This document shows, in pieces, positions 1 to 64,000 of a stretch of DNA of 64,000 nucleotides (positions are counted from its first letter, which is position 1; each line of letters begins with the position of its first letter). The position numbers and the translations under genes are program-made. The notes under the pieces were generated by a model. That model did no database searches. It had not been told where the DNA came from and saw only the letters and a program-made list of their open reading frames with translations. Source of the stretch: Geothermobacter ehrlichii. Its GTDB lineage: Bacteria > Desulfobacterota > Desulfuromonadia > Desulfuromonadales > Geothermobacteraceae. The stretch covers positions 1 to 64,000 of the forward strand of contig NZ_VNIB01000007.1 in assembly GCF_008124615.1 (NCBI RefSeq). Reading direction: 5' to 3'.

Positions 1-284
1 CCTGCGGTGTAAGATGTGTGTAGGACATGATGGGTTCCTTTCTGGGTGTTGTTTGGTCGTGCTTTCAACACTACCAGAAGCCCCATCATGTCCTGCCTCT
101 TAACCCACCTCGAAGGTGGTGCACTTATGAGTTGAATCTACCATGGTAAACAAAATGCCCGGGGTCAGGTCTTGAATTATCACATTTCTTCATCTCCCAC
201 CCACCACAACGAAGCTCGAACACTCCCTTCCCCAGCAAGCGAAAAGCAGCCCAACGCCGAGCTGGCGGAAAAGCACCGCCCCTG
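1..284. mobile_element. gene-free left edge with possible mobile-element debris
   Basis: No convincing gene is seen here. AGGACATGATGGG near 22-34 is inverted near 82-95, giving a long hairpin. The stretch around 160-185 (GGGGTCAGGTCTTGAATT) resembles sequence I associate with the flanks of REP-associated IS200-like transposases. That association is from memory and unverified. No transposase fragment can be read, so this may be the outer end of an element lying left of the window, or an ordinary intergenic repeat. Confidence 0.3.
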
Positions 285-314
285 AAAAAAAAATGCCGGC
301 CCGCAAGGGCCGGC
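285..314 (-). terminator. intrinsic terminator of the glutamate operon
   Basis: On the minus strand a perfect 8-bp stem (GCCGGCCC/GGGCCGGC) with a 4-nt loop is followed by A and nine T. It lies about 30 nt beyond the stop of the last gene (347). Confidence 0.9.
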
Positions 315-346
315 GATTCAAGGGGAGAGTGGGAGGTTTATTAGAG

Positions 347-613
347 TCAGACTCCGCTGACTGCCAGTCGAACGCAGTTCTCGCTCGACCAGTTCTGGGA
401 ATCGCTGATGCGCGGAATGTCGATCAGACTGCCGGCGGCATGCGGACCGGCGGCTTCGACCAGCCGTACCCGCACAACGTCCGTGCGCAGGGATTCGACC
501 ACCGCCCGGGCGTGGTAACGGCCGCGAAAGTCGAACCAGAAAGCAGTCACGGTAACGCCGGCGGCCAGATTCTGGTCTTCCTGATGCAGGGCGAGTATCG
601 GGTCGGGTCCCAT
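347..613 (-). CDS. uncharacterised 88-residue protein after glutamate dehydrogenase
   Basis: I do not recognise this protein of 88 residues. Its ATG shares one base with the TGA of the preceding glutamate dehydrogenase gene (TGATG), which suggests coupled translation, and a strong terminator follows. The sequence is soluble-looking, with a central stretch that could form beta strands (AFWFDFRGRYHARAVVESL), no signal peptide, no membrane segment and only one cysteine. It may be a small accessory or modulator of the dehydrogenase, but that rests on position alone. Confidence 0.65.
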   Translation of the reverse strand: MGPDPILALHQEDQNLAAGVTVTAFWFDFRGRYHARAVVESLRTDVVRVRLVEAAGPHAAGSLIDIPRISDSQNWSSENCVRLAVSGV

Positions 614-3612
614 CAGGCCGTCTCCTTTCCTCCGGAAAAGTGCCGCTGCAGATGCGCCTGGAGCATCGCCTCGTAGGCGGCTTCGGCATCCTGCTGATAG
701 ACCAGGCTCGACGCCACCTCGCTGGCGAGAATGGCGGCCCGGTACTTGGGCGGCAGCTGGCCGATCCGCCGCCGGAAGCGGGGCGTCTCGCGCAGCAGTT
801 TCGGCAGGTGGGCCAGCAGGGCCCGCCGGTAGAGCGGCCGGTCGGCCAGCTCCGGGTTCTTCTGGAAGTAGTCGAACAGGCGGGCGTAGTGGCCGTTGAT
901 CTCGCGGGAGATGGCGGCGGAGATCTCGGTGTAGCTGCCCCCGCCCTGCTCCTTGCGGCGGAAGATCAGCCTCGCCTCGTCGGCGGCCCGTTTTTCAAGA
1001 ATCGCCAGCACGTCGCCGACGTAACGCTCCTTGTGGGCGAAGAACTCCTGCTCGCTGAGCAGCAGATTGGCGATGATCTCGTAGGAGGAGGAGATGACGC
1101 CGCACTTGTTGGCCGAGGCGTCACGCATGATGATGACGCCGGCTTCCTGCAGCCGGTCGCGCGCCTCCGGGGTGATGAAGGAGTTGGCCCCTTCGACAAT
1201 GGCGCGGGCGCTGGGCTGGCCGTCGCGCAGAAACTGCTGCCAGTTGCCGCGGTGGATGGTCTCCGGCCGGCCGCCGGCGGGGATGAAGAGATCGGCCTCG
1301 ACGGTAAAGACCAGACTGTTGAACAGCCGGTAGAATTCGTCGACGGTGATCCACTCCTCGACCAGCGTGTCCCCCTGGCGGCTGATCTTGCGGTAAAGCT
1401 CGCGCAGTCCGTCCTTGCGGGTCTGGCTGCGGAAGATCATCATGCCGCCGTCGTGCAGGGCCTGCGGATCGTACTGGTCGATGTCGTGCCGCAGCACCAC
1501 CTGCGCCAGGGCGTCATGATCGGCACCGGCCGGATCGAAGAGCGCCCCGGTGCCGTCGAGAATCAGCCGGATCTGCACCTTCGGCGCCCGCTCCAGCAGC
1601 AGGCGCAGGGCGTTGCCGGCGACATCGCCGCCGGGGCCACCGGTCATTTTGACGCTGAAGGCGTCCCGGCGCATGTCGATGCCCATCTGCTGCAGGGTGA
1701 TGTCGGCGAAGGTGATGACGCCGGTGGAGGTGACGCCGAACTCCTTGTGGTTTATGCCGAACCTCTTGCTCGAGATGACGCCGGGGCCGAGCAGGTAGCC
1801 GCGCTTGGTCGAGATGCGGGCGATCAGCTCAACCATCTCGTCGTGCATGTTCTCGTCCGGCCCCAGCTCGATCGGCTCGTCCTCCCGGTAGTAGTCGACC
1901 ACCCGGGGATCGCGAGCCACCCCGTTTTCGGTGACGTAGATGTCGAAAAAGGCCTGGATGAAGCCGTACTGCAGCTTGTACAGGCGCCGGGTGACCATCT
2001 CGCGGTTGGCGATGTCGGCGGCGTCGAGCACCACCACCATCTTCGAGCCACCCTCGTAGATGTCCTTGTTCTTCAGGTGCTGGGTGTGGGCCAGGACGTA
2101 GTTCTCGCGGAACAGGGTGTTGGCGTTGGTGATGAAGTCGTCCCGGTTCTTGGCCAGCACTGTGCGCCAGCCGCCGCGGGCGATGTCGGAGAAGCCGATG
2201 TGATAGCCGCAGCCGTGCCGGCCGAAGAAGAAGGTCACCCGGAAGGGCCGTTCCGGCGGCAGGTCGGAGGTGAACTCGGGCCCCAGCCGGTCGAGGTAGG
2301 CCGGATCGAGACGGAAGGCCAGAGCGTGCTTCTCGGCGACGAAGAAGTTGGTCTTCAGCGTGTGCTCGATGAAGAGCAGGCAGCAGCGGAAGATGGTCTT
2401 GCGGATGCCGTCGAGATAGGCGTGACCAGTGTTGTAGTCGTCGATCGCCCGCTCCAGCTCGGCGTGCTCGGTCCGGTAGGCCTGCTCACGCTCCTGCAGG
2501 CCGGGCTCGAAGCGGGCCCGGAACAGGGCCACCAGCCGCAGGGTCATCTCCAGGTCGGACATGAAGGCGTTTTCCACCTCCTGGTAGCCGAACCGGTCGG
2601 GCTGGTTGTGCGCCAGGGTGGTGTGGCAGAAGCTGGCGAAGGCATTGACCAGCGAGGCGTCGATGCCCGTCATCCGGCCGGCGGCGACGTACTGGCGGTA
2701 GGTGGCCGACACCGTCGACAGGATCTGGGTGTTGAACAGCTCCTGCTTGAGCTGGTTGAAGAGAAAACCGTTCTTCTCCAGCAGCGCCTCGCCATTGCCG
2801 TGCAGGTAGAAGGTGCCGAGAAAGTAGGGATGCAGCCCGTTGTGGATGGTCAGGCAGTAGGCCCGCTTGATCCCCAGCCCGAGGCGCTTGAAGACCTCCA
2901 TCACCTGGTGCAGAAAATCAAGCTGCGGCGGGTTGCCGGCGGCGAAGAGGATGCGGTACTCGGGCTGGTCGACGATCTCCTGCGCCGGCTCGGCGTCGAA
3001 ATAGACGCCGCCGCTGGCGACCGACTGCTGGTAGAGCCAGAGAATCTGGGCCACCCGGCGCGGCGGCGAGTAGCGGACGTAGTTCTCGTTGTTGAGCCAG
3101 AGCAGACGCAGCTCCTTGTCCAGCCGCCCCATGTCGTAGCCGGGATAATGCTCGCGCAGGGCGGCGCGAATCTCCTTGACGAAGGAACGGGGCACCCGGA
3201 TCTCGCTGACGCCGGCGATATCCTCCGCCGTCTTGCGGTCGAACTCGAAACGCTGCAGCTCCAGCTCCTCGCCGATGCCCGGGATGGGGGCGTAGGAATG
3301 GGTGAACTGGGCGTAGGAGATCTCCCGCTCGCGCAGCAGCCGCAGGGTGTCGTAGAGGGAACCGGGACGGTTCAGCCGGGCGATCACCAGCGACTTCGGC
3401 GTGTCCCGCAGCACCAGGCGGCGGGTGTCCTTCAGGGTCGGCAGCTGGATGGCGAGCGAACCGATGGCGTCGGCTTCGTCCCGCATGGTCACCGACAGGT
3501 AGGGATGCATCTGCTCCTGCAGCCACTGCAGGTTGGCGCCGGCCTCCAGGCAACGGGCGGTGATGGTCTTCGATACCTGCCGGAACCAGCGCACCTTTTC
3601 CGATTCGGTCAT
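613..3612 (-). CDS. large NAD-dependent glutamate dehydrogenase
   Basis: This 999-residue cytoplasmic enzyme is predicted to deaminate glutamate to 2-oxoglutarate and ammonium using NAD+. The length fits the 115-kDa class of large glutamate dehydrogenases, not the 450-residue hexameric GdhA class. The Glu/Leu/Phe/Val dehydrogenase core is in the second half, with the glycine/lysine-rich region ARGGWRTVLAKNRDDF, then LKNKDIYEGGSKMVVVLDA and MTGGPGGDVAGNALRLLL as the probable dinucleotide-binding turn. The ATG at 3612 (MTESEK) was chosen because an AGGAG lies just upstream and it starts 14 nt after uspA; the frame is open further upstream but only as antisense-like sequence over uspA. Co-transcription with a TAXI transporter suggests glutamate is imported and burned as a carbon and energy source. 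Confidence 0.9.
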   Translation of the reverse strand: MTESEKVRWFRQVSKTITARCLEAGANLQWLQEQMHPYLSVTMRDEADAIGSLAIQLPTLKDTRRLVLRDTPKSLVIARLNRPGSLYDTLRLLREREISYAQFTHSYAPIPGIGEELELQRFEFDRKTAEDIAGVSEIRVPRSFVKEIRAALREHYPGYDMGRLDKELRLLWLNNENYVRYSPPRRVAQILWLYQQSVASGGVYFDAEPAQEIVDQPEYRILFAAGNPPQLDFLHQVMEVFKRLGLGIKRAYCLTIHNGLHPYFLGTFYLHGNGEALLEKNGFLFNQLKQELFNTQILSTVSATYRQYVAAGRMTGIDASLVNAFASFCHTTLAHNQPDRFGYQEVENAFMSDLEMTLRLVALFRARFEPGLQEREQAYRTEHAELERAIDDYNTGHAYLDGIRKTIFRCCLLFIEHTLKTNFFVAEKHALAFRLDPAYLDRLGPEFTSDLPPERPFRVTFFFGRHGCGYHIGFSDIARGGWRTVLAKNRDDFITNANTLFRENYVLAHTQHLKNKDIYEGGSKMVVVLDAADIANREMVTRRLYKLQYGFIQAFFDIYVTENGVARDPRVVDYYREDEPIELGPDENMHDEMVELIARISTKRGYLLGPGVISSKRFGINHKEFGVTSTGVITFADITLQQMGIDMRRDAFSVKMTGGPGGDVAGNALRLLLERAPKVQIRLILDGTGALFDPAGADHDALAQVVLRHDIDQYDPQALHDGGMMIFRSQTRKDGLRELYRKISRQGDTLVEEWITVDEFYRLFNSLVFTVEADLFIPAGGRPETIHRGNWQQFLRDGQPSARAIVEGANSFITPEARDRLQEAGVIIMRDASANKCGVISSSYEIIANLLLSEQEFFAHKERYVGDVLAILEKRAADEARLIFRRKEQGGGSYTEISAAISREINGHYARLFDYFQKNPELADRPLYRRALLAHLPKLLRETPRFRRRIGQLPPKYRAAILASEVASSLVYQQDAEAAYEAMLQAHLQRHFSGGKETA

Positions 3613-3626
3613 GCCAGACTCCTGCT

Positions 3627-4115
3627 TCAGTCGGTCAGTGGAATCAGCAGCAGCGGTATGTCCGTCTTGCGGACGATCCGCTGGGCGACACTGCCGAGAA
3701 AAGCGTACTCGAGTCGCCCCTTGCCATGGGAACCGATGACGATCAGATCGGCGCCGCACCGCCTGGCCTCGGCGAGAACGACCGGCGCCGGCGGGCCGTG
3801 CAGCACCTCGATCCGGTCGATCCGCTCCAGATCCTCCGGATGGTCGGCCAGCTCCTCGCGGGCGAACTGCATCAGCTTGCGGCTGAGCAACCCGGCCACC
3901 TCGTCGCGGTGCTCCTTCTCGATGTGCCCCAGCTTGCCCTCCCCCATGATGGTGGCCACATAGTTGATGACCGCCTGGTCGACATCGGGAAGCACGTGCA
4001 CGATCTCCACCGAGGCCTGGTGGGCCCTGGCCATGGCGACCACGTGCCGCAGCACGGTCGAGGCACTGGCGGAAAGGTCGGTGGCAAACAGGATTTTTTT
4101 GTAGACCGGTATCAT
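3627..4115 (-). CDS. universal stress protein, UspA family
   Basis: A single Usp domain of 162 residues. The N-terminal KKILFATDLSASAS strand and the ATP-binding pattern G-2x-G-9x-G-S near the C-terminus (GSHGKGRLEYAFLGSVAQRI) are intact, so this is probably an ATP-binding type. Its ATG overlaps the TGA of the TRAP permease (ATGA) and glutamate dehydrogenase starts 14 nt downstream. Usp proteins are often encoded beside TRAP transporters and some bind or regulate them; that role here is inference. Confidence 0.9.
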   Translation of the reverse strand: MIPVYKKILFATDLSASASTVLRHVVAMARAHQASVEIVHVLPDVDQAVINYVATIMGEGKLGHIEKEHRDEVAGLLSRKLMQFAREELADHPEDLERIDRIEVLHGPPAPVVLAEARRCGADLIVIGSHGKGRLEYAFLGSVAQRIVRKTDIPLLLIPLTD

Positions 4116-6211
4116 GCCGCGCCTCCCGTCGCCGTGGCGGCAATGGCGGCGGCGTGCTTCCGGGCCCGCGGCAGCTGCATCAGGTAGATGACCACCAGCA
4201 GGGCGACACCCGCCAGATAGCAGATGTAGTGGTTCTCAAGACCGATCAGGTGCCCCCAGAAGTCGGGCCGGAACATGATGGCGCAGACCAGAAAGAGCAG
4301 CAGGGTCTCGTGGAACCTGTTCTTGGCGATGAACCAGCCCTGGGTGGCGGCGGCGAAGGAGCAGGTGCCGAAGCAGGTCATCACGAAGATGAAGATCGCC
4401 AGCGGGAAGCTGTCGATGCCGACCAGCAGGATGTCGGTGTTGAAAATGAACATGAAAGGCAGCGCCGCCGTCCGGATGTCGTAGAGGAAGCCCTGGATGC
4501 CGGTCGGAATCGGCTCGCTGCGGGCGATGGCGCTGGCCGCGTAGGCCGCCAGGCCGACCGGCGGCGTGTCGTCGGCCAGGATGCCGAAGTAGAAGCAAAA
4601 CAGATGGGCGGCGATCAGCGGCACGACGAAGCCACTGTCCCCGGCCAGGGTGACCAGGGCCGGCGCCGTCAGGCTGGCCATGACGATGTAGTTGGCGGTG
4701 GTCGGCAGCCCCATGCCGAGAATCAGGCTGGCGATGGCGACGATGCCGAGCATCATGTAGAGGTTGCCCATGCTCAGGGTGTCGATGATGTCGGTAACCA
4801 GACCACCGAGGCCCATGGTCACCACACCGACGACCACGCCGGCCGCCGCCGTGGCCACGGCGACGCTGACCATGTTGCGGGCACCGGCGACCATGCCTTC
4901 GAAGATGTCGACGACGCCGAGCTTCAGCCCCTCACCGAAGGGCAGCCGCTCCTCCTTGCGCAGCCGCGCCACATGCTGAAAGAGCATGATCACCAGCAGC
5001 ACCATGGTGGCGCGGAAGGCCGCCATGTCGGGCGAGTGACGGGGAACGATCAGCTCGTAGAGCAGGTAGAAAATCGGCAGCAGGTAGTGCAGGCCGCCGA
5101 ACAGCACCTGGAAGAAGACCGGCAGCTCGGCCTTCGGCAGGCCGCGCATCCCCAGCTTGCTCGCCTCGATGTGGGTGAGGAAGAACAGGGCCACGTAGGA
5201 AGCAAAGGCCGGGATCGCCGCCGCCTTGCAGACTTCGAGGTAAGGCAGATTGACGTATTCGGCGATGATGAAGGCCGCGGCGCCCATGACCGGGGGCATC
5301 AGCTGACCGTTGGTCGACACCGCCACCTCGATGGCCGCCGCCTTCTTCGGCGGATAGCCGACCTTCTTCATCATCGGAATGGTGAAGGTGCCGGTGGTGA
5401 CCACGTTGGCGATCGACGAGCCGGAAATCAGGCCGGTCAGTCCCGAGGAGAGGACCGCCGCCTTGGCCGGTCCCCCCTTGTAGCGGCCGAGCAGGCTCAT
5501 CGCCAGATCGATGAAGAACTTGCCGGCGCCGGCTCTCTCCAGCAGGGCACCGAACAGGACGTAGAGGAAGACGATCTTGGCCGAGACATAGATCGGCACG
5601 CCGTAGATCCCCTCCGTGGTCAGCGAAATCTGCCCGATGTAGCGGGTCAGGCTCACCCCCTTGAAGGAAAGGAAATCGGGCATGTAGGGCCCGAAAAAGG
5701 AGTAGAGGGTGAAAACAATGCCGATCACCGCCAGCGCCGGACCGACCACCCGCCGGGTAGCCTCCCAGAGGATCAGCACCAACAGGCCGCCGATGATCAT
5801 GTCGCGCGTGTTGGGCATGCCGACCCGGTTGGCGATCCCCTCGTAATCGATGGCGATGTAGAGGGCGATCAGGGCGGCGACGACGGCGATGACCAGGTCG
5901 ACCGTCGGAATCCGGTCGGTCGCCGACATCCAGCGCAACCCGGGGATGTTCACCTTCCGCTTCAGGGTGGGGAAGGAGACATAGATCAGAAAGAGGGCGA
6001 AGGCGAGGTGGATGGACCGCACGTAGGTCGAATCGAGCAGCAGCCAGCTCGACAGCGACAGCTGGAACATGGACCAGCAAAAAGCGACGATCGGCACGAT
6101 GAAGCGCTGCCAGCCGACGGCATGACGCAGCCCCATCTCCTCCTCTTCCACCATGCGGCGGGCCTTTTCAAGTCCCTCGTCGATCGGTTCCTGCAAATGG
6201 TTGTCATTCAT
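4112..6211 (-). CDS. TRAP transporter fused permease, TAXI type
   Basis: A 699-residue inner-membrane protein with many hydrophobic segments, the length expected when the small DctQ-like and large DctM-like TRAP subunits are fused, as is usual in TAXI systems. The DctM signature region is clear (SGLTGLISGSSIANVVTTG, then KKAAAIEVAVSTNGQLMPP). It should use an ion gradient to import the ligand captured by the periplasmic receptor encoded just upstream. I start it at 6211 (MNDNHLQEP) because GGAGT lies 7 nt upstream; the longer frame to 6259 has no such site. TAXI systems that have been studied mostly carry glutamate or related dicarboxylates, which fits the dehydrogenase in the same operon. 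Confidence 0.93.
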   Translation of the reverse strand: MNDNHLQEPIDEGLEKARRMVEEEEMGLRHAVGWQRFIVPIVAFCWSMFQLSLSSWLLLDSTYVRSIHLAFALFLIYVSFPTLKRKVNIPGLRWMSATDRIPTVDLVIAVVAALIALYIAIDYEGIANRVGMPNTRDMIIGGLLVLILWEATRRVVGPALAVIGIVFTLYSFFGPYMPDFLSFKGVSLTRYIGQISLTTEGIYGVPIYVSAKIVFLYVLFGALLERAGAGKFFIDLAMSLLGRYKGGPAKAAVLSSGLTGLISGSSIANVVTTGTFTIPMMKKVGYPPKKAAAIEVAVSTNGQLMPPVMGAAAFIIAEYVNLPYLEVCKAAAIPAFASYVALFFLTHIEASKLGMRGLPKAELPVFFQVLFGGLHYLLPIFYLLYELIVPRHSPDMAAFRATMVLLVIMLFQHVARLRKEERLPFGEGLKLGVVDIFEGMVAGARNMVSVAVATAAAGVVVGVVTMGLGGLVTDIIDTLSMGNLYMMLGIVAIASLILGMGLPTTANYIVMASLTAPALVTLAGDSGFVVPLIAAHLFCFYFGILADDTPPVGLAAYAASAIARSEPIPTGIQGFLYDIRTAALPFMFIFNTDILLVGIDSFPLAIFIFVMTCFGTCSFAAATQGWFIAKNRFHETLLLFLVCAIMFRPDFWGHLIGLENHYICYLAGVALLVVIYLMQLPRARKHAAAIAATATGGAA

Positions 6212-6301
6212 GGTCGGTACTCCTTGATGGCATCTCGAGGCCTCGGTCGCCTCAGTCAAGCCGCCGGCGGCGGCTTGACTCAGGGATCGAAACGGAAGAA
6301 A

Positions 6302-6327
6302 GGCCGGGAGGCTTTCGCCTCCCGGCC
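6302..6327 (-). terminator. hairpin between receptor and permease genes (attenuator or mRNA stabiliser)
   Basis: A perfect 10-bp GC-rich stem (GGCCGGGAGG/CCTCCCGGCC) with a 6-nt loop lies 8 nt after the receptor stop. On the minus strand it is followed by TTTCTTCC, a short interrupted U-tract. It could stop most transcripts after the receptor, or protect the upstream mRNA, and so give more receptor than permease. Confidence 0.7.
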
Positions 6328-6334
6328 GTGCGGC

Positions 6335-7312
6335 TTACTTCATCAGGCCGGCTTCTTTGTAGTACTTCAGGGCGCCGGGATGGATCGGGGCCGACAGACC
6401 CTGCAGCATGCTCTCCTTGGTCAGCACGGCGTAGGCCGGATGCAGCTTCTTGAACTCGTCGAAGTTCTCGAACACTTCCTTGGTGATGGCGTAGACGATG
6501 TCGTCAGGCACATCGGCGCTGGTGCAGAAAGTCGCCTTGACGCCGAAGGTCTCGACATTCTTCTTGTTCATCACCCCCGGATACTGGTCGACCGGAATGA
6601 ACGACGGCGCGTAGTAGGGGAACTTGGCCACCAGCTTGTCGACGATGGCCTTGGGCACCTCGACGAAGTTGACCTTGCGGGCTCCGGCGACCGCTTCCTT
6701 CACCGAGCCGTTCGGATGACCGACGGTGTAGAAGAAGGCGTCGATGCGGCCGTCCTGCAGCATGCTGGCCGACTCGGCGGCCTTCAGCCCTTCGGCCTTG
6801 AGGTCCTTCTTGTAATCGATGCCGGCGGCCTGAAGCAGGTCGATGGCGTTGCCGCGCTGGCCGGAGCCGGGGTTGCCGATGTTGACGATCTTGCCCTTCA
6901 GGTCGTAGACGGTCTTGATGTTCTTGTCGGCGGCGGCGACGATGGTCACCGACTCGGGATGGATGGAGAAGACGGCGCGAAGCTTCTTCTGCGGCTTGCC
7001 TTCCCAGTCGGCGGTGCCGTGATAGGCCTGGTACTGGCGGTCGGACTGGACGACGCCGAACTCGAGATCGCCGGCCATGATGGCGTTGACGTTGAACACC
7101 GAACCGCCGGTCGACTCGACGGTGGCGCGCAGATGGTACTGCTTGCGCTTCTTGTTCACCATCTTGGCGATGGCGCCGCCGGTCGGATAGTAGACGCCGG
7201 TGACACCGCCGGTGCCGATGGTGACGTAGGTGGTCCGGGCGGCGAAGCCGGATACCGGCAGCATGGCGACGGCGACGACCGCCGCGAGACAAAGGGTCAG
7301 CAACTTCTTCAT
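6335..7312 (-). CDS. TAXI family TRAP periplasmic solute receptor
   Basis: A 325-residue exported receptor. Residues 1 to about 25 form a Sec signal peptide (MKKLL, a hydrophobic core, then VSGFAA). The mature start TTYVTIGTGGVTGVYYPTGG is the characteristic TAXI opening, and GNPGSGQRGNAIDLL marks the second lobe. It should bind the ligand in the periplasm and hand it to the fused permease. The start is supported by an AAAGGAGG just upstream of ATG 7312. A sigma-54 promoter 76-90 nt upstream makes this the first gene of the transporter, uspA, dehydrogenase operon. Glutamate as ligand is inferred from context. Confidence 0.93.
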   Translation of the reverse strand: MKKLLTLCLAAVVAVAMLPVSGFAARTTYVTIGTGGVTGVYYPTGGAIAKMVNKKRKQYHLRATVESTGGSVFNVNAIMAGDLEFGVVQSDRQYQAYHGTADWEGKPQKKLRAVFSIHPESVTIVAAADKNIKTVYDLKGKIVNIGNPGSGQRGNAIDLLQAAGIDYKKDLKAEGLKAAESASMLQDGRIDAFFYTVGHPNGSVKEAVAGARKVNFVEVPKAIVDKLVAKFPYYAPSFIPVDQYPGVMNKKNVETFGVKATFCTSADVPDDIVYAITKEVFENFDEFKKLHPAYAVLTKESMLQGLSAPIHPGALKYYKEAGLMK

Positions 7313-7387
7313 GTTTTCTCCTCCTTTTGTGGTTGATGTCACTGCAAGGCAGTGACGGTGATTACATCTTCGGCCACGGCGTATACA

Positions 7388-7402
7388 GCAAGGCCGATGC
7401 CA
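7388..7402 (-). promoter_or_regulatory. sigma-54 promoter of the TAXI/GDH operon
   Basis: On the minus strand TGGCATCGGCCTTGC has the -24 GG and -12 GC separated by exactly 10 nt, and the preceding base is C as in YTGGCA. Transcription should start near 7376, leaving a leader of about 64 nt before the receptor ATG. A sigma-54 activator gene ends 188 nt upstream. Confidence 0.85.
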
Positions 7403-7479
7403 GTTTGCAGCGTCGACGCCAACACCCTGTTTTGTAAAACGATTTTCTAAAAATTATCGGCAGACGGGCGACCCGGGAG

Positions 7480-7588
7480 GGTATAACTTTGGTTATGGAC
7501 GCGGAGATGACGAAAGGAAAAGGACGGGTTTGGGCAGGATTTGCCGAGGGCTATAACCAGGGTTATGGTTATAGCCATGGTTATACCC
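7480..7588. promoter_or_regulatory. cluster of GGTTATA half-sites, probable upstream activating sequence
   Basis: Six copies of GGTTATA or its complement occur: 7481, 7491, 7551, 7561, 7567 and 7579. GGCTATAACC (7549-7558) and GGTTATAGCC (7567-7576) form a perfect 10-bp inverted repeat. The cluster starts right after the stop of the sigma-54 activator gene and lies about 80-190 bp upstream of the -24/-12 promoter, the usual distance for such activators. Confidence 0.8.
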
Positions 7589-7589
7589 C

Positions 7590-8999
7590 TCAAGAAACGG
7601 AACGTCTCTGACGCAAACGCTTGCTCAGCGCCGGCTGGGAGATGCCCAGCAGCCGCGCCGCCAGGGTCTGGTTGTTGCCGGCCCGCTCCATGGCGGCGTC
7701 AACCAGCATGTCCGCCGCTTCGCTCAGGGTCGGCAGTTCGGGCAGCATGGCGAAGATGTTCTCCCGGTCAGCTGTTCGCTGCAGTTCGCGTCCCTCCCCG
7801 GTACGTTCCCTGAAGACCGCCATCGAGAGCACCCCCCCTTCGTGCCGGCTGACGGCGTCGTGCACCATCGCCTCCAGCTCCCTGACGTTGCCGGGAAAGG
7901 AGTAGGACATCAGCAGGTCGAGCAGTTCCGGCGGCGGCGTCGGCACCGGCTTGTTCAGTTCGGCGGCGGCCTTGCGCAGAAAGTGATCGAGCAGCAGGGG
8001 GATGTCCTCTTTCCGCTCGCGCAGGGGCGGGATGCGCACCTGATGGGCGTGCAGCCGGTAATAGAGGTCCTTGCGGAAACTGCGGTCGGACACCTTGGCC
8101 GCCAGGTCCTGGTTGGTGGCGCAGATGATGCGCGCCGAGCTCTGCCGCGGCGTGTCGCTGCCGAGCGGGTAGTATTCGCCCTCCTGAATCAGCCGCAGCA
8201 GCTTGACCTGGCTGGCCGGCGACAGATCGCCGATCTCGTCGAGAAAAAGGGTGCCGCCGGCCGCCTTCTCCACCATGCCGGCCCGCTCGCGCTCGGCTCC
8301 GGTGTAGGCGCCGCGGGCATGGCCGAACAGGGTGTCGGCAAAGACGTTGTCGTCGAGGCCGGCGACATTGACGTTCACCTGCTCGCCCCGGCCGTTGCTC
8401 AGCAGGTGCACCGCCCTGGCGACCAGCTCCTTGCCGACACCGCTTTCGCCGAGAATCAGCACCGGCTGCCTGGAGGCGGCGATCGATTCGAGATAGCCGA
8501 AAATCGCCAGCATCGAAGGATGCCGGGTGACGATGTGGTCGAAGACCTCCGGCCGTTCCAGCCGGCGACCGAACAGCCGCCTCCGGATGGCATGGTTCTC
8601 CCGCTGCAGGCGGACCATGCGCACCGCCCGGCGCACGCCGTCGAGCAGGCGGTCTTCCTCCACCGTCTTGACGAAATAGTCGAACGCTCCCTGGCGCATG
8701 CAGCGCACGGCGGTTTCGAGCTGGTTCATGCCGGACAGGATGATAACCTGCACCTCGGGATGTTCCTCGGTAATGCGCTGCAGCAGCTCCTCGCCGCCGA
8801 CATGTGGCATGGTCAGATCGAGCAGCACCAGACCGATGTCGTGCTCCGCCAGCAGGCGGGGAACCTCCCGGCTGTCGGAACACTGAAGCAGGTTGGTGAA
8901 ACCTCCCGGCCCCTCGAGAATCATGCCGAGGCTGCGCAGCCAGGGAAGCTCGTCGTCCACCATCAGAATGCTGAATTCTGGATTAAGCGCGTCATTCAT
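7590..8999 (-). CDS. sigma-54-dependent response regulator (NtrC/DctD type)
   Basis: A 469-residue activator with three parts. The N-terminal receiver has D15/D16 and phospho-acceptor D61 (LVLLDLTMP). The central AAA+ domain has Walker A GESGVGKE, the sigma-54 contact loop GAYTGA (a conservative variant of GAFTGA) and Walker [10 protein letters not shown]. The C-terminal Fis-type helix-turn-helix (about 435-465) includes [20 protein letters not shown]. It overlaps the kinase gene by 8 nt, so the two are a cognate pair. The start at 8999 (MNDALNP) has a GGAG upstream; a longer frame to 9137 lies inside the kinase gene. The GGTTATA cluster and sigma-54 promoter just downstream make the TAXI/GDH operon its likely target. 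Confidence 0.93.
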
Positions 9000-10815
9000 C
9001 TCCGGGCCTCTCCTGGGGCAGATAGAGCCTGACCCGCGTCCCCTCGCCAAGACGCGAGGTGAACTCGAGCCGGCCGCCGTGTTCCTCGACGATACCAGCC
9101 GAAACCGACAGTCCCAGGCCGGTGCCGCCGCTCTCACGGCGGGTGGTGAAGAAGGGATCGGTCAGCTTCGGCAAATGCTGCGGATCGATGCCCCGGCCCT
9201 CGTCCGCCACCTCTAGAACCAAATGGTCGCCATCGCGCCAGGTGCGCAAAGTAACGGCCTGGTCGTGGGAGGTCAGGGCCTGGCAGGCGTTGAGCAGCAG
9301 GTTGACCACCACCTGCTCGATGCGCTGCGCCTTGCCGCGAAAGGTCGGCAATCCATCGGCGAGCTCGATCTGAAAACGGCTGGTCGCCTTCTTCAGGGTG
9401 TTCTCCACCAGCCGTACCGCCGCCTGGGCCACCTCGTTCAGGTCGACATCCTCGTTCAGTTCGGCGTCGTCGCGGCGGGCGAAGTCCTTCAGGTCCTCGA
9501 CGATCCGCTTGATGCGCCCGGCCGCCTGCTGCATCTCGTTGAGCATCTGCGGGATCTCGTCGCGCATGCGCGAGTAGTTGAGCCAGCCGAGCCTGAAATC
9601 GCCAGTCTGGCGGTAATGCTCGTCCAGCCGGGCGGCCACATCGGCCCAGACCTTTTTCAGGATCGGCAGATTGAGCAGGATCAGGCCGTTGGGATTGTTC
9701 ACCTCGTGTGCCACCCCGGACACCAGCACCCCCAGGGACGCCATCTTGTCGGCCTGGATAAGCTGCTGCTGGTGCACCTTGAGCCGCCGCAGGGCCTCCT
9801 CCTTTTCGGCGATCTCCCGTTTCAGATCCTCGGTCCGCAGGGCGACCTGCCGCTTGAGGGTGCTCGACCAGATGACGGTCAGGATCAGCACCGCCAGCAA
9901 CGGCCCGACGACCAGGGCGCCGAGCCGGACGATGCGCTCCCAGGGAACGCCAGGTTCCGGCAGCACCCCCAACCAGCGTTCATAGATCTGGCGGTAGCGA
10001 CCCGACTTCTTCAGCAGCGCCAGGCCCTCGTTGATCTTGGCCAGCAGGTCGCGGTTGCCTTTCTTCACCGCGTAGCCGTAGTCCTGGGCCACCAGCGGCC
10101 GGGCGATGGGATGGATGTTGTCCAGGCCGGCCTTGTGTATCAGGTATTCGCCGGGCAGCTTGGCGACCAGGGCGGCATCGCACTCTCCTTCGGCGAGCAG
10201 TCTCAGGGCGTCCTCCAGGGTCTCGACCGGCACCAGCTCGGCGTTCAGTTCCGGCCGGTCGAGCATGAAATCGTGCATCACCGCCCCGCGCATGACGATG
10301 ACCCGCTTGTTGGCCAGGTCCCGCAGTCTTTTGATCGGCGAACCGTTGCGCACCCAGATCGACTGGTGCACCTTGGCGTGGGGAATGGAGAAGTCGACCT
10401 CGCTGGTCCGCTCGCGGGTAAAGGCCATCCCCTGCAGGATATCGATCGTGCCGTCGGCCAGTCCGCGCCGCATCTCGTCCCAGGGGCCGAGGCGGATCTC
10501 GATCTCCATGCCCATCACCTCGGCGATGGCGCGGGACAGCTCGACATTGAAGCCGGCCGGATCGCCGTTTTCGTCGAGAAACTCGTAGGGCGGATAGTTG
10601 TGGTCGCCGCCGATGACGACGGGACTCTCGCGGACCGGAAGTCTCCCCGGCTCGTCATCCTCGGCGACGGCCGGCATCGCCGACAGGAAAAGAGACAGGC
10701 AGAACAGGAGGAGACCCCACCACAAACCTCCCCTCTTCCGGCTGGCGAAGTCTCCCGAATCGCTCCCGGACCCGCTTCGATCGACGACAACGCTGAATGG
10801 ATTACGCCCTGGCAT
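8992..10815 (-). CDS. sensor histidine kinase with periplasmic solute-binding (SBP_bac_3) sensor
   Basis: A 607-residue membrane kinase. After an N-terminal signal or anchor (about 31-50) comes a complete family-3 solute-binding domain (about 64-285; GDHNYPPYEF, AFTRERTSEVDFSIPH), one membrane helix (about 298-317), a coiled-coil, HisKA with H370 in GVAHEVNNPNG, and a HATPase domain (DEGRGIDP, GGTGLGLSVSAGIVEEHGG). R136 sits where amino-acid-binding members contact the ligand carboxylate. The aspartate that normally contacts the amino group appears to be K219 (DAALVAK), so the ligand may not be a simple alpha-amino acid. The gene overlaps the hydrolase upstream by 14 nt and the response regulator downstream by 8 nt. 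Confidence 0.92.
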   Translation of the reverse strand: MPGRNPFSVVVDRSGSGSDSGDFASRKRGGLWWGLLLFCLSLFLSAMPAVAEDDEPGRLPVRESPVVIGGDHNYPPYEFLDENGDPAGFNVELSRAIAEVMGMEIEIRLGPWDEMRRGLADGTIDILQGMAFTRERTSEVDFSIPHAKVHQSIWVRNGSPIKRLRDLANKRVIVMRGAVMHDFMLDRPELNAELVPVETLEDALRLLAEGECDAALVAKLPGEYLIHKAGLDNIHPIARPLVAQDYGYAVKKGNRDLLAKINEGLALLKKSGRYRQIYERWLGVLPEPGVPWERIVRLGALVVGPLLAVLILTVIWSSTLKRQVALRTEDLKREIAEKEEALRRLKVHQQQLIQADKMASLGVLVSGVAHEVNNPNGLILLNLPILKKVWADVAARLDEHYRQTGDFRLGWLNYSRMRDEIPQMLNEMQQAAGRIKRIVEDLKDFARRDDAELNEDVDLNEVAQAAVRLVENTLKKATSRFQIELADGLPTFRGKAQRIEQVVVNLLLNACQALTSHDQAVTLRTWRDGDHLVLEVADEGRGIDPQHLPKLTDPFFTTRRESGGTGLGLSVSAGIVEEHGGRLEFTSRLGEGTRVRLYLPQERPGDE

Positions 10816-11707
10816 CCGCCTGCTCCATCATGGCCCGAAGGGCCTCCAGTATGTGACCGCCCCGACGGACCGGCAGCGAGAAATGCCCCTCGCCGGGAAT
10901 TTCCTCCAAAACCGCCGTCGGCAGCTGTGCCGCGTACCAGCGGCCGTGGGCGACGGGCACCGTCCGGTCATCCCCGCCATGCCAGATCATCACCGGAACC
11001 CGGATCGACAGCAGGGAAAAATCGAGCGGGCCGGCGAGCAGTTCCAGATCCTGCACCACCCCGTCCCCTCCCCGGCGAAACGCCTCGGCGATGGAGGCCA
11101 CCAGCCTCTCGCGCACATCGGGCCGGCGCAGGATGGCGCGATCGGCCGCCGGCATGACCGGCGCCAGCAGTCCCAGCGTCCACGCCGGACGGGCGGCGAG
11201 CAAGGGGCTGACGACGGAACGGAAAAAGGGGCGGGCCAGCCGCGGACAGAATCGCATCAGCCCGAAACAGAGGCGGGCCGGCAGATGCAGGGCCAGAGCC
11301 AGCTCCGGAACGACAACCGGCGCCAGACCGCAGACCAGCCCCAGCGCCGAAACCCGCTCTTTCAGATGCGCCGCGACGGCGAGAGTGAAAAGGGCGCCGC
11401 CCGACACCCCGAGCAGGGCGAAGCGGCCAATACCCAGCTCGCTGGCGGCAGCCGACAGATCCGCCGCCCAGTCGGCAAACCGGCGACCGGGCGCGACATC
11501 GGACCGCCCGTAGCCTGGACGGTCGATGGCGATCAGCCGCACACCGAGCCGTGCCGCCTCTTCGGCGACCAGGGCCGCCTCGAGCCGGCTGCCGGGGAAG
11601 CCGTGCTGATAGAAAACCGGGCGGCCCGTCGCGTCGCCAAAGACGCTGACCGCCAGCCGCCTGCCGTCCGGCAGGTTCAAGAGCCGGGTCTGCCGGTCCC
11701 CGTCCAC
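10802..11707 (-). CDS. alpha/beta hydrolase
   Basis: A 301-residue alpha/beta-hydrolase fold protein without signal peptide. The oxyanion-hole motif QHGFPGS is near residue 33, the nucleophile elbow is GVSGGA, and the C-terminal catalytic histidine is in EGHFSLP. The substrate cannot be told. It starts with GTG at 11707, chosen because GGAGG lies 5 nt upstream. It begins 11 nt after the DHOD-like gene and overlaps the histidine kinase gene by 14 nt, so it is probably co-transcribed with the sensory pair. Confidence 0.85.
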   Translation of the reverse strand: MDGDRQTRLLNLPDGRRLAVSVFGDATGRPVFYQHGFPGSRLEAALVAEEAARLGVRLIAIDRPGYGRSDVAPGRRFADWAADLSAAASELGIGRFALLGVSGGALFTLAVAAHLKERVSALGLVCGLAPVVVPELALALHLPARLCFGLMRFCPRLARPFFRSVVSPLLAARPAWTLGLLAPVMPAADRAILRRPDVRERLVASIAEAFRRGGDGVVQDLELLAGPLDFSLLSIRVPVMIWHGGDDRTVPVAHGRWYAAQLPTAVLEEIPGEGHFSLPVRRGGHILEALRAMMEQADARA

Positions 11708-11718
11708 CTTGCCTCCGG

Positions 11719-12774
11719 CTAGTCGATACCGACAAAGAGCTTGATGTACTGCAGGCGCTCGAAGCTTTCCGGCTGGTCGCTGTGCGAACGACTCAGACGG
11801 CCGCGGAAGCGGTCGAGGCTGTCAAATCCCTTCTGTTGCATCCAGTCGGAAAGCTGCTGCCGGATCTCGCCGATCCGCTCCAGGCCGTGCTGATAGAGAG
11901 TCGAGCAGAGCTGCACCACCTGGGCGCCGGCCAGCAGCTGCTTGACGGCGTCCTGCCCGGTATGGATGCCGGTGGTCGCCGCCAGGTCGGCATCCACCCG
12001 CCCGTAAAGGAAGGAGATCCAGCGCAGGGGGGTATGAATCTCGCTCGAATCGCTGTAGGGATTGCCCGCCTTCAGCTCGAGCCTGTCGATGTCGATGTCG
12101 AACTGATAGAAACGGTTGAACAGCACCAGGGCGTCGGCGCCGCGCCAGACGATCCTGCCGCCGGTCTCCCCCGGACCGCACCAGCCGACGGTGAAGGGGG
12201 GGGCTTCCTGGCGGTCGGCGCAGAGGTGCTGGGCGAAATGGGCGAACGAACTGAAATAGGGGCCGATCTTCATGGCCACGGGAATGTCGACCTTCGACTT
12301 GACCTCGTGCAGCACCCGGTAATAGCGGTTTTCAACCTCTTCCGAACTCTGGCCGGCATCGGTCGGCATCAGGGCGACATTCAGCTCGATGGCGTCGGCG
12401 CCGGCGCTCTGCAGCTTCTCCGCATAGTCGGCCCAGCGCTGCGAGGAGACGCAGTTGAGACTGGCGATGACCGGAATCTCCACCGCCCGTTTCGCATCCT
12501 GAACCAGCTGCAGGTAGTCCCTGGGACCGAGCTCGATCCCGTAGCCCTGCAGATACTCCAGCCCCTCGCCACCGTACATGCCGTCGGCGGAATCGGCCAT
12601 CTTCCCGGTTTCGGCCAGAATCTGCTCTTCGAACAGCGACTTGAGAACGACGGCGCCGGCGCCGGCCTCGGCGCAACGGCGAACGCCGTCCACGGTTCCG
12701 GTCAGGCTCGAACTGGCAACGACAAGGGGATTTTTCAGGCTCAGTCCCATGTAGCGGGTTGAAAGATCGACCAT
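11719..12774 (-). CDS. dihydroorotate dehydrogenase-like protein
   Basis: A 351-residue FMN-binding TIM-barrel protein of the DHOD superfamily. It opens with LSTRYMGLSLKNPLVVASS, the N-terminal pattern of class 1 enzymes, and carries IPVIASLNCVSSQRWADYA, IELNVALMPTD and PVAMKIGPYFSS. This subfamily is usually labelled DHOD-like because the catalytic Cys/Ser loop of true pyrimidine enzymes is not obvious, and no pyr genes are nearby. It is the first gene of the run leading to the kinase. Its substrate and link to the sensory genes are unknown. Confidence 0.85.
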   Translation of the reverse strand: MVDLSTRYMGLSLKNPLVVASSSLTGTVDGVRRCAEAGAGAVVLKSLFEEQILAETGKMADSADGMYGGEGLEYLQGYGIELGPRDYLQLVQDAKRAVEIPVIASLNCVSSQRWADYAEKLQSAGADAIELNVALMPTDAGQSSEEVENRYYRVLHEVKSKVDIPVAMKIGPYFSSFAHFAQHLCADRQEAPPFTVGWCGPGETGGRIVWRGADALVLFNRFYQFDIDIDRLELKAGNPYSDSSEIHTPLRWISFLYGRVDADLAATTGIHTGQDAVKQLLAGAQVVQLCSTLYQHGLERIGEIRQQLSDWMQQKGFDSLDRFRGRLSRSHSDQPESFERLQYIKLFVGID

Positions 12775-12878
12775 GGCATCCTTCCTCTGGTGGAATCGGT
12801 TTTGCGGCAGGATAACGCAAAATGCTGGCGAAAGGCCAGACCATTCAACGGGTTCAGGCCCATCCGGACGACGGGAAA

Positions 12879-12906
12879 GCGGCCCGGAAGGAGACCTCCG
12901 GACCGC
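12879..12906 (-). terminator. probable terminator after the cytochrome P460-like gene
   Basis: A 12-bp stem with two G-U pairs (GCGGTCCGGAGG/CTTCCGGGCCGC) and a TCTC loop is followed by only a short TTT, about 9 nt after the stop at 12916. Confidence 0.6.
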
Positions 12907-12915
12907 TGGGCCGAT

Positions 12916-13416
12916 TTACTTGACCGGGCCGGTAAAGATCCAGTCGTTGCTGATCACCGCCTGGTGGCACTGGATGCAACCCTTGACCTTGCCTTCCTTG
13001 AGCACCTTGCCGTCGGGAGCGTACTTGGCCCAGAACCAGTCGCCGGCCTCGCTGTCATAGCCCTCGACCCGGTACATGACCGTGACCGCAGCCAGCTTCT
13101 TCTCGGGCGTGTAGTTCTCCTTGACCACGAAGGCGCCATTCGGCAGCATGCCCTTTTTCGCCTCGATGGCCGCGAGGGCGTCGGGACTGACGTAGGTGGT
13201 CAGAAAGGCGCCGTGGGGATGACGCCCCTTGTAGAGTTTTTCCTTGCCGGGGAAAAGCGGCCATTGCTGATAGGGTTCGGTCTGGTGGATGTAGCGCCAC
13301 ACCGCCTTGCCGTCGGCAGCCGGGCGGTCCATGCCGCCGGCAACGGCGACGGCGGCCGCCAGCAAGACCAGAACCAGGCACCAGGCCCCTGCCGAAAACA
13401 TCCGTGACATTCTCAT
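12916..13416 (-). CDS. cytochrome P460-like periplasmic monohaem protein
   Basis: A 166-residue exported protein: signal peptide in the first 27 residues (ending AVAVAGG), then a cytochrome P460-type fold (WRYIHQTEPYQQWPLFPGK, GAFLTTYVSPDA) and one haem c site CIQCH near the C-terminus (about 145-149). Related proteins oxidise hydroxylamine or nitric oxide, but many in anaerobes have no known role. The GGAGAG 6 nt before ATG 13416 fixes the start. The gene stands alone, with a terminator after it and a truncated Crp-like gene upstream on the same strand. Confidence 0.8.
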   Translation of the reverse strand: MRMSRMFSAGAWCLVLVLLAAAVAVAGGMDRPAADGKAVWRYIHQTEPYQQWPLFPGKEKLYKGRHPHGAFLTTYVSPDALAAIEAKKGMLPNGAFVVKENYTPEKKLAAVTVMYRVEGYDSEAGDWFWAKYAPDGKVLKEGKVKGCIQCHQAVISNDWIFTGPVK

Positions 13417-13456
13417 CGCGTCTCTCCTCCATGTCTGTTGGTTGGCTTACCGGGCC

Positions 13457-13514
13457 GTTGAAAAACGATTGCAGCCGGCATGCCCTCGAGTCCGCCCTCA
13501 TGACGTTTTTCAAC
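13457..13514. repeat. GTTGAAAAACG hairpin repeat, copy 1
   Basis: GTTGAAAAACG at 13457-13467 is matched by CGTTTTTCAAC at 13504-13514, a perfect 11-bp inverted repeat. Copy 2 at 59934-59984 shares both arms and the inner GATTGCAG and CCGCCCTCATGACG blocks. A half copy lies at 47372-47402. Confidence 0.85.
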
Positions 13515-13587
13515 ACCCTGTTCCGACCGCTCGCATGCGGACGGAAAGGAACTGTTTAATTATCGGTCAATCCGGCAGCCCCGTCCC

Positions 13588-13863
13588 TCAGGCCAGCCGC
13601 TCCGGGTGGAGCAAAGAGAGGGAACGATAGCCGGTGACCAGCAGGCCGGAACGCCTGAGCCGGGCCAGCTCTTCAGCCACCACCTCGCGGGATGCGCCGA
13701 TGAGGGTGGCCAGATCCTTCTGCGTCAGTGACAGCCGGACGGTGCCTCCCCGCTCCCGTACCCCGTGCCGGTCGGCCATCTGTTCTTCGCCCATCCCGGC
13801 GAAGAGATCCGCCCGCTTCAGATACCAGAGCTTGCTCTGCATGTGAGTGCCATTCCCTGTCAT
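13588..13863 (-). CDS. mini Crp/Fnr-family protein lacking the cyclic-nucleotide domain
   Basis: A 91-residue protein that reads as the two ends of a Crp/Fnr regulator joined in frame. Residues about 8-30 (SKLWYLKRADLFAGMGEEQM) match the usual N-terminal arm. From about 31 (DRHGVRERGG, then LSLTQKDLATLIGASREVV) it is the C-terminal winged helix-turn-helix. The sensory beta-roll and dimerisation helix, some 130 residues, are missing. ATG 13863 has AGGAAAGG upstream and there is no internal stop, so it can be expressed. It may be a deletion relic or a small DNA-binding protein competing for Crp sites. Confidence 0.75.
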   Translation of the reverse strand: MTGNGTHMQSKLWYLKRADLFAGMGEEQMADRHGVRERGGTVRLSLTQKDLATLIGASREVVAEELARLRRSGLLVTGYRSLSLLHPERLA

Positions 13864-13982
13864 GCGCCTTTCCTAACGTATACCAGATGGACGGACGATC
13901 CGTTGTCGAATGCCGAAAAAACCTGATTCGTCATTGACCCCGGCCGATGGCTGCCCTAATCTTCTGTTTCATGGGATCGAAA

Positions 13983-14807
13983 ATGAAACTGGAAACCTTC
14001 GCCGTTCTGCTGCTGGTCGTCCTGCTCGCCTTCTACGCCGGCTGGTATTTCTACGACACCCTGGAACCGGAGAGCCCGCCGACTCCGGCCGCCGACATCG
14101 AACCGCCGCCGCAGGCTCCCCCGAAACAGAGCGAGCGGTTGCCCATGCCGCCGCGCCACCCGGTTTCCCTGCCGGAAAAACCGCCGGAAACGGACGCGAA
14201 ACAGCCGGCCGTTCTCCCCTTCCCCAGAAAGCTGGCGGAAGTCGACGGCTATCTGCAAAGACGGCTGCAGGACCTGGTCCGGGACAAATCCCTGCTGCGG
14301 CTGCTGCGGCTGGAACATTTCATCGGCCGGCTGGTGGTCTTCATCGACCAGCTGCCCGAAAAAAACCTGCCGAGACAGCACCTGCCGGTGAATCCGCCGG
14401 CGCCCCCCTTTCTTGTCGACCGGCTCGACGGCCACGACGTGATCAGCTCGGCCAACGCCCGGCGCTACGACCCCTACATCCGGCTGCTGACAGCCATCCC
14501 GCAGCAGACCCTGCTGCGCATCTATCGCGGCCTCTATCCTCTCTTCCAACAGGCGTGGCGGCAGACCGGGCAGCCGGGTTATTTCAACGACCGCCTGATC
14601 GAGGTCATTGATCATCTGCTGGCCACGCCGTTGCCGAAGGAACCGATTCCCCTGGTCCGACACATCAACCGCTACCGCTTCGCCGATCCGCGCCTGGAAG
14701 CCGAATCGGCCGGCCGCAAGCTGCTGCTGCGTGCGGGAGAGCAGCACGCCCGCACCCTGCTGCAATGGCTGAAGGAGTTGCGGACCGAACTGGCCGGGCC
14801 GGGCTGA
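13983..14807 (+). CDS. membrane-anchored DUF3014 protein
   Basis: A 274-residue protein with one N-terminal membrane helix (about 6-21) followed by a proline-rich spacer (about 27-75) and a helical C-terminal domain matching DUF3014 (LAEVDGYLQRRLQDLVRDKS, HFIGRLVVFIDQLPEKNL). The family is mostly single-pass periplasmic proteins of unknown function. ATG 13983 was chosen because it puts a charged MK directly before the helix; an in-frame ATG at 13971 is possible. The YkgJ-like gene starts 5 nt after its stop, so the two are an operon. Confidence 0.8.
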   Translation: MKLETFAVLLLVVLLAFYAGWYFYDTLEPESPPTPAADIEPPPQAPPKQSERLPMPPRHPVSLPEKPPETDAKQPAVLPFPRKLAEVDGYLQRRLQDLVRDKSLLRLLRLEHFIGRLVVFIDQLPEKNLPRQHLPVNPPAPPFLVDRLDGHDVISSANARRYDPYIRLLTAIPQQTLLRIYRGLYPLFQQAWRQTGQPGYFNDRLIEVIDHLLATPLPKEPIPLVRHINRYRFADPRLEAESAGRKLLLRAGEQHARTLLQWLKELRTELAGPG

Positions 14808-14812
14808 GAACC

Positions 14813-15358
14813 ATGCCGTCATCCGCTCTTGCCGCCTACCGGCAGCTGCTGACCCGGATCGATGCCTTCGCCGCCAAAACCAGGCAACGTCTCGGCGAGC
14901 AGCTGTACTGCCGTCCGGGCTGCGCCGGCTGCTGCACTCACATCGGCGTTCTGCCGGTGGAAGCCCTCGCCCTGTCCGGGGCCCTCGCCGAAGCTCCGCC
15001 ACCACTACGCGAACGGGTCCGGAAACGTCTCGCAAACACTGCCGGCGACGACTGTCCGCTGCTGGAGCAGAACCTCTGCCTGCTCTATGACGCCCGGCCG
15101 GTCATCTGCCGGACCCAGGGACTGCCACTGCTGGTCGGCAGCGGCGAAGAACGCCGCATCGACTTCTGCCCGCTCAACTTCCGGGGACTCGACAGCCTGC
15201 CGGGAGAGGTCGTTCTCGACCTCGACCGTCTCAACCAGACCCTGGTGGCGATCAATCTGCTGCTGGGTGAAAAACTGAAAAGAGAGGGGATCAGGATGCC
15301 GGAGCGCCTGCGCGTCGCTGAGGCGCTCGTCTGGAACCCGCTGGCCGCTGCCGGCTAA
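14813..15358 (+). CDS. YkgJ family cysteine-cluster protein
   Basis: A 181-residue cytoplasmic protein with the YkgJ cysteine pattern: CRPGCAGCCTH near residue 33, then CPLLEQNLCLLYDARPVICR and a later FCPLNF. The cluster is thought to bind zinc or an iron-sulfur centre, and the function is not established. The start ATG 14813 lies 5 nt after the DUF3014 stop. Its 3' end overlaps the convergent ZIP transporter gene by 4 nt. Confidence 0.85.
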   Translation: MPSSALAAYRQLLTRIDAFAAKTRQRLGEQLYCRPGCAGCCTHIGVLPVEALALSGALAEAPPPLRERVRKRLANTAGDDCPLLEQNLCLLYDARPVICRTQGLPLLVGSGEERRIDFCPLNFRGLDSLPGEVVLDLDRLNQTLVAINLLLGEKLKREGIRMPERLRVAEALVWNPLAAAG

Positions 15359-16170
15359 CCGAGGGCGACGTCGAGGGCCATCATCACCGCGAACCCGGCC
15401 AGGGTCGCCATGGTGACGAGGTCGATATGGGCGTTGATGCGCTGCGATTCCGGAATCAGTTCCTCGACGACGACAAAGATCATCGCCCCGGCAGCGAAAC
15501 AGAGCGCGTAGGGCAGAATGGACTGCATGTAGGTCACGAACAGAACGCCGATCAGCCCGGCGACCGGTTCGACCATGCCGGACGCCTGCCCGAGAAGAAA
15601 ACTCCTGCCCTTGCCCATCCCTTCCCGGCACAGGGGGAGCGAAACCGCCGTCCCTTCCGGAAAGTTCTGGATACCGATGCCCAGCGCCAGGGCAATCGCG
15701 CCCCCCAGGGTCGCCGACGGCAGACCGACGGCTACGGCACCGAAAGCGACGCCGACGGCCAGACCTTCGGGGATGTTGTGCAGGGTGATGGCCAGAACCA
15801 GCAGGGTGCTGCGCTGCCACGAGGTCTTGACCCCCTCGCTCTGGTCGATGCGCAGCCCGGGATGCAGATGCGGCAGGAAACGGTCGGTCAGGCGCATGAA
15901 GACGCCGCCGCCGAGAAAGCCGATGACGGCGGTCAGCCAGGGGGTGTGCCCCAGCTGGGCGGCCATCTCGATACCGGGGGAAAGCAGCGACCAGAAACTC
16001 GCCGCGATCATGACGCCGGCGGCAAAGCCCAGCATCGCGTCGAGCAGCCTGCGCCGCACCACCGGAACGAAAAAGACCAGCGAGGCGCCGGCGGCGGTCA
16101 CTCCCCAGGTGAAGAGTGTCGCCAGCAGGGTCTGGACAACGGGACTGAGCTGCTGAAAAGGCTCGAACAT
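15355..16170 (-). CDS. ZIP family divalent-metal transporter
   Basis: A 271-residue inner-membrane protein with about eight hydrophobic helices. The ZIP metal-binding motifs are present: HNIPEG in helix 4, QNFPEG in helix 5, and EELIPES further on. The QNFPEG variant and the overall length resemble the ZIP11/GufA branch, which usually brings zinc or other divalent cations into the cytoplasm. The usual histidine-rich loop between helices 3 and 4 is short (PHLHPGLRIDQSEG). It is transcribed alone and converges on the YkgJ gene. Confidence 0.9.
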   Translation of the reverse strand: MFEPFQQLSPVVQTLLATLFTWGVTAAGASLVFFVPVVRRRLLDAMLGFAAGVMIAASFWSLLSPGIEMAAQLGHTPWLTAVIGFLGGGVFMRLTDRFLPHLHPGLRIDQSEGVKTSWQRSTLLVLAITLHNIPEGLAVGVAFGAVAVGLPSATLGGAIALALGIGIQNFPEGTAVSLPLCREGMGKGRSFLLGQASGMVEPVAGLIGVLFVTYMQSILPYALCFAAGAMIFVVVEELIPESQRINAHIDLVTMATLAGFAVMMALDVALG

Positions 16171-16269
16171 GGCGGCAAAGAAATCAAAGGGGTAGCATGG
16201 GGGCGAACGGCCGTAGTGACAACGTTACATCAGACGCCCGCCGCTGCGCCAGCCTTTTCATCGGTACCC

Positions 16270-16313
16270 GGCGCAGGAGCGGGGCGCGCCATGGCGCGTC
16301 CCGCTCCTGCGCC
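16270..16313. repeat. 44-nt near-perfect palindrome
   Basis: GGCGCAGGAGCGGGGCGCGC is followed after a 4-nt centre by its complement with one mismatch (a G-T pair), giving a hairpin of about 20 bp. It lies between the ends of the ZIP promoter region and the crotonase stop at 16332. No U-tract follows on either strand, so it is not a typical intrinsic terminator. Confidence 0.85.
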
Positions 16314-16331
16314 CGTGATCGTCCCGACCGG

Positions 16332-17114
16332 TCACTGGTTCTTCCAGACCGGCGGCCGCTTCTGCAAAAAGGCGTTCATTCCCTCCTTCTGGTCCTCGGT
16401 GGCGAAACAGAGCCCGAACAGATCGGCCTCATATTCGAAGGCCTGCTCCGAGCCCATCTCCAACCCGTTGTCGACCGCCTCCTTGATCAGCCGTACCGCC
16501 ACCTGCGGCTTGGCGGCGATCCTGGCCGCCAGCTCCCTGGCCGCCGGCAGCAGCCCGTCGTCAGGATACACCTCGTTGACCAGACCGATCTCCATCGCCC
16601 GCCGGGCGGAAATCATGTCACCGGTAAACAGCAGCTGCTTGGCGATGCCCTTGCCGACCAGGCGCGGCAGCCGCTGGGTGCCCGCCCAGCCCGGAATGAT
16701 GCCCAGGTTGACCTCGGGCTGGCCGATTTTCGCGCTCTCGGCGGCCAGGCGGATGTCGCAGGCCATGGCCAGCTCGCAGCCACCGCCGAGAGCGTAACCG
16801 TTGATGGCGGCGATCACCACCTTGGGCATCTTTTCGATCTGGCAGAACAGCTTCTGGGCACTGCGGGCGGCCTCCCGGGCCTCGAGCGGACCGAGGGATA
16901 CCATGACCGAGATGTCGCCGCCGGCGATGAAGGCCCTGTCACCGGCGCCGGTGAGGATGACCACGTGCACGTCGCGATCCTCCTCCAGCTTCCGCAGCGC
17001 CTCACCGAGTTCGGCAATGGTGGCGGGATCGAGGGCGTTGAGGGCCGCGGGCCGGTTGACGGTCAGGACGGCGACCCTCTCCTTCTTTTCGAGCAGCAGG
17101 TTGCGAAAATCCAT
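16332..17114 (-). CDS. enoyl-CoA hydratase/crotonase family protein
   Basis: A 260-residue crotonase. The CoA/oxyanion region AGDRAFIAGGDISVM and the glycine-rich GYALGGGCELAMACDIRLA are intact; the glutamate in GGGCE and the second in PEVNLGIIPGWAGTQRLPR match the two catalytic glutamates of short-chain enoyl-CoA hydratases. It should hydrate 2-enoyl-CoA such as crotonyl-CoA. It starts 10 nt after the YhdH-type reductase with a GGGAGG site, so both probably serve one acyl-CoA pathway. Exact chain specificity is not visible. Confidence 0.92.
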   Translation of the reverse strand: MDFRNLLLEKKERVAVLTVNRPAALNALDPATIAELGEALRKLEEDRDVHVVILTGAGDRAFIAGGDISVMVSLGPLEAREAARSAQKLFCQIEKMPKVVIAAINGYALGGGCELAMACDIRLAAESAKIGQPEVNLGIIPGWAGTQRLPRLVGKGIAKQLLFTGDMISARRAMEIGLVNEVYPDDGLLPAARELAARIAAKPQVAVRLIKEAVDNGLEMGSEQAFEYEADLFGLCFATEDQKEGMNAFLQKRPPVWKNQ

Positions 17115-17124
17115 GCCGCCCTCC

Positions 17125-18123
17125 CTAGCGGTCGAGGTTGACCAGCACCCGGCCGCGGGACTGCCCCTGCAGCATGCGGTCGATTTCGACCTGCAGACCG
17201 TCCAGACCGACCTCGCGGCTCATGTCGGCAAGCTGCGACGGCTTCCAGGACCCGGCCAGCTTGCCCCATACCTGCTCCCGGCGGTCACGGTCGATCTCCA
17301 CGGAATCGATGCCGAGCAGGCTCACGCCCCGCAGAATGAAGGGGAAGACGTTGACATGCAGCTCCGGCGACGCGACCAGGCCGCAGCAGGTCACCGCCCC
17401 GCCATGGCGGGTCGCCTTGAGCGCGGCGGCGAGAATCGAGCCGCCGACACAGTCGACCACGCCGCCCCAGCGCTCCGACAGCAGCGGCCTGTCGGCGTTC
17501 TCCAGCACGTCGGAACGGCTGATCACCTCGGCGGCTCCCAAATCGCGCAGAAAGGCATGCTCGCTCTCCTTGCCGGTCGAGGCGACGACCCGGAACCCCT
17601 CGGCGGCCAGCATGGGAATGGCCAGCGAACCGACACCGCCGGTGGCGCCGGTCACCAGGATGTCGCCGCAATCCGGCCGCAAACCGGCGTCGAGCAGCGC
17701 CTGCACCGACAGCCCCGCCGTCAGGCCGGCGGTGCCCAGCATCATGCTTTCGGCCATGTTCAGACCGGTCGGCAGCGGCAGCGCCCAGTCCGAGGGGACA
17801 CGGATGTACTGCCCGAAACCACCGGGGGTGTTCATGCCCAGGTCACGGCCGGTCACCAGCACCGCAGCACCTGGCTCGAAGGCGCCGTCGCTGCAGCTCA
17901 CCACCTCGCCGACGGCGTCGATGCCGGGGGTATGCGGATATTTACGGGTCACGCCGCGATTGCCGATCGACGACAGGGCGTCCTTGTAGTTGAGCGACGA
18001 ATAGCGCACCCGCACCAGCAGCTCGCCCGGAGGCAGATCGTCCGTACTGCGCTCGACGATACTGCGGCTGAATTTTTTCGCTTCGACTTCCTCGACCCAA
18101 AAGGCTTTGAAGATCTGGCTCAT
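17125..18123 (-). CDS. YhdH/AcuI-type NADPH-dependent acryloyl-CoA reductase or quinone oxidoreductase
   Basis: A 332-residue medium-chain reductase of the YhdH/YhfP subfamily. The N-terminal GroES-like part has SLNYKDALSSIGNRGVTRKY and HTPGIDAVGEV, typical of AcuI/YhdH enzymes, and the nucleotide fold shows VTGATGGVGSLAIPML. Zinc ligands are absent, as expected. Characterised members reduce acryloyl-CoA to propionyl-CoA with NADPH; others are only called quinone oxidoreductases. Pairing with a crotonase favours an acyl-CoA substrate. Start 18123 is supported by GGGAGGAAGAG just before ATG. Confidence 0.88.
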   Translation of the reverse strand: MSQIFKAFWVEEVEAKKFSRSIVERSTDDLPPGELLVRVRYSSLNYKDALSSIGNRGVTRKYPHTPGIDAVGEVVSCSDGAFEPGAAVLVTGRDLGMNTPGGFGQYIRVPSDWALPLPTGLNMAESMMLGTAGLTAGLSVQALLDAGLRPDCGDILVTGATGGVGSLAIPMLAAEGFRVVASTGKESEHAFLRDLGAAEVISRSDVLENADRPLLSERWGGVVDCVGGSILAAALKATRHGGAVTCCGLVASPELHVNVFPFILRGVSLLGIDSVEIDRDRREQVWGKLAGSWKPSQLADMSREVGLDGLQVEIDRMLQGQSRGRVLVNLDR

Positions 18124-18187
18124 CTCTTCCTCCCGATTTTTGAATGGGTTTGACAGGACTGCATACATGGATCAGGACCTTACTTTA

Positions 18188-18353
18188 ACCTGAATCAGCA
18201 AATTTATCACTGGTGAATAGCACAAGTCATTATCTACTCCTAAACTTTCCCAAAATCACCGGTGAACCTGTGGGCGCACCTTGCGATTTTGGAAAATCTT
18301 TGTTCGGAACCAGCACTTGCACTCTCCATCCAGCCCAGACTCACTGATTCGGA
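18188..18353. repeat. 165-bp palindromic intergenic element, copy 1
   Basis: The element begins ACCTGAATCAG and ends CTGATTCGGA, imperfect terminal inverted repeats. Inside are a small ACAA-loop hairpin and a longer stem (CCAAAATC/GATTTTGG) around a conserved loop with GAACCTRTGGG, then GCACTCTCCATCC. The other copy at 32041-32205 shares the ends, loop and order of blocks, while the stem sequence differs but still pairs. It is the main content of the 341-nt gap between the reductase and dppD and is AT-richer than its surroundings. Confidence 0.85.
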
Positions 18354-18401
18354 TTCAACGGACCAAAGCAGTTCCCCGGCGTTCCCGAACGCCGGCGGCG
18401 G

Positions 18402-18430
18402 TTGACCCTTCGGGAGCGAGAGTGTAAAGT
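18402..18430 (+). promoter_or_regulatory. sigma-70-type promoter of the dppDF pair
   Basis: TTGACC (18402-18407) and TAAAGT (18425-18430) are separated by 17 nt. The predicted leader is about 28 nt. A 9-bp hairpin (CCGGCGTTC/GAACGCCGG) sits directly upstream at 18376-18396. Confidence 0.65.
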
Positions 18431-18464
18431 CCAGAAAACCCCTTCCCGAGGTCCCCGGTCAGGC

Positions 18465-19427
18465 ATGGCAGAGCTGATTTCCATCCGCAATCTCAAAACC
18501 TACTTCCAGACCGAGCGCGGCATCGTCAAGGCCATCGACGGTATCGACCTCGACATCAGCCGGGGCGAAACCCTTGCCCTGGTCGGCGAATCGGGCTGCG
18601 GCAAGTCAATGACCGCCCTTTCCATCCTGCGGCTGGTACCCGAGCCGGGACGCATCGTCAGTGGAGAGATCCGCTTCGACGGCCAGGACCTGTTGCGGCT
18701 GCCGGAACCGGAGCTGAGACGCATCCGGGGCAACCGCATCTCCATGATCTTCCAGGAGCCGATGACCTCGCTCAATCCGGTCTTCCGGGTCGGCGAACAG
18801 ATCGCCGAAGCCCTGCGGCTGCACCGGGGCATGAACCGGGGGGAGGCCCTGCGCGCCGCCGCCGACCTGATGACCCAGGTCGGGATTCCCGAAGCCGGCA
18901 TGCGGCTCGCCGACTACCCGCACCAGCTCTCCGGCGGCCTGCGGCAGCGGGTGATGATCGCCATGGCCCTGGCCTGCGATCCGGCGCTGCTGATCGCCGA
19001 CGAACCGACCACCGCCCTTGACGTCACCATCCAGGCGCAGATCATGGATCTGCTGCTCGACCTGCAGAGGGAACGGGGAATGGCGACCCTGCTGATCAGC
19101 CACGACCTCGGGGTGGTGGCGGAAAGCGCCGACCGGGTCGCCATCATGTACGCCGGCCTGATCGTCGAAACGGCCGCCACCGGCGAAATCTTCGGCGAAC
19201 CGCTGCACCCCTATACCCGGGGGCTGCTCGACTGCATACCGAAGCTGGGAGAAGAACGCCAGCGCCTCAACCCCATTCCCGGCCAGGTCCCCGACATCGC
19301 CGACCTGCCCCCCGGCTGCGCCTACGCCGAGCGCTGTCCGCTGGCGGACGGTCATTGCCGCAGCCGGACGCCGGGGCTGAAAGAGATGCGGCCGGGCCAC
19401 TTGGTCCGCTGCTGGAAATGCCGATGA
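18465..19427 (+). CDS. oligopeptide/dipeptide ABC transporter ATPase, DppD/OppD type
   Basis: A 320-residue ATPase with Walker [10 protein letters not shown]-loop [11 protein letters not shown], signature LSGGLRQR, Walker [13 protein letters not shown] and the switch histidine in LLISHDLG. The C-terminal oligopeptide extension with cysteines ([15 protein letters not shown]) is the kind that binds an iron-sulfur cluster in DppD. It energises peptide import with the DppF-like partner, whose ATG overlaps this stop. ATG 18465 was chosen over the upstream TTG because the latter is inside the -35 box. No permease or binding-protein genes are nearby, so the pair must work with subunits encoded elsewhere. 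Confidence 0.92.
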
Positions 19428-20434
19428 ACGAAGTCCTGCTCGAAGTCTGCGATCTGCACAAGTCCTTCACCGTCAGCCGGGGTCCCCTGTCCGGACCGCC
19501 CCAAAGGCTGCGGGCAGTGGCGGGCGTCTCTTTCAGTCTGGCACCGGGCGAAACCCTCGGCCTGGTCGGCGAATCGGGCTGCGGCAAATCGACCACCGGC
19601 CGTCTGATCACCCGCCTGATCGAGCCGGACAGCGGCGTCATCCGCTTTGGCGGCACCGACCTGACCCGCCTGAACCAGCGCAAACTGCGCCCCTACCGCC
19701 GGCGGATGCAGATGATCTTCCAGGACCCCTTCTCCTCCCTCAATCCACGAATGAAGGTGTTCGACATCCTGGCCGAGCCGCTGCTGCTGCACGGCCTCGC
19801 CACCGGAAAGGAACTGGCCGTCGAGGTCGGTGAACTGGCCCACCGGGTCGGCCTCGGTCCGGAACACCTCGACCGTTATCCGCACGAATTTTCCGGCGGC
19901 CAGCGGCAGCGCATCGGCATCGCCCGCGCCATCGCAGTCAGACCGGAACTGATCGTCGCCGACGAGCCGGTTTCTGCCCTCGATCTTTCCATCCAGGCGC
20001 AGGTGATCAACCTGCTGCGCGACATCCAGCAGCAGGACGGGCTCTCCTATCTCTTCATCGCCCACGACCTGGCGGTGGTGGAGCATATCAGCGACCGGGT
20101 CGCCGTCATGTACCTGGGGCGCATCGTCGAACTCGGCCCGGCCCGTGAACTGTACCGTCATCCACTGCATCCCTACACCGAGGCCCTGCTCAACGCCGTG
20201 CCGATTCCCGACCCGAAACGCCGCCAGAAACGACAGATCCTCGCCGGCGAAGTCCCTTCTCCGATCACCCCGCCCGCCGGCTGTCCCTTCCATCCCCGCT
20301 GTCCCTACGCCGGCGAAATCTGCCGGGTGGAGAACCCGCCGCTGGTCGAAAAGGACACCGGACACCACACCGCCTGCCACTACAGCGAGCAGGTCGGACG
20401 CTACCGGCGGCCGGCCGCCCCGGCAGGGTCCTGA
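19424..20434 (+). CDS. oligopeptide/dipeptide ABC transporter ATPase, DppF/OppF type
   Basis: A 336-residue ATPase, the second nucleotide-binding subunit of a DppBCDF-like importer. It shows Walker [22 protein letters not shown], signature FSGGQRQR, Walker [13 protein letters not shown] and switch histidine FIAHDLA, plus the C-terminal oligopeptide domain with [15 protein letters not shown]. The ATGA overlap with the upstream ATPase and GGAA 6 nt before ATG 19424 decide the start. The cysteine pattern in the tail again suggests an iron-sulfur site. Confidence 0.92.
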
Positions 20435-20446
20435 CCGGATTCCGGC

Positions 20447-20475
20447 TTGACTCACTGTGCCGTCGATGGCACAAT
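20447..20475 (+). promoter_or_regulatory. promoter with palindromic operator between -35 and -10
   Basis: TTGACT (20447-20452) and CACAAT (20470-20475) are 17 nt apart. The palindrome TGTGCC-GTCGAT-GGCACA (20456-20473) fills the spacer and enters the -10. Related TGTGNCACA sites lie just after the gene. A regulator bound here would block RNA polymerase, suggesting negative autoregulation. Confidence 0.75.
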
Positions 20476-20520
20476 CCGACCACTTGTCTAATCACCCACC
20501 TTTTCTGGTACGGGAGGCCC

Positions 20521-22803
20521 ATGGGTCCGATCACCACCGACAGGGATCTCTGTCGCAAATGCTACGCCTGCGTGCGCAACTGCCCGGTCAAGGCGATCAA
20601 GGTCAAGGAGGACTGCACCGAAGTCATCCACGAGCGCTGCATCGGCTGCGGCAAGTGCCTGCGCTCCTGCTCGCAGAACGCCAAGCAGATTGCCGACTGC
20701 ATCGACGAAACCCGCCGCCTGCTGGCCGGGGGCAGTGACGTGGTCGCCGTACTCGGCTGCTCTTTTCCCGCCTTTTTCAACGACATCCGTCCCGGACAGC
20801 TGGTCACGGCACTGAAAAAACTCGGCTTCGTCGAGGTCCACGAAGGAACCAGCGGCGTCGAGCTGATCCGCGACGATTACCGCCGCCTGATCGAGCGGCC
20901 GCCGCAGACACCGCTGATCTCGAGCCACTGCCCGACGGTGGTCGACCTGATCGAACGGCACTATCCGCAGCTGCTGAAGAACCTGCTGCCGGTGGTTTCG
21001 CCCATGGTCGCCATCGGCCGCTTCATCAAGCAGCAGCGCGGCAGCGACACCCGGGTGATCTACATCAGCTCCTGCATCGCCGGCAAATTCGAGATCGCCG
21101 GCGAACCGGTGGCCGGCGCCATCGACACGGTGCTGACCTACCGCGAGCTGAACATCATGCTCGACGAGCACGGCTACCGGCTGAGGGAAATGCCGGAGAC
21201 CCCCTTCGACGGCATCGAACCACATCAGGGACGCATCTTTCCCATCGCCGGCGGACCGTTCCGTGCCTTCGGCATTCCGCACGATTCCCACAATCCCGAC
21301 TACATCGCCACCGAAGGGGAAGAGAACGCCCTGGAAATCATCCGCGACCTGGCGGCCGGGCGCATCCGTCCCCGGGTGGTCGACATCCGCTTCTGCAACG
21401 GCGGCTGTATCGGCGGCCCCGGCAAGAACAACCGTCTGACCACCTTCACCAAGCGGCACCTCATCTACGGCTATCACCAGAGCACCGACATCCCCTACCG
21501 CACGGCCGGACACTACCTGGACGTCGATGCCAGTCCCGACCTGGGGCGGACCTTCACCAACAAGCATCGGCGGCTGACCCTGCCGAGCGCCGAAAGCATC
21601 CGCCAGATCCTGCGCGCCACCAACAAGCACAGCGAAAAGGACGAGCTGAACTGCGGCGCCTGCGGTTATCACACCTGCCGGGAACACGCCGTGGCAGTCT
21701 ACCAGGGGCTGGCGGAAGGCGGCATGTGCCTGCCCTACTCACTGCAGGTTCTCGAGGAGGACCGCTTCAACCTGGCGCAGAAATACGAACTGGCCCGCCG
21801 GGCCCTCGACCAGGAATTCGGCGACCTGGAGATTATCGCCGAGGACGGCAAGACACGCGAAGTGCTCGACCTGATCCGCCAGGTCGGCCCGACCCCGACC
21901 ACGGTGCTGATCCGGGGCGAGTCGGGGACCGGCAAGGAACTGACCGCCCGTGCCATCCACCGGCAGAGCCTGCGCGCCGACCGGCCGCTGGTCACCGTCA
22001 ACTGCACCACCCTGCCCGACAGCCTGCTCGAAAGCGAGCTCTTCGGCCACGTCAAGGGGGCCTTCACCGGCGCCCACGCCGACAAGAAGGGGCTGTTCGA
22101 GACCGCCAGCGGCGGCACCATCTTTCTCGACGAAATCGGCGACATCACCCCGAAGCTGCAGGCGGAACTGCTGCGGGTGCTCGACAACGGCGAAATCAAG
22201 CCGGTCGGCAGCAACCGCTCGATCAAGGTCGACATCCGCCTGATCACCGCCACCAACAAGAACCTGGAACAGGGTGTGCGCGAAGGCTGGTTCCGCGAAG
22301 ACCTGTTCTACCGCCTCAACGTCTTCACCATCAACCTGCCCCCCCTGCGCAATCGCAGGGAATCGCTGCCCGCCCTGGCGCACCATTTCGTCGAACGCGC
22401 CAGCAAGCGGCTGAACAAGCCCCTGCTCGGCATCGAGGACCGGGCGGTGGAAGCGATGCTCAACTACCACTGGCCGGGCAACATCCGTGAGCTGCAGAAC
22501 ATCATCGAACGCGCCGCGGTTCTCACCCAGGACAACGTGATCCATCTCGACAACCTGCCGGTCGTCTTCGCCGAGCTCTACCAGAAGCTCCAGCTGCCGG
22601 CCGATCGACCCACCACGTTCAACGAACTGCGCTCGGCCCAGGTCGGGAGAATCGAGGCCAACCTGCTCAAGCGCTATCTGCAGGAAACGGGCGGCAACGT
22701 CTCCGCCGCCGCTCGCAAGGCCCAGCTGCCACGCCGCACCTTCTACCGCCTGCTCGAACGGCATGGCATCGACAGCAAGGCCTTTCGCCGCCGGCCCACC
22801 TGA
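20521..22803 (+). CDS. [FeFe]-hydrogenase-like H-cluster sensor fused to a sigma-54 activator
   Basis: A 760-residue cytoplasmic protein with an unusual domain order. Two ferredoxin-type [4Fe-4S] motifs come first (C11, C14, C17, C21 and C40, C43, C46, C50). Then follows an [FeFe]-hydrogenase large-subunit-like domain (about 65-350) that keeps all four cysteines which hold the H-cluster in catalytic enzymes: C137 (SSHCPT), C185 (SSCIAGK), C292 and C296 (FCNGGCIGG). The adjacent proton-relay cysteine is H136 instead. A further four-cysteine Fe-S module (C378, C381, C386, C403) leads to an AAA+ domain with Walker A GESGTGKE (about 467), intact GAFTGA (513-518) and FLDEIGD, then a C-terminal Fis-type HTH (about 725-748). 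It should be a redox- or H2-sensing transcription activator rather than an efficient hydrogenase. Whether an H-cluster or a plain Fe-S cluster is bound is unknown. Confidence 0.93.
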
Positions 22804-22809
22804 GCCAGC

Positions 22810-22849
22810 TGTGGCACACATGCCGCACAGGTGTGCCACATGCGACACA
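22810..22849. promoter_or_regulatory. tandem TGTGNCACA palindromes, probable activator binding sites
   Basis: TGTGGCACA (22810-22818) and TGTGCCACA (22832-22840) are palindromes 22 bp apart, two helical turns, and together form a 10-bp inverted repeat. A weaker TGCGACACA follows at 22841-22849. They lie 7 bp after the H-cluster activator stop and about 150-180 bp upstream of a sigma-54 promoter. A further palindrome, AAAATGGGCCATTTT, is at 22904-22918. Confidence 0.75.
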
Positions 22850-22988
22850 TTCACAATTGGCCTTACCACTGCCTTTCGTGGCGAAATACCGGGAGCAGCG
22901 GCCAAAATGGGCCATTTTTGACACACTTCGACATCTCCGCACCGCCGCAAACGCCGATAAATCCCCCTGTCACGTCATCTGCGCCCCT

Positions 22989-23003
22989 TGGCACACCCCT
23001 TGC
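22989..23003 (+). promoter_or_regulatory. sigma-54 promoter downstream of the H-cluster activator
   Basis: TGGCACACCCCTTGC matches the -24/-12 consensus very closely, with GG and GC separated by exactly 10 nt. The expected start is near 23015. Less than 70 nt beyond is the stem-loop of a strong terminator. Confidence 0.88.
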
Positions 23004-23014
23004 TTAACAAATGA

Positions 23015-23105
23015 ATACATGCCGGGGACACAGGATCCTTCAACCAATTCCTGCCCCTTTTGACGCCGTCACGGGCTCTCTCTCCCCCGGACGGCGTTTT
23101 TTTTT
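23015..23105 (+). ncRNA. candidate sigma-54-dependent small RNA (or attenuated ptsP leader)
   Basis: The transcript from the sigma-54 promoter would run about 90 nt to a terminator ending in nine T. The only ATG nearby (23011) is upstream of the predicted start and has no ribosome site. The 5' half contains ACACAGGATCCTT, close to the AGGA-type motif bound by CsrA/RsmA, and a pyrimidine-rich single strand before the terminator. The alternative is a leader that controls read-through into ptsP, 83 nt further on. Confidence 0.6.
23063..23105 (+). terminator. strong intrinsic terminator of the candidate small RNA
   Basis: ACGCCGTC (23063-23070) pairs with GACGGCGT (23090-23097), and nine T follow at 23097-23105. 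It sits between the sigma-54 promoter and ptsP. Confidence 0.9.
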
Positions 23106-23187
23106 GGCGACAGCCCGTCGCCTTGGTTATCATGGGGCGCGAACACACACCTTCGCTCCCTCAACACGACCGGCAGCAACGGAACCG

Positions 23188-25482
23188 ATGCAAGGCAAAC
23201 TCGGATTACGCACCCTTGAGGACATCAGCGCCCTGATCCTGCAGTCGCACAATCTCGACGAGACCCTGAACAATATCGTCGACCTGGTGGCGCGCCGGAT
23301 GCAGACCGAGGTCTGCTCGCTCTACCTGCTCGATCCGGACGGCGAAACCCTGCGCCTGCGGGCCACTCACGGCCTGAGTCCCGACGCCGTCGGCCGGGTG
23401 ACCATGAAAACCAGCGAGGGCCTTGCCGGCCTGACCGTCGAGAAGCGGCAGACCGTCGCCATCCGCGAACCGGAAAAGCATCCCCGTTACCGCTACTTCG
23501 CCGAGACCGGCGAGGAACGCTACCACTCCTTCCTCGGCATCCCGCTCTTCGATCGGCAGAATCCGCTCGGCGTCATCGTCATCCAGACCGTCGAACCGCG
23601 CACCTTCACCGAGACGGAGATCAGCGCCCTGTCGACCATCGCCTTCCAGGTGGCGTCGATCGTCATCAATGCCCGGCTGCTCGACTCGATCAACAGACGG
23701 CAGAGCGCCCTGCCCGACCCCGGACAGACCGGAGAGCCGACAGCAGCCGACGAGTGTGAGCAGCGACCGATCCTGCGCGGCCAGGTCGCCTACCCCGGCG
23801 TCGCCATGGGACCGGCGCACATCCTCGACAACCAGCAGGGATTCGCCGATATCTTCGACGAGGACGGCGTCGACGCCGACGAGGAACGCAGCAGACTCGC
23901 CGACGCGCTGGAAAAGACCCGCATCCAGACCCTGTTTCTCGAAAAACGGATGGCGGAACGCCTGGGCGAGGAGGACGCGTCGATCTTTCACACCCACCTG
24001 ATGATCCTCGAGGACCACGGCTTCGTCGACAAGCTGTTCGACGAGATCGACGCCGGGCACAGCGCCCCCTACGCGCTGAAGAAGGTGGTCAGCACCTACA
24101 TCGACGCCTTCAAAAAGATGGACGACCCCTACCTGCGGGAAAGGGCGGCCGACATGGCCGACATCGGCCGGCGCATCCTGGCGCACCTGACCGGGCGGGA
24201 GGAAAGCGGCCTGCACCTGAAAACCCCCGGCATTCTGGTGGCACACGAGATCCTGCCCTCCGACATGGCCAGCCTCGATCCCGAGCAGGTGCTCGGCCTG
24301 GTCACCGAATCCGGCGGCGAGTATTCCCACGCCGTGATCATGGCCAAGTCGCTCGGCATTCCGGCCATGGTCGACGTCAGGGGCGTGCTGCGCCATCTCG
24401 AACCGGAGGCCCCGGTCATTCTCGACGCCAACGCCGGCACCTTCTACATCCGCCCCCAGCCGGCCGTCGAGGAGGAGTACCGCCGGCTCGACCGGGAGCG
24501 GCGGCGGGAGCTGGGACGGCTCGACGAGCTGCGGAAACTGCCGGCCCGCACCGCCGACGGCGTCGACATCGTGCTGCGGGCCAACATCGGCCTGGTCAGC
24601 GACATCGAGATCGCCCGCCACAACGGCGCCCGCGGCGTCGGGCTCTACCGCACCGAATTTCCCTACATGGCGCGCGGCGGCTTTCCCGACCGCGACGACC
24701 AGTACCGGCTCTACCGCAAGGTGGTGGAAGGATTTCCGGGCGAGGTGGTCACCATCCGCACCCTCGACATCGGCGGCGACAAGGCGTTGCCCTACTTCGC
24801 GCCGCCGGAGGAAGACAATCCGTTCATGGGCTGGCGCTCGGTCCGGGTCTCGCTCGACAATCCGGACATCTTCATCACCCAGATCGAGGCCATTCTCATG
24901 GCCGCCCGCCACGGCGACGTCAGACTGCTCTTTCCCATGATCTCGTCGGTGGAGGAGGCCCTGGCCTGCCGGCAGGCGGTCAGGCAGGCGGCGGCCAACC
25001 TGGCCGGGGAAGAGATCGAACATGTGGCCGACATTCCGCTGGGGGTGATGATCGAGGTGCCGGCGGCCATCCCCATCGCCCGCCACCTGGCCGAGCTGGT
25101 CGACTTCTTCGCCCTGGGCACCAACGACCTGGTCCAGTACCTGCTGGCCGCCGACCGGGGCAATCCACTGGTCCGCAAGTACTACGACCCCCTGCACCCC
25201 GCGGTTCTGGCGACCATCCGCCAGATTCACCTCATCGCCCGGGATACCGGCCGCGCGCTCTGTCTCTGCGGCGAGATGGCCACCGATCCGCTGGGGCTGC
25301 TCGCCCTGCTCGGCCTCGGCCTGCGCGAATTTTCCACCCCGGCGCCCTACATTCCCCGCATCAAGGCCCTGCTGCAGCGCATCAACCTCGAACAGACGGC
25401 CCGCGCCGTTGACGAGATCGTCGATCTCGGCGAAAGCCACGAGATTCGCAGCCGCCTGCAGCGCCTGCTGCCGAAGGACTGA
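23188..25482 (+). CDS. ptsP: phosphoenolpyruvate-protein phosphotransferase PtsP (EI-Ntr)
   Basis: A 764-residue enzyme I of the nitrogen-type phosphotransferase chain. It has an N-terminal GAF domain (about 10-165), the PEP-utiliser N-domain (about 195-330), the swivelling domain with the phospho-histidine H381 in GGEYSHAVIMAKS, and the C-terminal PEP-binding barrel with RTEFPYMARGGFP, GVMIEVPAA, FFALGTNDLVQYLLAADRGN and the CGEMA cysteine. It passes phosphate from PEP to NPr and then EIIA-Ntr, which link carbon/nitrogen status to regulation. Neither partner gene is in the window. ATG 23188 is preceded only by a weak GGAA; the reading frame is open further upstream but runs through a terminator. 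The GAF domain probably senses glutamine or a related signal. Confidence 0.93.
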   Translation: MQGKLGLRTLEDISALILQSHNLDETLNNIVDLVARRMQTEVCSLYLLDPDGETLRLRATHGLSPDAVGRVTMKTSEGLAGLTVEKRQTVAIREPEKHPRYRYFAETGEERYHSFLGIPLFDRQNPLGVIVIQTVEPRTFTETEISALSTIAFQVASIVINARLLDSINRRQSALPDPGQTGEPTAADECEQRPILRGQVAYPGVAMGPAHILDNQQGFADIFDEDGVDADEERSRLADALEKTRIQTLFLEKRMAERLGEEDASIFHTHLMILEDHGFVDKLFDEIDAGHSAPYALKKVVSTYIDAFKKMDDPYLRERAADMADIGRRILAHLTGREESGLHLKTPGILVAHEILPSDMASLDPEQVLGLVTESGGEYSHAVIMAKSLGIPAMVDVRGVLRHLEPEAPVILDANAGTFYIRPQPAVEEEYRRLDRERRRELGRLDELRKLPARTADGVDIVLRANIGLVSDIEIARHNGARGVGLYRTEFPYMARGGFPDRDDQYRLYRKVVEGFPGEVVTIRTLDIGGDKALPYFAPPEEDNPFMGWRSVRVSLDNPDIFITQIEAILMAARHGDVRLLFPMISSVEEALACRQAVRQAAANLAGEEIEHVADIPLGVMIEVPAAIPIARHLAELVDFFALGTNDLVQYLLAADRGNPLVRKYYDPLHPAVLATIRQIHLIARDTGRALCLCGEMATDPLGLLALLGLGLREFSTPAPYIPRIKALLQRINLEQTARAVDEIVDLGESHEIRSRLQRLLPKD

Positions 25483-25527
25483 CTCTGCGTCTTTTTCCGC
25501 CGCACCAGAAGCGGAGGGGGCAGGCCG

Positions 25528-25981
25528 TCAACCCTTGGCCGCAAAATAATTTACCAACAGCCGATTCCATTCGCCGATAAACGCCTCGTACGCATCCGCG
25601 GTAAACCCGGCAATGAACTGTTCGCCCCTTTCGCTCAGGGCGATGTATTCGTAAGTCACCTCGACCCGGGTCAGACGTTCGGCGAGCTCTCGGCACCGGA
25701 CGGTAATGACACCGACCTTGTCCTGCGGCTCCACCTTGTAGAACTGCACCAGGCAAGATTCCGGCTCGTACCGCTTCACCAGCCAGATCGCATCGGCCGA
25801 GGCATGATCATGATTTTTCGTCAGGAAGACATAGTCCTCATGCAGACCGGTCGAGCCCATGACATTTTCGTAATCCCCCCCCCGGAACCCACAGCTTCTC
25901 CCCTTCGGCGCTGAACAGGGGAAAGAGCACCCTTGCCGGCTGATCGATGCTGAAACTTGCCGTGTGTTTCACTTTGCTCAT
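25528..25981 (-). pseudogene. SRPBCC-family gene split by a G9 frameshift
   Basis: Two reading frames together make one SRPBCC-like protein of about 150 residues. The first starts at ATG 25981 (MSKVKHTASFSIDQPARVLF) and reaches LWVPGGG; the second continues YENVMGSTGLHEDYVFLT and ends at 25528. The break is a run of nine G on the coding strand (25875-25883). One fewer G restores the frame and gives PGGDYENVMGS, close to the usual PGWDYENVMG of this family. It may be a pseudogene, a slippage-switched gene or a sequencing error. The ATG overlaps the methyltransferase stop. Confidence 0.8.
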
Positions 25982-26745
25982 GACTGTTTCCGTAGAACGG
26001 GTGGTGGCGACTGGTGACAGAATCTGAGTGACGAGGTCGATGGGGCGCACCCCGCGCCGGGCGAACTGGATGCCGGACTTGCCGGTTTCTCGACAATGAA
26101 AAGCATGAACGGCCACAATGGCAGGCCGATGCGTTTTGCCAAAACGACCCAACCGCCTGCCCGCTCCAGCACCGAAACGACACTGACGGCCCGGCAGCCC
26201 ATGGACAGCCGGGGAAACCGCCAGGCGATATCTTCAATGCGGCCGGCCAGCCATCTGACAAGCCTGTTTTCAGGCTCGGTCGAATGGGCAACCGCAACCC
26301 TGCCGCCGGGCCTGGTCACCCGGAACAGTTCCAGAGCGCCCTGTTCCGGGTCATCCAGGGGACACAGGCTGTAGGTTGAAAGGACCACGTCAAAGCTGTC
26401 ATCGGCAAACGGCAGACGGGCCATGTCACCCGTCTGAAAAGTCACGCGGTCCTGAAGCCCCTCCCGGATCGCCTTTTCCCGTGCCACCGCCAGCATCTCT
26501 GCGCTGAGATCGAAGAGAGTCACCCGGCCACGCTCACCTGCCAACCGCGCAGCCAGAAGCCCGGCCGATCCGGTGCCGGAACCGCAATCCAGGATTCTGT
26601 CGCCTTGGCGAACAGCATTCTCGACCAGAATCCTTCTGCCCTTCTGGTCGGTTCCGGCCGTGAGGAATGCGTGCAGGAAATCATATCGCTTCGCGATCTG
26701 TCCATAGATGCCCTGCAGTTTTTCCCTGCTCAACGCTTTGCGCAT
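25978..26745 (-). CDS. class I SAM-dependent methyltransferase, UbiE/MenG-like
   Basis: A 255-residue methyltransferase. The SAM-binding motif I is ILDCGSGTGSAGLLAARLAG, with the acidic end of strand 2 in VTLFDLSAEML, GDMARLPFADDSFDVVLSTY after it and the post-motif RVTRPGGRVAVAHS. These point to the UbiE/Coq5 group but the substrate is unknown. After the natural-looking end FMLFIVEKP the frame runs on for about 30 serine- and proline-rich residues (ASPASSSPGAGCAPS), which may come from a small frameshift or late stop mutation. ATG 26745 has GAGAGG upstream. It is translationally coupled to the damaged SRPBCC gene. Confidence 0.82.
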   Translation of the reverse strand: MRKALSREKLQGIYGQIAKRYDFLHAFLTAGTDQKGRRILVENAVRQGDRILDCGSGTGSAGLLAARLAGERGRVTLFDLSAEMLAVAREKAIREGLQDRVTFQTGDMARLPFADDSFDVVLSTYSLCPLDDPEQGALELFRVTRPGGRVAVAHSTEPENRLVRWLAGRIEDIAWRFPRLSMGCRAVSVVSVLERAGGWVVLAKRIGLPLWPFMLFIVEKPASPASSSPGAGCAPSTSSLRFCHQSPPPVLRKQS

Positions 26746-26805
26746 CCATGCCCTCTCAAATAAGAGACGGCAAAAGTGTCACCCATGCAATGACGCCGGT
26801 CAATA

Positions 26806-26840
26806 GAAACAAACGGCCGCAGACGAAAACGCCTGCGGCC
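26806..26840 (-). terminator. terminator after valS
   Basis: On the minus strand GGCCGCAGGCG and CGTCTGCGGCC form an 11-bp stem around TTTT, followed by GTTTGTTTC. It lies 28 nt after the valS stop. Confidence 0.85.
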
Positions 26841-26868
26841 GGGGTGATGCGTCGATCTGGCGGAAGGT

Positions 26869-29526
26869 TCATCCGAGGGAGCGGATGCGCTCCAGGCTCT
26901 GCTTGAGCACCGCCAGCTTCTCTTCGGCCTGGGCCAGCTTGCCGCGGTCCTTTTCCAGCACGTGCGCCGGGGCGTTGGCGACGAACTTCTCGTTTGAGAG
27001 CTTCTTGCGGAAGAAATCGACATCCTTCTGCACCTTGGCGACCTCCTTGCTCAGGCGCTTTTCCTCTTCGGCGATGTCGATCAGTCCGGCCAGGGGGACG
27101 AGAATCTCCACCGGGCCGGCGACCTGGGTCGCCGATTTTTCCGGACGCTCGATGCCGACGCCGAAGCGCAGCTCGTCGACCCGCGCCAGCGAGCGGATGT
27201 AGGCCTGCCCCTCGGCCACCACGGCGGCCGCCGCCTCGTCCCGGCAGTCGAGCACCACGGTGATGCGCCGGCTGGGGGCGATGTCCATCTCGCCGCGGAT
27301 GTTGCGAATGCCGCGGATGATCTCCATCACCTGCTCCATGCGCCCGGCCAGCGCCGCATCGGCTCTCAGCTCGGAGCCGTCCGGATAGGCGGCCTGCATC
27401 AGGTAGCGGCAGGGGCGCTTGCCGGGCAGCGCCTGCCAGATCTCCTCGGTGATGAAGGGCATGAAAGGATGCAGCAGCCGCAGCAGCTGCTCGAGCACCG
27501 TGTAGAGCACCGTCTGCACCCGCCGGCGGGCGGCGGCGTCCTCGCCGTAGAGCTCGTCCTTCACCAGCTCGACATACCAGTCGCAGAACTGGTGCCAGGT
27601 AAAGGCGTAGAGACTGCCGGCGGCGTCGTTGAACTTGTACTCGGCCAGCGCCTGGCCGGTGGCCGCGGCCGTCTCCCTGAGCCGGGTGAGAATCCACTGG
27701 TCGGCCGGCGACAGGTCGAGGCCGTCGAGGGTGCACCCCTCGGGATCGAAGTCCTCGAGATTCATCAGGGTGAACCGGCTGGCGTTCCACAGCTTGTTGG
27801 TGAAGTTGCGGTAGCCGGCGATGCGGTCGGTCGAGAGCTTGATGTCCCGTCCCATAGCGGCGAAGGCGGCCAGGGTGAAGCGGAAGGCGTCGGTGCCGTA
27901 TTCCTCGATCACCGTCAGAGGATCGATGACGTTCCCCTTGCTCTTGCTCATCTTCTGCCCCTGGGCGTCCCTGACCAGGGCGTGGATGTAGACGTCCCGG
28001 AACGGGACCTCACCCATGAACTTCAGCCCCATCATCATCATGCGGGCGACCCAGAAGAAGAGGATGTCGAAACCGGTCACCAGACAGGAGGTCGGATAGA
28101 ACTTCTGCAGGGTCTCGGTCTTCTCCGGCCAGCCCATGGTCGAAAAGGGCCAGAGGGCGGAGGAAAACCAGGTGTCGAGCACGTCGGTTTCGCGACGGAT
28201 GTTGCGGCTGCCGCAGTGGGCGCACGTCTCGGCGTCCTGGCGCGAAACGGTAATCTGGTCACAGTCGTCGCAGAACCAGGCCGGAATCTGGTGTCCCCAC
28301 CAGATCTGCCGGCTGATGCACCAGTCCTGGATGTTGCGCATCCATTCGAAGTAGGTCTTGGTCCAGTGCTCGGGAACGATGCGGGTCCTGCCGTCCTCGA
28401 CCGCCCTGATCGCCTCTTCGGCCAGCGGACCGACCTTGACGTACCACTGCTTGGAGAGCCAGGGCTCGATGACCGAGCGGCAGCGGTAGCACTCGCCGAC
28501 GGCGTTGGCGTGCTCCTCCACCTTCTCCAGCAGGCCCTGTGCCTCGAGATCGGCCAGCACCTTCTCGCGGGCCTCGAAACGGCCCAGCCCCCGGTAGGGA
28601 CCGCCGTTTTCGTTGACCACGGCCGATTCGTCGAAGATGTTGATCTGCTCAAGATCGTGCCGCCGTCCCAGCTCGAAGTCGTTGAAATCGTGGGCCGGGG
28701 TGATCTTCACCGCCCCGGAGCCGAACTCGCGGTCGACGTAGGTGTCGGCGACGATGGGAATCTCGCGGTCGACAAGGGGCAGCCGCACCTTGCGGCCGAC
28801 CAGGTCGGCGTAGCGCTCGTCCTCGGGATGCACTGCCACCGCCGTATCCCCGAGCATGGTTTCCGGACGGGTGGTCGCCACCACCAGGTAGCGGTCGCTG
28901 CCGACCACCGGGTAGCGCAGGTGCCAGATATGGCCCTTCTGCTCCTCGTGCTCGACCTCGAGGTCGGACAGGGCGGTGTGGCAGCGGGGACACCAGTTGA
29001 TCAGCCGGTTGGCACGGTAGATCAGTCCCTGCTCGTAGAGACTGACGAAGACTTCACGCACCGCCCGGGAGAGCCCCTCGTCCATGGTGAAACGCTCGCG
29101 GCGCCAGTCGCACGAGGCACCGAGCCGCTTGAGCTGATTGATGATCTGGCCGCCGGACTCCTCCCGCCAGCGCCAGACCCGCTCGACGAACTTTTCGCGC
29201 CCGAGCTCGTGCCGGTCGACCCCTTCGGCGGCGAGCTGTTTTTCGACCACGTTCTGGGTGGCGATGCCGGCATGGTCGGTGCCCGGCATCCAGAGAACCT
29301 CGTGGCCGGTCATCCGCTTCCAGCGGCAGAGAATGTCCTGCAGGGTATTGTTCAGAGCGTGTCCCATATGCAGGACACCGGTGACGTTCGGCGGGGGAAT
29401 GACGATGGAGTAATGGGGGCGAGGCGAATGCTCATCGGCTTCGAAACAGCCGTCTTCCTCCCACCGGCGGTACCATTTCAACTCGACATCGCGGGGCTCG
29501 TACCCCTTGGGCAATCCTTTGTCCAT
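26869..29526 (-). CDS. valS: valyl-tRNA synthetase
   Basis: An 885-residue class I synthetase that charges tRNA-Val. The HIGH motif appears as HMGHALNNTLQD near residue 50 and the KMSKS loop as KMSKSKGNVIDP. Zinc-type cysteines are seen in NWCPRCHTALSD and CDDCDQITV/CAHCGSRN. The editing domain lies between (VATTRPETMLGDTAVAVHP). The C-terminal coiled-coil arm typical of bacterial ValS runs from about 820 (EEEKRLSKEVAKVQKD) to the end. The start is MDKGLPKGYEP at 29526; the open frame upstream of it crosses the preceding operon's terminator. Confidence 0.97.
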   Translation of the reverse strand: MDKGLPKGYEPRDVELKWYRRWEEDGCFEADEHSPRPHYSIVIPPPNVTGVLHMGHALNNTLQDILCRWKRMTGHEVLWMPGTDHAGIATQNVVEKQLAAEGVDRHELGREKFVERVWRWREESGGQIINQLKRLGASCDWRRERFTMDEGLSRAVREVFVSLYEQGLIYRANRLINWCPRCHTALSDLEVEHEEQKGHIWHLRYPVVGSDRYLVVATTRPETMLGDTAVAVHPEDERYADLVGRKVRLPLVDREIPIVADTYVDREFGSGAVKITPAHDFNDFELGRRHDLEQINIFDESAVVNENGGPYRGLGRFEAREKVLADLEAQGLLEKVEEHANAVGECYRCRSVIEPWLSKQWYVKVGPLAEEAIRAVEDGRTRIVPEHWTKTYFEWMRNIQDWCISRQIWWGHQIPAWFCDDCDQITVSRQDAETCAHCGSRNIRRETDVLDTWFSSALWPFSTMGWPEKTETLQKFYPTSCLVTGFDILFFWVARMMMMGLKFMGEVPFRDVYIHALVRDAQGQKMSKSKGNVIDPLTVIEEYGTDAFRFTLAAFAAMGRDIKLSTDRIAGYRNFTNKLWNASRFTLMNLEDFDPEGCTLDGLDLSPADQWILTRLRETAAATGQALAEYKFNDAAGSLYAFTWHQFCDWYVELVKDELYGEDAAARRRVQTVLYTVLEQLLRLLHPFMPFITEEIWQALPGKRPCRYLMQAAYPDGSELRADAALAGRMEQVMEIIRGIRNIRGEMDIAPSRRITVVLDCRDEAAAAVVAEGQAYIRSLARVDELRFGVGIERPEKSATQVAGPVEILVPLAGLIDIAEEEKRLSKEVAKVQKDVDFFRKKLSNEKFVANAPAHVLEKDRGKLAQAEEKLAVLKQSLERIRSLG

Positions 29527-29562
29527 CTCTTGCAGCCTCTTCGGAATGATCGCGGTCGCTAC

Positions 29563-29598
29563 CCAAAAAAGAAGTGGGGATTCTAGCAATCCCCACTT
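29563..29598 (-). terminator. terminator of the CheW-like/receiver operon
   Basis: A perfect 11-bp stem (AAGTGGGGATT/AATCCCCACTT) with a 5-nt loop is followed by CTTTTTT on the minus strand, 37 nt after the receiver gene stop and just before valS. Confidence 0.92.
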
Positions 29599-29635
29599 CC
29601 ATCGTCAACTGGACTTGCTCTTCTGCCGGGCCGCG

Positions 29636-31048
29636 TCAGACCGCGTCTCGAATCTTGCGAAGCTCTTCCTTGATGTAACTTTCAGCGAGGTCGGGCACCA
29701 CCTCCCAGGCGATGCGCTCCAGCACCGTGCCGGCCAGCCGCTCGACGACCGCTCCCGCCACCTTTTCGACAATCGCCTCGAGCTGCTCCTCGTTCAGGGC
29801 CGCCGCCACCTGTTTCTCGACGGCCTCGGTGCCGGCGACGACGGGCACCTCTTCAGGCTCAGGCTCGGGCTCCATCGCCGCCAGGTCGATCCCCCTCACC
29901 TCCGGCTCTGCCGGCGCCACCGGCTCGACCGGTGCCTCTTCCCACTCGAAACCGGCGGCAGGAGCAGCCTCGCTGACCGGAATGGCAGCCGGTTCGGCAG
30001 CCGGTTCGGCAGCCGGTTCGGCAACGGTTTCTTCCTCCGCCACCGGTACCGGCTCGGCAGCGGCAGCGGCAGCTTCCAGCCCGGCTTCGGCCAGCAGTTC
30101 CTCTTCGTCGATCACGTCGATATCGTCGAGATCGAAAATCTCCTCTTCCGTCTCCTCCCAGATCGCCTCACCGGCAACTTCCCGCTCCGGTTCGGCGGCG
30201 ACGGGCCCAGGGGCTACGACCTCCTCTGTCGGCGGCTCCGGTTCGGGAGCAACAAAAGCCTCTTCCACCGCCACCGGCTCCGGCCGGGAAGCAGCTTCCT
30301 GCCCGGGCAGTACCGGCTCGGTGTCAAATTCGGGAGCGGGAGCCGGCTCCGGCAGCGGCTCGCTCAGCAGATCGTCCTCGTCGAAGCTGACCGCCCCCCA
30401 GATGTCGTCGTCCGCCACGGCGGCCTCCTCGGCCGGCACCTCGGTCGACTCCGGTTCTTCGGCGGCAGGTTGCGCGGCCGCCGCCGGCTCGGCGAACGGC
30501 TCCTCGAAATCGAAGTCCTCCTCGACGATCTCCAGGTCTTCCTCGTCGACCCAGATGTCCTCTTCGCCGAGCGACAGGATCTCTTCCTCCTCGACCTCGG
30601 CGGCCGGCTCTTCCGCAACGGCTGACGCCGCTTCCGCCGGCTCGTCGACCGCTGGCGACGGTGCCACCGCCTCGGCCGCGGCCCGTTCGAGCAGCTCTTC
30701 GACCTTGTCGATAAGCGCCTGCGACTCAAAGGGCTTGGCAATCCAGTCGTCGGCACCGGCCTGACGGGCCTTGTCCTCGTCGAACGGCTCGAAGGTTCCG
30801 GTCAGCAGCAGAACGGGAACCGTCCTGAGCTCTGGGTCCTCCTTGACCGCGCGGCAGAGCTCGTAACCATTCTTGCCGGGCATGTAGACATCCGCCAGGA
30901 TGATGTCGGGACGCCGGGCCCTGGCGCTGTCCAGCGCGGCATCGCCATTGTCAACGATTTCGAGTTCGAAGTCTTCGTTGGCAAAGGTAATGCCGATGAC
31001 CTTCTGAATGGTGATGCTGTCATCGGCCAGAAGCAGCCTCTTGCTCAT
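29636..31048 (-). CDS. receiver-domain protein with long acidic Glu/Ala/Pro linker and C-terminal helix
   Basis: A 470-residue protein. Residues 1-123 are a complete receiver: D9/D10, phospho-acceptor D53 (ILADVYMPGKNGYE), T83 and K106. Residues about 125-410 are low-complexity, dominated by Glu, Ala, Pro and Val, with EPAAEPAAEPAAEP encoded by a short tandem DNA repeat around 29988-30023. The last 55 residues form a conserved-looking helical module (ERIAWEVVPDLAESYIKEEL). The layout recalls polarity or scaffold proteins such as RomR of Myxococcus, but homology to RomR is not shown. Co-transcription with two CheW-like genes suggests a role in chemosensory or motility signalling. Confidence 0.85.
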   Translation of the reverse strand: MSKRLLLADDSITIQKVIGITFANEDFELEIVDNGDAALDSARARRPDIILADVYMPGKNGYELCRAVKEDPELRTVPVLLLTGTFEPFDEDKARQAGADDWIAKPFESQALIDKVEELLERAAAEAVAPSPAVDEPAEAASAVAEEPAAEVEEEEILSLGEEDIWVDEEDLEIVEEDFDFEEPFAEPAAAAQPAAEEPESTEVPAEEAAVADDDIWGAVSFDEDDLLSEPLPEPAPAPEFDTEPVLPGQEAASRPEPVAVEEAFVAPEPEPPTEEVVAPGPVAAEPEREVAGEAIWEETEEEIFDLDDIDVIDEEELLAEAGLEAAAAAAEPVPVAEEETVAEPAAEPAAEPAAIPVSEAAPAAGFEWEEAPVEPVAPAEPEVRGIDLAAMEPEPEPEEVPVVAGTEAVEKQVAAALNEEQLEAIVEKVAGAVVERLAGTVLERIAWEVVPDLAESYIKEELRKIRDAV

Positions 31049-31092
31049 GGAAAGCCTCCTTGTCGTGTTCAGAAACAGGGCAATGCCGCCAG

Positions 31093-31503
31093 TCAGCCCA
31101 CGCTCGCCAGAAAACGGTCGATATCGATCAGGGGGACGCGTCGCTCCCGGCAGCGAATCCAGGCCGTCTGCCAGGGGGGAAGCGTCTCCTCCGCATCAGC
31201 TTCTTCCAGCATCTCGCCGCCGACCGTCGTCAGCACCCGGTCGACCGGGAAGGCGACCAGACCGCATTCGGAACGGCCGAGCAACAGGTAGGGAACCGCA
31301 GCCTCTCCGTCGGTCCGAAAACCGGCTCCGACGCAGACCGGAACGGGCACGTCCCCGTGCAGGACAACGCCGAGAAAACCCGACGGTAACTGCGGCAGGG
31401 GAAAGATCTCCGCTCCCTCGACGACAGCCTTCACCTGGCCGACGCTGAAAGCGAACAACCCGTCTCCGACGCCGACCAGGACGAACTTCGGATCGAGGTT
31501 CAT
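31093..31503 (-). CDS. CheW-like protein
   Basis: A 136-residue protein with the CheW fold pattern: FVLVGVGDGLFAFSVGQVKAVVE at the N-terminus, GFLGVVLHGDVPVPV in the centre and RERRVPLIDIDRFL at the end. It is short for CheW and diverges in the middle. Its ATG overlaps the stop of a second CheW-like gene (ATGA) and the acidic receiver gene follows 44 nt later. No cheA or methyl-accepting receptor gene is in the window, so its partners are elsewhere. Confidence 0.78.
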   Translation of the reverse strand: MNLDPKFVLVGVGDGLFAFSVGQVKAVVEGAEIFPLPQLPSGFLGVVLHGDVPVPVCVGAGFRTDGEAAVPYLLLGRSECGLVAFPVDRVLTTVGGEMLEEADAEETLPPWQTAWIRCRERRVPLIDIDRFLASVG

Positions 31504-31922
31504 GGCGCACTCCGCCGGGCTGCCAGCCGTTCGCTGTCGCAGCAGATCAGCACCCGGCCCTGATGAACGGCGATCTGCCGGTAGCTCTGCCCCGGCTTGC
31601 GCAGCAGGGCCGGCACATCGCGCAGTATAAAGCTTTCGGCGGGAAAAACGCCAACAATATCGTCAACCAGCAGCCCCCAGGGCCGGTCGGGATCGCGAAA
31701 GACCAGAAGATGCCGCGCCGCGAAAGCTGCCGCCGCCGGCACGCCGAACAGGCTTTCCGGATCGCGAACGGGCACCTCCGCCCCCCGCAGCCGTATCGCC
31801 TCGCCATCCGGTAGCCACTCGAGTTCACCGGCAGCGAGCACCTCCTGCAGCTCGTCGATGCCGAAGAGCAGCTGCAGGGGCCCAACACCGGCAACCAGTT
31901 TCAACCTGTCGGCACTGACCAT
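31500..31922 (-). CDS. divergent CheW-like protein
   Basis: A 140-residue protein, first gene of the operon. It resembles CheW in outline (LQLLFGIDELQEVLA, RLRGAEVPVRDPESLFG, HLLVFRDPDRPWGLLVDDIVGVF) but conservation is weak. It could be a specialised adaptor or a scaffold unit for the acidic receiver protein. A good promoter lies 50-80 nt upstream. Confidence 0.7.
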   Translation of the reverse strand: MVSADRLKLVAGVGPLQLLFGIDELQEVLAAGELEWLPDGEAIRLRGAEVPVRDPESLFGVPAAAAFAARHLLVFRDPDRPWGLLVDDIVGVFPAESFILRDVPALLRKPGQSYRQIAVHQGRVLICCDSERLAARRSAP

Positions 31923-31972
31923 TGCACCTCGAAAGCGGAATACCGACCATCAACCGGCCGGAAAGCTCATTA

Positions 31973-32001
31973 AAGCTAGCACACCCCCTGGAGGGTGTCA
32001 A
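31973..32001 (-). promoter_or_regulatory. promoter of the CheW-like operon with an internal palindrome
   Basis: Minus strand TTGACA (32001-31996) and TAGCTT (31978-31973) with a 17-nt spacer. ACACCC-TCCAGG-GGGTGT in the -35/spacer region is a 6-bp inverted repeat that could be an operator. Confidence 0.6.
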
Positions 32002-32040
32002 GCTGCCGACCGGAGAAAAGATTCGCATTTATGCGCACTT

Positions 32041-32205
32041 ACCTGAATCAGCAAGCTCATCTCCGGCGGATGGCACAAGCCATTGGCCAGTCTGCGCTTT
32101 GCAAAAATCACCGACGAACCTATGGGGGCGCCCAAGATTTTTGCAAAGCGCATTCAGGCCATGCAGGTGCACTCTCCATCCGGCATGAACTCCACTGATT
32201 CAGGT
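32041..32205. repeat. 165-bp palindromic intergenic element, copy 2
   Basis: Perfect 11-bp terminal inverted repeats, ACCTGAATCAG and CTGATTCAGGT. A perfect 16-bp inner stem runs from GCGCTTTGCAAAAATC to GATTTTTGCAAAGCGC. The small hairpin ATGGC-ACAA-GCCAT and the blocks GAACCTATGGG and GCACTCTCCATCC correspond to copy 1 at 18188. It ends 2 bp from the dgt stop and may also act as its 3' hairpin. Confidence 0.9.
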
Positions 32206-32207
32206 CG

Positions 32208-33248
32208 TCAGACAACCTTCCACGGCTCCGGCAGAAAGAGCCGGCGATAGAGGTTGAGGGCAAACCGGTCGGTCATGCCGGCAATGAAATCGGCGATCCT
32301 CGTCTCCGGCGGCGCCGTCCGGTCCCAACCGGCTCCAAACTCGTCCAGGGCTTCGGGCTTTTCGAGAAAAAAACGGAACAGCTCTTCGAGTATCCGTGCC
32401 GCCTTGCCGAACTCGCGATCGACTCCCGCCGCGCGATAGACATGCATCCCAAGCCAGTCGCGCAGGGCCAGCAGCGCCTCGGCCCGTTCCTGTGACAGAT
32501 GGATATGGCCGTCGTCGACCCGCCGCGTGGTGGCAATGATGTCCTCGACCAGCACTCCGATGCGCCGTCCATGCCGGTCTCCGAGCGACCGCAGCATCCG
32601 GCGAGGCACAGATTCGGCGGCGATGAGTCCGCCCCGGATGGCGTCATCAAGGTCGTGGTTGACATAGGCGACGATATCGGCGAGACGGACGATCTCCCCC
32701 TCGCGGGTCGCGGGCCGGCGGGCGGGGTCCGGCTCGTGGAGCGGCCCCTCGCCCTTGGAATGACCGGCGATGCCGTTGCGCACCTCCCAGGTCAGGTTCA
32801 GGCCGGCACCATCCTTTTCGAGCCGGTCGACGACCCGCAGGCTCTGGTCGACATGCCGGAAGCCCCCCGGAACCAGCCGGTCGAGAACCCGTTCCCCGGC
32901 ATGACCGAAGGGAGTATGACCCAGGTCATGACCGAGGGCGATCGCTTCGGTCAGATCTTCGTTCAGCTCGAGAGCACGGGCGATGGTGCGGGCGATCTGG
33001 GAAACTTCGAGGGTATGGGTAAGCCGGGTTCGGTAATGATCGCCTTCGGGAGAAAGAAAAACCTGCGTCTTGTATTTGAGCCGGCGGAACGACTTGCTGT
33101 GCAGGATGCGATCACGATCGACCTGGTAACAGGTTCTTACAGGACAGGGATCTTCGTCGACGGCACGCCCTTGCGTATTCTGACTCAGCGATGCCTGTTT
33201 CGAAAGAGTCTTTCTCTCTCTTTCCTCAATCGTTTCTCTGACGGTCAT
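32208..33248 (-). CDS. dgt: deoxyguanosinetriphosphate triphosphohydrolase-like protein
   Basis: A 346-residue HD-domain dNTP triphosphohydrolase. The N-terminal SFRRLKYKTQVF and HYRTRLTHTLEVSQIARTIARAL regions are typical, and the metal site is built from the H of RLTHTLEV, HDLGHTPFGHAGE and a later aspartate (ADIVAYVNHDLDDA). It should split dNTPs into deoxynucleoside and triphosphate and so control dNTP pools. The start is uncertain: ATG 33248 (MTVRETIEE) fits family length, but no ribosome-binding site is clear, and two ATGs at 33299-33302 are in frame. Confidence 0.92.
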   Translation of the reverse strand: MTVRETIEERERKTLSKQASLSQNTQGRAVDEDPCPVRTCYQVDRDRILHSKSFRRLKYKTQVFLSPEGDHYRTRLTHTLEVSQIARTIARALELNEDLTEAIALGHDLGHTPFGHAGERVLDRLVPGGFRHVDQSLRVVDRLEKDGAGLNLTWEVRNGIAGHSKGEGPLHEPDPARRPATREGEIVRLADIVAYVNHDLDDAIRGGLIAAESVPRRMLRSLGDRHGRRIGVLVEDIIATTRRVDDGHIHLSQERAEALLALRDWLGMHVYRAAGVDREFGKAARILEELFRFFLEKPEALDEFGAGWDRTAPPETRIADFIAGMTDRFALNLYRRLFLPEPWKVV

Positions 33249-33339
33249 TGTCAAACCGATGCAAAAAAATTCAACTGACTTCTTGTCAAATGATCGCATC
33301 AATATTATCTTTAGCGTTCACAAGGTCAAAGAAAAAGTT

Positions 33340-33369
33340 GCGGGGCCGCTATCAAACGGCCGCTTTTTT
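33340..33369 (+). terminator. hairpin plus T-run upstream of the MucR-like gene
   Basis: GCGGGGCCG pairs with CGGCCGC (two-base bulge), followed by TTTTTT. It points toward the MucR-like gene, where it would end a short upstream plus-strand transcript or attenuate the leader. Confidence 0.65.
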
Positions 33370-33387
33370 CATTTCAATCCACTGAAT

Positions 33388-33415
33388 CCGGCAACGTTGT
33401 GATCAAAGTTGCCGG
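33388..33415. promoter_or_regulatory. inverted repeat in the 5' leader of the MucR-like gene
   Basis: CCGGCAAC (33388-33395) and GTTGCCGG (33408-33415) are perfect 8-bp arms around 12 nt, 27 nt before the ATG at 33443. This could be an autoregulatory operator or an mRNA hairpin near the ribosome site. Confidence 0.65.
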
Positions 33416-33442
33416 AACCGAAAATCGAAAAGGAGAAAACAA

Positions 33443-33886
33443 ATGTCCGAACTGCTGCAAATGGCCAAGGATCTCGTCGAAGCCCAGGCGACCTCCCGTT
33501 CCATGTCGACCGAAGAAATGGTCAGCTCCCTGTCCGAACTGTACAAGGCGCTGCAGAAACTGTCCCAGGCCCCTGAAGCCGCCGGCGAACAACAGGAAGG
33601 AGCGCCGGTCGTCAGCCGCAAGAAGGCCTTCGGACGTGACAAGGTCTACTGCATGATCTGCGGTGAAGGGATGAAGACCCTCGCCCGGCACCTGCGCACC
33701 AAGCACGACATGACCCCCGCCGACTACCGCCGCCAGTTCGACATTCCCCGCTCGCAGCCGCTGGCGGCCAAGAGCTATTCCGAAACCCGCCGCCAGATGG
33801 CCCTCGACGCCGGACTGGCCGACAACCTGGCCAAGGCTCGCGCCGCCAGAAAAAAGGGCGGCCGGAAAAAGGCTGCCAAAAAATAA
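33443..33886 (+). CDS. MucR/Ros-family zinc-finger transcriptional regulator
   Basis: A 147-residue protein. The Ros/MucR zinc finger is complete (CMICGEGMKTLARHLRTKH, pattern C-2-C-11-H-4-H), followed by the family's DMTPADYRRQFDIP. The N-terminal part is helical, and the tail is rich in Lys and Arg (ARKKGGRKKAAKK), probably for nonspecific DNA contact. Family members are H-NS-like repressors binding AT-rich DNA. AAAGGAG precedes ATG 33443. A leader palindrome and tandem terminators flank it, so it is monocistronic and perhaps autoregulated. Confidence 0.92.
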   Translation: MSELLQMAKDLVEAQATSRSMSTEEMVSSLSELYKALQKLSQAPEAAGEQQEGAPVVSRKKAFGRDKVYCMICGEGMKTLARHLRTKHDMTPADYRRQFDIPRSQPLAAKSYSETRRQMALDAGLADNLAKARAARKKGGRKKAAKK

Positions 33887-33926
33887 AAGGGTCCGGCTGC
33901 GAAACAGCCGCCCTTTTCCGCTGTTC

Positions 33927-33957
33927 AAAAAAAGCGCCCCTTGCGGGGCGCTTTTTT
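33927..33957. terminator. bidirectional terminator between the MucR-like and DUF2914 genes
   Basis: AAAGCGCCCC-TTGC-GGGGCGCTTT is a perfect stem with A-tract and T-tract on the two sides, so it can serve both convergent genes. A second hairpin just upstream (GGCTG/CAGCC, 33895-33909) is flanked by AAAAGGG and CCCTTTT. Confidence 0.92.
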
Positions 33958-33974
33958 CACCTGAATCCGTGAGC

Positions 33975-34355
33975 TCATCGGACCTGAAAAGAGAGCTTTT
34001 CGAGCAGATTGCCTTGCGCGTCGAGAATGGAGATCGTCCACTCGCCGCTCCATTCGGGCAAAATCCGTTTCGACGACCAGGTCCGCCAGTTGTTGGAGCG
34101 GACCGGCAACTCGACCCGGGCCATCTCCCTGCCCTCCCAGGACCAGACATGGACCACGCGGGTCTCCGTTTCGGCCCCGACCAGGCGGGTGAAGCAGTAG
34201 AGACGGCCGATGTCGGCCGGAACCTCGGTCATGACGTCGACCGGCTGCCGCTGCTCGACCTTCCTCGCCAGAGCGCTTTCGGCAACCTCGAGGGCCCGGC
34301 ACAGGGAAGGAACCAGCAGCATTCCCGCCAATAGAACAACAACGATTCGTTTCAT
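33975..34355 (-). CDS. exported DUF2914 protein
   Basis: A 126-residue protein with an N-terminal signal peptide (MKRIVVVLLAGMLLVPSLCRA) and a mature part matching DUF2914 (PADIGRLYCFTRLVGAE, VVHVWSWEGREMARVELPV, NWRTWSSKRILPEWSGEWT). The family is thought to be periplasmic; its function is unknown. AAAGGAGAAAAGAGA precedes ATG 34355, which also gives the best signal peptide. It is a single-gene unit sharing a bidirectional terminator with the MucR-like gene. Confidence 0.85.
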   Translation of the reverse strand: MKRIVVVLLAGMLLVPSLCRALEVAESALARKVEQRQPVDVMTEVPADIGRLYCFTRLVGAETETRVVHVWSWEGREMARVELPVRSNNWRTWSSKRILPEWSGEWTISILDAQGNLLEKLSFQVR

Positions 34356-34590
34356 TCTCTTTTCTCCTTTTCTCTTCTGCCCAGGCCGTCTTTCCGCCGG
34401 CAACCCGGCGGCATTTCCGGTTCCCCGGAGCTTCGGACCGGCGACGGTGACGGCGCGCGATCGGCGTGTAAAAACCTCGGCAAGACATTCTAGCCAACGG
34501 AGCGGTTTTTTTCATCCCGCCTGCAGGAATTTCTTGCCAATGGCAGCGCTTTTCACTTAAATTCGCAGCATGTCGTCAAAGAAGGTTCCA

Positions 34591-35361
34591 ATGAAGAAAA
34601 TCCTCATCTGCCTGCGCCAGGAAGACCTTCTGACCACGCTGGAACTTATTCTCAAACACTGGGGTTACCGGGTGATAGCCACTCACCGGCCCGAAGACCT
34701 GCCCCAGTACTTCACCGACGGCAACCCGGACTTTCTGCTGGTCGAATCCCGTCTGGCCGCCCATCCCGAAATCGGCCGGCTTGTCGATGCCGGCTGCCGG
34801 CGGACCGGATGCCCCGTGGTCCTGATCGGCCCTCCCGGCGACTGCAGGCCCGACACATCCGGCATCCGGCTCGACGTTCCGGTCGACATCTTCAAACTTT
34901 TCTGCATCGTCCAGCAGCATCTCGAACCCCTGCCCCGCAACAACTTCCGCATTGCCGTCCGCGTTCCGGGGATGGTGATGCGGGCCGAGACCACCTCGCT
35001 GGTCGAGATCCTGAGCATCAGTGTCCGCGGCATCTTCATCAAGACCTCGCTGGCCGTCTCCCGGGGCGAGGAGTTCCGCCTGGTTCTCCCCCTGCTCGGC
35101 ATGAAGCGGGAACTCGAACTGACAGCCAGGGTGATCTACATCGTCGAACCCTGCCCCGAAAACCGCTACCAGCAGGGCATCGGTCTCGAGTTCCGCGATC
35201 TCGACGCCGAAGCCACCGCGCAGCTCGAGGCCTTTCTCGAACAGCGGCTGCTCAAGGAGCTGGAAGAAAAGCACGGACACATCGAAATCGATCTGACCAA
35301 TATCCGGCAGCACACCTGCCAAAACGGCCAGCCCGACCCCGGCCGACCCTTTTCCGCCTGA
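34591..35361 (+). CDS. pseudo-receiver/PilZ domain protein
   Basis: A 256-residue protein. Residues 1-110 have a receiver-like fold but lack the acidic pair (ILICLRQEDL), and the phospho-acceptor position appears to be glutamate (PDFLLVESRL), so it is probably not phosphorylated. Residues about 120-220 are a PilZ domain: the c-di-GMP-binding arginines lie near RNNFRIAVRVPG, and the usual D/NxSxxG is degenerate (EILSISVRGIFIKT), with GIGLEF after it. Binding of c-di-GMP is possible but not certain. ATG 34591 with GAAGG upstream is preferred to ATG 34570. Confidence 0.82.
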   Translation: MKKILICLRQEDLLTTLELILKHWGYRVIATHRPEDLPQYFTDGNPDFLLVESRLAAHPEIGRLVDAGCRRTGCPVVLIGPPGDCRPDTSGIRLDVPVDIFKLFCIVQQHLEPLPRNNFRIAVRVPGMVMRAETTSLVEILSISVRGIFIKTSLAVSRGEEFRLVLPLLGMKRELELTARVIYIVEPCPENRYQQGIGLEFRDLDAEATAQLEAFLEQRLLKELEEKHGHIEIDLTNIRQHTCQNGQPDPGRPFSA

Positions 35362-35364
35362 ATC

Positions 35365-36543
35365 TCAGTCCGTAAACAGACTGACCAGAAAGCTCTCGCC
35401 ACAGGGAGACTCGACGCCCATGGCCTCGGCGAGGGTCGCGCCGACATCGGCGAAGCTGCCGCGCAGCCCCAGGTCGACCCTGCCCCGCATGCCGGCATGC
35501 CAGCAGAGCAGAGGCACGTATTCCCGGCTGTGGTCGGTGCTTGGCGTGGTCGGATCGCAGCCGTGGTCGGCGGTGATCATCAGCAGGTCGTCTTCCTCCA
35601 GAACGGCGAACAGCTCGCCCAGCCAGCGATCGAAAGCCTCCAGGCCGGCGGCGAAACCGGCCGCGTCGAGCCGGTGCCCCCAGAGCATGTCGAAATCGAC
35701 CAGATTGGCGAAGATCACGCCACTGTCCAGTCGGCCGATCGCCGCCAGAATCCGCTCCATGCCTTCGGCGTTGGAGGCCGTCGCCTGCTGTTCGGAGAGG
35801 CCGCGACCGGCATAGAGATCGCCGATCTTGCCGATGCCGCAAACGGCAACCCTCTTCTCGGCCAGCCGGTCGAGAACGGTCGTCCCCACCGGAGCGAGGG
35901 AAAAATCATGCCTTCTCGCCGTCCGCCGAAAACCGTGTTCGGGATCGCCGACGAAGGGGCGGGCGATGACCCGGCCGACCCGCCAGGGGTCGAGAATCCG
36001 CCGGGCCGTCCGGCACAGCTCGTAGAGCCTGTCGACCGGGATCACCTCTTCATGGGCGGCGACCTGAAAAACCGAATCGACACTGGTGTAGACGATGGGG
36101 CGGCCGGTACGCATATGCTCTTCCCCGAGCCGGTCGATGATCTCGGTGCCACTGGCGGCGACATTGCCGAGCACCTTCAGGCCGGTCTGCGCCTCGAACG
36201 CCTCGATGATCGCCGGCGGGAACCCCTCGGGGAAGGTCGGCAGGGGCCGGTCGAGGATCACCCCCATCAGCTCCCAGTGACCGGCGGTCGAATCCTTGCC
36301 CGCCGCCCGTTCCGCCATGCGCCCGGCAGCCCCCGCAACGAACGCCTGCTGCGACGCGCCGGGAAAGTCGATCACCCGGCCCAGACCGAGCCGGCAGAGA
36401 TGGGGCAGCGTCAGCCCGCCGACGGCCTCGGCGACATGGCGCAGGGTGTTGGCGCCGGCGTCGCCGTAGGCGGCGGCATCGGGCAGCGCACCGATTCCGA
36501 CCCCGTCGAGAACGATGAGAACGACACGACGAAAGGCTTTCAT
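35365..36543 (-). CDS. deoB: phosphopentomutase
   Basis: A 392-residue alkaline-phosphatase-superfamily mutase interconverting (deoxy)ribose 1- and 5-phosphates in nucleoside salvage. The N-terminal metal motif is VVLIVLDGVGIGALPDAAAY, the phospho-acceptor region is AAGKDSTAGHWELMG, and C-terminal metal ligands appear in FDMLWGHR and TADHGCDPTTPSTDHSRE. It overlaps deoC by ATGA, so the pair feeds deoxyribose 5-phosphate to the aldolase. ATG 36543 gives the normal family length; the upstream frame runs antisense-like through deoC. Confidence 0.96.
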   Translation of the reverse strand: MKAFRRVVLIVLDGVGIGALPDAAAYGDAGANTLRHVAEAVGGLTLPHLCRLGLGRVIDFPGASQQAFVAGAAGRMAERAAGKDSTAGHWELMGVILDRPLPTFPEGFPPAIIEAFEAQTGLKVLGNVAASGTEIIDRLGEEHMRTGRPIVYTSVDSVFQVAAHEEVIPVDRLYELCRTARRILDPWRVGRVIARPFVGDPEHGFRRTARRHDFSLAPVGTTVLDRLAEKRVAVCGIGKIGDLYAGRGLSEQQATASNAEGMERILAAIGRLDSGVIFANLVDFDMLWGHRLDAAGFAAGLEAFDRWLGELFAVLEEDDLLMITADHGCDPTTPSTDHSREYVPLLCWHAGMRGRVDLGLRGSFADVGATLAEAMGVESPCGESFLVSLFTD

Positions 36544-37217
36544 GCGCCCCTGGCCTCCTCGCTCCACTGCTCCATGATGGCGCAGGCGCTCGAGGTGCCG
36601 ATCCGGGTCGCGCCGGCGGCGACCATGGCCTGCAGGTCGGCCAGGGTGCGGATCCCTCCCGCCGCCTTGACGCCGATCCGGCCGGCGGCACTTGCGGCCA
36701 GCAGCCGGACGTGATCGACGCTCGCCCCCGCCTCGGCAAATCCGGTGGAGGTCTTGACATAGGCGGCCCCGGCGCGTATCGCCATCCCGACCAGGATCTC
36801 CATCTGCCGGTGCGACAGCCGGCAGCATTCGAAAATCACCTTGACGGCGACGCCGGGCACCGCCCGGACGACGGCGGCGATCTCCTCCTCCACCCGCGCA
36901 ACCTCCCCGGCGGCCATCCATCCCTGCTGGATGACCATGTCGATCTCGGTCGCCCCTTCACCGGCGGCCTGACGCGCCTCGAAAACCTTGACCTGCGGGG
37001 AACTGTAGCCGAGGGGAAAACCGACGACGGTGCCGGTCGCCACCGACGAACCGTAGAGCAGCCGGGCGGCGAGCGGAACCATGACCGGCGGCACGCAGAC
37101 CGAGGCGAAACCGTATTCGACCGCCTCCTCGCACAGCTGCCGGATGTCGGTTTCGCTGGCCGTCGGCCTGAGCAGGGTATGGTCGATGAGGCGGGCCGGA
37201 TTCCGCAACGGCGTCAT
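36540..37217 (-). CDS. deoC: deoxyribose-phosphate aldolase
   Basis: A 225-residue class I aldolase splitting 2-deoxyribose 5-phosphate into glyceraldehyde 3-phosphate and acetaldehyde. LIDHTLLRPTAS opens the barrel, the Schiff-base lysine is in AAYVKTSTGF, and the second active lysine in RIGVKAAGGIRT. Start 37217 (MTPLRNPARL) has AGAGG upstream and leaves 13 nt after argJ; an upstream in-frame start at 37268 would overlap argJ by 38 nt and add a nonconserved tail. Confidence 0.95.
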   Translation of the reverse strand: MTPLRNPARLIDHTLLRPTASETDIRQLCEEAVEYGFASVCVPPVMVPLAARLLYGSSVATGTVVGFPLGYSSPQVKVFEARQAAGEGATEIDMVIQQGWMAAGEVARVEEEIAAVVRAVPGVAVKVIFECCRLSHRQMEILVGMAIRAGAAYVKTSTGFAEAGASVDHVRLLAASAAGRIGVKAAGGIRTLADLQAMVAAGATRIGTSSACAIMEQWSEEARGA

Positions 37218-37230
37218 CGCGGCCGGCCTC

Positions 37231-38418
37231 TCAGGTCCGGTATTCGGCGTTGATGCGGATGTAGTCATGGGTCAGATCGGAGGTGTAGTAGCTGAAAGCA
37301 CCGTCGCCGAGCCCCAGATCGACGGTGACGACGAAGGCGTCCCGTCGCAGAACCTCGGTGCCCCTCGCTTCGCTGTCGCCACCGACGGCAAGGCCGTTGC
37401 GGGCCATTTCGACATCGTCGAACAGGATCCGCACCCGGTCGGGATCGACCGTCGCCCCGGAATAGCCGGCGGCGGCGATGATGCGTCCCCAGTTGGCGTC
37501 CTCGCCGAAAAAGGCGGTCTTCACCAGGCTGGAAGTGGCGATGCTGCGCGCCGCGAGGCGCGCCTCGGCGTCGCTGACGGCGCCGGTGACGCGGACCTCG
37601 ACCAGCTTGGTCGCTCCCTCGCCGTCGCGAACGATCATCTTCGCCAGCTCGAGCAGCACCTCCTCGAGCAGAGCGGCAAACTGCTCCGCCTCCCGGCTGC
37701 CGGCGGCGATGACGTCACCGCCGCTTCGGCCATTGGCGAGCAGCAGCACCATGTCGTTGGTCGAGGTGTCGCCATCGACGGTGATGGCGTTGAAGGTCCG
37801 GTCGACGGCCTGCAGCAGCAGCGTCTTCATCAATGCCGGGTCGACGGCGGCGTCGGTCAGCACGAAGGCCAGCATGGTCGCCATGTCGGGATGGATCATG
37901 CCCGCCCCCTTGGCGATGCCCAGAATGCCGTAACCGGCGCCGGTGCGGCTCGCGGTCTTGGCAAAGGAATCGGTGGTCATGATCGCTTCGGCCACCCCCG
38001 GCCAGCCGTCCGGATCGAGCCGGCCAGCCAGACGCGCAACGGCATCCTCGAGCCCCGCCATCGGCATCGGCTGCCCGATGACCCCGGTCGAGGAGACAGC
38101 CACCAGCTCCTGGTCGATGCCGAGGGCGCGGGCGACGAGCTCGCCCATGCGCACGGCGTCGCGCATCCCCCGCTCGCCGGTGCAGGCGTTGGCGTTGCCG
38201 CTGTTGACGACGATGGCCTGGCAGCGTCCCTTCGCCAGCCGCCCGGACGTCACCACCACCGGCGCCGCTGCCACCTGGTTGCGGGTAAAGACACCGGCCG
38301 CCGCGGCCGGCGTCTCCGAAACGATCAGGCCGAGATCGGCCTTGCCTGAAGCCTTGATTCCCGCGGCTCCCGAAGCGAAACGGTATCCGCGGACAACAGA
38401 TCTGCTTTCGGCGTTCAT
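37231..38418 (-). CDS. argJ: bifunctional ornithine acetyltransferase/N-acetylglutamate synthase
   Basis: A 395-residue ArgJ. The self-cleavage site is the threonine in KGAGMIHPDMATMLAF, which splits the chain into alpha and beta subunits; GDTSTNDMVLLLANG and FFGEDANWGRI are other conserved blocks. It recycles acetyl groups in arginine biosynthesis by moving them from N-acetylornithine to glutamate. It lies 23 nt after secA. An ArgA-like acetyltransferase is about 4 kb upstream on the same strand. Confidence 0.96.
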   Translation of the reverse strand: MNAESRSVVRGYRFASGAAGIKASGKADLGLIVSETPAAAAGVFTRNQVAAAPVVVTSGRLAKGRCQAIVVNSGNANACTGERGMRDAVRMGELVARALGIDQELVAVSSTGVIGQPMPMAGLEDAVARLAGRLDPDGWPGVAEAIMTTDSFAKTASRTGAGYGILGIAKGAGMIHPDMATMLAFVLTDAAVDPALMKTLLLQAVDRTFNAITVDGDTSTNDMVLLLANGRSGGDVIAAGSREAEQFAALLEEVLLELAKMIVRDGEGATKLVEVRVTGAVSDAEARLAARSIATSSLVKTAFFGEDANWGRIIAAAGYSGATVDPDRVRILFDDVEMARNGLAVGGDSEARGTEVLRRDAFVVTVDLGLGDGAFSYYTSDLTHDYIRINAEYRT

Positions 38419-38441
38419 CGCTGTTCACTCCCCGCTGCCGG

Positions 38442-41126
<2,685 letters not shown>

Positions 41127-41253
41127 TCGTTCTCTCCTGCGTGAGTCTGCCCGCCCCCTCCGGGCTAAAAGCGGTGAATTCTACCACAGGGGGTCGGCTC
41201 CGACAAGAATGCAGCCCCCGCAGGCAGCTGCATGTTCACCGCCGGCAAGGGCA

Positions 41254-41281
41254 TAAAAAAACGGCTGCCAAACGGCAACCG
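41254..41281 (-). terminator. terminator after the M23 peptidase gene
   Basis: Minus strand CGGTTGCC-GTTT-GGCAGCCG, a short stem with one G-U pair, followed by seven T. It separates the peptidase gene from secA. Confidence 0.88.
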
Positions 41282-41318
41282 CGTGTCTGCTGACAAGGCC
41301 ATATCGAGCGTCCCGAGG

Positions 41319-42188
41319 CTACAGGAACTTGCGCGGATTGACAGGCACCCCGTTGCGGCGCACCTCGTAGTGAACGTGCGAGCCGGTCGAACTGCCGGTG
41401 TTGCCGACGGCGGCGATCCGGTCGCCACGCCTGACCCGCTGACCGACCTTGACGTAAATCCGCGAATTGTGGGCGTAGTATGTCTTGTAGCCGTAGCCAT
41501 GGTCGATGACCACCAGCTTGCCGTAGCCGGGGGCGATTCCGGCCTGGGTCACCACCCCGTCGGCGGTGGCATGCACCGGGGTTCCAGTGCGGGCGGCGAT
41601 GTCGAGCCCCTCGTGCATCTTGCGCCGGCCGGTGAAGGGCGACTTGCGCATGCCGAAGGTCGAGGTCAGCCAGCCCTTGACCGGCCAGCCCTGGGGCTTC
41701 GCCGCCAGCAGCGATCGCTGGTCGTTGAGAGCGGCCTGAATCTCTTCCTGGCTGAGGCGCTGCAGATCGATCTGGCGACGTACCTGGTCGATGCGCTCCT
41801 GCAGGTCGGAAAGCCCGTTCGGCAGCTCCGGTTCCGGCGGTCCGCCGATGCCGGTCAGGGCGTCCGGCCGGGCGGCCTGGACGCTGGTCAGGTTCCGTAC
41901 CTGGGCATCGTTCTGGGCCAGCAGGGTCAGGTCGCGGTTCAGGGTCTGCAGTTCTGTGGAGAGCCGGGCCAGCTCGAGCCGCTGCTCGGTGTTCTCCTGC
42001 CGCAGACGCGCCAGTTCCTCCCGGTCGATCCCGCGGCGCACATAGCCTGCGGCGAGCAGGGCGACGCCGAGCACCACCGCCGCCATCGCCAGGCAACAGG
42101 CCCGGACCGTCCAGCCCGGCAGCATGAACCGGCGCACGCGCCGGGCGTCTTCAGGAACGATCAGAATGGTGAAACGCTTGTCTGTCAC
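41319..42188 (-). CDS. membrane-anchored M23 (LytM) peptidase
   Basis: A 289-residue cell-wall enzyme or regulator. A short cytoplasmic N-terminus leads to a membrane helix (about 28-48), a periplasmic coiled coil (about 50-160), and a LytM domain (about 165-285). The zinc ligands H and D in KMHEGLDIA and the HVHYE motif are intact, so it is probably active against peptidoglycan cross-links. ATG 42188 is the only reasonable start. Confidence 0.93.
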   Translation of the reverse strand: MTDKRFTILIVPEDARRVRRFMLPGWTVRACCLAMAAVVLGVALLAAGYVRRGIDREELARLRQENTEQRLELARLSTELQTLNRDLTLLAQNDAQVRNLTSVQAARPDALTGIGGPPEPELPNGLSDLQERIDQVRRQIDLQRLSQEEIQAALNDQRSLLAAKPQGWPVKGWLTSTFGMRKSPFTGRRKMHEGLDIAARTGTPVHATADGVVTQAGIAPGYGKLVVIDHGYGYKTYYAHNSRIYVKVGQRVRRGDRIAAVGNTGSSTGSHVHYEVRRNGVPVNPRKFL

Positions 42189-42298
42189 CGGCCCTCCCTA
42201 GGCAATGCCGACGCCTGCGGCGTCGACAGACGACCCTGCATGAAAATGCATTGATAGCCGTATTTCCCGTTTTTTGTCAAGTTTTCCGACATTTGAGG

Positions 42299-42775
42299 CT
42301 AGCTGTCGCCGTCCGGGACGGCGCCGTCGATGTCGATGCTGACCGCCGTCTCGTCGCATTCGGGAAACTTGGCGCACTTGATACAGTCGCGCCAGATCTT
42401 CTGCGGCAGCCGGCTCTTGTCGATCTCGACAAACCCCAGCCGGGCGAAAAAGTCCGGCTTGTAGGTCAGGGCGAAGACCTGCCTCAACCCCAGTTCGCGG
42501 GCCTCGTCGAGACAGGCGAGCACCAGGCTGCGGCCGACCCCCCTGCCGCCGGCCTCTTCGGCCACGGCCAGGGAGCGGATCTCGGCCAGGTCCTCCCAGC
42601 AGATCTGCAACCGGACCGTGCCGACGACGGCGCCGTCCTGCTCGAAGACATAGAAACTCCGGATGTATTCATAGACCTCGGCCAGCGAGGCGGAGAGCAT
42701 CAATCCTTCGCCGGCATAGTGGTTGAGCAGACCGTGAATCACCTTGGCATCGGCGATGACCGCCTTACGTACCAT
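42299..42775 (-). CDS. GNAT acetyltransferase, short ArgA-like N-acetylglutamate synthase
   Basis: A 158-residue GNAT protein. It starts VRKAVIADAKVIHGLLNHYA and has the acetyl-CoA loop VAEEAGGRGVGRSLV and the KPDFFARLGFVEIDKSRLPQKIW segment characteristic of stand-alone ArgA-like proteins, which make N-acetylglutamate for arginine synthesis. The cysteine-rich part IWRDCIKCAKFPECDETA near the C-terminus is normal in this group. It overlaps recN by 11 nt. The role fits argJ nearby, which would otherwise need only recycling. Confidence 0.88.
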   Translation of the reverse strand: MVRKAVIADAKVIHGLLNHYAGEGLMLSASLAEVYEYIRSFYVFEQDGAVVGTVRLQICWEDLAEIRSLAVAEEAGGRGVGRSLVLACLDEARELGLRQVFALTYKPDFFARLGFVEIDKSRLPQKIWRDCIKCAKFPECDETAVSIDIDGAVPDGDS

Positions 42776-44447
42776 CGTCTTTCTCCCTTGCGACGGCTTC
42801 GATCATTTCCCGCGCGTGTTCGAGAGTCCGTTCGGTCACCCGGTCGCCTCCCAGCATGCGGGCCATCTCCCGGACCCGCGTCTCGTCGCCGAGCGCGACC
42901 ATGGCGGTGAAGGTCCGTCCACCGTCGACCATCTTCTCGACCCGGTAATGGTTGTCCCCGAATGCCGCCACCTGCGGCAGGTGGGTGATGCAGAGGACCT
43001 GCAATCCCCGGGCCACTTTTTTCAGCTTGCGGCCGACGGCGCTGGCCGCCTCGCCGCCGATCCCGGCGTCGACCTCGTCGAAAACGAGGGTCGAAACCCC
43101 GTCGGCCTCCGGCGCCACCTGCTTCAGGGCCAGCATGATGCGCGACAGCTCGCCCCCCGAGGCGATCCAGGCCAGGGGTTTCGGATCTTCGCCGGGATTG
43201 GTCGACAGGTAGAATTCGATCCGCTCCAGCCCCCTCGGTCCCGGCTCGTCCAGGTCAAAGAAATGAACCTCGAAACGGGATCCCGGCATGGCCAGATCGG
43301 CCAGTTCCCGCTCGACCGCCCGCGCCATCTTCTCGGCCGCCCGGCGGCGCCGGGCGGAGAGGTCCTGCCCCAGCTCCCGCAGGCGCGCCTCGGCCTGCCG
43401 CAACTGTCCGGCCAGCTCCTCGCGTCGGCTGTCGGCGTGCTCGAGGCGGTCGAGTTCGGCCTCGACCTGCTGCAGCCGCTCGAGAATCCCCTCGACCGTC
43501 GGCGCATACTTGCGCTTGAGCTGACCGATGCGGGCCAGCCGTTCCTCGACCTCGTTCTGCCGGCCTGGCTCGAAACTGAGCCGGGAGGAAAAGTCGCGCA
43601 GCTGCAGGGCGACGTCCTCGAGACTGTACTGGCTGCTGCGCAGGGTTTCCGCCAGGGTCCCGAGTAGCGGGTCGATTTCGGCCAGGTTTTCGAGCTCTCC
43701 CGCCAGCCGGCTGACGATTTCACAGACCGAGTTCGCACCGCCGTAGAGGCTTTCATAGCCGCCGCCGGTAGCCTGGGAGAGTTTTTCGCCATGCTTCAGC
43801 AGCTTGCGCTCCTGTTCCAGTTCCTCGTCCTCCCCCGGCCGCAGGGCGGCGGCGGCAATCTCCTGCCGCTGAAACCGCAGAAAATCGAGCCGCTGCTGGC
43901 GGTCGCGCTCTCCCTGCTCGAGCTGTTCGAGCTCGTCGCGCAACGCCTTCACCCCGGCATGGCAGTCGGCACAGGCCCGGCGCTGTTGCTGCAGGCCGGC
44001 GAAATGATCGAGAAAATTGAGGTGGGCCTCGGGCTTCTGCAGCAGCTGGTGCTCATGCTGGCCGTAGATGTTGACCAGCCGTCGGCTGATATCCTGCAGC
44101 TGCCCCAGCCGGGCGATGGAACCGTTGATGAAGATCCGGTTCTTCCCTTCCCGACTGATCACCCGCTTGACGGTCAGTTCGTCCGCAACCTCGAAACCGG
44201 ATGCCTCGAGCTGCCGTTTGACCTCGGTCAGCCCGGCGATGTCGAACAGCCCTTCGACCGTCGCTTCGTCGGTACCGGCTCGTATGACCTCGGGCCGGGC
44301 GCGGCCGCCGATGAGCAGGCCGACGGCATCGATGATGATCGACTTGCCGGCGCCCGTCTCGCCGGTAAGAATGTTGAATCCCGGCTTCAGACTCACCTCG
44401 AGCCGGTCGATGATGGCGAAGTTGCGGATGACGAGTTCTCTGAGCAT
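42765..44447 (-). CDS. recN: DNA repair ATPase RecN
   Basis: A 560-residue SMC-like protein for double-strand-break repair. N-terminal Walker A is TGETGAGKSIIIDAV after RNFAIIDRLEV, the ABC signature is ASGGELSRIMLAL and Walker B is TLVFDEVDAGIGGEAA, with long coiled coils between. It starts 28 nt after nadK and its 3' end overlaps the acetyltransferase gene, so they form an operon. Confidence 0.97.
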   Translation of the reverse strand: MLRELVIRNFAIIDRLEVSLKPGFNILTGETGAGKSIIIDAVGLLIGGRARPEVIRAGTDEATVEGLFDIAGLTEVKRQLEASGFEVADELTVKRVISREGKNRIFINGSIARLGQLQDISRRLVNIYGQHEHQLLQKPEAHLNFLDHFAGLQQQRRACADCHAGVKALRDELEQLEQGERDRQQRLDFLRFQRQEIAAAALRPGEDEELEQERKLLKHGEKLSQATGGGYESLYGGANSVCEIVSRLAGELENLAEIDPLLGTLAETLRSSQYSLEDVALQLRDFSSRLSFEPGRQNEVEERLARIGQLKRKYAPTVEGILERLQQVEAELDRLEHADSRREELAGQLRQAEARLRELGQDLSARRRRAAEKMARAVERELADLAMPGSRFEVHFFDLDEPGPRGLERIEFYLSTNPGEDPKPLAWIASGGELSRIMLALKQVAPEADGVSTLVFDEVDAGIGGEAASAVGRKLKKVARGLQVLCITHLPQVAAFGDNHYRVEKMVDGGRTFTAMVALGDETRVREMARMLGGDRVTERTLEHAREMIEAVAREKDDGT

Positions 44448-44475
44448 GGCAATCCGTCGGCCGCCCGGTCGCGGG

Positions 44476-45330
44476 CTAGCGCTCTCCCCAGAGCAGCTTG
44501 GTGCGAAGGATTTCGAAATAGTCCCGCTGCGGGCTCTTCACCAGCAGGGTCACGCAGGGAGACCGCCTGACCTCGACCACGTCACCGCCGGCCAGCGGCA
44601 TGCCGATCTGGCCGTCGGCGGTCAGCATCACCTCTTCGTCCTGAAACTTGACCTCGACCCGGATCACGTCTTCGTCAGAGACGATGATCGGCCGGTTGGT
44701 CAGCATGTGCGGACAGATGGGGGCGATGGCCAGGCAGTGCAGCCCCGGATGGATGATGGGGCCGCCGGCGGCCAGGTTGTAGGCGGTGGTGCCGGTCGGG
44801 GTCGAGATGATCAGGCCGTCGCCGCGGAAGGTGGTCAGGTAGCCGCCGTTGATGCTGGCCTCCATGTCGATGATGCGTGCCAGCGCCCCCTTGTTGATGA
44901 CAACGTCGTTCAGGGTACGGAAACGGCCGACGGCCTCGCCGCGACGCAGCACCACGGCGTCGAGCATCATGCGGCTCGACACCTCGAAATCGCCGCGCAG
45001 CACCCGGTCGAGCACCGGAAAGGTCTCGTCGCAGGCGACCTCGGTGAGAAAACCGAGCCGGCCGAGATTCACTCCGAGGATGGGAATCCGCAGCTCACCG
45101 ATCAGCCGGGCGACGGAAATCAGGGTGCCGTCACCACCCAGCACGACGACCAGGTCGACCAGGGAAGGAATGGCGCCCGGCGGATAACCCTTCTCCCGCC
45201 CCAGCGCCGAGGCCAGCACATCTTCCAGAAAGATGCTGCAGCCGCGCTCTTCGAGATAGCAGCAGACATCGCCGGCCAGGGCCGCGGCATCCCGGTTGTT
45301 GTGCTTGGCATAGATACCGATTCTTTTCAT
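44476..45330 (-). CDS. nadK: NAD kinase
   Basis: A 284-residue kinase making NADP from NAD and ATP or polyphosphate. The GGDGT motif is in VVVLGGDGTLISVARL, followed by VNLGRLGFLTEV, and the NAD-binding region has LNDVVINKG and DGLIISTPTGTTAYNLAAGG. ATG 45330 (MKRIGIYAKHN) is preceded by AGAGG. It is the first gene of the recN operon and is divergent from rarA. Confidence 0.97.
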   Translation of the reverse strand: MKRIGIYAKHNNRDAAALAGDVCCYLEERGCSIFLEDVLASALGREKGYPPGAIPSLVDLVVVLGGDGTLISVARLIGELRIPILGVNLGRLGFLTEVACDETFPVLDRVLRGDFEVSSRMMLDAVVLRRGEAVGRFRTLNDVVINKGALARIIDMEASINGGYLTTFRGDGLIISTPTGTTAYNLAAGGPIIHPGLHCLAIAPICPHMLTNRPIIVSDEDVIRVEVKFQDEEVMLTADGQIGMPLAGGDVVEVRRSPCVTLLVKSPQRDYFEILRTKLLWGER

Positions 45331-45405
45331 GAGAACCACCTCTAATCGTCGAAATCTAGCAGATTTACGCCCCTGCGTCCATCCCTTTGCCGCCACTACG
45401 TCCGG

Positions 45406-45434
45406 TTGCCGGGCCCCGTCCGCTGTGCTAGAGT
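45406..45434 (+). promoter_or_regulatory. sigma-70-type promoter of rarA
   Basis: TTGCCG (45406-45411) and TAGAGT (45429-45434) with a 17-nt spacer, ending 25 nt before ATG 45460. Confidence 0.55.
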
Positions 45435-45459
45435 CGAACGCGGCAAGGAGACACGCGCA

Positions 45460-46782
45460 ATGGACCTCTTCTCTCAGAGCACCGGCGACGACGCCCCGCT
45501 GGCCGAGCGGATGCGGCCCCAGGCCCTGGACGACATGGTCGGCCAGCAGCACCTGCTGGGGGAAGGGAAACTGCTGCGCCGGCTGATCGAACAGGACCGG
45601 CTCGCCTCAGTCATCTTCTGGGGACCGCCGGGCACCGGCAAGACCACCCTCGCCCGCGTCATCGCCAACACCACCAGCAGCCGCTTCGTCTTTTTTTCGG
45701 CCGTTCTCGGCAGCATCAAGGAGGTGCGGGAGATCGTCGCCAAGGCGGCGGAAGAACGCGCCTGGCACGGCCGCCGCACCCTGCTTTTCGTCGACGAGAT
45801 CCACCGTTTCAACAAGGCGCAGCAGGACGCCTTTCTTCCCGCCGTCGAGAAGGGGGATGTCATTCTTATCGGCGCGACGACCGAAAACCCGAGCTTCGAG
45901 GTCAATTCGGCCCTGCTCTCCCGGTCGCGGGTCTTCGTGCTAGAACCGCTTTCCGCCGAGGATCTGAAAACCCTGCTGCAAAAAGCCCTGCGCGATCCGC
46001 GCGGCCTGGCGGACAGCAATCTGCAAATCGAGGAGGACGCCCTCGATTTTCTCGCCGCGCGGGCCCACGGCGATGCCCGGGTGGCCCTTGGCGCGCTGGA
46101 GATCGCCGCCACCGCGGCCCGCAACGGAACCATCGACCTGCCCCTGGTCGAGGAGGCGCTGCAGAGCCGGGCCATTCTCTACGACAAGGGAGGCGAGGAG
46201 CACTACAACGTCATCTCGGCCTTCATCAAGAGCATGCGCGGCTCCGACCCGGACGCCGCCCTCTACTGGCTGGCCCGGATGCTCGAGGCAGGCGAAGACC
46301 CCCTGTTCATCGCCCGCAGGATGGTCATCTTCGCCTCCGAGGATGTCGGCAACGCCGATCCCCGCGCCCTGCAGATCGCCATCACCGTGCAGCAGGCGGT
46401 GCATTTCGTCGGCCTGCCCGAAGCGCGCATCAACCTGGCCCAGGGTGTCACCTATCTGGCCACGGCGCCAAAGAGCAATGCCAGCTATGTCGGCATCAAG
46501 CAGGCGCAGGCCGAGGTTCGCGCCAGCGGCGCCCTGCCGGTCCCCAAACACCTGCGCAACGCCCCGACCCGGCTGATGAAGGAACTCGACTACGGCAAGG
46601 GTTACCAGTACGCCCATGACCAGGCCGAAGCCCTGACAACCCAGTCCCACCTGCCGGAAGACCTGGCCGGCCGAACCTTCTACCGGCCGACCGACCGCGG
46701 CTACGAGAAGACCATCGGCGAACGCATGGCCTATCATGCGCAGCTGAAAATGCGGCGCAGGGGCCGAAAGGAAAAACCATGA
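45460..46782 (+). CDS. rarA: replication-associated recombination protein A (MgsA/RarA)
   Basis: A 440-residue clamp-loader-type AAA+ ATPase acting at stalled forks. LAERMRPQALDDMVGQQHLLG opens the protein; Walker A is GPPGTGKTTLA, Walker B LLFVDEIHRFNKAQQDAFLP, and sensor 1 LIGATTENPSFEVN. The C-terminal MgsA tetramerisation domain includes GEEHYNVISAFIKSMRGSD. AAGGAG precedes ATG 45460; an open frame upstream has no comparable site. yidD overlaps the 3' end by ATGA. Confidence 0.96.
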   Translation: MDLFSQSTGDDAPLAERMRPQALDDMVGQQHLLGEGKLLRRLIEQDRLASVIFWGPPGTGKTTLARVIANTTSSRFVFFSAVLGSIKEVREIVAKAAEERAWHGRRTLLFVDEIHRFNKAQQDAFLPAVEKGDVILIGATTENPSFEVNSALLSRSRVFVLEPLSAEDLKTLLQKALRDPRGLADSNLQIEEDALDFLAARAHGDARVALGALEIAATAARNGTIDLPLVEEALQSRAILYDKGGEEHYNVISAFIKSMRGSDPDAALYWLARMLEAGEDPLFIARRMVIFASEDVGNADPRALQIAITVQQAVHFVGLPEARINLAQGVTYLATAPKSNASYVGIKQAQAEVRASGALPVPKHLRNAPTRLMKELDYGKGYQYAHDQAEALTTQSHLPEDLAGRTFYRPTDRGYEKTIGERMAYHAQLKMRRRGRKEKP

Positions 46783-47237
46783 GCCGGCGGCTGCTTTTCG
46801 TTCTGCTGTTTCTGCTGCCGGCGACCCCGCTCTGGAGCGCGGCATCCGACTGGCAGCCCTGGGACGGCAAGAGCCGGAAAGAGATGCCGATCGAGGCCGA
46901 CGGTCCGGCTTTCGACCAGGCGATCCGTTTCTTTCAGCACTACATCTCACCGGTCGACGGCGCCCGCTGCCCCATGTATCCGACCTGTTCGGCCTACGCC
47001 CGCCAGGCCCTGGCCCGCCACGGCCCCTGGCTCGGCATTCTGCTCACCGTCGACCGCCTGATTCACGAAAACGATCCGCGCGAACGCCGCCGGCCGGTGC
47101 TGGTCGGCGATCGCTATCGCTATTTCGACCCGGTCGAGGCCAACGACTTCTGGCTGGGGCATCCCGCGGCGGCGCCGGATCCGCCCGATGGTCAACCACC
47201 CCGTTCCCGCATGGACTCAGGGCAAATAACCCAGTGA
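46779..47237 (+). CDS. YidD-like membrane protein insertion efficiency factor with signal peptide
   Basis: A 152-residue protein containing the YidD core: FFQHYISPVDGARCPMYPTC followed by SAYARQALARHGPWLG. Unlike the normal YidD of about 80 residues, it has an N-terminal signal peptide (RRLLFVLLFLLPATPLWSA), so the domain should sit in the periplasm, and a proline-rich tail. It is fused in translation to rarA by an ATGA overlap. A function in membrane insertion is not assured for this exported form. Confidence 0.85.
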   Translation: MSRRLLFVLLFLLPATPLWSAASDWQPWDGKSRKEMPIEADGPAFDQAIRFFQHYISPVDGARCPMYPTCSAYARQALARHGPWLGILLTVDRLIHENDPRERRRPVLVGDRYRYFDPVEANDFWLGHPAAAPDPPDGQPPRSRMDSGQITQ

Positions 47238-47725
47238 TTTTCAGCTTGTTTTTGCCCGCCGCGCAGGTTATATTGACGGCGGTTCGCTTCTGATTTACCG
47301 GTTTCAAGGAGGGGGCAACAGAGCGATATACCACCCTTTGCAGTCATTGGAATGCATATGGCCGGCTTAGGCAGGGTATTGAAAAGCGTCATGAGGGTGG
47401 GCGAAACGGGGCAAAGACGGCCGAAAAACGCAAAAACTCGGTTTACAAAGTGAGTGAATGAGCGTTTGAGGCTGTTTCGACGCCTTGCCGGGTTCGTGAG
47501 TTCAGGCAGGTCAATGACTGTGTACTACCTGCCGGTCATCGGCTTGCGGACGCGGGGTCACGCCAACCACGATCGTTTTTCGATGTCCTGCAGGCACCGG
47601 CATGGAGCCTACGGGATGGTATCGACCCCTGGTCGTCGTCAAAAACAGAACCCACTACCAGCGTCCGGCATCCAACCCTCCGGAGCGCACACGGTTCTAT
47701 TCTCTCTTTCCCCCATGGAGGCGTC
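47238..47725. other. 488-nt intergenic region upstream of the HD-GYP gene
   Basis: No gene is seen. 47372-47402 carries half of the GTTGAAAAACG repeat (GGGTATTGAAAAGCGTCATG). GGCAGGT/ACCTGCC around 47511-47538 can form a small hairpin. The long leader could hold regulatory RNA, but I could not match it to a known riboswitch class, including the GEMM c-di-GMP aptamer. Confidence 0.55.
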
Positions 47726-50008
47726 ATGCCTCCGCTGAACGAACCACCGATCGACTTCAGCGAGCCGCTGCGGCATTGCCTCGACTATCTCGGCCGTTCC
47801 GACGTTTCCGTTCCCATTCAGTCACTGTTGACAGCCTCCGGCATCGACCGCGAACGGCTGCGGGTAACAGCTGAACAATTCTACCGATTTTGCCAGCATG
47901 TCGCAGCCGCAACCGGCGACGACATGCTGCTGCGCCGGGTGGGACGCCACGCCGGGCGCCGGGCAAGCCTCGGCTTTCTCAGCCAGGCGGCCCAGGGAAT
48001 CGTCGGCCCCGGCCTCCTTCTGCAGCACCTGATACGGCGGCACCAGTCCGGCCGACCGGCGCTATGGGAACTGAAAAAAACCGGCGCCAGACGTCTCGAA
48101 CTGTCGCTCGGCGGCAAGGGACACGGCCCCTTCCTCTGTCAGTACGTGACCGGTTTTCTCGAAGGGCTGGCTCCGCTCTACAGCCAGGAAGGATCCGGTT
48201 TCGTTCATCCGCGCTGTACCGGCCGGGGGGACAGCCGCTGTCTCTATGTCCTTTCCTGGCCCAACCGACCGGGCGACACCCTCAGGCGCGCCCGCAACCT
48301 GCTCGCCGCCGGCACCCTGCTGACATTGCCGGCGATACCGTGGATCCCGGCAACGGCGACCGGCCCTCTTGCGTTCGCCGCCATGGGGGGCCTCTTCGCC
48401 CTGACCGCCATCGGCGGTATCATCGAGCGTATCGGCATCCAGAAACACCTGCACCGGCAGATCCTGACCAACGAGCACCTCGTCGACCAGGAAAACGCCA
48501 ACGCGGTCAAGCTGCAGCTGACCCGGGAACTGAGCCAGGCGGTGGGCAGCCGCGGCAGCAGCGAGGATCTGCTGCAGGCGGTCATCGACATTCTGGCCGA
48601 AAATCTCGACTTCGACCGGGGCATGATCTTCCTCGTCGACCGGGACGAAAAGACAGTGCAGTACCGGGCGGGATTCGGACTGGGCGAACAGGACCTGGCG
48701 GTACTGCGCGAACCCGTTTCCATGGATCTGAAGTCCAGGGGCCACCCCCTGCCCGACTTTCTGCGGCAGTCCGGCTCGCTGCTCGTCAACGACGTCAGGG
48801 GGCTGCATTCCGTCCGCCACCACAATTTCTGCCGCTGGATGGCCCACCTGGGCAACCGCTCGTTTCTCTGCTGCCCCATCCACAATGGAAAACATCCTGC
48901 AGGGCTGCTGATCATGGGCCTGTCCAGTCCGCGCCGACAACTGCTGGAAAGCGACCTGCAGCTGCTCGAGGGGCTGGTTCCCCTGATCGGCATCGGCCTG
49001 CAGAACACGCGTCTGCTCCATCAGCAGTCAAGCCAGTTCCAGTCGATCCTGCAGGTCCTGGCGGCAAGCATCGACGCCCGCGACTTTCTGACCGCGGGGC
49101 ACTCGGCCCAGGTCACCGAATACGCCGTCGGCATCTGCCGCAAGCTGGGTCTTTCCGAGGACTACACCGACATGGTCCGCATCGCCGCCATGCTGCACGA
49201 CTACGGCAAGCTGGCCGTTCCCGACTTCATCCTGAAAAAGGACGGTGAACTCTCCGCCGAAGAAAAGGCCCTGATTCGCACCCATCCCGACAAGAGCCGC
49301 GAAATTCTCGAACGGATCCCCTTCGAAGGCATCTATCGCCAGATCCCGCAGATCGTCGGCGCCCACCACGAAAAGATGGACGGCAGCGGCTATCCGAAGG
49401 GGCTGAAGGGAGAAGAGATTCCGCTCGGCGCCCGCATCATCGCCGTGGCCGACTTCTTCGAGGCCATCACCTCCAAGCGCCACTACCGGGACCCGATGCC
49501 CTATCCCGTGGCCCTGCAGCTTCTGGCCGAAGAAAGCCTGATCCACTTCGACAAGAATGTGGTCGACGCCTTTTTCCGCTACATCAACGAAACCAGGGTC
49601 TGCATGGTCGGCAGGTCCAGGCCGAAAAGAACCAGCATCGACCGGCGCAAGGTCCGCATCCCCTGCCGCACACATGTCTCCTGCCAGATCGGCAACCGAG
49701 TCGTTGCCGGCACCAGCGCCAACCTCAGCAGCGGCGGCATCTTCGTCGCCACCGACCATCCCATCGACGTCAACAACCACGTCGAGGTCATCTTCACCCT
49801 GCCCAACCAGCCCTCCACCCTCTTCCGGCTGAAGGGGAGAGTCGCCTGGCACAACAACCGCAAGGCGCAACGCCTGCCGCACGGCGTCGGCATCGAGTTT
49901 TTGCGTGTGCCCGAGGAGATCTCCGGCGCTCTCAACGGCTTCATCAGCCATTACGTGGCCCGCCATGAAGCCGGGCTTGCCGACGAACCGGTTCTGACCG
50001 TTCACTGA
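47726..50008 (+). CDS. HD-GYP phosphodiesterase with GAF and PilZ domains
   Basis: A 760-residue membrane-associated signalling protein. Residues 1-180 are an unrecognised sensor with a conserved-looking VHPRCTGRGDSRCLYVLSWP end. Two hydrophobic segments (about 193-232) follow, then a GAF domain (about 265-430), an HD-GYP domain with HSAQVTEYA, H491/D492 (LHDYGK) and HHEKMDGSGYPKGL, and a C-terminal PilZ domain (about 645-745; RPKRTSIDRRKVRIPCR, NLSSGGIFVA, GIEF). It should hydrolyse c-di-GMP, with the PilZ domain as product- or substrate-level sensor. It is transcribed alone after a long leader. The N-terminal signal is unknown. Confidence 0.93.
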   Translation: MPPLNEPPIDFSEPLRHCLDYLGRSDVSVPIQSLLTASGIDRERLRVTAEQFYRFCQHVAAATGDDMLLRRVGRHAGRRASLGFLSQAAQGIVGPGLLLQHLIRRHQSGRPALWELKKTGARRLELSLGGKGHGPFLCQYVTGFLEGLAPLYSQEGSGFVHPRCTGRGDSRCLYVLSWPNRPGDTLRRARNLLAAGTLLTLPAIPWIPATATGPLAFAAMGGLFALTAIGGIIERIGIQKHLHRQILTNEHLVDQENANAVKLQLTRELSQAVGSRGSSEDLLQAVIDILAENLDFDRGMIFLVDRDEKTVQYRAGFGLGEQDLAVLREPVSMDLKSRGHPLPDFLRQSGSLLVNDVRGLHSVRHHNFCRWMAHLGNRSFLCCPIHNGKHPAGLLIMGLSSPRRQLLESDLQLLEGLVPLIGIGLQNTRLLHQQSSQFQSILQVLAASIDARDFLTAGHSAQVTEYAVGICRKLGLSEDYTDMVRIAAMLHDYGKLAVPDFILKKDGELSAEEKALIRTHPDKSREILERIPFEGIYRQIPQIVGAHHEKMDGSGYPKGLKGEEIPLGARIIAVADFFEAITSKRHYRDPMPYPVALQLLAEESLIHFDKNVVDAFFRYINETRVCMVGRSRPKRTSIDRRKVRIPCRTHVSCQIGNRVVAGTSANLSSGGIFVATDHPIDVNNHVEVIFTLPNQPSTLFRLKGRVAWHNNRKAQRLPHGVGIEFLRVPEEISGALNGFISHYVARHEAGLADEPVLTVH

Positions 50009-50039
50009 AGAAGACCGGCAGCACTTCGAGCGCCGGCGC

Positions 50040-50158
50040 AGGGCGAGGGGTTTTGTGCCGGGTCAAGGCGCGGCCCGATGAGCGCGGAGGCGTACCGGAA
50101 GGTACGTCGCACAAGTGAAGAGGGACGCAACGACGAGCCGGTGCAAAAGAACCGCCCC
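50040..50158. repeat. 119-bp direct repeat, unit 1
   Basis: Begins AGGGCGAGGGGTTTTGTG and ends GCAAAAGAACCGCCCC. It is nearly identical to unit 2, 169 bp downstream, differing at about three positions. It contains small hairpins such as GGCGTACCGGAAGGTACG. It lies just after the HD-GYP gene. Confidence 0.95.
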
Positions 50159-50208
50159 GCAACCCGGCTTCAACGAAGTTCGCCAGCCCCTCTCCCCCGA
50201 ACCGTCGA

Positions 50209-50327
50209 AGGGCGAGGAATTTTGTGCCGGGTCAAGGCGCGGCCCGATGAGCGCGGAGGCGTACCGGAAGGTACGTCGCACAAGCGAAGAGGGACGCAAC
50301 GACGAGCCGGTGCAAAAGAACCGCCCC
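50209..50327. repeat. 119-bp direct repeat, unit 2
   Basis: Second unit with the same 3' end as unit 1. It stops 3 bp before the stop codon of the outer-membrane protein gene at 50331. The two units are separated by 50 bp of unrelated sequence. Confidence 0.95.
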
Positions 50328-50330
50328 TGC

Positions 50331-51119
50331 TCAGAAAAGGTGGAAGATGTAGATCCCTGCCCCCACATCCGGACTGCCGTCGCTGAGCCCGCCGAGCAGA
50401 TGGCCGCCAAACCCGAAATCATTTCCCTCCCAGCCGACACGCCCTACCAGTTCGAGGGCGTCGTCCTCACCATCAAAAGGCGCCGTGGCCCCTTCCAGGC
50501 CACCGGAAACATTCCAGCCTCCGGCCAGGTAGCGCCCGACGGCGGCCGACCATTCCCAGTACGGATCGGGCTGATAGTCACCGTTGTCACCGGGAAGGAT
50601 GGAACGCAGGGAACCGTCGAGAAACCAGTCACCCAGCAGTCGCCGGACGGCCAGCCCGGCGCCGACATCCCAGGCGCCGGTACCCAGCCCCTTGCTGTCA
50701 TCTCCGGTCGGTGCCTTGAGATAGCCGAGCAGGCTCAACTCGAGGCTCGACGAAGACCAGAAAGCCCAGTTCGACTCCAGGCTTACATCCCCCAGACCCT
50801 CGCTGGAGCCGGCGGCGGCCAGGCGGCCTCCCCCCATGCCGCCAACCGTCGACAAACCGTCCGCCATACCGCCGAAACGTCGACCACCCATGAGCACCGT
50901 CGTTCCTTCCGACTGACTGATCCAGGGCAGGGTCAGGGCCAGGTCAAAATCCGCCGTACTCCAGGCCAGGGTCACCGGCACGGTCACCGCGGTGACCGTT
51001 TCATCGGTTCCATAATCACCACTGGCCACATCCAGGCCGACTTCCAGGCTCAATCCCGCGGCCGAAACGGGAAGAACACTCAGCAACAGCAATCCTGTCG
51101 ACAACAACAGCTTCAACAT
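50331..51119 (-). CDS. putative outer-membrane beta-barrel protein
   Basis: A 262-residue exported protein: signal peptide (MLKLLLSTGLLLLSVLPVSA) and then alternating polar/hydrophobic strands ending in an aromatic residue (GAGIYIFHLF), as in outer-membrane barrels. LPWISQSEGTTVLMGGRR and LGYLKAPTGDDSKGLG recall the transporter or porin-like family often seen near electron-transfer genes. Substrate is unknown. GGGAG 7 nt before ATG 51119 fixes the start; it is monocistronic. Confidence 0.8.
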   Translation of the reverse strand: MLKLLLSTGLLLLSVLPVSAAGLSLEVGLDVASGDYGTDETVTAVTVPVTLAWSTADFDLALTLPWISQSEGTTVLMGGRRFGGMADGLSTVGGMGGGRLAAAGSSEGLGDVSLESNWAFWSSSSLELSLLGYLKAPTGDDSKGLGTGAWDVGAGLAVRRLLGDWFLDGSLRSILPGDNGDYQPDPYWEWSAAVGRYLAGGWNVSGGLEGATAPFDGEDDALELVGRVGWEGNDFGFGGHLLGGLSDGSPDVGAGIYIFHLF

Positions 51120-51259
51120 GGGCAACTCCCGGTTTCCGTGTTTCAGGCAAGACAGCCCCCGGCAACCTCTGGCGGCGGCAATGTCCCCTGTTTACCGTTA
51201 GACGTATGATTTCGGACAAGGTTTACCAAGGGGCTGACATCTTTTGCGTGGGGATGCAG

Positions 51260-51316
51260 AAAAAAGGAGGGTAGTCCGGGACACTGGAAGCACACTGCAC
51301 CTCCAGCATCCCGGAC
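51260..51316 (-). terminator. terminator of the metal island
   Basis: GTCCGGGA/TCCCGGAC (51274-51281, 51309-51316) with an inner CTGGAG pairing forms a long hairpin. On the minus strand it is followed by a 7-nt spacer and TTTTTT. It lies 16 nt after the His/Met-rich gene stop. Confidence 0.8.
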
Positions 51317-51331
51317 AACACCGATGTCGGT

Positions 51332-51892
51332 CTATTCGACCCGGATTTCAAACTTGAACTGGCGTTTCTTGCCGTCGGCCAGTTTGCTGCCGACCTTGAT
51401 CTCATACTCGCCGGGTGCCGGCAGGTTGATATCGCCGCCGAAGCCTTCGCCCATGCCCATCTTCATCGGCATCAACTTGATCGCCTTGCCCGCCTCACCG
51501 TTCTTGGGCTTGATCTTGACTGCAACCAGCCCCCCGGTCACCGGAGCGCCGGTCTTTTCGTCCTTGAACATGATCATGAAATGGTGGGTGGCACTCATGC
51601 CCATCTTCTCCATGGAGGCACGGGCCGCCTCGTCATAGACCTTGGCATGAGCCATCGCCTCGACGCCGTCTTCACTCTCGGTGCCGAGCATCAGCATGCC
51701 CGCCCCCATCTTCATGCCCTTCATGCCGTCATGGTCCATGCCCTTCATACCGTCATGGTCCATGCCTTCCATCTTGCCGTGGTGCCCGGCGTCCTTCATC
51801 ATGCCATGGTCCATCTCCTTGTCAGCCACCGCAACCAGCGGCAACATCAGGGTAAAGATGGCGATCAAAAGAATCCTTGCTGCGTTTTTCAT
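51332..51892 (-). CDS. His/Met-rich periplasmic metal-binding protein
   Basis: A 186-residue exported protein. After the signal peptide (to about VAVADKE) comes a His/Met/Asp segment with repeated HDGMKGMD units (residues about 27-65) that should bind copper, silver or zinc. The remainder is a beta-rich domain (ATHHFMIMFKDEKTGAPVTG, PAPGEYEIKVGSKLADGKK) resembling FixH/YtkA-like or copper-carrier folds. It is the last gene after cusA-like and probably buffers metal for the pump. ATG 51892 is preceded by AAGGAG. Confidence 0.82.
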   Translation of the reverse strand: MKNAARILLIAIFTLMLPLVAVADKEMDHGMMKDAGHHGKMEGMDHDGMKGMDHDGMKGMKMGAGMLMLGTESEDGVEAMAHAKVYDEAARASMEKMGMSATHHFMIMFKDEKTGAPVTGGLVAVKIKPKNGEAGKAIKLMPMKMGMGEGFGGDINLPAPGEYEIKVGSKLADGKKRQFKFEIRVE

Positions 51893-51957
51893 GTCCTTCT
51901 CCTTGGTGTGAGAGTATGGGCCTTCGCCCGGTGTCAAACAAACGATTCCGTGGCCTG

Positions 51958-54900
51958 TCATTCGTGAATCTCTTCGAATGAGGTCGGGGTAAATTCATGC
52001 TTCAGCTTCAATCCCCGCCACATGAAGTAGATCACCGGAAAGACCAGCAGCTCCATCAGTCCCGAGGTAATCACCCCGCCGACCATCGGCGCGGCGATCC
52101 GTTTCATCACGTCGGCCCCGGCGCCGTGCGACCACATGATGGGAACGAGACCGGCGATGATGACGCAGATAGTCATGATCTTGGGCCGGATGCGTTTGAC
52201 CGCGCCATGGTGAATCGCCTGGGTCAGATCGCCCAATGTCAGCATCCGTCCGTTCCGGCGCCAGAGATCGAAAGCGAGATCGAGATAGAGCAGCATCACC
52301 ACCCCGGTTTCGGCGGAAATGCCTGCCAGGGCGATCACCCCGACCCAGACCGCGACCGACATGTTGTAGCCGAGTGCATAGAGGAACCAGAAACAACCGA
52401 CCAGCGACAACGGCAGGGCGATGAAGATGATGCCGGTCTTGACCAGGCTCTTGGTGTTCATGTAGATGATGACGAAGATGATCAGCAGCGTCAGCGGAAT
52501 GACCACCTTCAGCTTGGCCGCCGCCGCCTGCATGTACTCGTACTGACCGCTCCAGACAATATTGTAGCCGGCCGGCAGCTTGACTTTCTCGGCAATGACC
52601 TTCTGGGCGTTCTCGACATAGGTGCCGACGTCGATGTCCTTCAGATCGACATAGATCCAGGCGGTCTGGCGGGCGTTTTCGCTCTTGATGCCGGGCGGCC
52701 CCTTGCGAATCCTGATCCGCGCCACCTGCGACAGGGGGATGTGCTTGCCATCGGGCAGTGGCACCAGCACCCGCTCCAGGGACTGCAGATCGCCGCGGTA
52801 ATCACGCTGATAGCGGATGTTGACCGGGTAGCGCTCCAGTCCCTCGACCGTCTCGGTGACGTTCATGCCGCCGATGGCGCTCTTGATGATGTCCTGCACA
52901 TCGCCGACCGTCAGCCCGTAGCGGGCCACCGCCTCACGGTCGATTTCATAATCGAGATAGTTGCCGCCGACCACCCGCTCGGAAAAGACGCTCAGGGTGC
53001 CGGGAATCTCCCGGACAACCGCCTCGATCTGCTCACCGATGGCGGAGAGCTTTTCCAGATCGTCGCCCATGATCTTGATGCCGACCGGCGTCTTGATACC
53101 GGTGGCCAGCATGTCGATCCGGGTCTTGATCGGCATGGTCCAGGCGTTGGTCAGACCGGGAAACTGAATGGCTTCGTTCAGTTCGGCCTTCAACTCCTCC
53201 ACCGTGATCGTCGTCTCTTCCGGCCAGATCAGGCGCAACGGTTTCTTCAGCAGCTCCAGGGAATCGGGCCATCCGGAGTAGAAGCGCTCCCGCGGCAGCT
53301 TGCGCCACTCGTCCTCCGGCTTGAGCATGATGGTCGTCTCCAGCATCGACAGTGGCGCCGGGTCGGTGGCGGTTTCGGCCCGCCCGACCTTGCCGAAGAC
53401 GTGGTGCACCTCGGGGAACCGGCGGATGATCCGGTCGGTCTGCTGCAGCAGCTCCTTCGCCTTGGTGATCGAAATCCCCGGCAGGGTTGTCGGCATGTAG
53501 AGCAGGTCCCCCTCGTAGAGCGGCGGCATGAATTCCGAACCCATCTTCCTCAGGGGAACGACAATGCTCAGGGTGATCAGAAGCGCCGAAATCAGCACCG
53601 GCCACCGCCACTTGAGCACGAAATCGACCACCGGATGATAAAAACGGATCATCAGCCGGTTGAGCGGATTCTTATCTTCGTCGGGGATCTTGCCGCGAAT
53701 GAACCAGCCCATCAGCACCGGTACCAGGGTGACCGACAGCAGGGCGGCGCCGGCCATGGCGTAGGTCTTGGTATAGGCCAGCGGCTTGAACAGGCGCCCC
53801 GACTGCTCGCCAAGGGTGAAGACCGGAAAGAAGGAGACCGTGATCACCAGCAGAGAATAGAAGAGAGCCGGGCCGACCTCCTTGGCCGAAGAGGCGATAA
53901 TTTCCCAGTGTGATTTCTTGCCCCGGTCTCGTTCCAGATGCTTGTGGGCGTTTTCGATCATGATGATCGCCGCATCGATCATCGCCCCTATGGCGATGGC
54001 GATGCCACCCAGGCTCATGATGTTGGCGTTGATCCCCTGTGCGTACATGATCATGAAAGCGATCAGGATGGCGACCGGCAGGGTCAGAATCGCCACCAGC
54101 GAACTGGAGAAGTGGAACAGGAACAGGGCCGTGACGATCGCCACGACGATACTTTCCTCGATCAGCTTCTCCTTGAGAGTGTCGACCGCCCGCTCGATCA
54201 GGCTTGAGCGGTCGTAGACGGTCTTGATCCGCACGCCCTCGGGCAGTCCCTGTTTGAGCTGTTCCAGCTTCTTCTTGACCGCCTCGATGGTCTTCAGGGC
54301 GTTTTCGCCCACCCGCATGACGATCACCCCGCCGACGGCCTCGCCTTCACCGTCAAGTTCGGCCAGACCGCGCCGCAGTTCGGGACCGATGGTCACCCGC
54401 GCCAGGTCACGCACCCGGATCGGCGTTCCCCGACTGTCGGTGCCGACCACCACGTTCTCGATGTCTTCCTTCGACCTCAGATAGCCCAGTCCCCGAACCA
54501 TGAATTCGGTTTCGCCCATCTCCACCAGACGGCCGCCGACATCGTTGTTGGAACGCTGGATCGCCCGCTTGATCTGCGGGATGGTGATGTGATAGGCCAG
54601 CAGCCGGTCGGGATCGACCTCGACCTGGTACTGCTTGACATAGCCGCCGATGGAGGCGACCTCGGCCACCCCCTCGACACTGGTCAGCTCGTAGCGCAGA
54701 AACCAGTCCTGCAACGACCGGAGCTGCTGCAGATCGTGCTTGTCGCTCTCGAGCACATATTCGTAGACCCAGCCGACTCCGGTGGCGTCCGGGCCGAGAC
54801 TCGGCGTCACCCCGGGCGGCAACCGTCCGGCGGCATAGTTGAGATATTCGAGCACCCGCGAACGGGCCCAGTAGAGATCGGTGCCGTCTTCGAAAATGAT

Positions 54901-55182
54901 ATAGACGAAAGACAGTCCGAAGAAGGAATAGCCGCGCACCACCTTCGCCCCCGGCACCGCCAGCATCTGGGTGGTCAAGGGATAGGTCACCTGGTCCTCG
55001 ACCACCTGCGGCGCCTGCCCCGGATACTCGGTGAAGATGATCACCTGCACATCCGAAAGATCGGGGATGGCGTCGATGGGAGTCTTGAACATCGTATAGG
55101 CACCGCCGACAATGACGAAGAACGTCAGCAGCACGACCATGAATTTGTTCTGGATTGACCAGTCGATCAGTTTCTCAAGCAT
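51958..55182 (-). CDS. CusA/CzcA-type heavy-metal RND efflux pump
   Basis: A 1074-residue inner-membrane proton-driven exporter with twelve helices and two large periplasmic domains. The N-terminus MLEKLIDWSIQNKFMVVL and DAIPDLSDVQVIIFTEYPGQ are typical of the heavy-metal (HME) branch. LLYMPTTLPGISITKAKELL and RIDMLATGIKTPVGIK retain methionines in places that in CusA carry Cu(I)/Ag(I), so monovalent copper or silver is likelier than zinc or cobalt. The helix-4 region has GGIAIAIGAMIDAAIIMIEN with the proton-relay acids. It is flanked by its adaptor and the His/Met-rich protein. Confidence 0.95.
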   Translation of the reverse strand: MLEKLIDWSIQNKFMVVLLTFFVIVGGAYTMFKTPIDAIPDLSDVQVIIFTEYPGQAPQVVEDQVTYPLTTQMLAVPGAKVVRGYSFFGLSFVYIIFEDGTDLYWARSRVLEYLNYAAGRLPPGVTPSLGPDATGVGWVYEYVLESDKHDLQQLRSLQDWFLRYELTSVEGVAEVASIGGYVKQYQVEVDPDRLLAYHITIPQIKRAIQRSNNDVGGRLVEMGETEFMVRGLGYLRSKEDIENVVVGTDSRGTPIRVRDLARVTIGPELRRGLAELDGEGEAVGGVIVMRVGENALKTIEAVKKKLEQLKQGLPEGVRIKTVYDRSSLIERAVDTLKEKLIEESIVVAIVTALFLFHFSSSLVAILTLPVAILIAFMIMYAQGINANIMSLGGIAIAIGAMIDAAIIMIENAHKHLERDRGKKSHWEIIASSAKEVGPALFYSLLVITVSFFPVFTLGEQSGRLFKPLAYTKTYAMAGAALLSVTLVPVLMGWFIRGKIPDEDKNPLNRLMIRFYHPVVDFVLKWRWPVLISALLITLSIVVPLRKMGSEFMPPLYEGDLLYMPTTLPGISITKAKELLQQTDRIIRRFPEVHHVFGKVGRAETATDPAPLSMLETTIMLKPEDEWRKLPRERFYSGWPDSLELLKKPLRLIWPEETTITVEELKAELNEAIQFPGLTNAWTMPIKTRIDMLATGIKTPVGIKIMGDDLEKLSAIGEQIEAVVREIPGTLSVFSERVVGGNYLDYEIDREAVARYGLTVGDVQDIIKSAIGGMNVTETVEGLERYPVNIRYQRDYRGDLQSLERVLVPLPDGKHIPLSQVARIRIRKGPPGIKSENARQTAWIYVDLKDIDVGTYVENAQKVIAEKVKLPAGYNIVWSGQYEYMQAAAAKLKVVIPLTLLIIFVIIYMNTKSLVKTGIIFIALPLSLVGCFWFLYALGYNMSVAVWVGVIALAGISAETGVVMLLYLDLAFDLWRRNGRMLTLGDLTQAIHHGAVKRIRPKIMTICVIIAGLVPIMWSHGAGADVMKRIAAPMVGGVITSGLMELLVFPVIYFMWRGLKLKHEFTPTSFEEIHE

Positions 55183-55196
55183 GGATGCCTCGGTGA

Positions 55197-55262
55197 AGCA
55201 GTATTCAGGAGTCAGTATTCAAGAGGAGTCCGGAAACTCCCCCTGGCCCTTGGCCCTTAGCC
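55197..55262. repeat. short TTCAGGAGTC/CCTTGG repeat tract
   Basis: The gap between the adaptor and pump genes contains TATTCAGGAGTCAGTATTC, a small hairpin (GGAGTCCGGAAACTCC), and degenerate CCCTTGGCCCTTAG repeats. A related tract is at 61157-61214. Confidence 0.6.
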
Positions 55263-55282
55263 TTTAGTCCTTGGTCGCCTTT

Positions 55283-56848
55283 TCATTTGAACAGGTCCTC
55301 GGCCTCGTCCTGTTTTCGGGGCCCTTCATCTCCGAACAGGTCCTCGGCCTGGCCATCGCCGGCCTTCTCACCATCCATCTTCATCGGCTGCGCCGCCGGT
55401 TCGGCCCCAGTCTGCTTCGGCTCGAGCATCTTGGCGATCGCTTCGCGCAACTGGCTTTCGGAATCGAGCATGAACTGGGCGCTGGTCACCACCCGTTCAC
55501 CGTCGAACAGCCCCTGAACAATCTGCAGATAACCGTCTTCGTCCTGCACGCCGGTCCTGACCTGGCGAGGCTCGTACTTGCCGTCACCCAGAGCGACAAA
55601 GACCAGGGTCTTTTCTCCGGAATGGATCACCGCCTCGGCCGGAATGCTGATCGTCTGTTTGACCGGCTTCGCCTTCAGCCTGACATTGACATACATGTCC
55701 GGTTTCAGCTCGTAATCAAGGTTATCGAGTTCGATGCGCGCCTTGACGGTGCGGGTTTTCGGTTCGACATAGGGATAGATGTAGCTGACCTTGCCGGGCA
55801 CCGTCTTGCCGCCGACAAAGGGCAGCACGATCTCGGCCTGCTGGCCGACCTCGACCCAGGGGAGTTCGTATTCGTAGATGTCGGCATAGACCCAGACCCG
55901 CGAGATATCCGAAAGCTGCAGCAGCTCCTGCCCCTTCTTGATGAACTGCCCTTCCCGGACCATCTTCATGTTGACGATGCCGTCATAGGGAGCGTACAGG
56001 GTCAGGGTTCGCTTCACCTCGCCGGTCTTTTCCAGCCGGGCGATCTGGGCGTCGGAAATATCCCACAACTTCAGCCGTCGCCGCGAAGCTTCAAGCAGGC
56101 GTTTCGCCCCTTCGGCGATGGCGGGAAAGGGAGAGGCGGCCAGCTCGGCGCTATTGTCCCGTGCCAACAGAAATTCCTGCTGGGCGCTGACCAGGTCTGG
56201 ACTGTAGATCTCGAGCAGCTTCTGCCCCTTGCGGACAAACTGTCCCGTCTGATTGACATGGAGTTTCTCCACCCAGCCGTCGATCTTGCTGTTGACCGAA
56301 TACTGTCGGGGCTCCTCGTAGGCCACCACCCCTACGGTCCGCACGGTTCGGGCCAGGTCACGCCGCTGCACCGGTGCCGTGCGCACTCCCATGTTCTGAA
56401 TGGTGACCGGATCGATGCGGATGACCGAACCACTGGCGGCTTCATCCTCGTAAACCGGAACCAGGTCCATCCCCATCGGCGACTTTCCGGGTTCCTTGCG
56501 GATGTAGGTCGGATCCATCGGAGCGACCCAATATTTGATCTTGCGTTTGCCGGCAGGCTTGGCGGCATCACCACCTGCGGTGCCTGATTTGAGGGGAATC
56601 AGATCCATGCCGCAGATGGGACAGGTGCCCGGTTCGTCGACGATGACCATCGGATGCATGCCGCAGGTGTATTTGACATCCCCGGCATGGGCCCGACCGA
56701 TTACCGGCCCGACCGACAGATTCAACCGTTCGGCACCGACCTGGACCAGGGCCAGGCCGCCGGCCAGGGTCAATACCGCCAGCAGGGTAACCACCGACCG
56801 GCGAAACAGACTGGATGTCGCGAAAGATGCTGTCCGGGTCTTCTTCAT
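55283..56848 (-). CDS. CusB-type RND efflux adaptor with two heavy-metal-binding motifs
   Basis: A 521-residue periplasmic adaptor linking pump to outer-membrane channel. After an N-terminal membrane anchor come two heavy-metal-binding segments, YTCGMHPMVIVDEPGTCPIC and YWVAPMDPTYIRKEPGKSPM, the second having lost its cysteines. The hairpin and lipoyl regions follow (DGWVEKLHVNQTGQFVRKGQ, LYAPYDGIVNMKMVREGQFI), with the membrane-proximal part after. The last 35 residues are acidic, with a repeated EDLF(G/K). It precedes the cusA-like gene and follows a TolC-family gene by 39 nt. Confidence 0.94.
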   Translation of the reverse strand: MKKTRTASFATSSLFRRSVVTLLAVLTLAGGLALVQVGAERLNLSVGPVIGRAHAGDVKYTCGMHPMVIVDEPGTCPICGMDLIPLKSGTAGGDAAKPAGKRKIKYWVAPMDPTYIRKEPGKSPMGMDLVPVYEDEAASGSVIRIDPVTIQNMGVRTAPVQRRDLARTVRTVGVVAYEEPRQYSVNSKIDGWVEKLHVNQTGQFVRKGQKLLEIYSPDLVSAQQEFLLARDNSAELAASPFPAIAEGAKRLLEASRRRLKLWDISDAQIARLEKTGEVKRTLTLYAPYDGIVNMKMVREGQFIKKGQELLQLSDISRVWVYADIYEYELPWVEVGQQAEIVLPFVGGKTVPGKVSYIYPYVEPKTRTVKARIELDNLDYELKPDMYVNVRLKAKPVKQTISIPAEAVIHSGEKTLVFVALGDGKYEPRQVRTGVQDEDGYLQIVQGLFDGERVVTSAQFMLDSESQLREAIAKMLEPKQTGAEPAAQPMKMDGEKAGDGQAEDLFGDEGPRKQDEAEDLFK

Positions 56849-56887
56849 ACCTGAAATCCTTCTTCGATGGAGATGGGTAACGGCTGT

Positions 56888-58186
56888 TCAATCAGCCTTG
56901 GGTTGCTCCGGGGTGTCGATGCCGGCATCGGATACCGACAGTCCGGCTTCGGTTTCCAGCTCGGCCAGGCTGACCTGGTATTCGCTGACGGCGCGCTCAT
57001 GGTCGATCTGAAAACGGTAGAGCTTCATCAATGCGTCGAGCAGACTCAGAAACTCGACCTTGCCGACCTGGTAAGCAGCCATGCTGGCCCGATAGGCCTG
57101 TTCGGCCTGGGGAAGCAGCCCCTTTTCGTAGAGTTCGATCAGATCCCGGTTCTTTGCCATCCGGGCATAGGCGTCGGCGAGACGAAAATCGACCTGGTTG
57201 AGAAACTGTTCGTACTGGGCCCGGGCCATGCGAACAGCCGAATCGGCCTCGGCTACCTGGGCATGCCTTTTCCGTTGCCAGACGGGAAGGTTGAGGTTGA
57301 CGCCCCCACTGATGAAATCCTGCCCCCGGGCCGAATCGCCCGCGACCTCGTCCCGCAGCCGGTAACCGGCCCAGACCGTGAAATCGGGCCGGAAATCGAG
57401 TTCGGCCAGCCGCCGCTTGCTCTTGAACCTGTCGATCAGGGCCCGGTAGGCGGCGTTGAGCGGCCGGTTTCGCCGCGACAGTTGCCGCAGCTGTTCCTCG
57501 CTCAGGGCGAACGTTTCGGGCTGCAGCCGTTCGGGCGTCTGCATCGGCTGACCGGGAGAACGGGCCAGCAGGCTGTTGAAGCGCTCAAGGGTCGTGCGTC
57601 GTTGCTGCTGCAGCGCTAAAAGCCGGTCGGTGAGCCGTGAATGCTCGACCTGGGCCTTGAGCACATCCTGCTGCAGGCCCTTGCCGACGGCATAGCGGGT
57701 TTCGGCGAAACGGATGACATCGTCGAGAACGGCAAGGTTCTTCTTCGTCAGGGCAATGGCGCGATCGAGAAAGTAGAGCCGGTACCAGCTCTGCTTCACC
57801 TTGCCGGCCAGTTGCAGCCGGGCGTCCTCCCAGGCATGACGGTACCAGAGGGTCTGGTACTCCGCCATCTGCCGCCGGGTCCCCAGCTTGCCGGGGAAGG
57901 GAAACTTCTGCGACAGCCGGATATCCTTGCCGCTCATCGGCGTCTCGTCAAAGGCGAGCGTATCGGTCGGCAGATTCACCAGCGACAGGGAAAGCTGCGG
58001 GTCGGGCAGGGTCCCGGCGGGAATCTCCTGGTGTCCGACCATCTGCCAGCGGGCCCTGGCCGCCTGCAGATCGGGGTTGTTGCGCAGCGCCTCGTCAACC
58101 AGGCGATCGAGCGTCGGAATCGCCCAGACCTGCAAGGGCAGGAGCAGAAACAGCAGGCAACCGAGAAATCTAGTCAAACAGCGCAT
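56888..58186 (-). CDS. TolC-family outer-membrane efflux protein (CusC-like)
   Basis: A 432-residue outer-membrane channel subunit with signal peptide (GCLLFLLLPLQVWA) and the two-fold OEP helical pattern (LVDEALRNNPDLQAARARW; AYRASMAAYQVGKVEFLSLL). It completes a tripartite CusCBA-like exporter with the next two genes. Its ATG overlaps the cytochrome c gene by 17 nt. No lipid-attachment cysteine was noted after the signal. Confidence 0.93.
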   Translation of the reverse strand: MRCLTRFLGCLLFLLLPLQVWAIPTLDRLVDEALRNNPDLQAARARWQMVGHQEIPAGTLPDPQLSLSLVNLPTDTLAFDETPMSGKDIRLSQKFPFPGKLGTRRQMAEYQTLWYRHAWEDARLQLAGKVKQSWYRLYFLDRAIALTKKNLAVLDDVIRFAETRYAVGKGLQQDVLKAQVEHSRLTDRLLALQQQRRTTLERFNSLLARSPGQPMQTPERLQPETFALSEEQLRQLSRRNRPLNAAYRALIDRFKSKRRLAELDFRPDFTVWAGYRLRDEVAGDSARGQDFISGGVNLNLPVWQRKRHAQVAEADSAVRMARAQYEQFLNQVDFRLADAYARMAKNRDLIELYEKGLLPQAEQAYRASMAAYQVGKVEFLSLLDALMKLYRFQIDHERAVSEYQVSLAELETEAGLSVSDAGIDTPEQPKAD

Positions 58187-58637
58187 TCAGATTCTCCTGC
58201 GGAAGGTTGAGAATATGATTCACCAGATCCCAGCGCTGCCTGGAGGAGAGCCGCTCACCGAAGGGCGGCATGCCGCTCTGCAGGCCGTTGCTGATGATCC
58301 AGTACTTCTCGCCCGGACCGTAAAAGCCGCGGTGATGGGCATCGTGGAAATTGGCCGGCGGGGTCGGCAGGGAAGCGGCTGCAGGGCCGTCTCCCCTTCC
58401 TTCGGCACCGTGGCAGACGGCGCAGTTGCGGGCGAAAAGGTCGGCACCGCTTTGCAGCGAGGCCGCGGTCGGCGCCACCGGCGTCCTGTCCATCACCCGG
58501 TATTCGGCCGGAATCTTCTTTTTGACCGCCCCCATGGTTACCATGTGGTCACCGCCACCGTGGGAATGATGCCCCGCACCCGAGGCGAAAGCGGTGCCGG
58601 CCAGCATCAGCATGAGTATCGGCAACAGGCTTTTCAT
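58170..58637 (-). CDS. small periplasmic c-type cytochrome with His-rich N-terminus
   Basis: A 155-residue monohaem cytochrome c. A signal peptide (ends GTAFASG) is followed by a His-rich stretch (GHHSHGGGDH) that may bind metal, then the haem site CAVCH at 72-76 and the likely axial methionine M123 (LQSGMPPFG). It could pass electrons in the periplasm or help control copper redox state. Its ATG overlaps the zinc-ribbon gene stop (ATGA). Confidence 0.9.
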   Translation of the reverse strand: MKSLLPILMLMLAGTAFASGAGHHSHGGGDHMVTMGAVKKKIPAEYRVMDRTPVAPTAASLQSGADLFARNCAVCHGAEGRGDGPAAASLPTPPANFHDAHHRGFYGPGEKYWIISNGLQSGMPPFGERLSSRQRWDLVNHILNLPQENLNALFD

Positions 58638-58939
58638 CGCGTTTCCTTTCCACATCGTGGACAGAAGCTCCACCTTTTCTGCAGCCGCTGTCCGCAGCGA
58701 CATGATTCTTCCAAGAATTTCACATGGTTGACCCTCACGAGTATAACAAGGACCAGGCCGGCTACAAGGTTGGCCGCCAGCAGAATCCAGCCGGCCGGTC
58801 CCGGCGTGATCAGGTCCTGGTAGGAACAGGCGCCGCAACAGACCGACCAGGTGTTGTAGGCCAGAACCGAAAGGGCCGCGGCCAGCAGCCAGAACCCCAG
58901 CCAGCAGGTCTCACGTCCGAACAGCCGCCGTATCCTCAT
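58634..58939 (-). CDS. two-helix membrane protein with C-terminal zinc ribbon
   Basis: A 101-residue protein with two membrane helices (about 13-32 and 48-67), a WSVCCGACSY motif in the loop between them and a C-terminal treble-clef type ribbon (CRCGQRLQKRWSFCPRCG). The function is unknown. It is embedded in the metal operon by ATGA overlaps at both ends. ATG 58939 is preceded by GAGGACGGC. Confidence 0.8.
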   Translation of the reverse strand: MRIRRLFGRETCWLGFWLLAAALSVLAYNTWSVCCGACSYQDLITPGPAGWILLAANLVAGLVLVILVRVNHVKFLEESCRCGQRLQKRWSFCPRCGKETR

Positions 58940-59193
58940 GCCGTCCTCCCCTCCCGCCGGATTCCGCACCAGGGGCAGAAGGTATCGGAGACCGCGTGCA
59001 GGCCGCTGCAACCGGGACAATGCTGTTGCACCAGGGATTTGCAACGCGGGCAGATCAGCCAGTCGTCGCCAATGGTTTCACCGCATTCACCGCAATCGGC
59101 AGCGGAGGGCTCGACTTTCTGCCCCCGTCGGTCGAGCTGGCAGCAGATCTGCCAGAGCAGCAGCCCCAGGGTGACGAACAGAACGAGGATCAT
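58936..59193 (-). CDS. single-pass protein with double zinc ribbon
   Basis: An 85-residue protein: one N-terminal helix (MILVLFVTLGLLLWQICC), then four CxxC knuckles (CGECGETIG, CPRCKSL, CPGCSG, CPWCG) forming a double zinc ribbon. ATG 59193 overlaps the ATPase stop; a GTG at 59199 is the alternative. It probably supports the neighbouring transporter or acts as a metal-binding adaptor. Confidence 0.8.
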   Translation of the reverse strand: MILVLFVTLGLLLWQICCQLDRRGQKVEPSAADCGECGETIGDDWLICPRCKSLVQQHCPGCSGLHAVSDTFCPWCGIRREGRTA

Positions 59194-59912
59194 GCGCACT
59201 CCCTCTTCGCCGCAACGGCTGTCGGCTCGTCCCGATGGCTGATCTCCTCGACGATACGGCCGTCACGCAAAAAAACCGTACGGTCGAACCATTCGAGATT
59301 TTCGCGATTGTGAGTCACCATGACGATCGTCTGTCCGTCGCGATGCAGCTCGCAAAAGAGCTCCATGATCTGGCGACTGGTGGCACTGTCGAGGCTGCCG
59401 GTGGGCTCGTCGGCAAGCAGCAGCGGCGGACGGTTGACCAGCGCCCTGGCGATGGCAACCCGTTCCTGCTCGCCGCCGGAAAGTTGCGACGGCAGGTGCA
59501 GCATCCGGTCCTTCAGCCCCACCCGTTCGAGAACCTCGGCCGCCCGCCGCCTCTTTTCCGCCGGCTTCATGCGGCAGACCGCCAGCGGGAGCATGACATT
59601 CTCCAGGGCCGTCAGGTAGGAAATCAGGTTGTGGCTCTGGAAGACGAACCCGAGATACTCGCGCCGGAAATCGGCAAGCCGCTCGGCCGGCAGCCGGTAG
59701 ATGTCGATGCCGTCGATCCTCACCGTGCCGGTGGTCGGCTGGCTCAGACCGCCCAGCAGGGAAAGCAGAGTGCTCTTTCCGGAGCCGGAGGGCCCCATCA
59801 CGCCGAGGAAGGTTCCTTCCGCCACCTCCAGATCGATGCCATGCAGGGCAGCGACACAATCGCTGCCGTTGACAAAGTGCCTGGTCAGTTCGCTGAGCTC
59901 TATGAGGGTCAT
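59190..59912 (-). CDS. ABC transporter ATPase, LolD/MacB type
   Basis: A 240-residue ATPase with Walker A GPSGSGKSTLLSLLGG, Q-loop FVFQSHNLISYLTALENVML, signature LSGGEQERVAIARAL and Walker B LLLADEPTGSLD. These belong to the MacB/LolD/FtsE group that drives FtsX-type permeases such as the one encoded next. AAGGAGAAGATC precedes ATG 59912. Context ties it to metal handling with DUF2318. Confidence 0.93.
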   Translation of the reverse strand: MTLIELSELTRHFVNGSDCVAALHGIDLEVAEGTFLGVMGPSGSGKSTLLSLLGGLSQPTTGTVRIDGIDIYRLPAERLADFRREYLGFVFQSHNLISYLTALENVMLPLAVCRMKPAEKRRRAAEVLERVGLKDRMLHLPSQLSGGEQERVAIARALVNRPPLLLADEPTGSLDSATSRQIMELFCELHRDGQTIVMVTHNRENLEWFDRTVFLRDGRIVEEISHRDEPTAVAAKRECA

Positions 59913-59933
59913 GATCTTCTCCTTTACCAGGGT

Positions 59934-59984
59934 GTCGAAAAACGATTGCAGTTGGCGTGGCCCGCCCTCATGACGTTTTTCAAT
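59934..59984. repeat. GTTGAAAAACG hairpin repeat, copy 2
   Basis: TCGAAAAACGATTGCAG and CCGCCCTCATGACGTTTTTC form the arms of the same hairpin as copy 1 (13457). It sits between the permease and ATPase genes, where it could affect the relative amounts of the two mRNAs. Confidence 0.85.
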
Positions 59985-59990
59985 CCCCTG

Positions 59991-61148
59991 TTACAGGGCC
60001 CGCAACGCCTCGCCCGGTTCCAGGCGGCTGGCGTGCAGGGCCGGCTGCAGAGCCGCCAGCAGACCGACAACGACCGCTGCCAGCAGGGCCGAAACGGCCA
60101 GCAGCGGCTCGAAATGCCAGACCGCCTTGCCGTCCCCGAGCAGCGGCAGGGCGCCGAGGGTGACACCGACTCCGGCCAGATAGCCGAACAGGCCGGCAAA
60201 GGCGCTGACAACGCCGGCCTCGACCAGCACCAGCCGCAGCACATGACTGCGCCGATAGCCGATGGCACGAAAGATGCCGATCTCGCGGGTCCGTTCACGC
60301 ACCGCCCCCATCATGGTGACGAAAACCAGCAGCGCGCCGACCAGAATCACCACGGCGGCCACCCCCCAGGCAAAGATCCGGAACTGGGAGATGGCGTGCA
60401 TCCGGGTCTTGACCACCTGTTGCACCGCCCTCACCTCGACATCCGGCAGGGCGCGACCAAGCTGGCCGACCATGTCCTCAATCGGACAGTTGGCGCACAG
60501 GGCGGCGACCTCGACCAGCGACACCTGCCCCGGCTTGCCAAGCAGCTCCTGGGCCACAGGCAGCTGGACAATCAGCAGCTGATCGTCCTGGCTGCCGGTC
60601 GGCCGCAGCACCCCGCTGACCCGGAAGATCCGCCCCGAAACCTCGAGTTCATCTCCCACGGCCACCCCGAGCCGGGAAGCGGCCGCGCTGCCGAGAACCA
60701 GCTGGTCGGCACGGATGGGGCGCTCTCCCGTCAGCTGCCACCACTTCTTCAGCCCGAACTCGACGTCGGATTCGACACCCATCAGCAGCGCCCTGCCTCC
60801 GGCAACCTCGACCGCGCCCAGGACCTTGGGCGCCACGGCAGCGATGTTCCGATGGTTGGGGATGGTGGCAATCGCCGCCAGCGATTCCTGGTCGATTTCA
60901 TGACCGGCCAGGGAAACCCCGCCCAGGGAGATCCCCCCGTAACTGAGGGCGAGCTGGTCGCTGCGCGGCGTAATCAGGATGTTGGCGCCGAAGCTCTCCA
61001 GTTCGTCCCGGGCCCGGTCGGCCAGGGCCCCGGTCAGCGACAGCAGCGCCACCACCGTCGCCACCCCGATCAGCAGACCGGTCAGCAGAAAGATCGCCCG
61101 CCCCTTGCGGCGACGCAGATTGTTGAGAGTGATCGTTTCCAGACGCAT
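59991..61148 (-). CDS. FtsX-like ABC permease
   Basis: A 385-residue permease with the MacB/FtsX plan: one N-terminal helix (FLLTGLLIGVATVVALLS), a long periplasmic domain (about 40-260), then three helices. The periplasmic part contains the pair CANCP near residue 216, which could bind metal. Similar permeases and DUF2318 proteins are linked in the Campylobacter P19-associated iron uptake cluster. The ATPase gene lies 78 nt further on. Confidence 0.9.
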   Translation of the reverse strand: MRLETITLNNLRRRKGRAIFLLTGLLIGVATVVALLSLTGALADRARDELESFGANILITPRSDQLALSYGGISLGGVSLAGHEIDQESLAAIATIPNHRNIAAVAPKVLGAVEVAGGRALLMGVESDVEFGLKKWWQLTGERPIRADQLVLGSAAASRLGVAVGDELEVSGRIFRVSGVLRPTGSQDDQLLIVQLPVAQELLGKPGQVSLVEVAALCANCPIEDMVGQLGRALPDVEVRAVQQVVKTRMHAISQFRIFAWGVAAVVILVGALLVFVTMMGAVRERTREIGIFRAIGYRRSHVLRLVLVEAGVVSAFAGLFGYLAGVGVTLGALPLLGDGKAVWHFEPLLAVSALLAAVVVGLLAALQPALHASRLEPGEALRAL

Positions 61149-61156
61149 GGATGAAT

Positions 61157-61214
61157 TCTCCGGGTATTCAGGGCGCAGGAATCAGGAGGAAATTTCCGAT
61201 TCCGACTCCTGGCT
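61157..61214. repeat. TTCAGG/GGAGTC hairpin tract
   Basis: The gap between the DUF2318 and permease genes contains GGTATTCAGG and, inverted, CCTGAATC, with inner copies of GGAATC/GATTCC and a central GGAAATTTCC. It resembles the tract at 55197-55262. Confidence 0.6.
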
Positions 61215-61226
61215 CCTGAATCAAGT

Positions 61227-61745
61227 TCAAAAATACTTCACACCCTGTTCCAGGGAAGCGACCCGGATCCGGACCTGGTCGCCGACGAGTTCGCGCTGCA
61301 GGGGCGAGGGATTGCAACCGCCCTTGACCACATTGACCTGGTCGGAAGGAAAAGCCTGTCCGCAGTTGTTGCAGATCATCGCGTCCCCTTCCTGCCGGTA
61401 GCCCTTCTTCTCCCGGTAACAGACATCGCAGGCATCGAAGGCGGCTCGAATCACGCCGTCGCGGCTCTTGACGACAAAAAACCTGACCGTTCCGTGCTGC
61501 CCCCGGTACTGGAAAAACCTTGCCCGGCCGTCATCGAAGTCGCTGGCGGGCAGGTGGAGGACACCCCCTTCGTCGATGCGAACCGTTTGCACTCCGCCAC
61601 CGCCGCCGTCACCAAGCAGCAACCAGGCGCCGACACCAAGGGCCGCCAACAGCACCAGAATGCCGGGCAGCAGCAGCCTGCCGGTCGATTTTGCGCCTTC
61701 TCCCTCTTTCCGAAACTGATCACGCTTCGCTTGCCGTTCAGACAT
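61227..61745 (-). CDS. membrane-anchored DUF2318 protein (FtrD-like)
   Basis: A 172-residue protein: one N-terminal helix (about 23-44), then a DUF2318 domain with the metal/redox cysteines C106, C109, C125, C128 and C144 (CDVCYREKKGYRQEGDAMIC, NNCGQAF, GGCNP). Family members are periplasmic and accompany FTR1, P19 and FtsX-type ABC genes for iron or copper import. It precedes the permease gene by 78 nt. ATG 61745 gives a sensible topology. Confidence 0.9.
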   Translation of the reverse strand: MSERQAKRDQFRKEGEGAKSTGRLLLPGILVLLAALGVGAWLLLGDGGGGGVQTVRIDEGGVLHLPASDFDDGRARFFQYRGQHGTVRFFVVKSRDGVIRAAFDACDVCYREKKGYRQEGDAMICNNCGQAFPSDQVNVVKGGCNPSPLQRELVGDQVRIRVASLEQGVKYF

Positions 61746-61789
61746 GGTTCCAACTCCTCGTATCTTGTTTTGTTCAACCGGATTCCGCT

Positions 61790-62710
61790 TCAGCCGCAAC
61801 AGCCGCTGTCGCAGTCGCCTCCGCTGGCGACAGCCCGCTTGAGCCGGGAATCGAAAATGACGACGTCGGTCCGCCGGGCAAGGTCGCCCAGCCACTGCTG
61901 CAGCCGCAGCTGGCGCTGTCCAGGGTCGGTGATGCCGGCCAGGACCTTCTCCTCGACCAGTCGTTCGATGGTCATGTCCTCGCGCAATTGCCGACGGAAG
62001 GTCTCCATGTCGCCGAAACGCTGCGCGATGAGTTCGTCCAGATTGGCATGCCCTTTCCGCAGCTGCGCAAGACGGGCATCGACCTCGCCCGGCTGCACCA
62101 GAATGCCCTCGGCCTCGGCCTCGGCCAGCAGCATCTCCCGCTGCCGCAGGTCGTTCCAGAGCTGACGGCGCAGCTGTTCCAGCAGAGCCGGCGTCACCTC
62201 GCGCTCACCAAGTCGTTGCCGCAAGGCTGTCTCGAAATCGTCCCGCGAGACCAGTCGCGAGCCGACCTTGGCGACATATTTGGCTCCGAGACGGGCCTGC
62301 TGCTGACGCAGGCCGGCATATTCCTCCGGGCTCAGCTCCGTGAGCAACCTGGCCGGATAGCCGGCCTCGGTAATGCGCCGGGCGATGGCGTCGCTGCTGA
62401 TGCGCGACGGATCGAAAACGACCCGGCAGCGACCGCTGGTCAGGCTGACTTCGATTTCGCCGACACCGCCGCCGGCCTTGAGAGCCTGGTCGATTTTCTG
62501 CACGCAGGAACCGCAGGAGAGCTTTTCCACCTGGTACTCGGCCAATGCCGCCCCGGCCGGGTCGAAGCCGACCGGATACAGCCACCAGCCGATGCCGACA
62601 GCCACCAGCAGCAAGCCCGGGATGAGCATCCATCTACTTCGTTTCATCGTTTCGAGCAGTCCTTTCCTCAGTGGTTGTGAACCTGTTGCCTTCTTTTTTT
62701 CACGTGACAT
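61790..62710 (-). CDS. HMA metal-binding domain fused to a SurA-like chaperone domain
   Basis: A 306-residue protein. After one membrane helix (about 27-45) is a heavy-metal-associated domain with the CGSC site (C66, C69) and GRCRVVFDPSRISSDAIARRI. A SurA/PpiC-type N-terminal helical domain follows (about 130-270; VSRDDFETALRQRLGEREVT), and the tail ends DCDSGCCG, a second cysteine cluster. The PPIase catalytic domain is absent. A periplasmic metallochaperone that also holds client protein is the obvious guess. It is the first gene of the metal operon; ATG 62710 has TGAGG upstream, ATG 62647 is possible. Confidence 0.85.
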   Translation of the reverse strand: MSREKKKATGSQPLRKGLLETMKRSRWMLIPGLLLVAVGIGWWLYPVGFDPAGAALAEYQVEKLSCGSCVQKIDQALKAGGGVGEIEVSLTSGRCRVVFDPSRISSDAIARRITEAGYPARLLTELSPEEYAGLRQQQARLGAKYVAKVGSRLVSRDDFETALRQRLGEREVTPALLEQLRRQLWNDLRQREMLLAEAEAEGILVQPGEVDARLAQLRKGHANLDELIAQRFGDMETFRRQLREDMTIERLVEEKVLAGITDPGQRQLRLQQWLGDLARRTDVVIFDSRLKRAVASGGDCDSGCCG

Positions 62711-62846
62711 GCCAACCTCAGCGATATCCACAACCGACTGATATCAATGACTTTTTCAAACAATCACCATCACGAAAACCGACACAGCCACAAAAACTGG
62801 AGACTATTCGACACCCAGGCTGCCGGATATCCAACACCCCGGTTAC

Positions 62847-64000
62847 TCATGGTCCTTCAGCCTCCACCCGGCGGCGCAGCCTGGCGGCCAGCGCCCGGAT
62901 TTCATCGTCCCGGTCGGCGGCAAGCTCCTCCAGAACCGGCCCCAGCAGGTGCCGCCCGCCGCGCAGATTCCCCTCCAGACAACGGGCCAGCCCGGCCGCC
63001 AGCGATGTCGGCACCAGCTGTTCGAGCGCTTCGACGGCATTGGCGTGCTGGCGTGCATCCCCCTCTTCGATGGCCCGGCAGATGACCGCCAGCCGGCCGG
63101 ATGGATCCTGTTTTTCCAGGCGGGCGAGAACGTCCCGGCCGACCTGGCGGGCCTTGCGGGTCAGACAGGCGACCAGCTCTTCGGCTTCGGCGCCGGAATA
63201 GCGCTCGCGAACGGCGGCCGCCCGGGAAAGCAGAACCCGCCCCCGGGTGATGTCGTTGCGCAGCACCGTCCGCAGATCGTCGGGAAGGCGCAGCCGGCCC
63301 CGGGCGCTTCCCCGCCAGCCCAGGGTTTCGAGCACCAGTTCCGGATAGTGTTTTTTCATCCCCCAGACCACCAGCAGCCAGATCAGGGTGAAAGCGAAAC
63401 CGAACGGCGCCAGGTTCTGCGGATGCAGGGGGAAACGGCAGACCACGAAATAGCCCGACTGGCAGACCAGCACGAAGGTTGCCCCGACCAGCACGCCCAG
63501 CCGAACCACGACACCGCGCAGAAACGGCATCAGCAGCACCCGCTGTTCGTTGGGAAAGAGTCCGATCAGCGCCGCCCGCGCCGGCGTCTGCAGGGCCCGG
63601 CGGAAAACACCGGTGCTGATGCCCGCATACACGGCCGTCAGCAGGTCGAACTGCATCATGAAGGCGACAAAGACCAGCAGGTAATTGAAAGGATGCACCA
63701 TCAGGCCGCCGGTCACGCCGAACTTCCGGTAGATCCGGCCGGCGAAAAGGCTGACCAGCAGGGCCAGACTGAACTGGGCCCCCCGATAGAGACCGAAGAA
63801 ATTCACCATCGCGTTCTCATTGGCATGGGACATGTCAATGGCGAAGCTGACCTGGTAGTTGAGCATCGGCACGATCATGTTCGGAATCAGGGTGAGCAAC
63901 ACCAGTCCCCGAACCAGCGACGAGGCCCGCAGCACCGGCATCGCCCGGCGCATGCTCGCCAGAAAGGAGGATTTGGGCAGCAGTTTCTCGACCCTGGTCT
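62847..64000 (-). CDS. MFS-type nucleotide transporter-like protein with HEAT C-terminus (5' truncated by window)
   Basis: The frame is open to the right edge, so the start is outside. The visible 384 residues contain about eight hydrophobic helices and then a soluble helical part (from about 250) with HEAT-like repeats (IEEGDARQHANAVEALEQLV, CLEGNLRGGRHLLGPVLEEL). The layout resembles bacterial relatives of ATP/ADP translocases fused to HEAT repeats, but the helices could equally belong to another MFS branch. It ends 137 nt before the HMA-SurA gene on the same strand. Confidence 0.75.
   Translation of the reverse strand, partial: TRVEKLLPKSSFLASMRRAMPVLRASSLVRGLVLLTLIPNMIVPMLNYQVSFAIDMSHANENAMVNFFGLYRGAQFSLALLVSLFAGRIYRKFGVTGGLMVHPFNYLLVFVAFMMQFDLLTAVYAGISTGVFRRALQTPARAALIGLFPNEQRVLLMPFLRGVVVRLGVLVGATFVLVCQSGYFVVCRFPLHPQNLAPFGFAFTLIWLLVVWGMKKHYPELVLETLGWRGSARGRLRLPDDLRTVLRNDITRGRVLLSRAAAVRERYSGAEAEELVACLTRKARQVGRDVLARLEKQDPSGRLAVICRAIEEGDARQHANAVEALEQLVPTSLAAGLARCLEGNLRGGRHLLGPVLEELAADRDDEIRALAARLRRRVEAEGP

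Follow-up and report, generated by a model that had tools for sequence, protein, structure and literature searches.

A predicted sigma-54-dependent small RNA, apparently in the place of HgtR, beside an Fe-S activator gene of Geothermobacter ehrlichii

In a 64,000-nt stretch of the Geothermobacter ehrlichii genome (the window; contig NZ_VNIB01000007.1, positions 1 to 64,000), sequence comparison establishes a regulatory locus consisting of activator sites, a sigma-54 promoter and a conserved, covarying small RNA, and further establishes that a protein takes the place of this RNA beside the same activator family in relatives. With a probability of roughly 0.7, this is a stand-alone sigma-54-dependent RNA of about 90–100 nt that is transcribed once the neighbouring Fe-S/hydrogenase-like activator has been turned on, that occupies the place of the repressor HgtR under the same activator, and whose loop represses the translation of citrate-cycle genes. 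We infer H2 or a reduced redox state as the signal: the reduced Fe-S activator would drive sigma-54 transcription of the RNA, the exposed terminator loop CUCUCUCC would pair with GGAGAGAG over the ribosome sites of gltA, mdh and other citrate-cycle or electron-entry genes, and the resulting block in translation would lower acetate oxidation. These relatives of Geobacter are acetate-oxidising bacteria, and if this reading is true, the RNA would be a translational brake on their citrate cycle and the locus a clear example of a retained sensor whose output switched between protein repressor and small RNA. It makes the choice between H2 and acetate in these bacteria directly testable.

Layout of the locus and its regulatory sites

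Between the activator gene and ptsP, the TGTGNCACA palindromes are followed by the -24/-12 promoter, the RNA and its terminator. The features, in window positions, are as follows:

20456..20473, strand not applicable: activator site TGTGCCGTCGATGGCACA, just 5' of the activator gene (palindrome scan)
20521..22803, + strand: gene of an Fe-S sigma-54 enhancer-binding activator (Pfam domains; invariant cluster cysteines)
22801..22818, strand not applicable: predicted activator-binding palindrome 1 (palindrome scan; another match, 22810-22827, overlaps it)
22832..22849, strand not applicable: predicted activator-binding palindrome 2 (palindrome scan)
22858..22868, strand not applicable: GntR-type operator-like word TGGCCTTACCA (matches TGGYCNNACCA)
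22908..22925, strand not applicable: predicted activator-binding palindrome 3 (palindrome scan)
22989..23003, + strand: sigma-54 promoter, -24/-12, TGGCACACCCCTTGC (full consensus match)
23015..23105, + strand: small RNA of about 91 nt (5' end predicted from the promoter position)
23024..23057, + strand: first stem-loop of the RNA (23024-23027 and 23031-23035 paired with 23049-23057)
23062..23105, + strand: terminator hairpin and nine T (sequence, fold and covariation)
23076..23085, + strand: constant C/U loop CUCUCUCUCC, the proposed seed against GGAGAGAG Shine-Dalgarno sites
23104..23133, + strand: sigma-70-like promoter candidate for ptsP (consensus match only)
23188..25482, + strand: ptsP (GAF and enzyme I domains), a neighbour that the RNA does not require

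Genes for dppD-dppF-like ATPases lie at 18459-20434, 5' of the activator gene. The layout agrees with a preliminary description of the locus, which had reported palindromes two turns apart (TGTGGCACA at 22810-22818 and TGTGCCACA at 22832-22840, a spacing of 22 bp), a textbook -24/-12 promoter (a full match at 22989-23003) and, after about 90 nt, a terminator with nine T (the 91-nt stretch 23015-23105). The terminator is absent from an automated terminator scan, which is limited to loops of 8 nt; its own loop has 10 nt.

Judged from the relatives, the real palindrome unit is 18 bp long, TGTGYCA-N4-TGRCACA. With up to two mismatches, the 18-bp palindrome TGTGYCANNNNTGRCACA was found in all 80 of 80 activator-RNA intergenic regions, which together hold 182 sites compared with 0.3 in mononucleotide shuffles. 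A like palindrome is present within 200 nt 5' of the start of the activator gene in 61 of 69 relatives, and the site at 20456..20473 suggests that the activator gene is probably autoregulated. Such sites cluster here: with one mismatch, a like palindrome occurs at 8 places in the genome (2 for a reversed control), and as 5 of these (two of which overlap each other) are at this locus, the activator looks dedicated to its own gene and the small RNA.

Exact TGGCAC-N5-TTGC words number 14 in the genome versus 5 for the reversed control, so the promoter word alone is no proof. A promoter matching at least 8 of 10 positions lies within about 70 nt upstream of the RNA in 86 of the 97 matches to a covariance model described below. 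The identical promoter word on contig 20 was considered as the site of a second RNA and rejected, since the sequence after the word is without such an RNA; this word precedes a gene that was read by eye as 4-hydroxybutyryl-CoA dehydratase.

A GntR-type operator-like word is located between the activator sites and the promoter in the window and at L002, L007 and L089, and was recognised by eye at L065 and L077. Its pattern, TGGYCNNACCA, is found in 4 of the 80 activator-RNA intergenic regions, with 0.05 expected after shuffling, and a second, carbon-linked input is possible.

Conservation and structure of the small RNA

The sigma-54-driven small RNA that had been proposed beside the activator gene is strongly supported by conservation, as promoter and RNA recur at 30 of 30 related activator loci. 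Of these, 16 are on the plus strand and 14 are minus-strand loci that were read re-oriented; 11 of the 14 were called by script, and the promoter or terminator was read by eye at L023, L024 and L026. A covariance search of related genomes, which the preliminary description had suggested, was performed with a model built from the 16 plus-strand loci. At a threshold of E 0.01, this model matched 92 of the 136 genomes of the order, 88 of them credibly; the other four (G091, G097, G109 and G123) were matched by weak, probably false hits only. A second covariance model (E 0.001) matched 95 of the 277 genomes of the class, and outside the order this class-wide search resulted in only 5 weak matches of 36–39 bits. 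The covariance search of 97 loci resulted in 97 matches, of which nine weak ones (L105 and L108-L115; below 36 bits and without activator or promoter) were dropped to leave 88 copies. The activator gene is within 1 kb upstream of the RNA in 81 of the 97 matches. At six inspected loci without the activator (L064, L065, L077, L094, L095 and L106), the next upstream gene encodes a dppF-like ATPase, and the promoter is retained at five of the six. The pattern of the locus is far above chance.

The stretch 23015-23107 folds at -34.7 kcal/mol (z -4.0), which none of 200 shuffles equalled. In an alignment of 83 RNAs, 93.2% of the cells pair and 12 of 15 base pairs show two-sided changes, the observed values being reached in 0 of 500 shuffles; fitting of the alignment to the model is a bias towards the structure, but the signal is lost when the partners are slid by 1–3 columns. 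The first stem, GGGG/CCCC and variants, covaries, with its outer four pairs conserved, and the terminator stem varies with compensatory changes around the constant loop CUCUCUCC. The loop CTCTCTCC is intact in 81 of the 88 copies (79–82 of 83 per column). For the 83 copies, the estimated RNA length has a median of 97 nt and a range of 87–122 nt.

As an alternative to an independent RNA, the preliminary description had offered an attenuated ptsP leader, in which case the RNA would be a by-product of termination and read-through would be what matters. ptsP does lie within 1 kb downstream in 67 of the 97 model matches, or 67 of 88 once the weak nine are set aside, but promoter and RNA persist where ptsP is not next, for example at L025, at L093 and in every one of the 14 f18 family copies (on two of these contigs the sequence ends early). 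In addition, the terminator loop is constant, and in the window a sigma-70-like promoter candidate follows the terminator. The leader is thus not supported, and we consider it very unlikely.

An RNA that titrates CsrA is more improbable still: the window copy contains GGA, and the motif reminiscent of CsrA sites that had been described is indeed present (ACACAGGAT at 23028-23036), but the ACANGGA consensus is found in 0 of the 88 copies (the looser ANGGA in 53 of 88) and the conserved GGGG is one arm of the covarying stem. Virtually no likelihood attaches to a small peptide gene. The window copy holds a 14-codon ATG ORF at 23019-23063, but this starts 4 nt past the inferred 5' end and therefore has no room for a ribosome site, and 70 of the 88 copies lack a complete ATG, GTG or TTG ORF, in keeping with the earlier statement that no ORF with a ribosome site lies between promoter and terminator.

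The conserved promoter and RNA, the covariation and the constant loop indicate that this is a new small RNA family and not a ptsP attenuator or a CsrA sponge. An Rfam cmscan of 22000-24000 resulted in two chance matches (E 0.56 and 0.89), none of them at the RNA. No description of such an RNA was found in a literature search whose coverage of subscription papers was thin and whose query was partly unspecific.

The activator and the exchange of its output

The activator matches Pfam domains for two 4Fe-4S motifs, an iron-hydrogenase-like region, a further Fe-S region, AAA+ and a Fis-type HTH. The cysteines assigned by motif as cluster ligands, and the four cubane cysteines, show no change in 70 of 70 relatives, but all 70 carry His136 in place of the proton-relay cysteine. 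The maturase HydG was above the cut-off in 0 of the 33 RNA-carrying genomes searched (five of the 33 being without the activator). Among all 43 genomes, HydG was above the cut-off in 4, which are 4 of the 10 RNA-less genomes and all belong to family f4; the weaker matches of this search we take to be probably ThiH-like. Since HydG is missing in the RNA carriers searched and His occupies the proton-relay position, the H-cluster activator of the preliminary description is unlikely, and the protein is better read as a [4Fe-4S] redox sensor. A link to H2 by a route other than an H-cluster is plausible, as the output of the Geobacter counterpart, HgtR, is H2-induced.

At L259-L261 (family f4), diverged activators with 45–47% identity run straight into ptsP, and no RNA was seen there. 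The genomes of L259-L261 do have HydG, and this diverged version possibly binds an H-cluster. A relative of the activator with 42–45% identity occurs in Moorella, Thermanaeromonas and other Clostridia (L448-L454), where neither the RNA nor a ribbon-helix-helix gene was found beside it.

A search of named genomes for the activator resulted in 409 loci, of which the best 80 were kept. By pattern, the output at these best 80 loci is the RNA in 42, a ribbon-helix-helix protein in 27 and neither in 11, with 7 of the last 11 from Bacillota. In Geobacteraceae, the same activator precedes a protein of 57–61 aa, MGRMRENPRYNVISMRISD..., of the ribbon-helix-helix type by a Pfam match below the cut-off. 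A -24/-12-like word precedes 21 of the 27 ribbon-helix-helix genes, and palindromes precede all 16 of the 27 that were inspected. In a tree of the activators, 26 protein rows and three 'neither' rows form one branch with a support of 100; the tree was built by a quick method with a midpoint root from 68 selected loci of the 80 named ones, with L380 counted as RNA by context. A tblastn search with an HgtR-like protein, which covered the window and the loci below L375, gave no match.

According to PMC2725144, GSU3364 of G. sulfurreducens has an activator gene on its upstream side and an RpoN promoter is predicted for it. GSU3364 is HgtR, which is induced by H2 and represses citrate synthase according to PMC7894505, a study that itself did not detect HgtR; the targets named in PMC7726332 are gltA, atpG and nuoA. 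By position and promoter, we infer that the ribbon-helix-helix protein of Geobacteraceae is HgtR, and the small RNA would then stand in its output position, behind the same activator family, sites and sigma-54 promoter. The activator family and the palindromes are shared with Geobacteraceae, and the upstream activator gene and predicted RpoN promoter of G. sulfurreducens (PMC2725144) correspond to those of the window. Citrate synthase is a target of HgtR (PMC7894505) and, by complementarity, a predicted target of the RNA. The two differ in that HgtR is a protein repressor and the product in the window an RNA predicted to act on translation.

Complementarity of the terminator loop to Shine-Dalgarno sites

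The loop CUCUCUCC is complementary to GGAGAGAG, the Shine-Dalgarno site of citrate synthase and, in part, of malate dehydrogenase and others. The search of the own genome for the loop complement was made before the link to HgtR was met. The pattern GGAGAGAG-N1-12-ATG was found at 26 places, compared with 7 for the reversed pattern. Among the genes behind these sites are those for citrate synthase, for the dehydrogenases of malate and isocitrate, for the E2 of a 2-oxoacid dehydrogenase taken to be PDH, for the large subunit of a NiFe hydrogenase and for a NuoE-like subunit, together with unrelated ones such as biotin carboxylase, HU, an smpB-like gene and a phosphoribosyltransferase. The presence of three core genes of the citrate cycle in some 16 real starts has p ~6e-5, a value that rests on estimates (15 cycle genes in 2900, about 16 real starts). 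Three further genomes have 22, 24 and 15 such start places versus 4, 1 and 3 for the controls. In each of the three gltA has the site, and in two of them mdh; further site genes include those of succinyl-CoA ligase alpha, fumarase, an enzyme of the acetyl-CoA hydrolase/transferase family, NiFe hydrogenase, a complex I subunit and, twice, a Na-coupled transporter family; many others are unrelated to the citrate cycle. The RNA probably turns down several citrate-cycle genes.

The start regions of gltA and mdh were then compared across genomes, with 25 nt upstream scanned for both genes in set 1, and 36 nt plus 9 nt of the gene for gltA in set 2. Partial gltA hits (G185:C11 and G095) and partial or paralogous mdh hits (G185, G195 and G054:C34) were dropped, and the genomes G010, G160, G170 and G175 are each represented by two rows for gltA. 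In set 1, the gltA site is present in 26 of 31 RNA-carrying rows (27 with G012, by eye), 5 of 12 RNA-less rows of the order and 0 of 13 rows from other orders of the class; in set 2, it is present in 14 of 19 RNA-carrying and 9 of 9 RNA-less rows. Combined, this gives 41 of 50 RNA-carrying versus 14 of 21 RNA-less rows in the order (Fisher p 0.21), and p 1e-7 for the order versus other orders, both values being indicative only as the rows are related. Some RNA-less genomes are incomplete (G045 79%, G121 76%). Within the order, the gltA site does not follow the distribution of the RNA. For mdh, the site was found in 17 of 30 RNA-carrying rows, 5 of 14 RNA-less rows in the order and 0 of 9 from other orders.

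It may be that the RNA is a real sigma-54 transcript and GGAGAGAG a ribosome site typical of the lineage, with the loop acting otherwise (protein binding, other targets or as a sponge for another small RNA). That gltA retains its site in 14 of the order's 21 RNA-less rows fits this possibility, as do the isolated duplex energies, which range from -16.1 to -22.3 for 12 candidate targets and from -6.7 to -18.2 for 12 gene starts of the window; duplex energy was rejected as a target test, since the ranges overlap and do not discriminate. Against it, GGAGAGAG occurs in 0 of 156 neighbouring gene starts of RNA-carrying genomes (activator 0 of 71, ptsP 0 of 69, dppF 0 of 16; 30 nt upstream plus 6 nt of the gene), the gltA site is present in 0 of 13 rows from other orders of the class, and eight genomes without the activator and RNA have another element with a like loop. 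Moreover, the protein counterpart represses the same gene, gltA, according to PMC7894505 and PMC7726332. We regard a lineage-typical site as unlikely and keep repression by loop pairing as the preferred reading. More tentatively, and at a little short of even odds, the activator family may have kept its input and its task, turning the citrate cycle down when H2 or reducing power is plentiful, and have exchanged its output between HgtR in Geobacteraceae and the RNA in Desulfuromonadales; CUCUCUCC/GGAGAGAG would then amount to a translational code common to central carbon genes of the order. In genomes that lack the activator, an unrelated second RNA-like element, accompanied in some of them by a GntR-type operator, would read this code too.

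Sigma-54 small RNAs driven by activators include CrcZ/CrcY (CbrB, Pseudomonas), Qrr1 (LuxO) and GlmY (GlrR), with CrcZ and Qrr1 encoded beside their activator genes and CrcZ titrating a protein complex. They resemble the RNA described here in their mode of control, and the input domains of their activators are unlike that of the activator in the window. A precedent for the pairing comes from RoxS/RsaE, one of whose targets, citZ, is the citrate synthase gene. In Bacillus and Staphylococcus, C-rich regions of RoxS/RsaE pair with G-rich target sites and lower sucCD and citZ under the control of Rex/NADH, as described in PMC5419742. The constant, exposed C-rich loop of the RNA in the window would likewise act as an anti-Shine-Dalgarno seed; phylum and regulators are different, with no homology shown and no Rfam family matched. 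By analogy, RoxS/RsaE shows that C-rich pairing is a workable mode for down-regulation of the citrate cycle.

The second small-RNA-like element was seen in eight f7 genomes that lack the activator and the RNA (L268, L269, L272, L273, L275, L276, L280 and L283). It consists of a hairpin whose loop is of the CUCUCUC type and, after it, a terminator whose loop is rich in C, for example AUCUCCUCCC. As a lead, an element with a like loop could explain why the gltA site is kept in RNA-less genomes. A GntR-type operator, TGGTCTGACCA or TGGTCTTACCA, lies upstream of the element in four of the eight (L268, L275, L276 and L280), and a TTGACA-N16/17-TATATT word is present at the element in L276 and L280.
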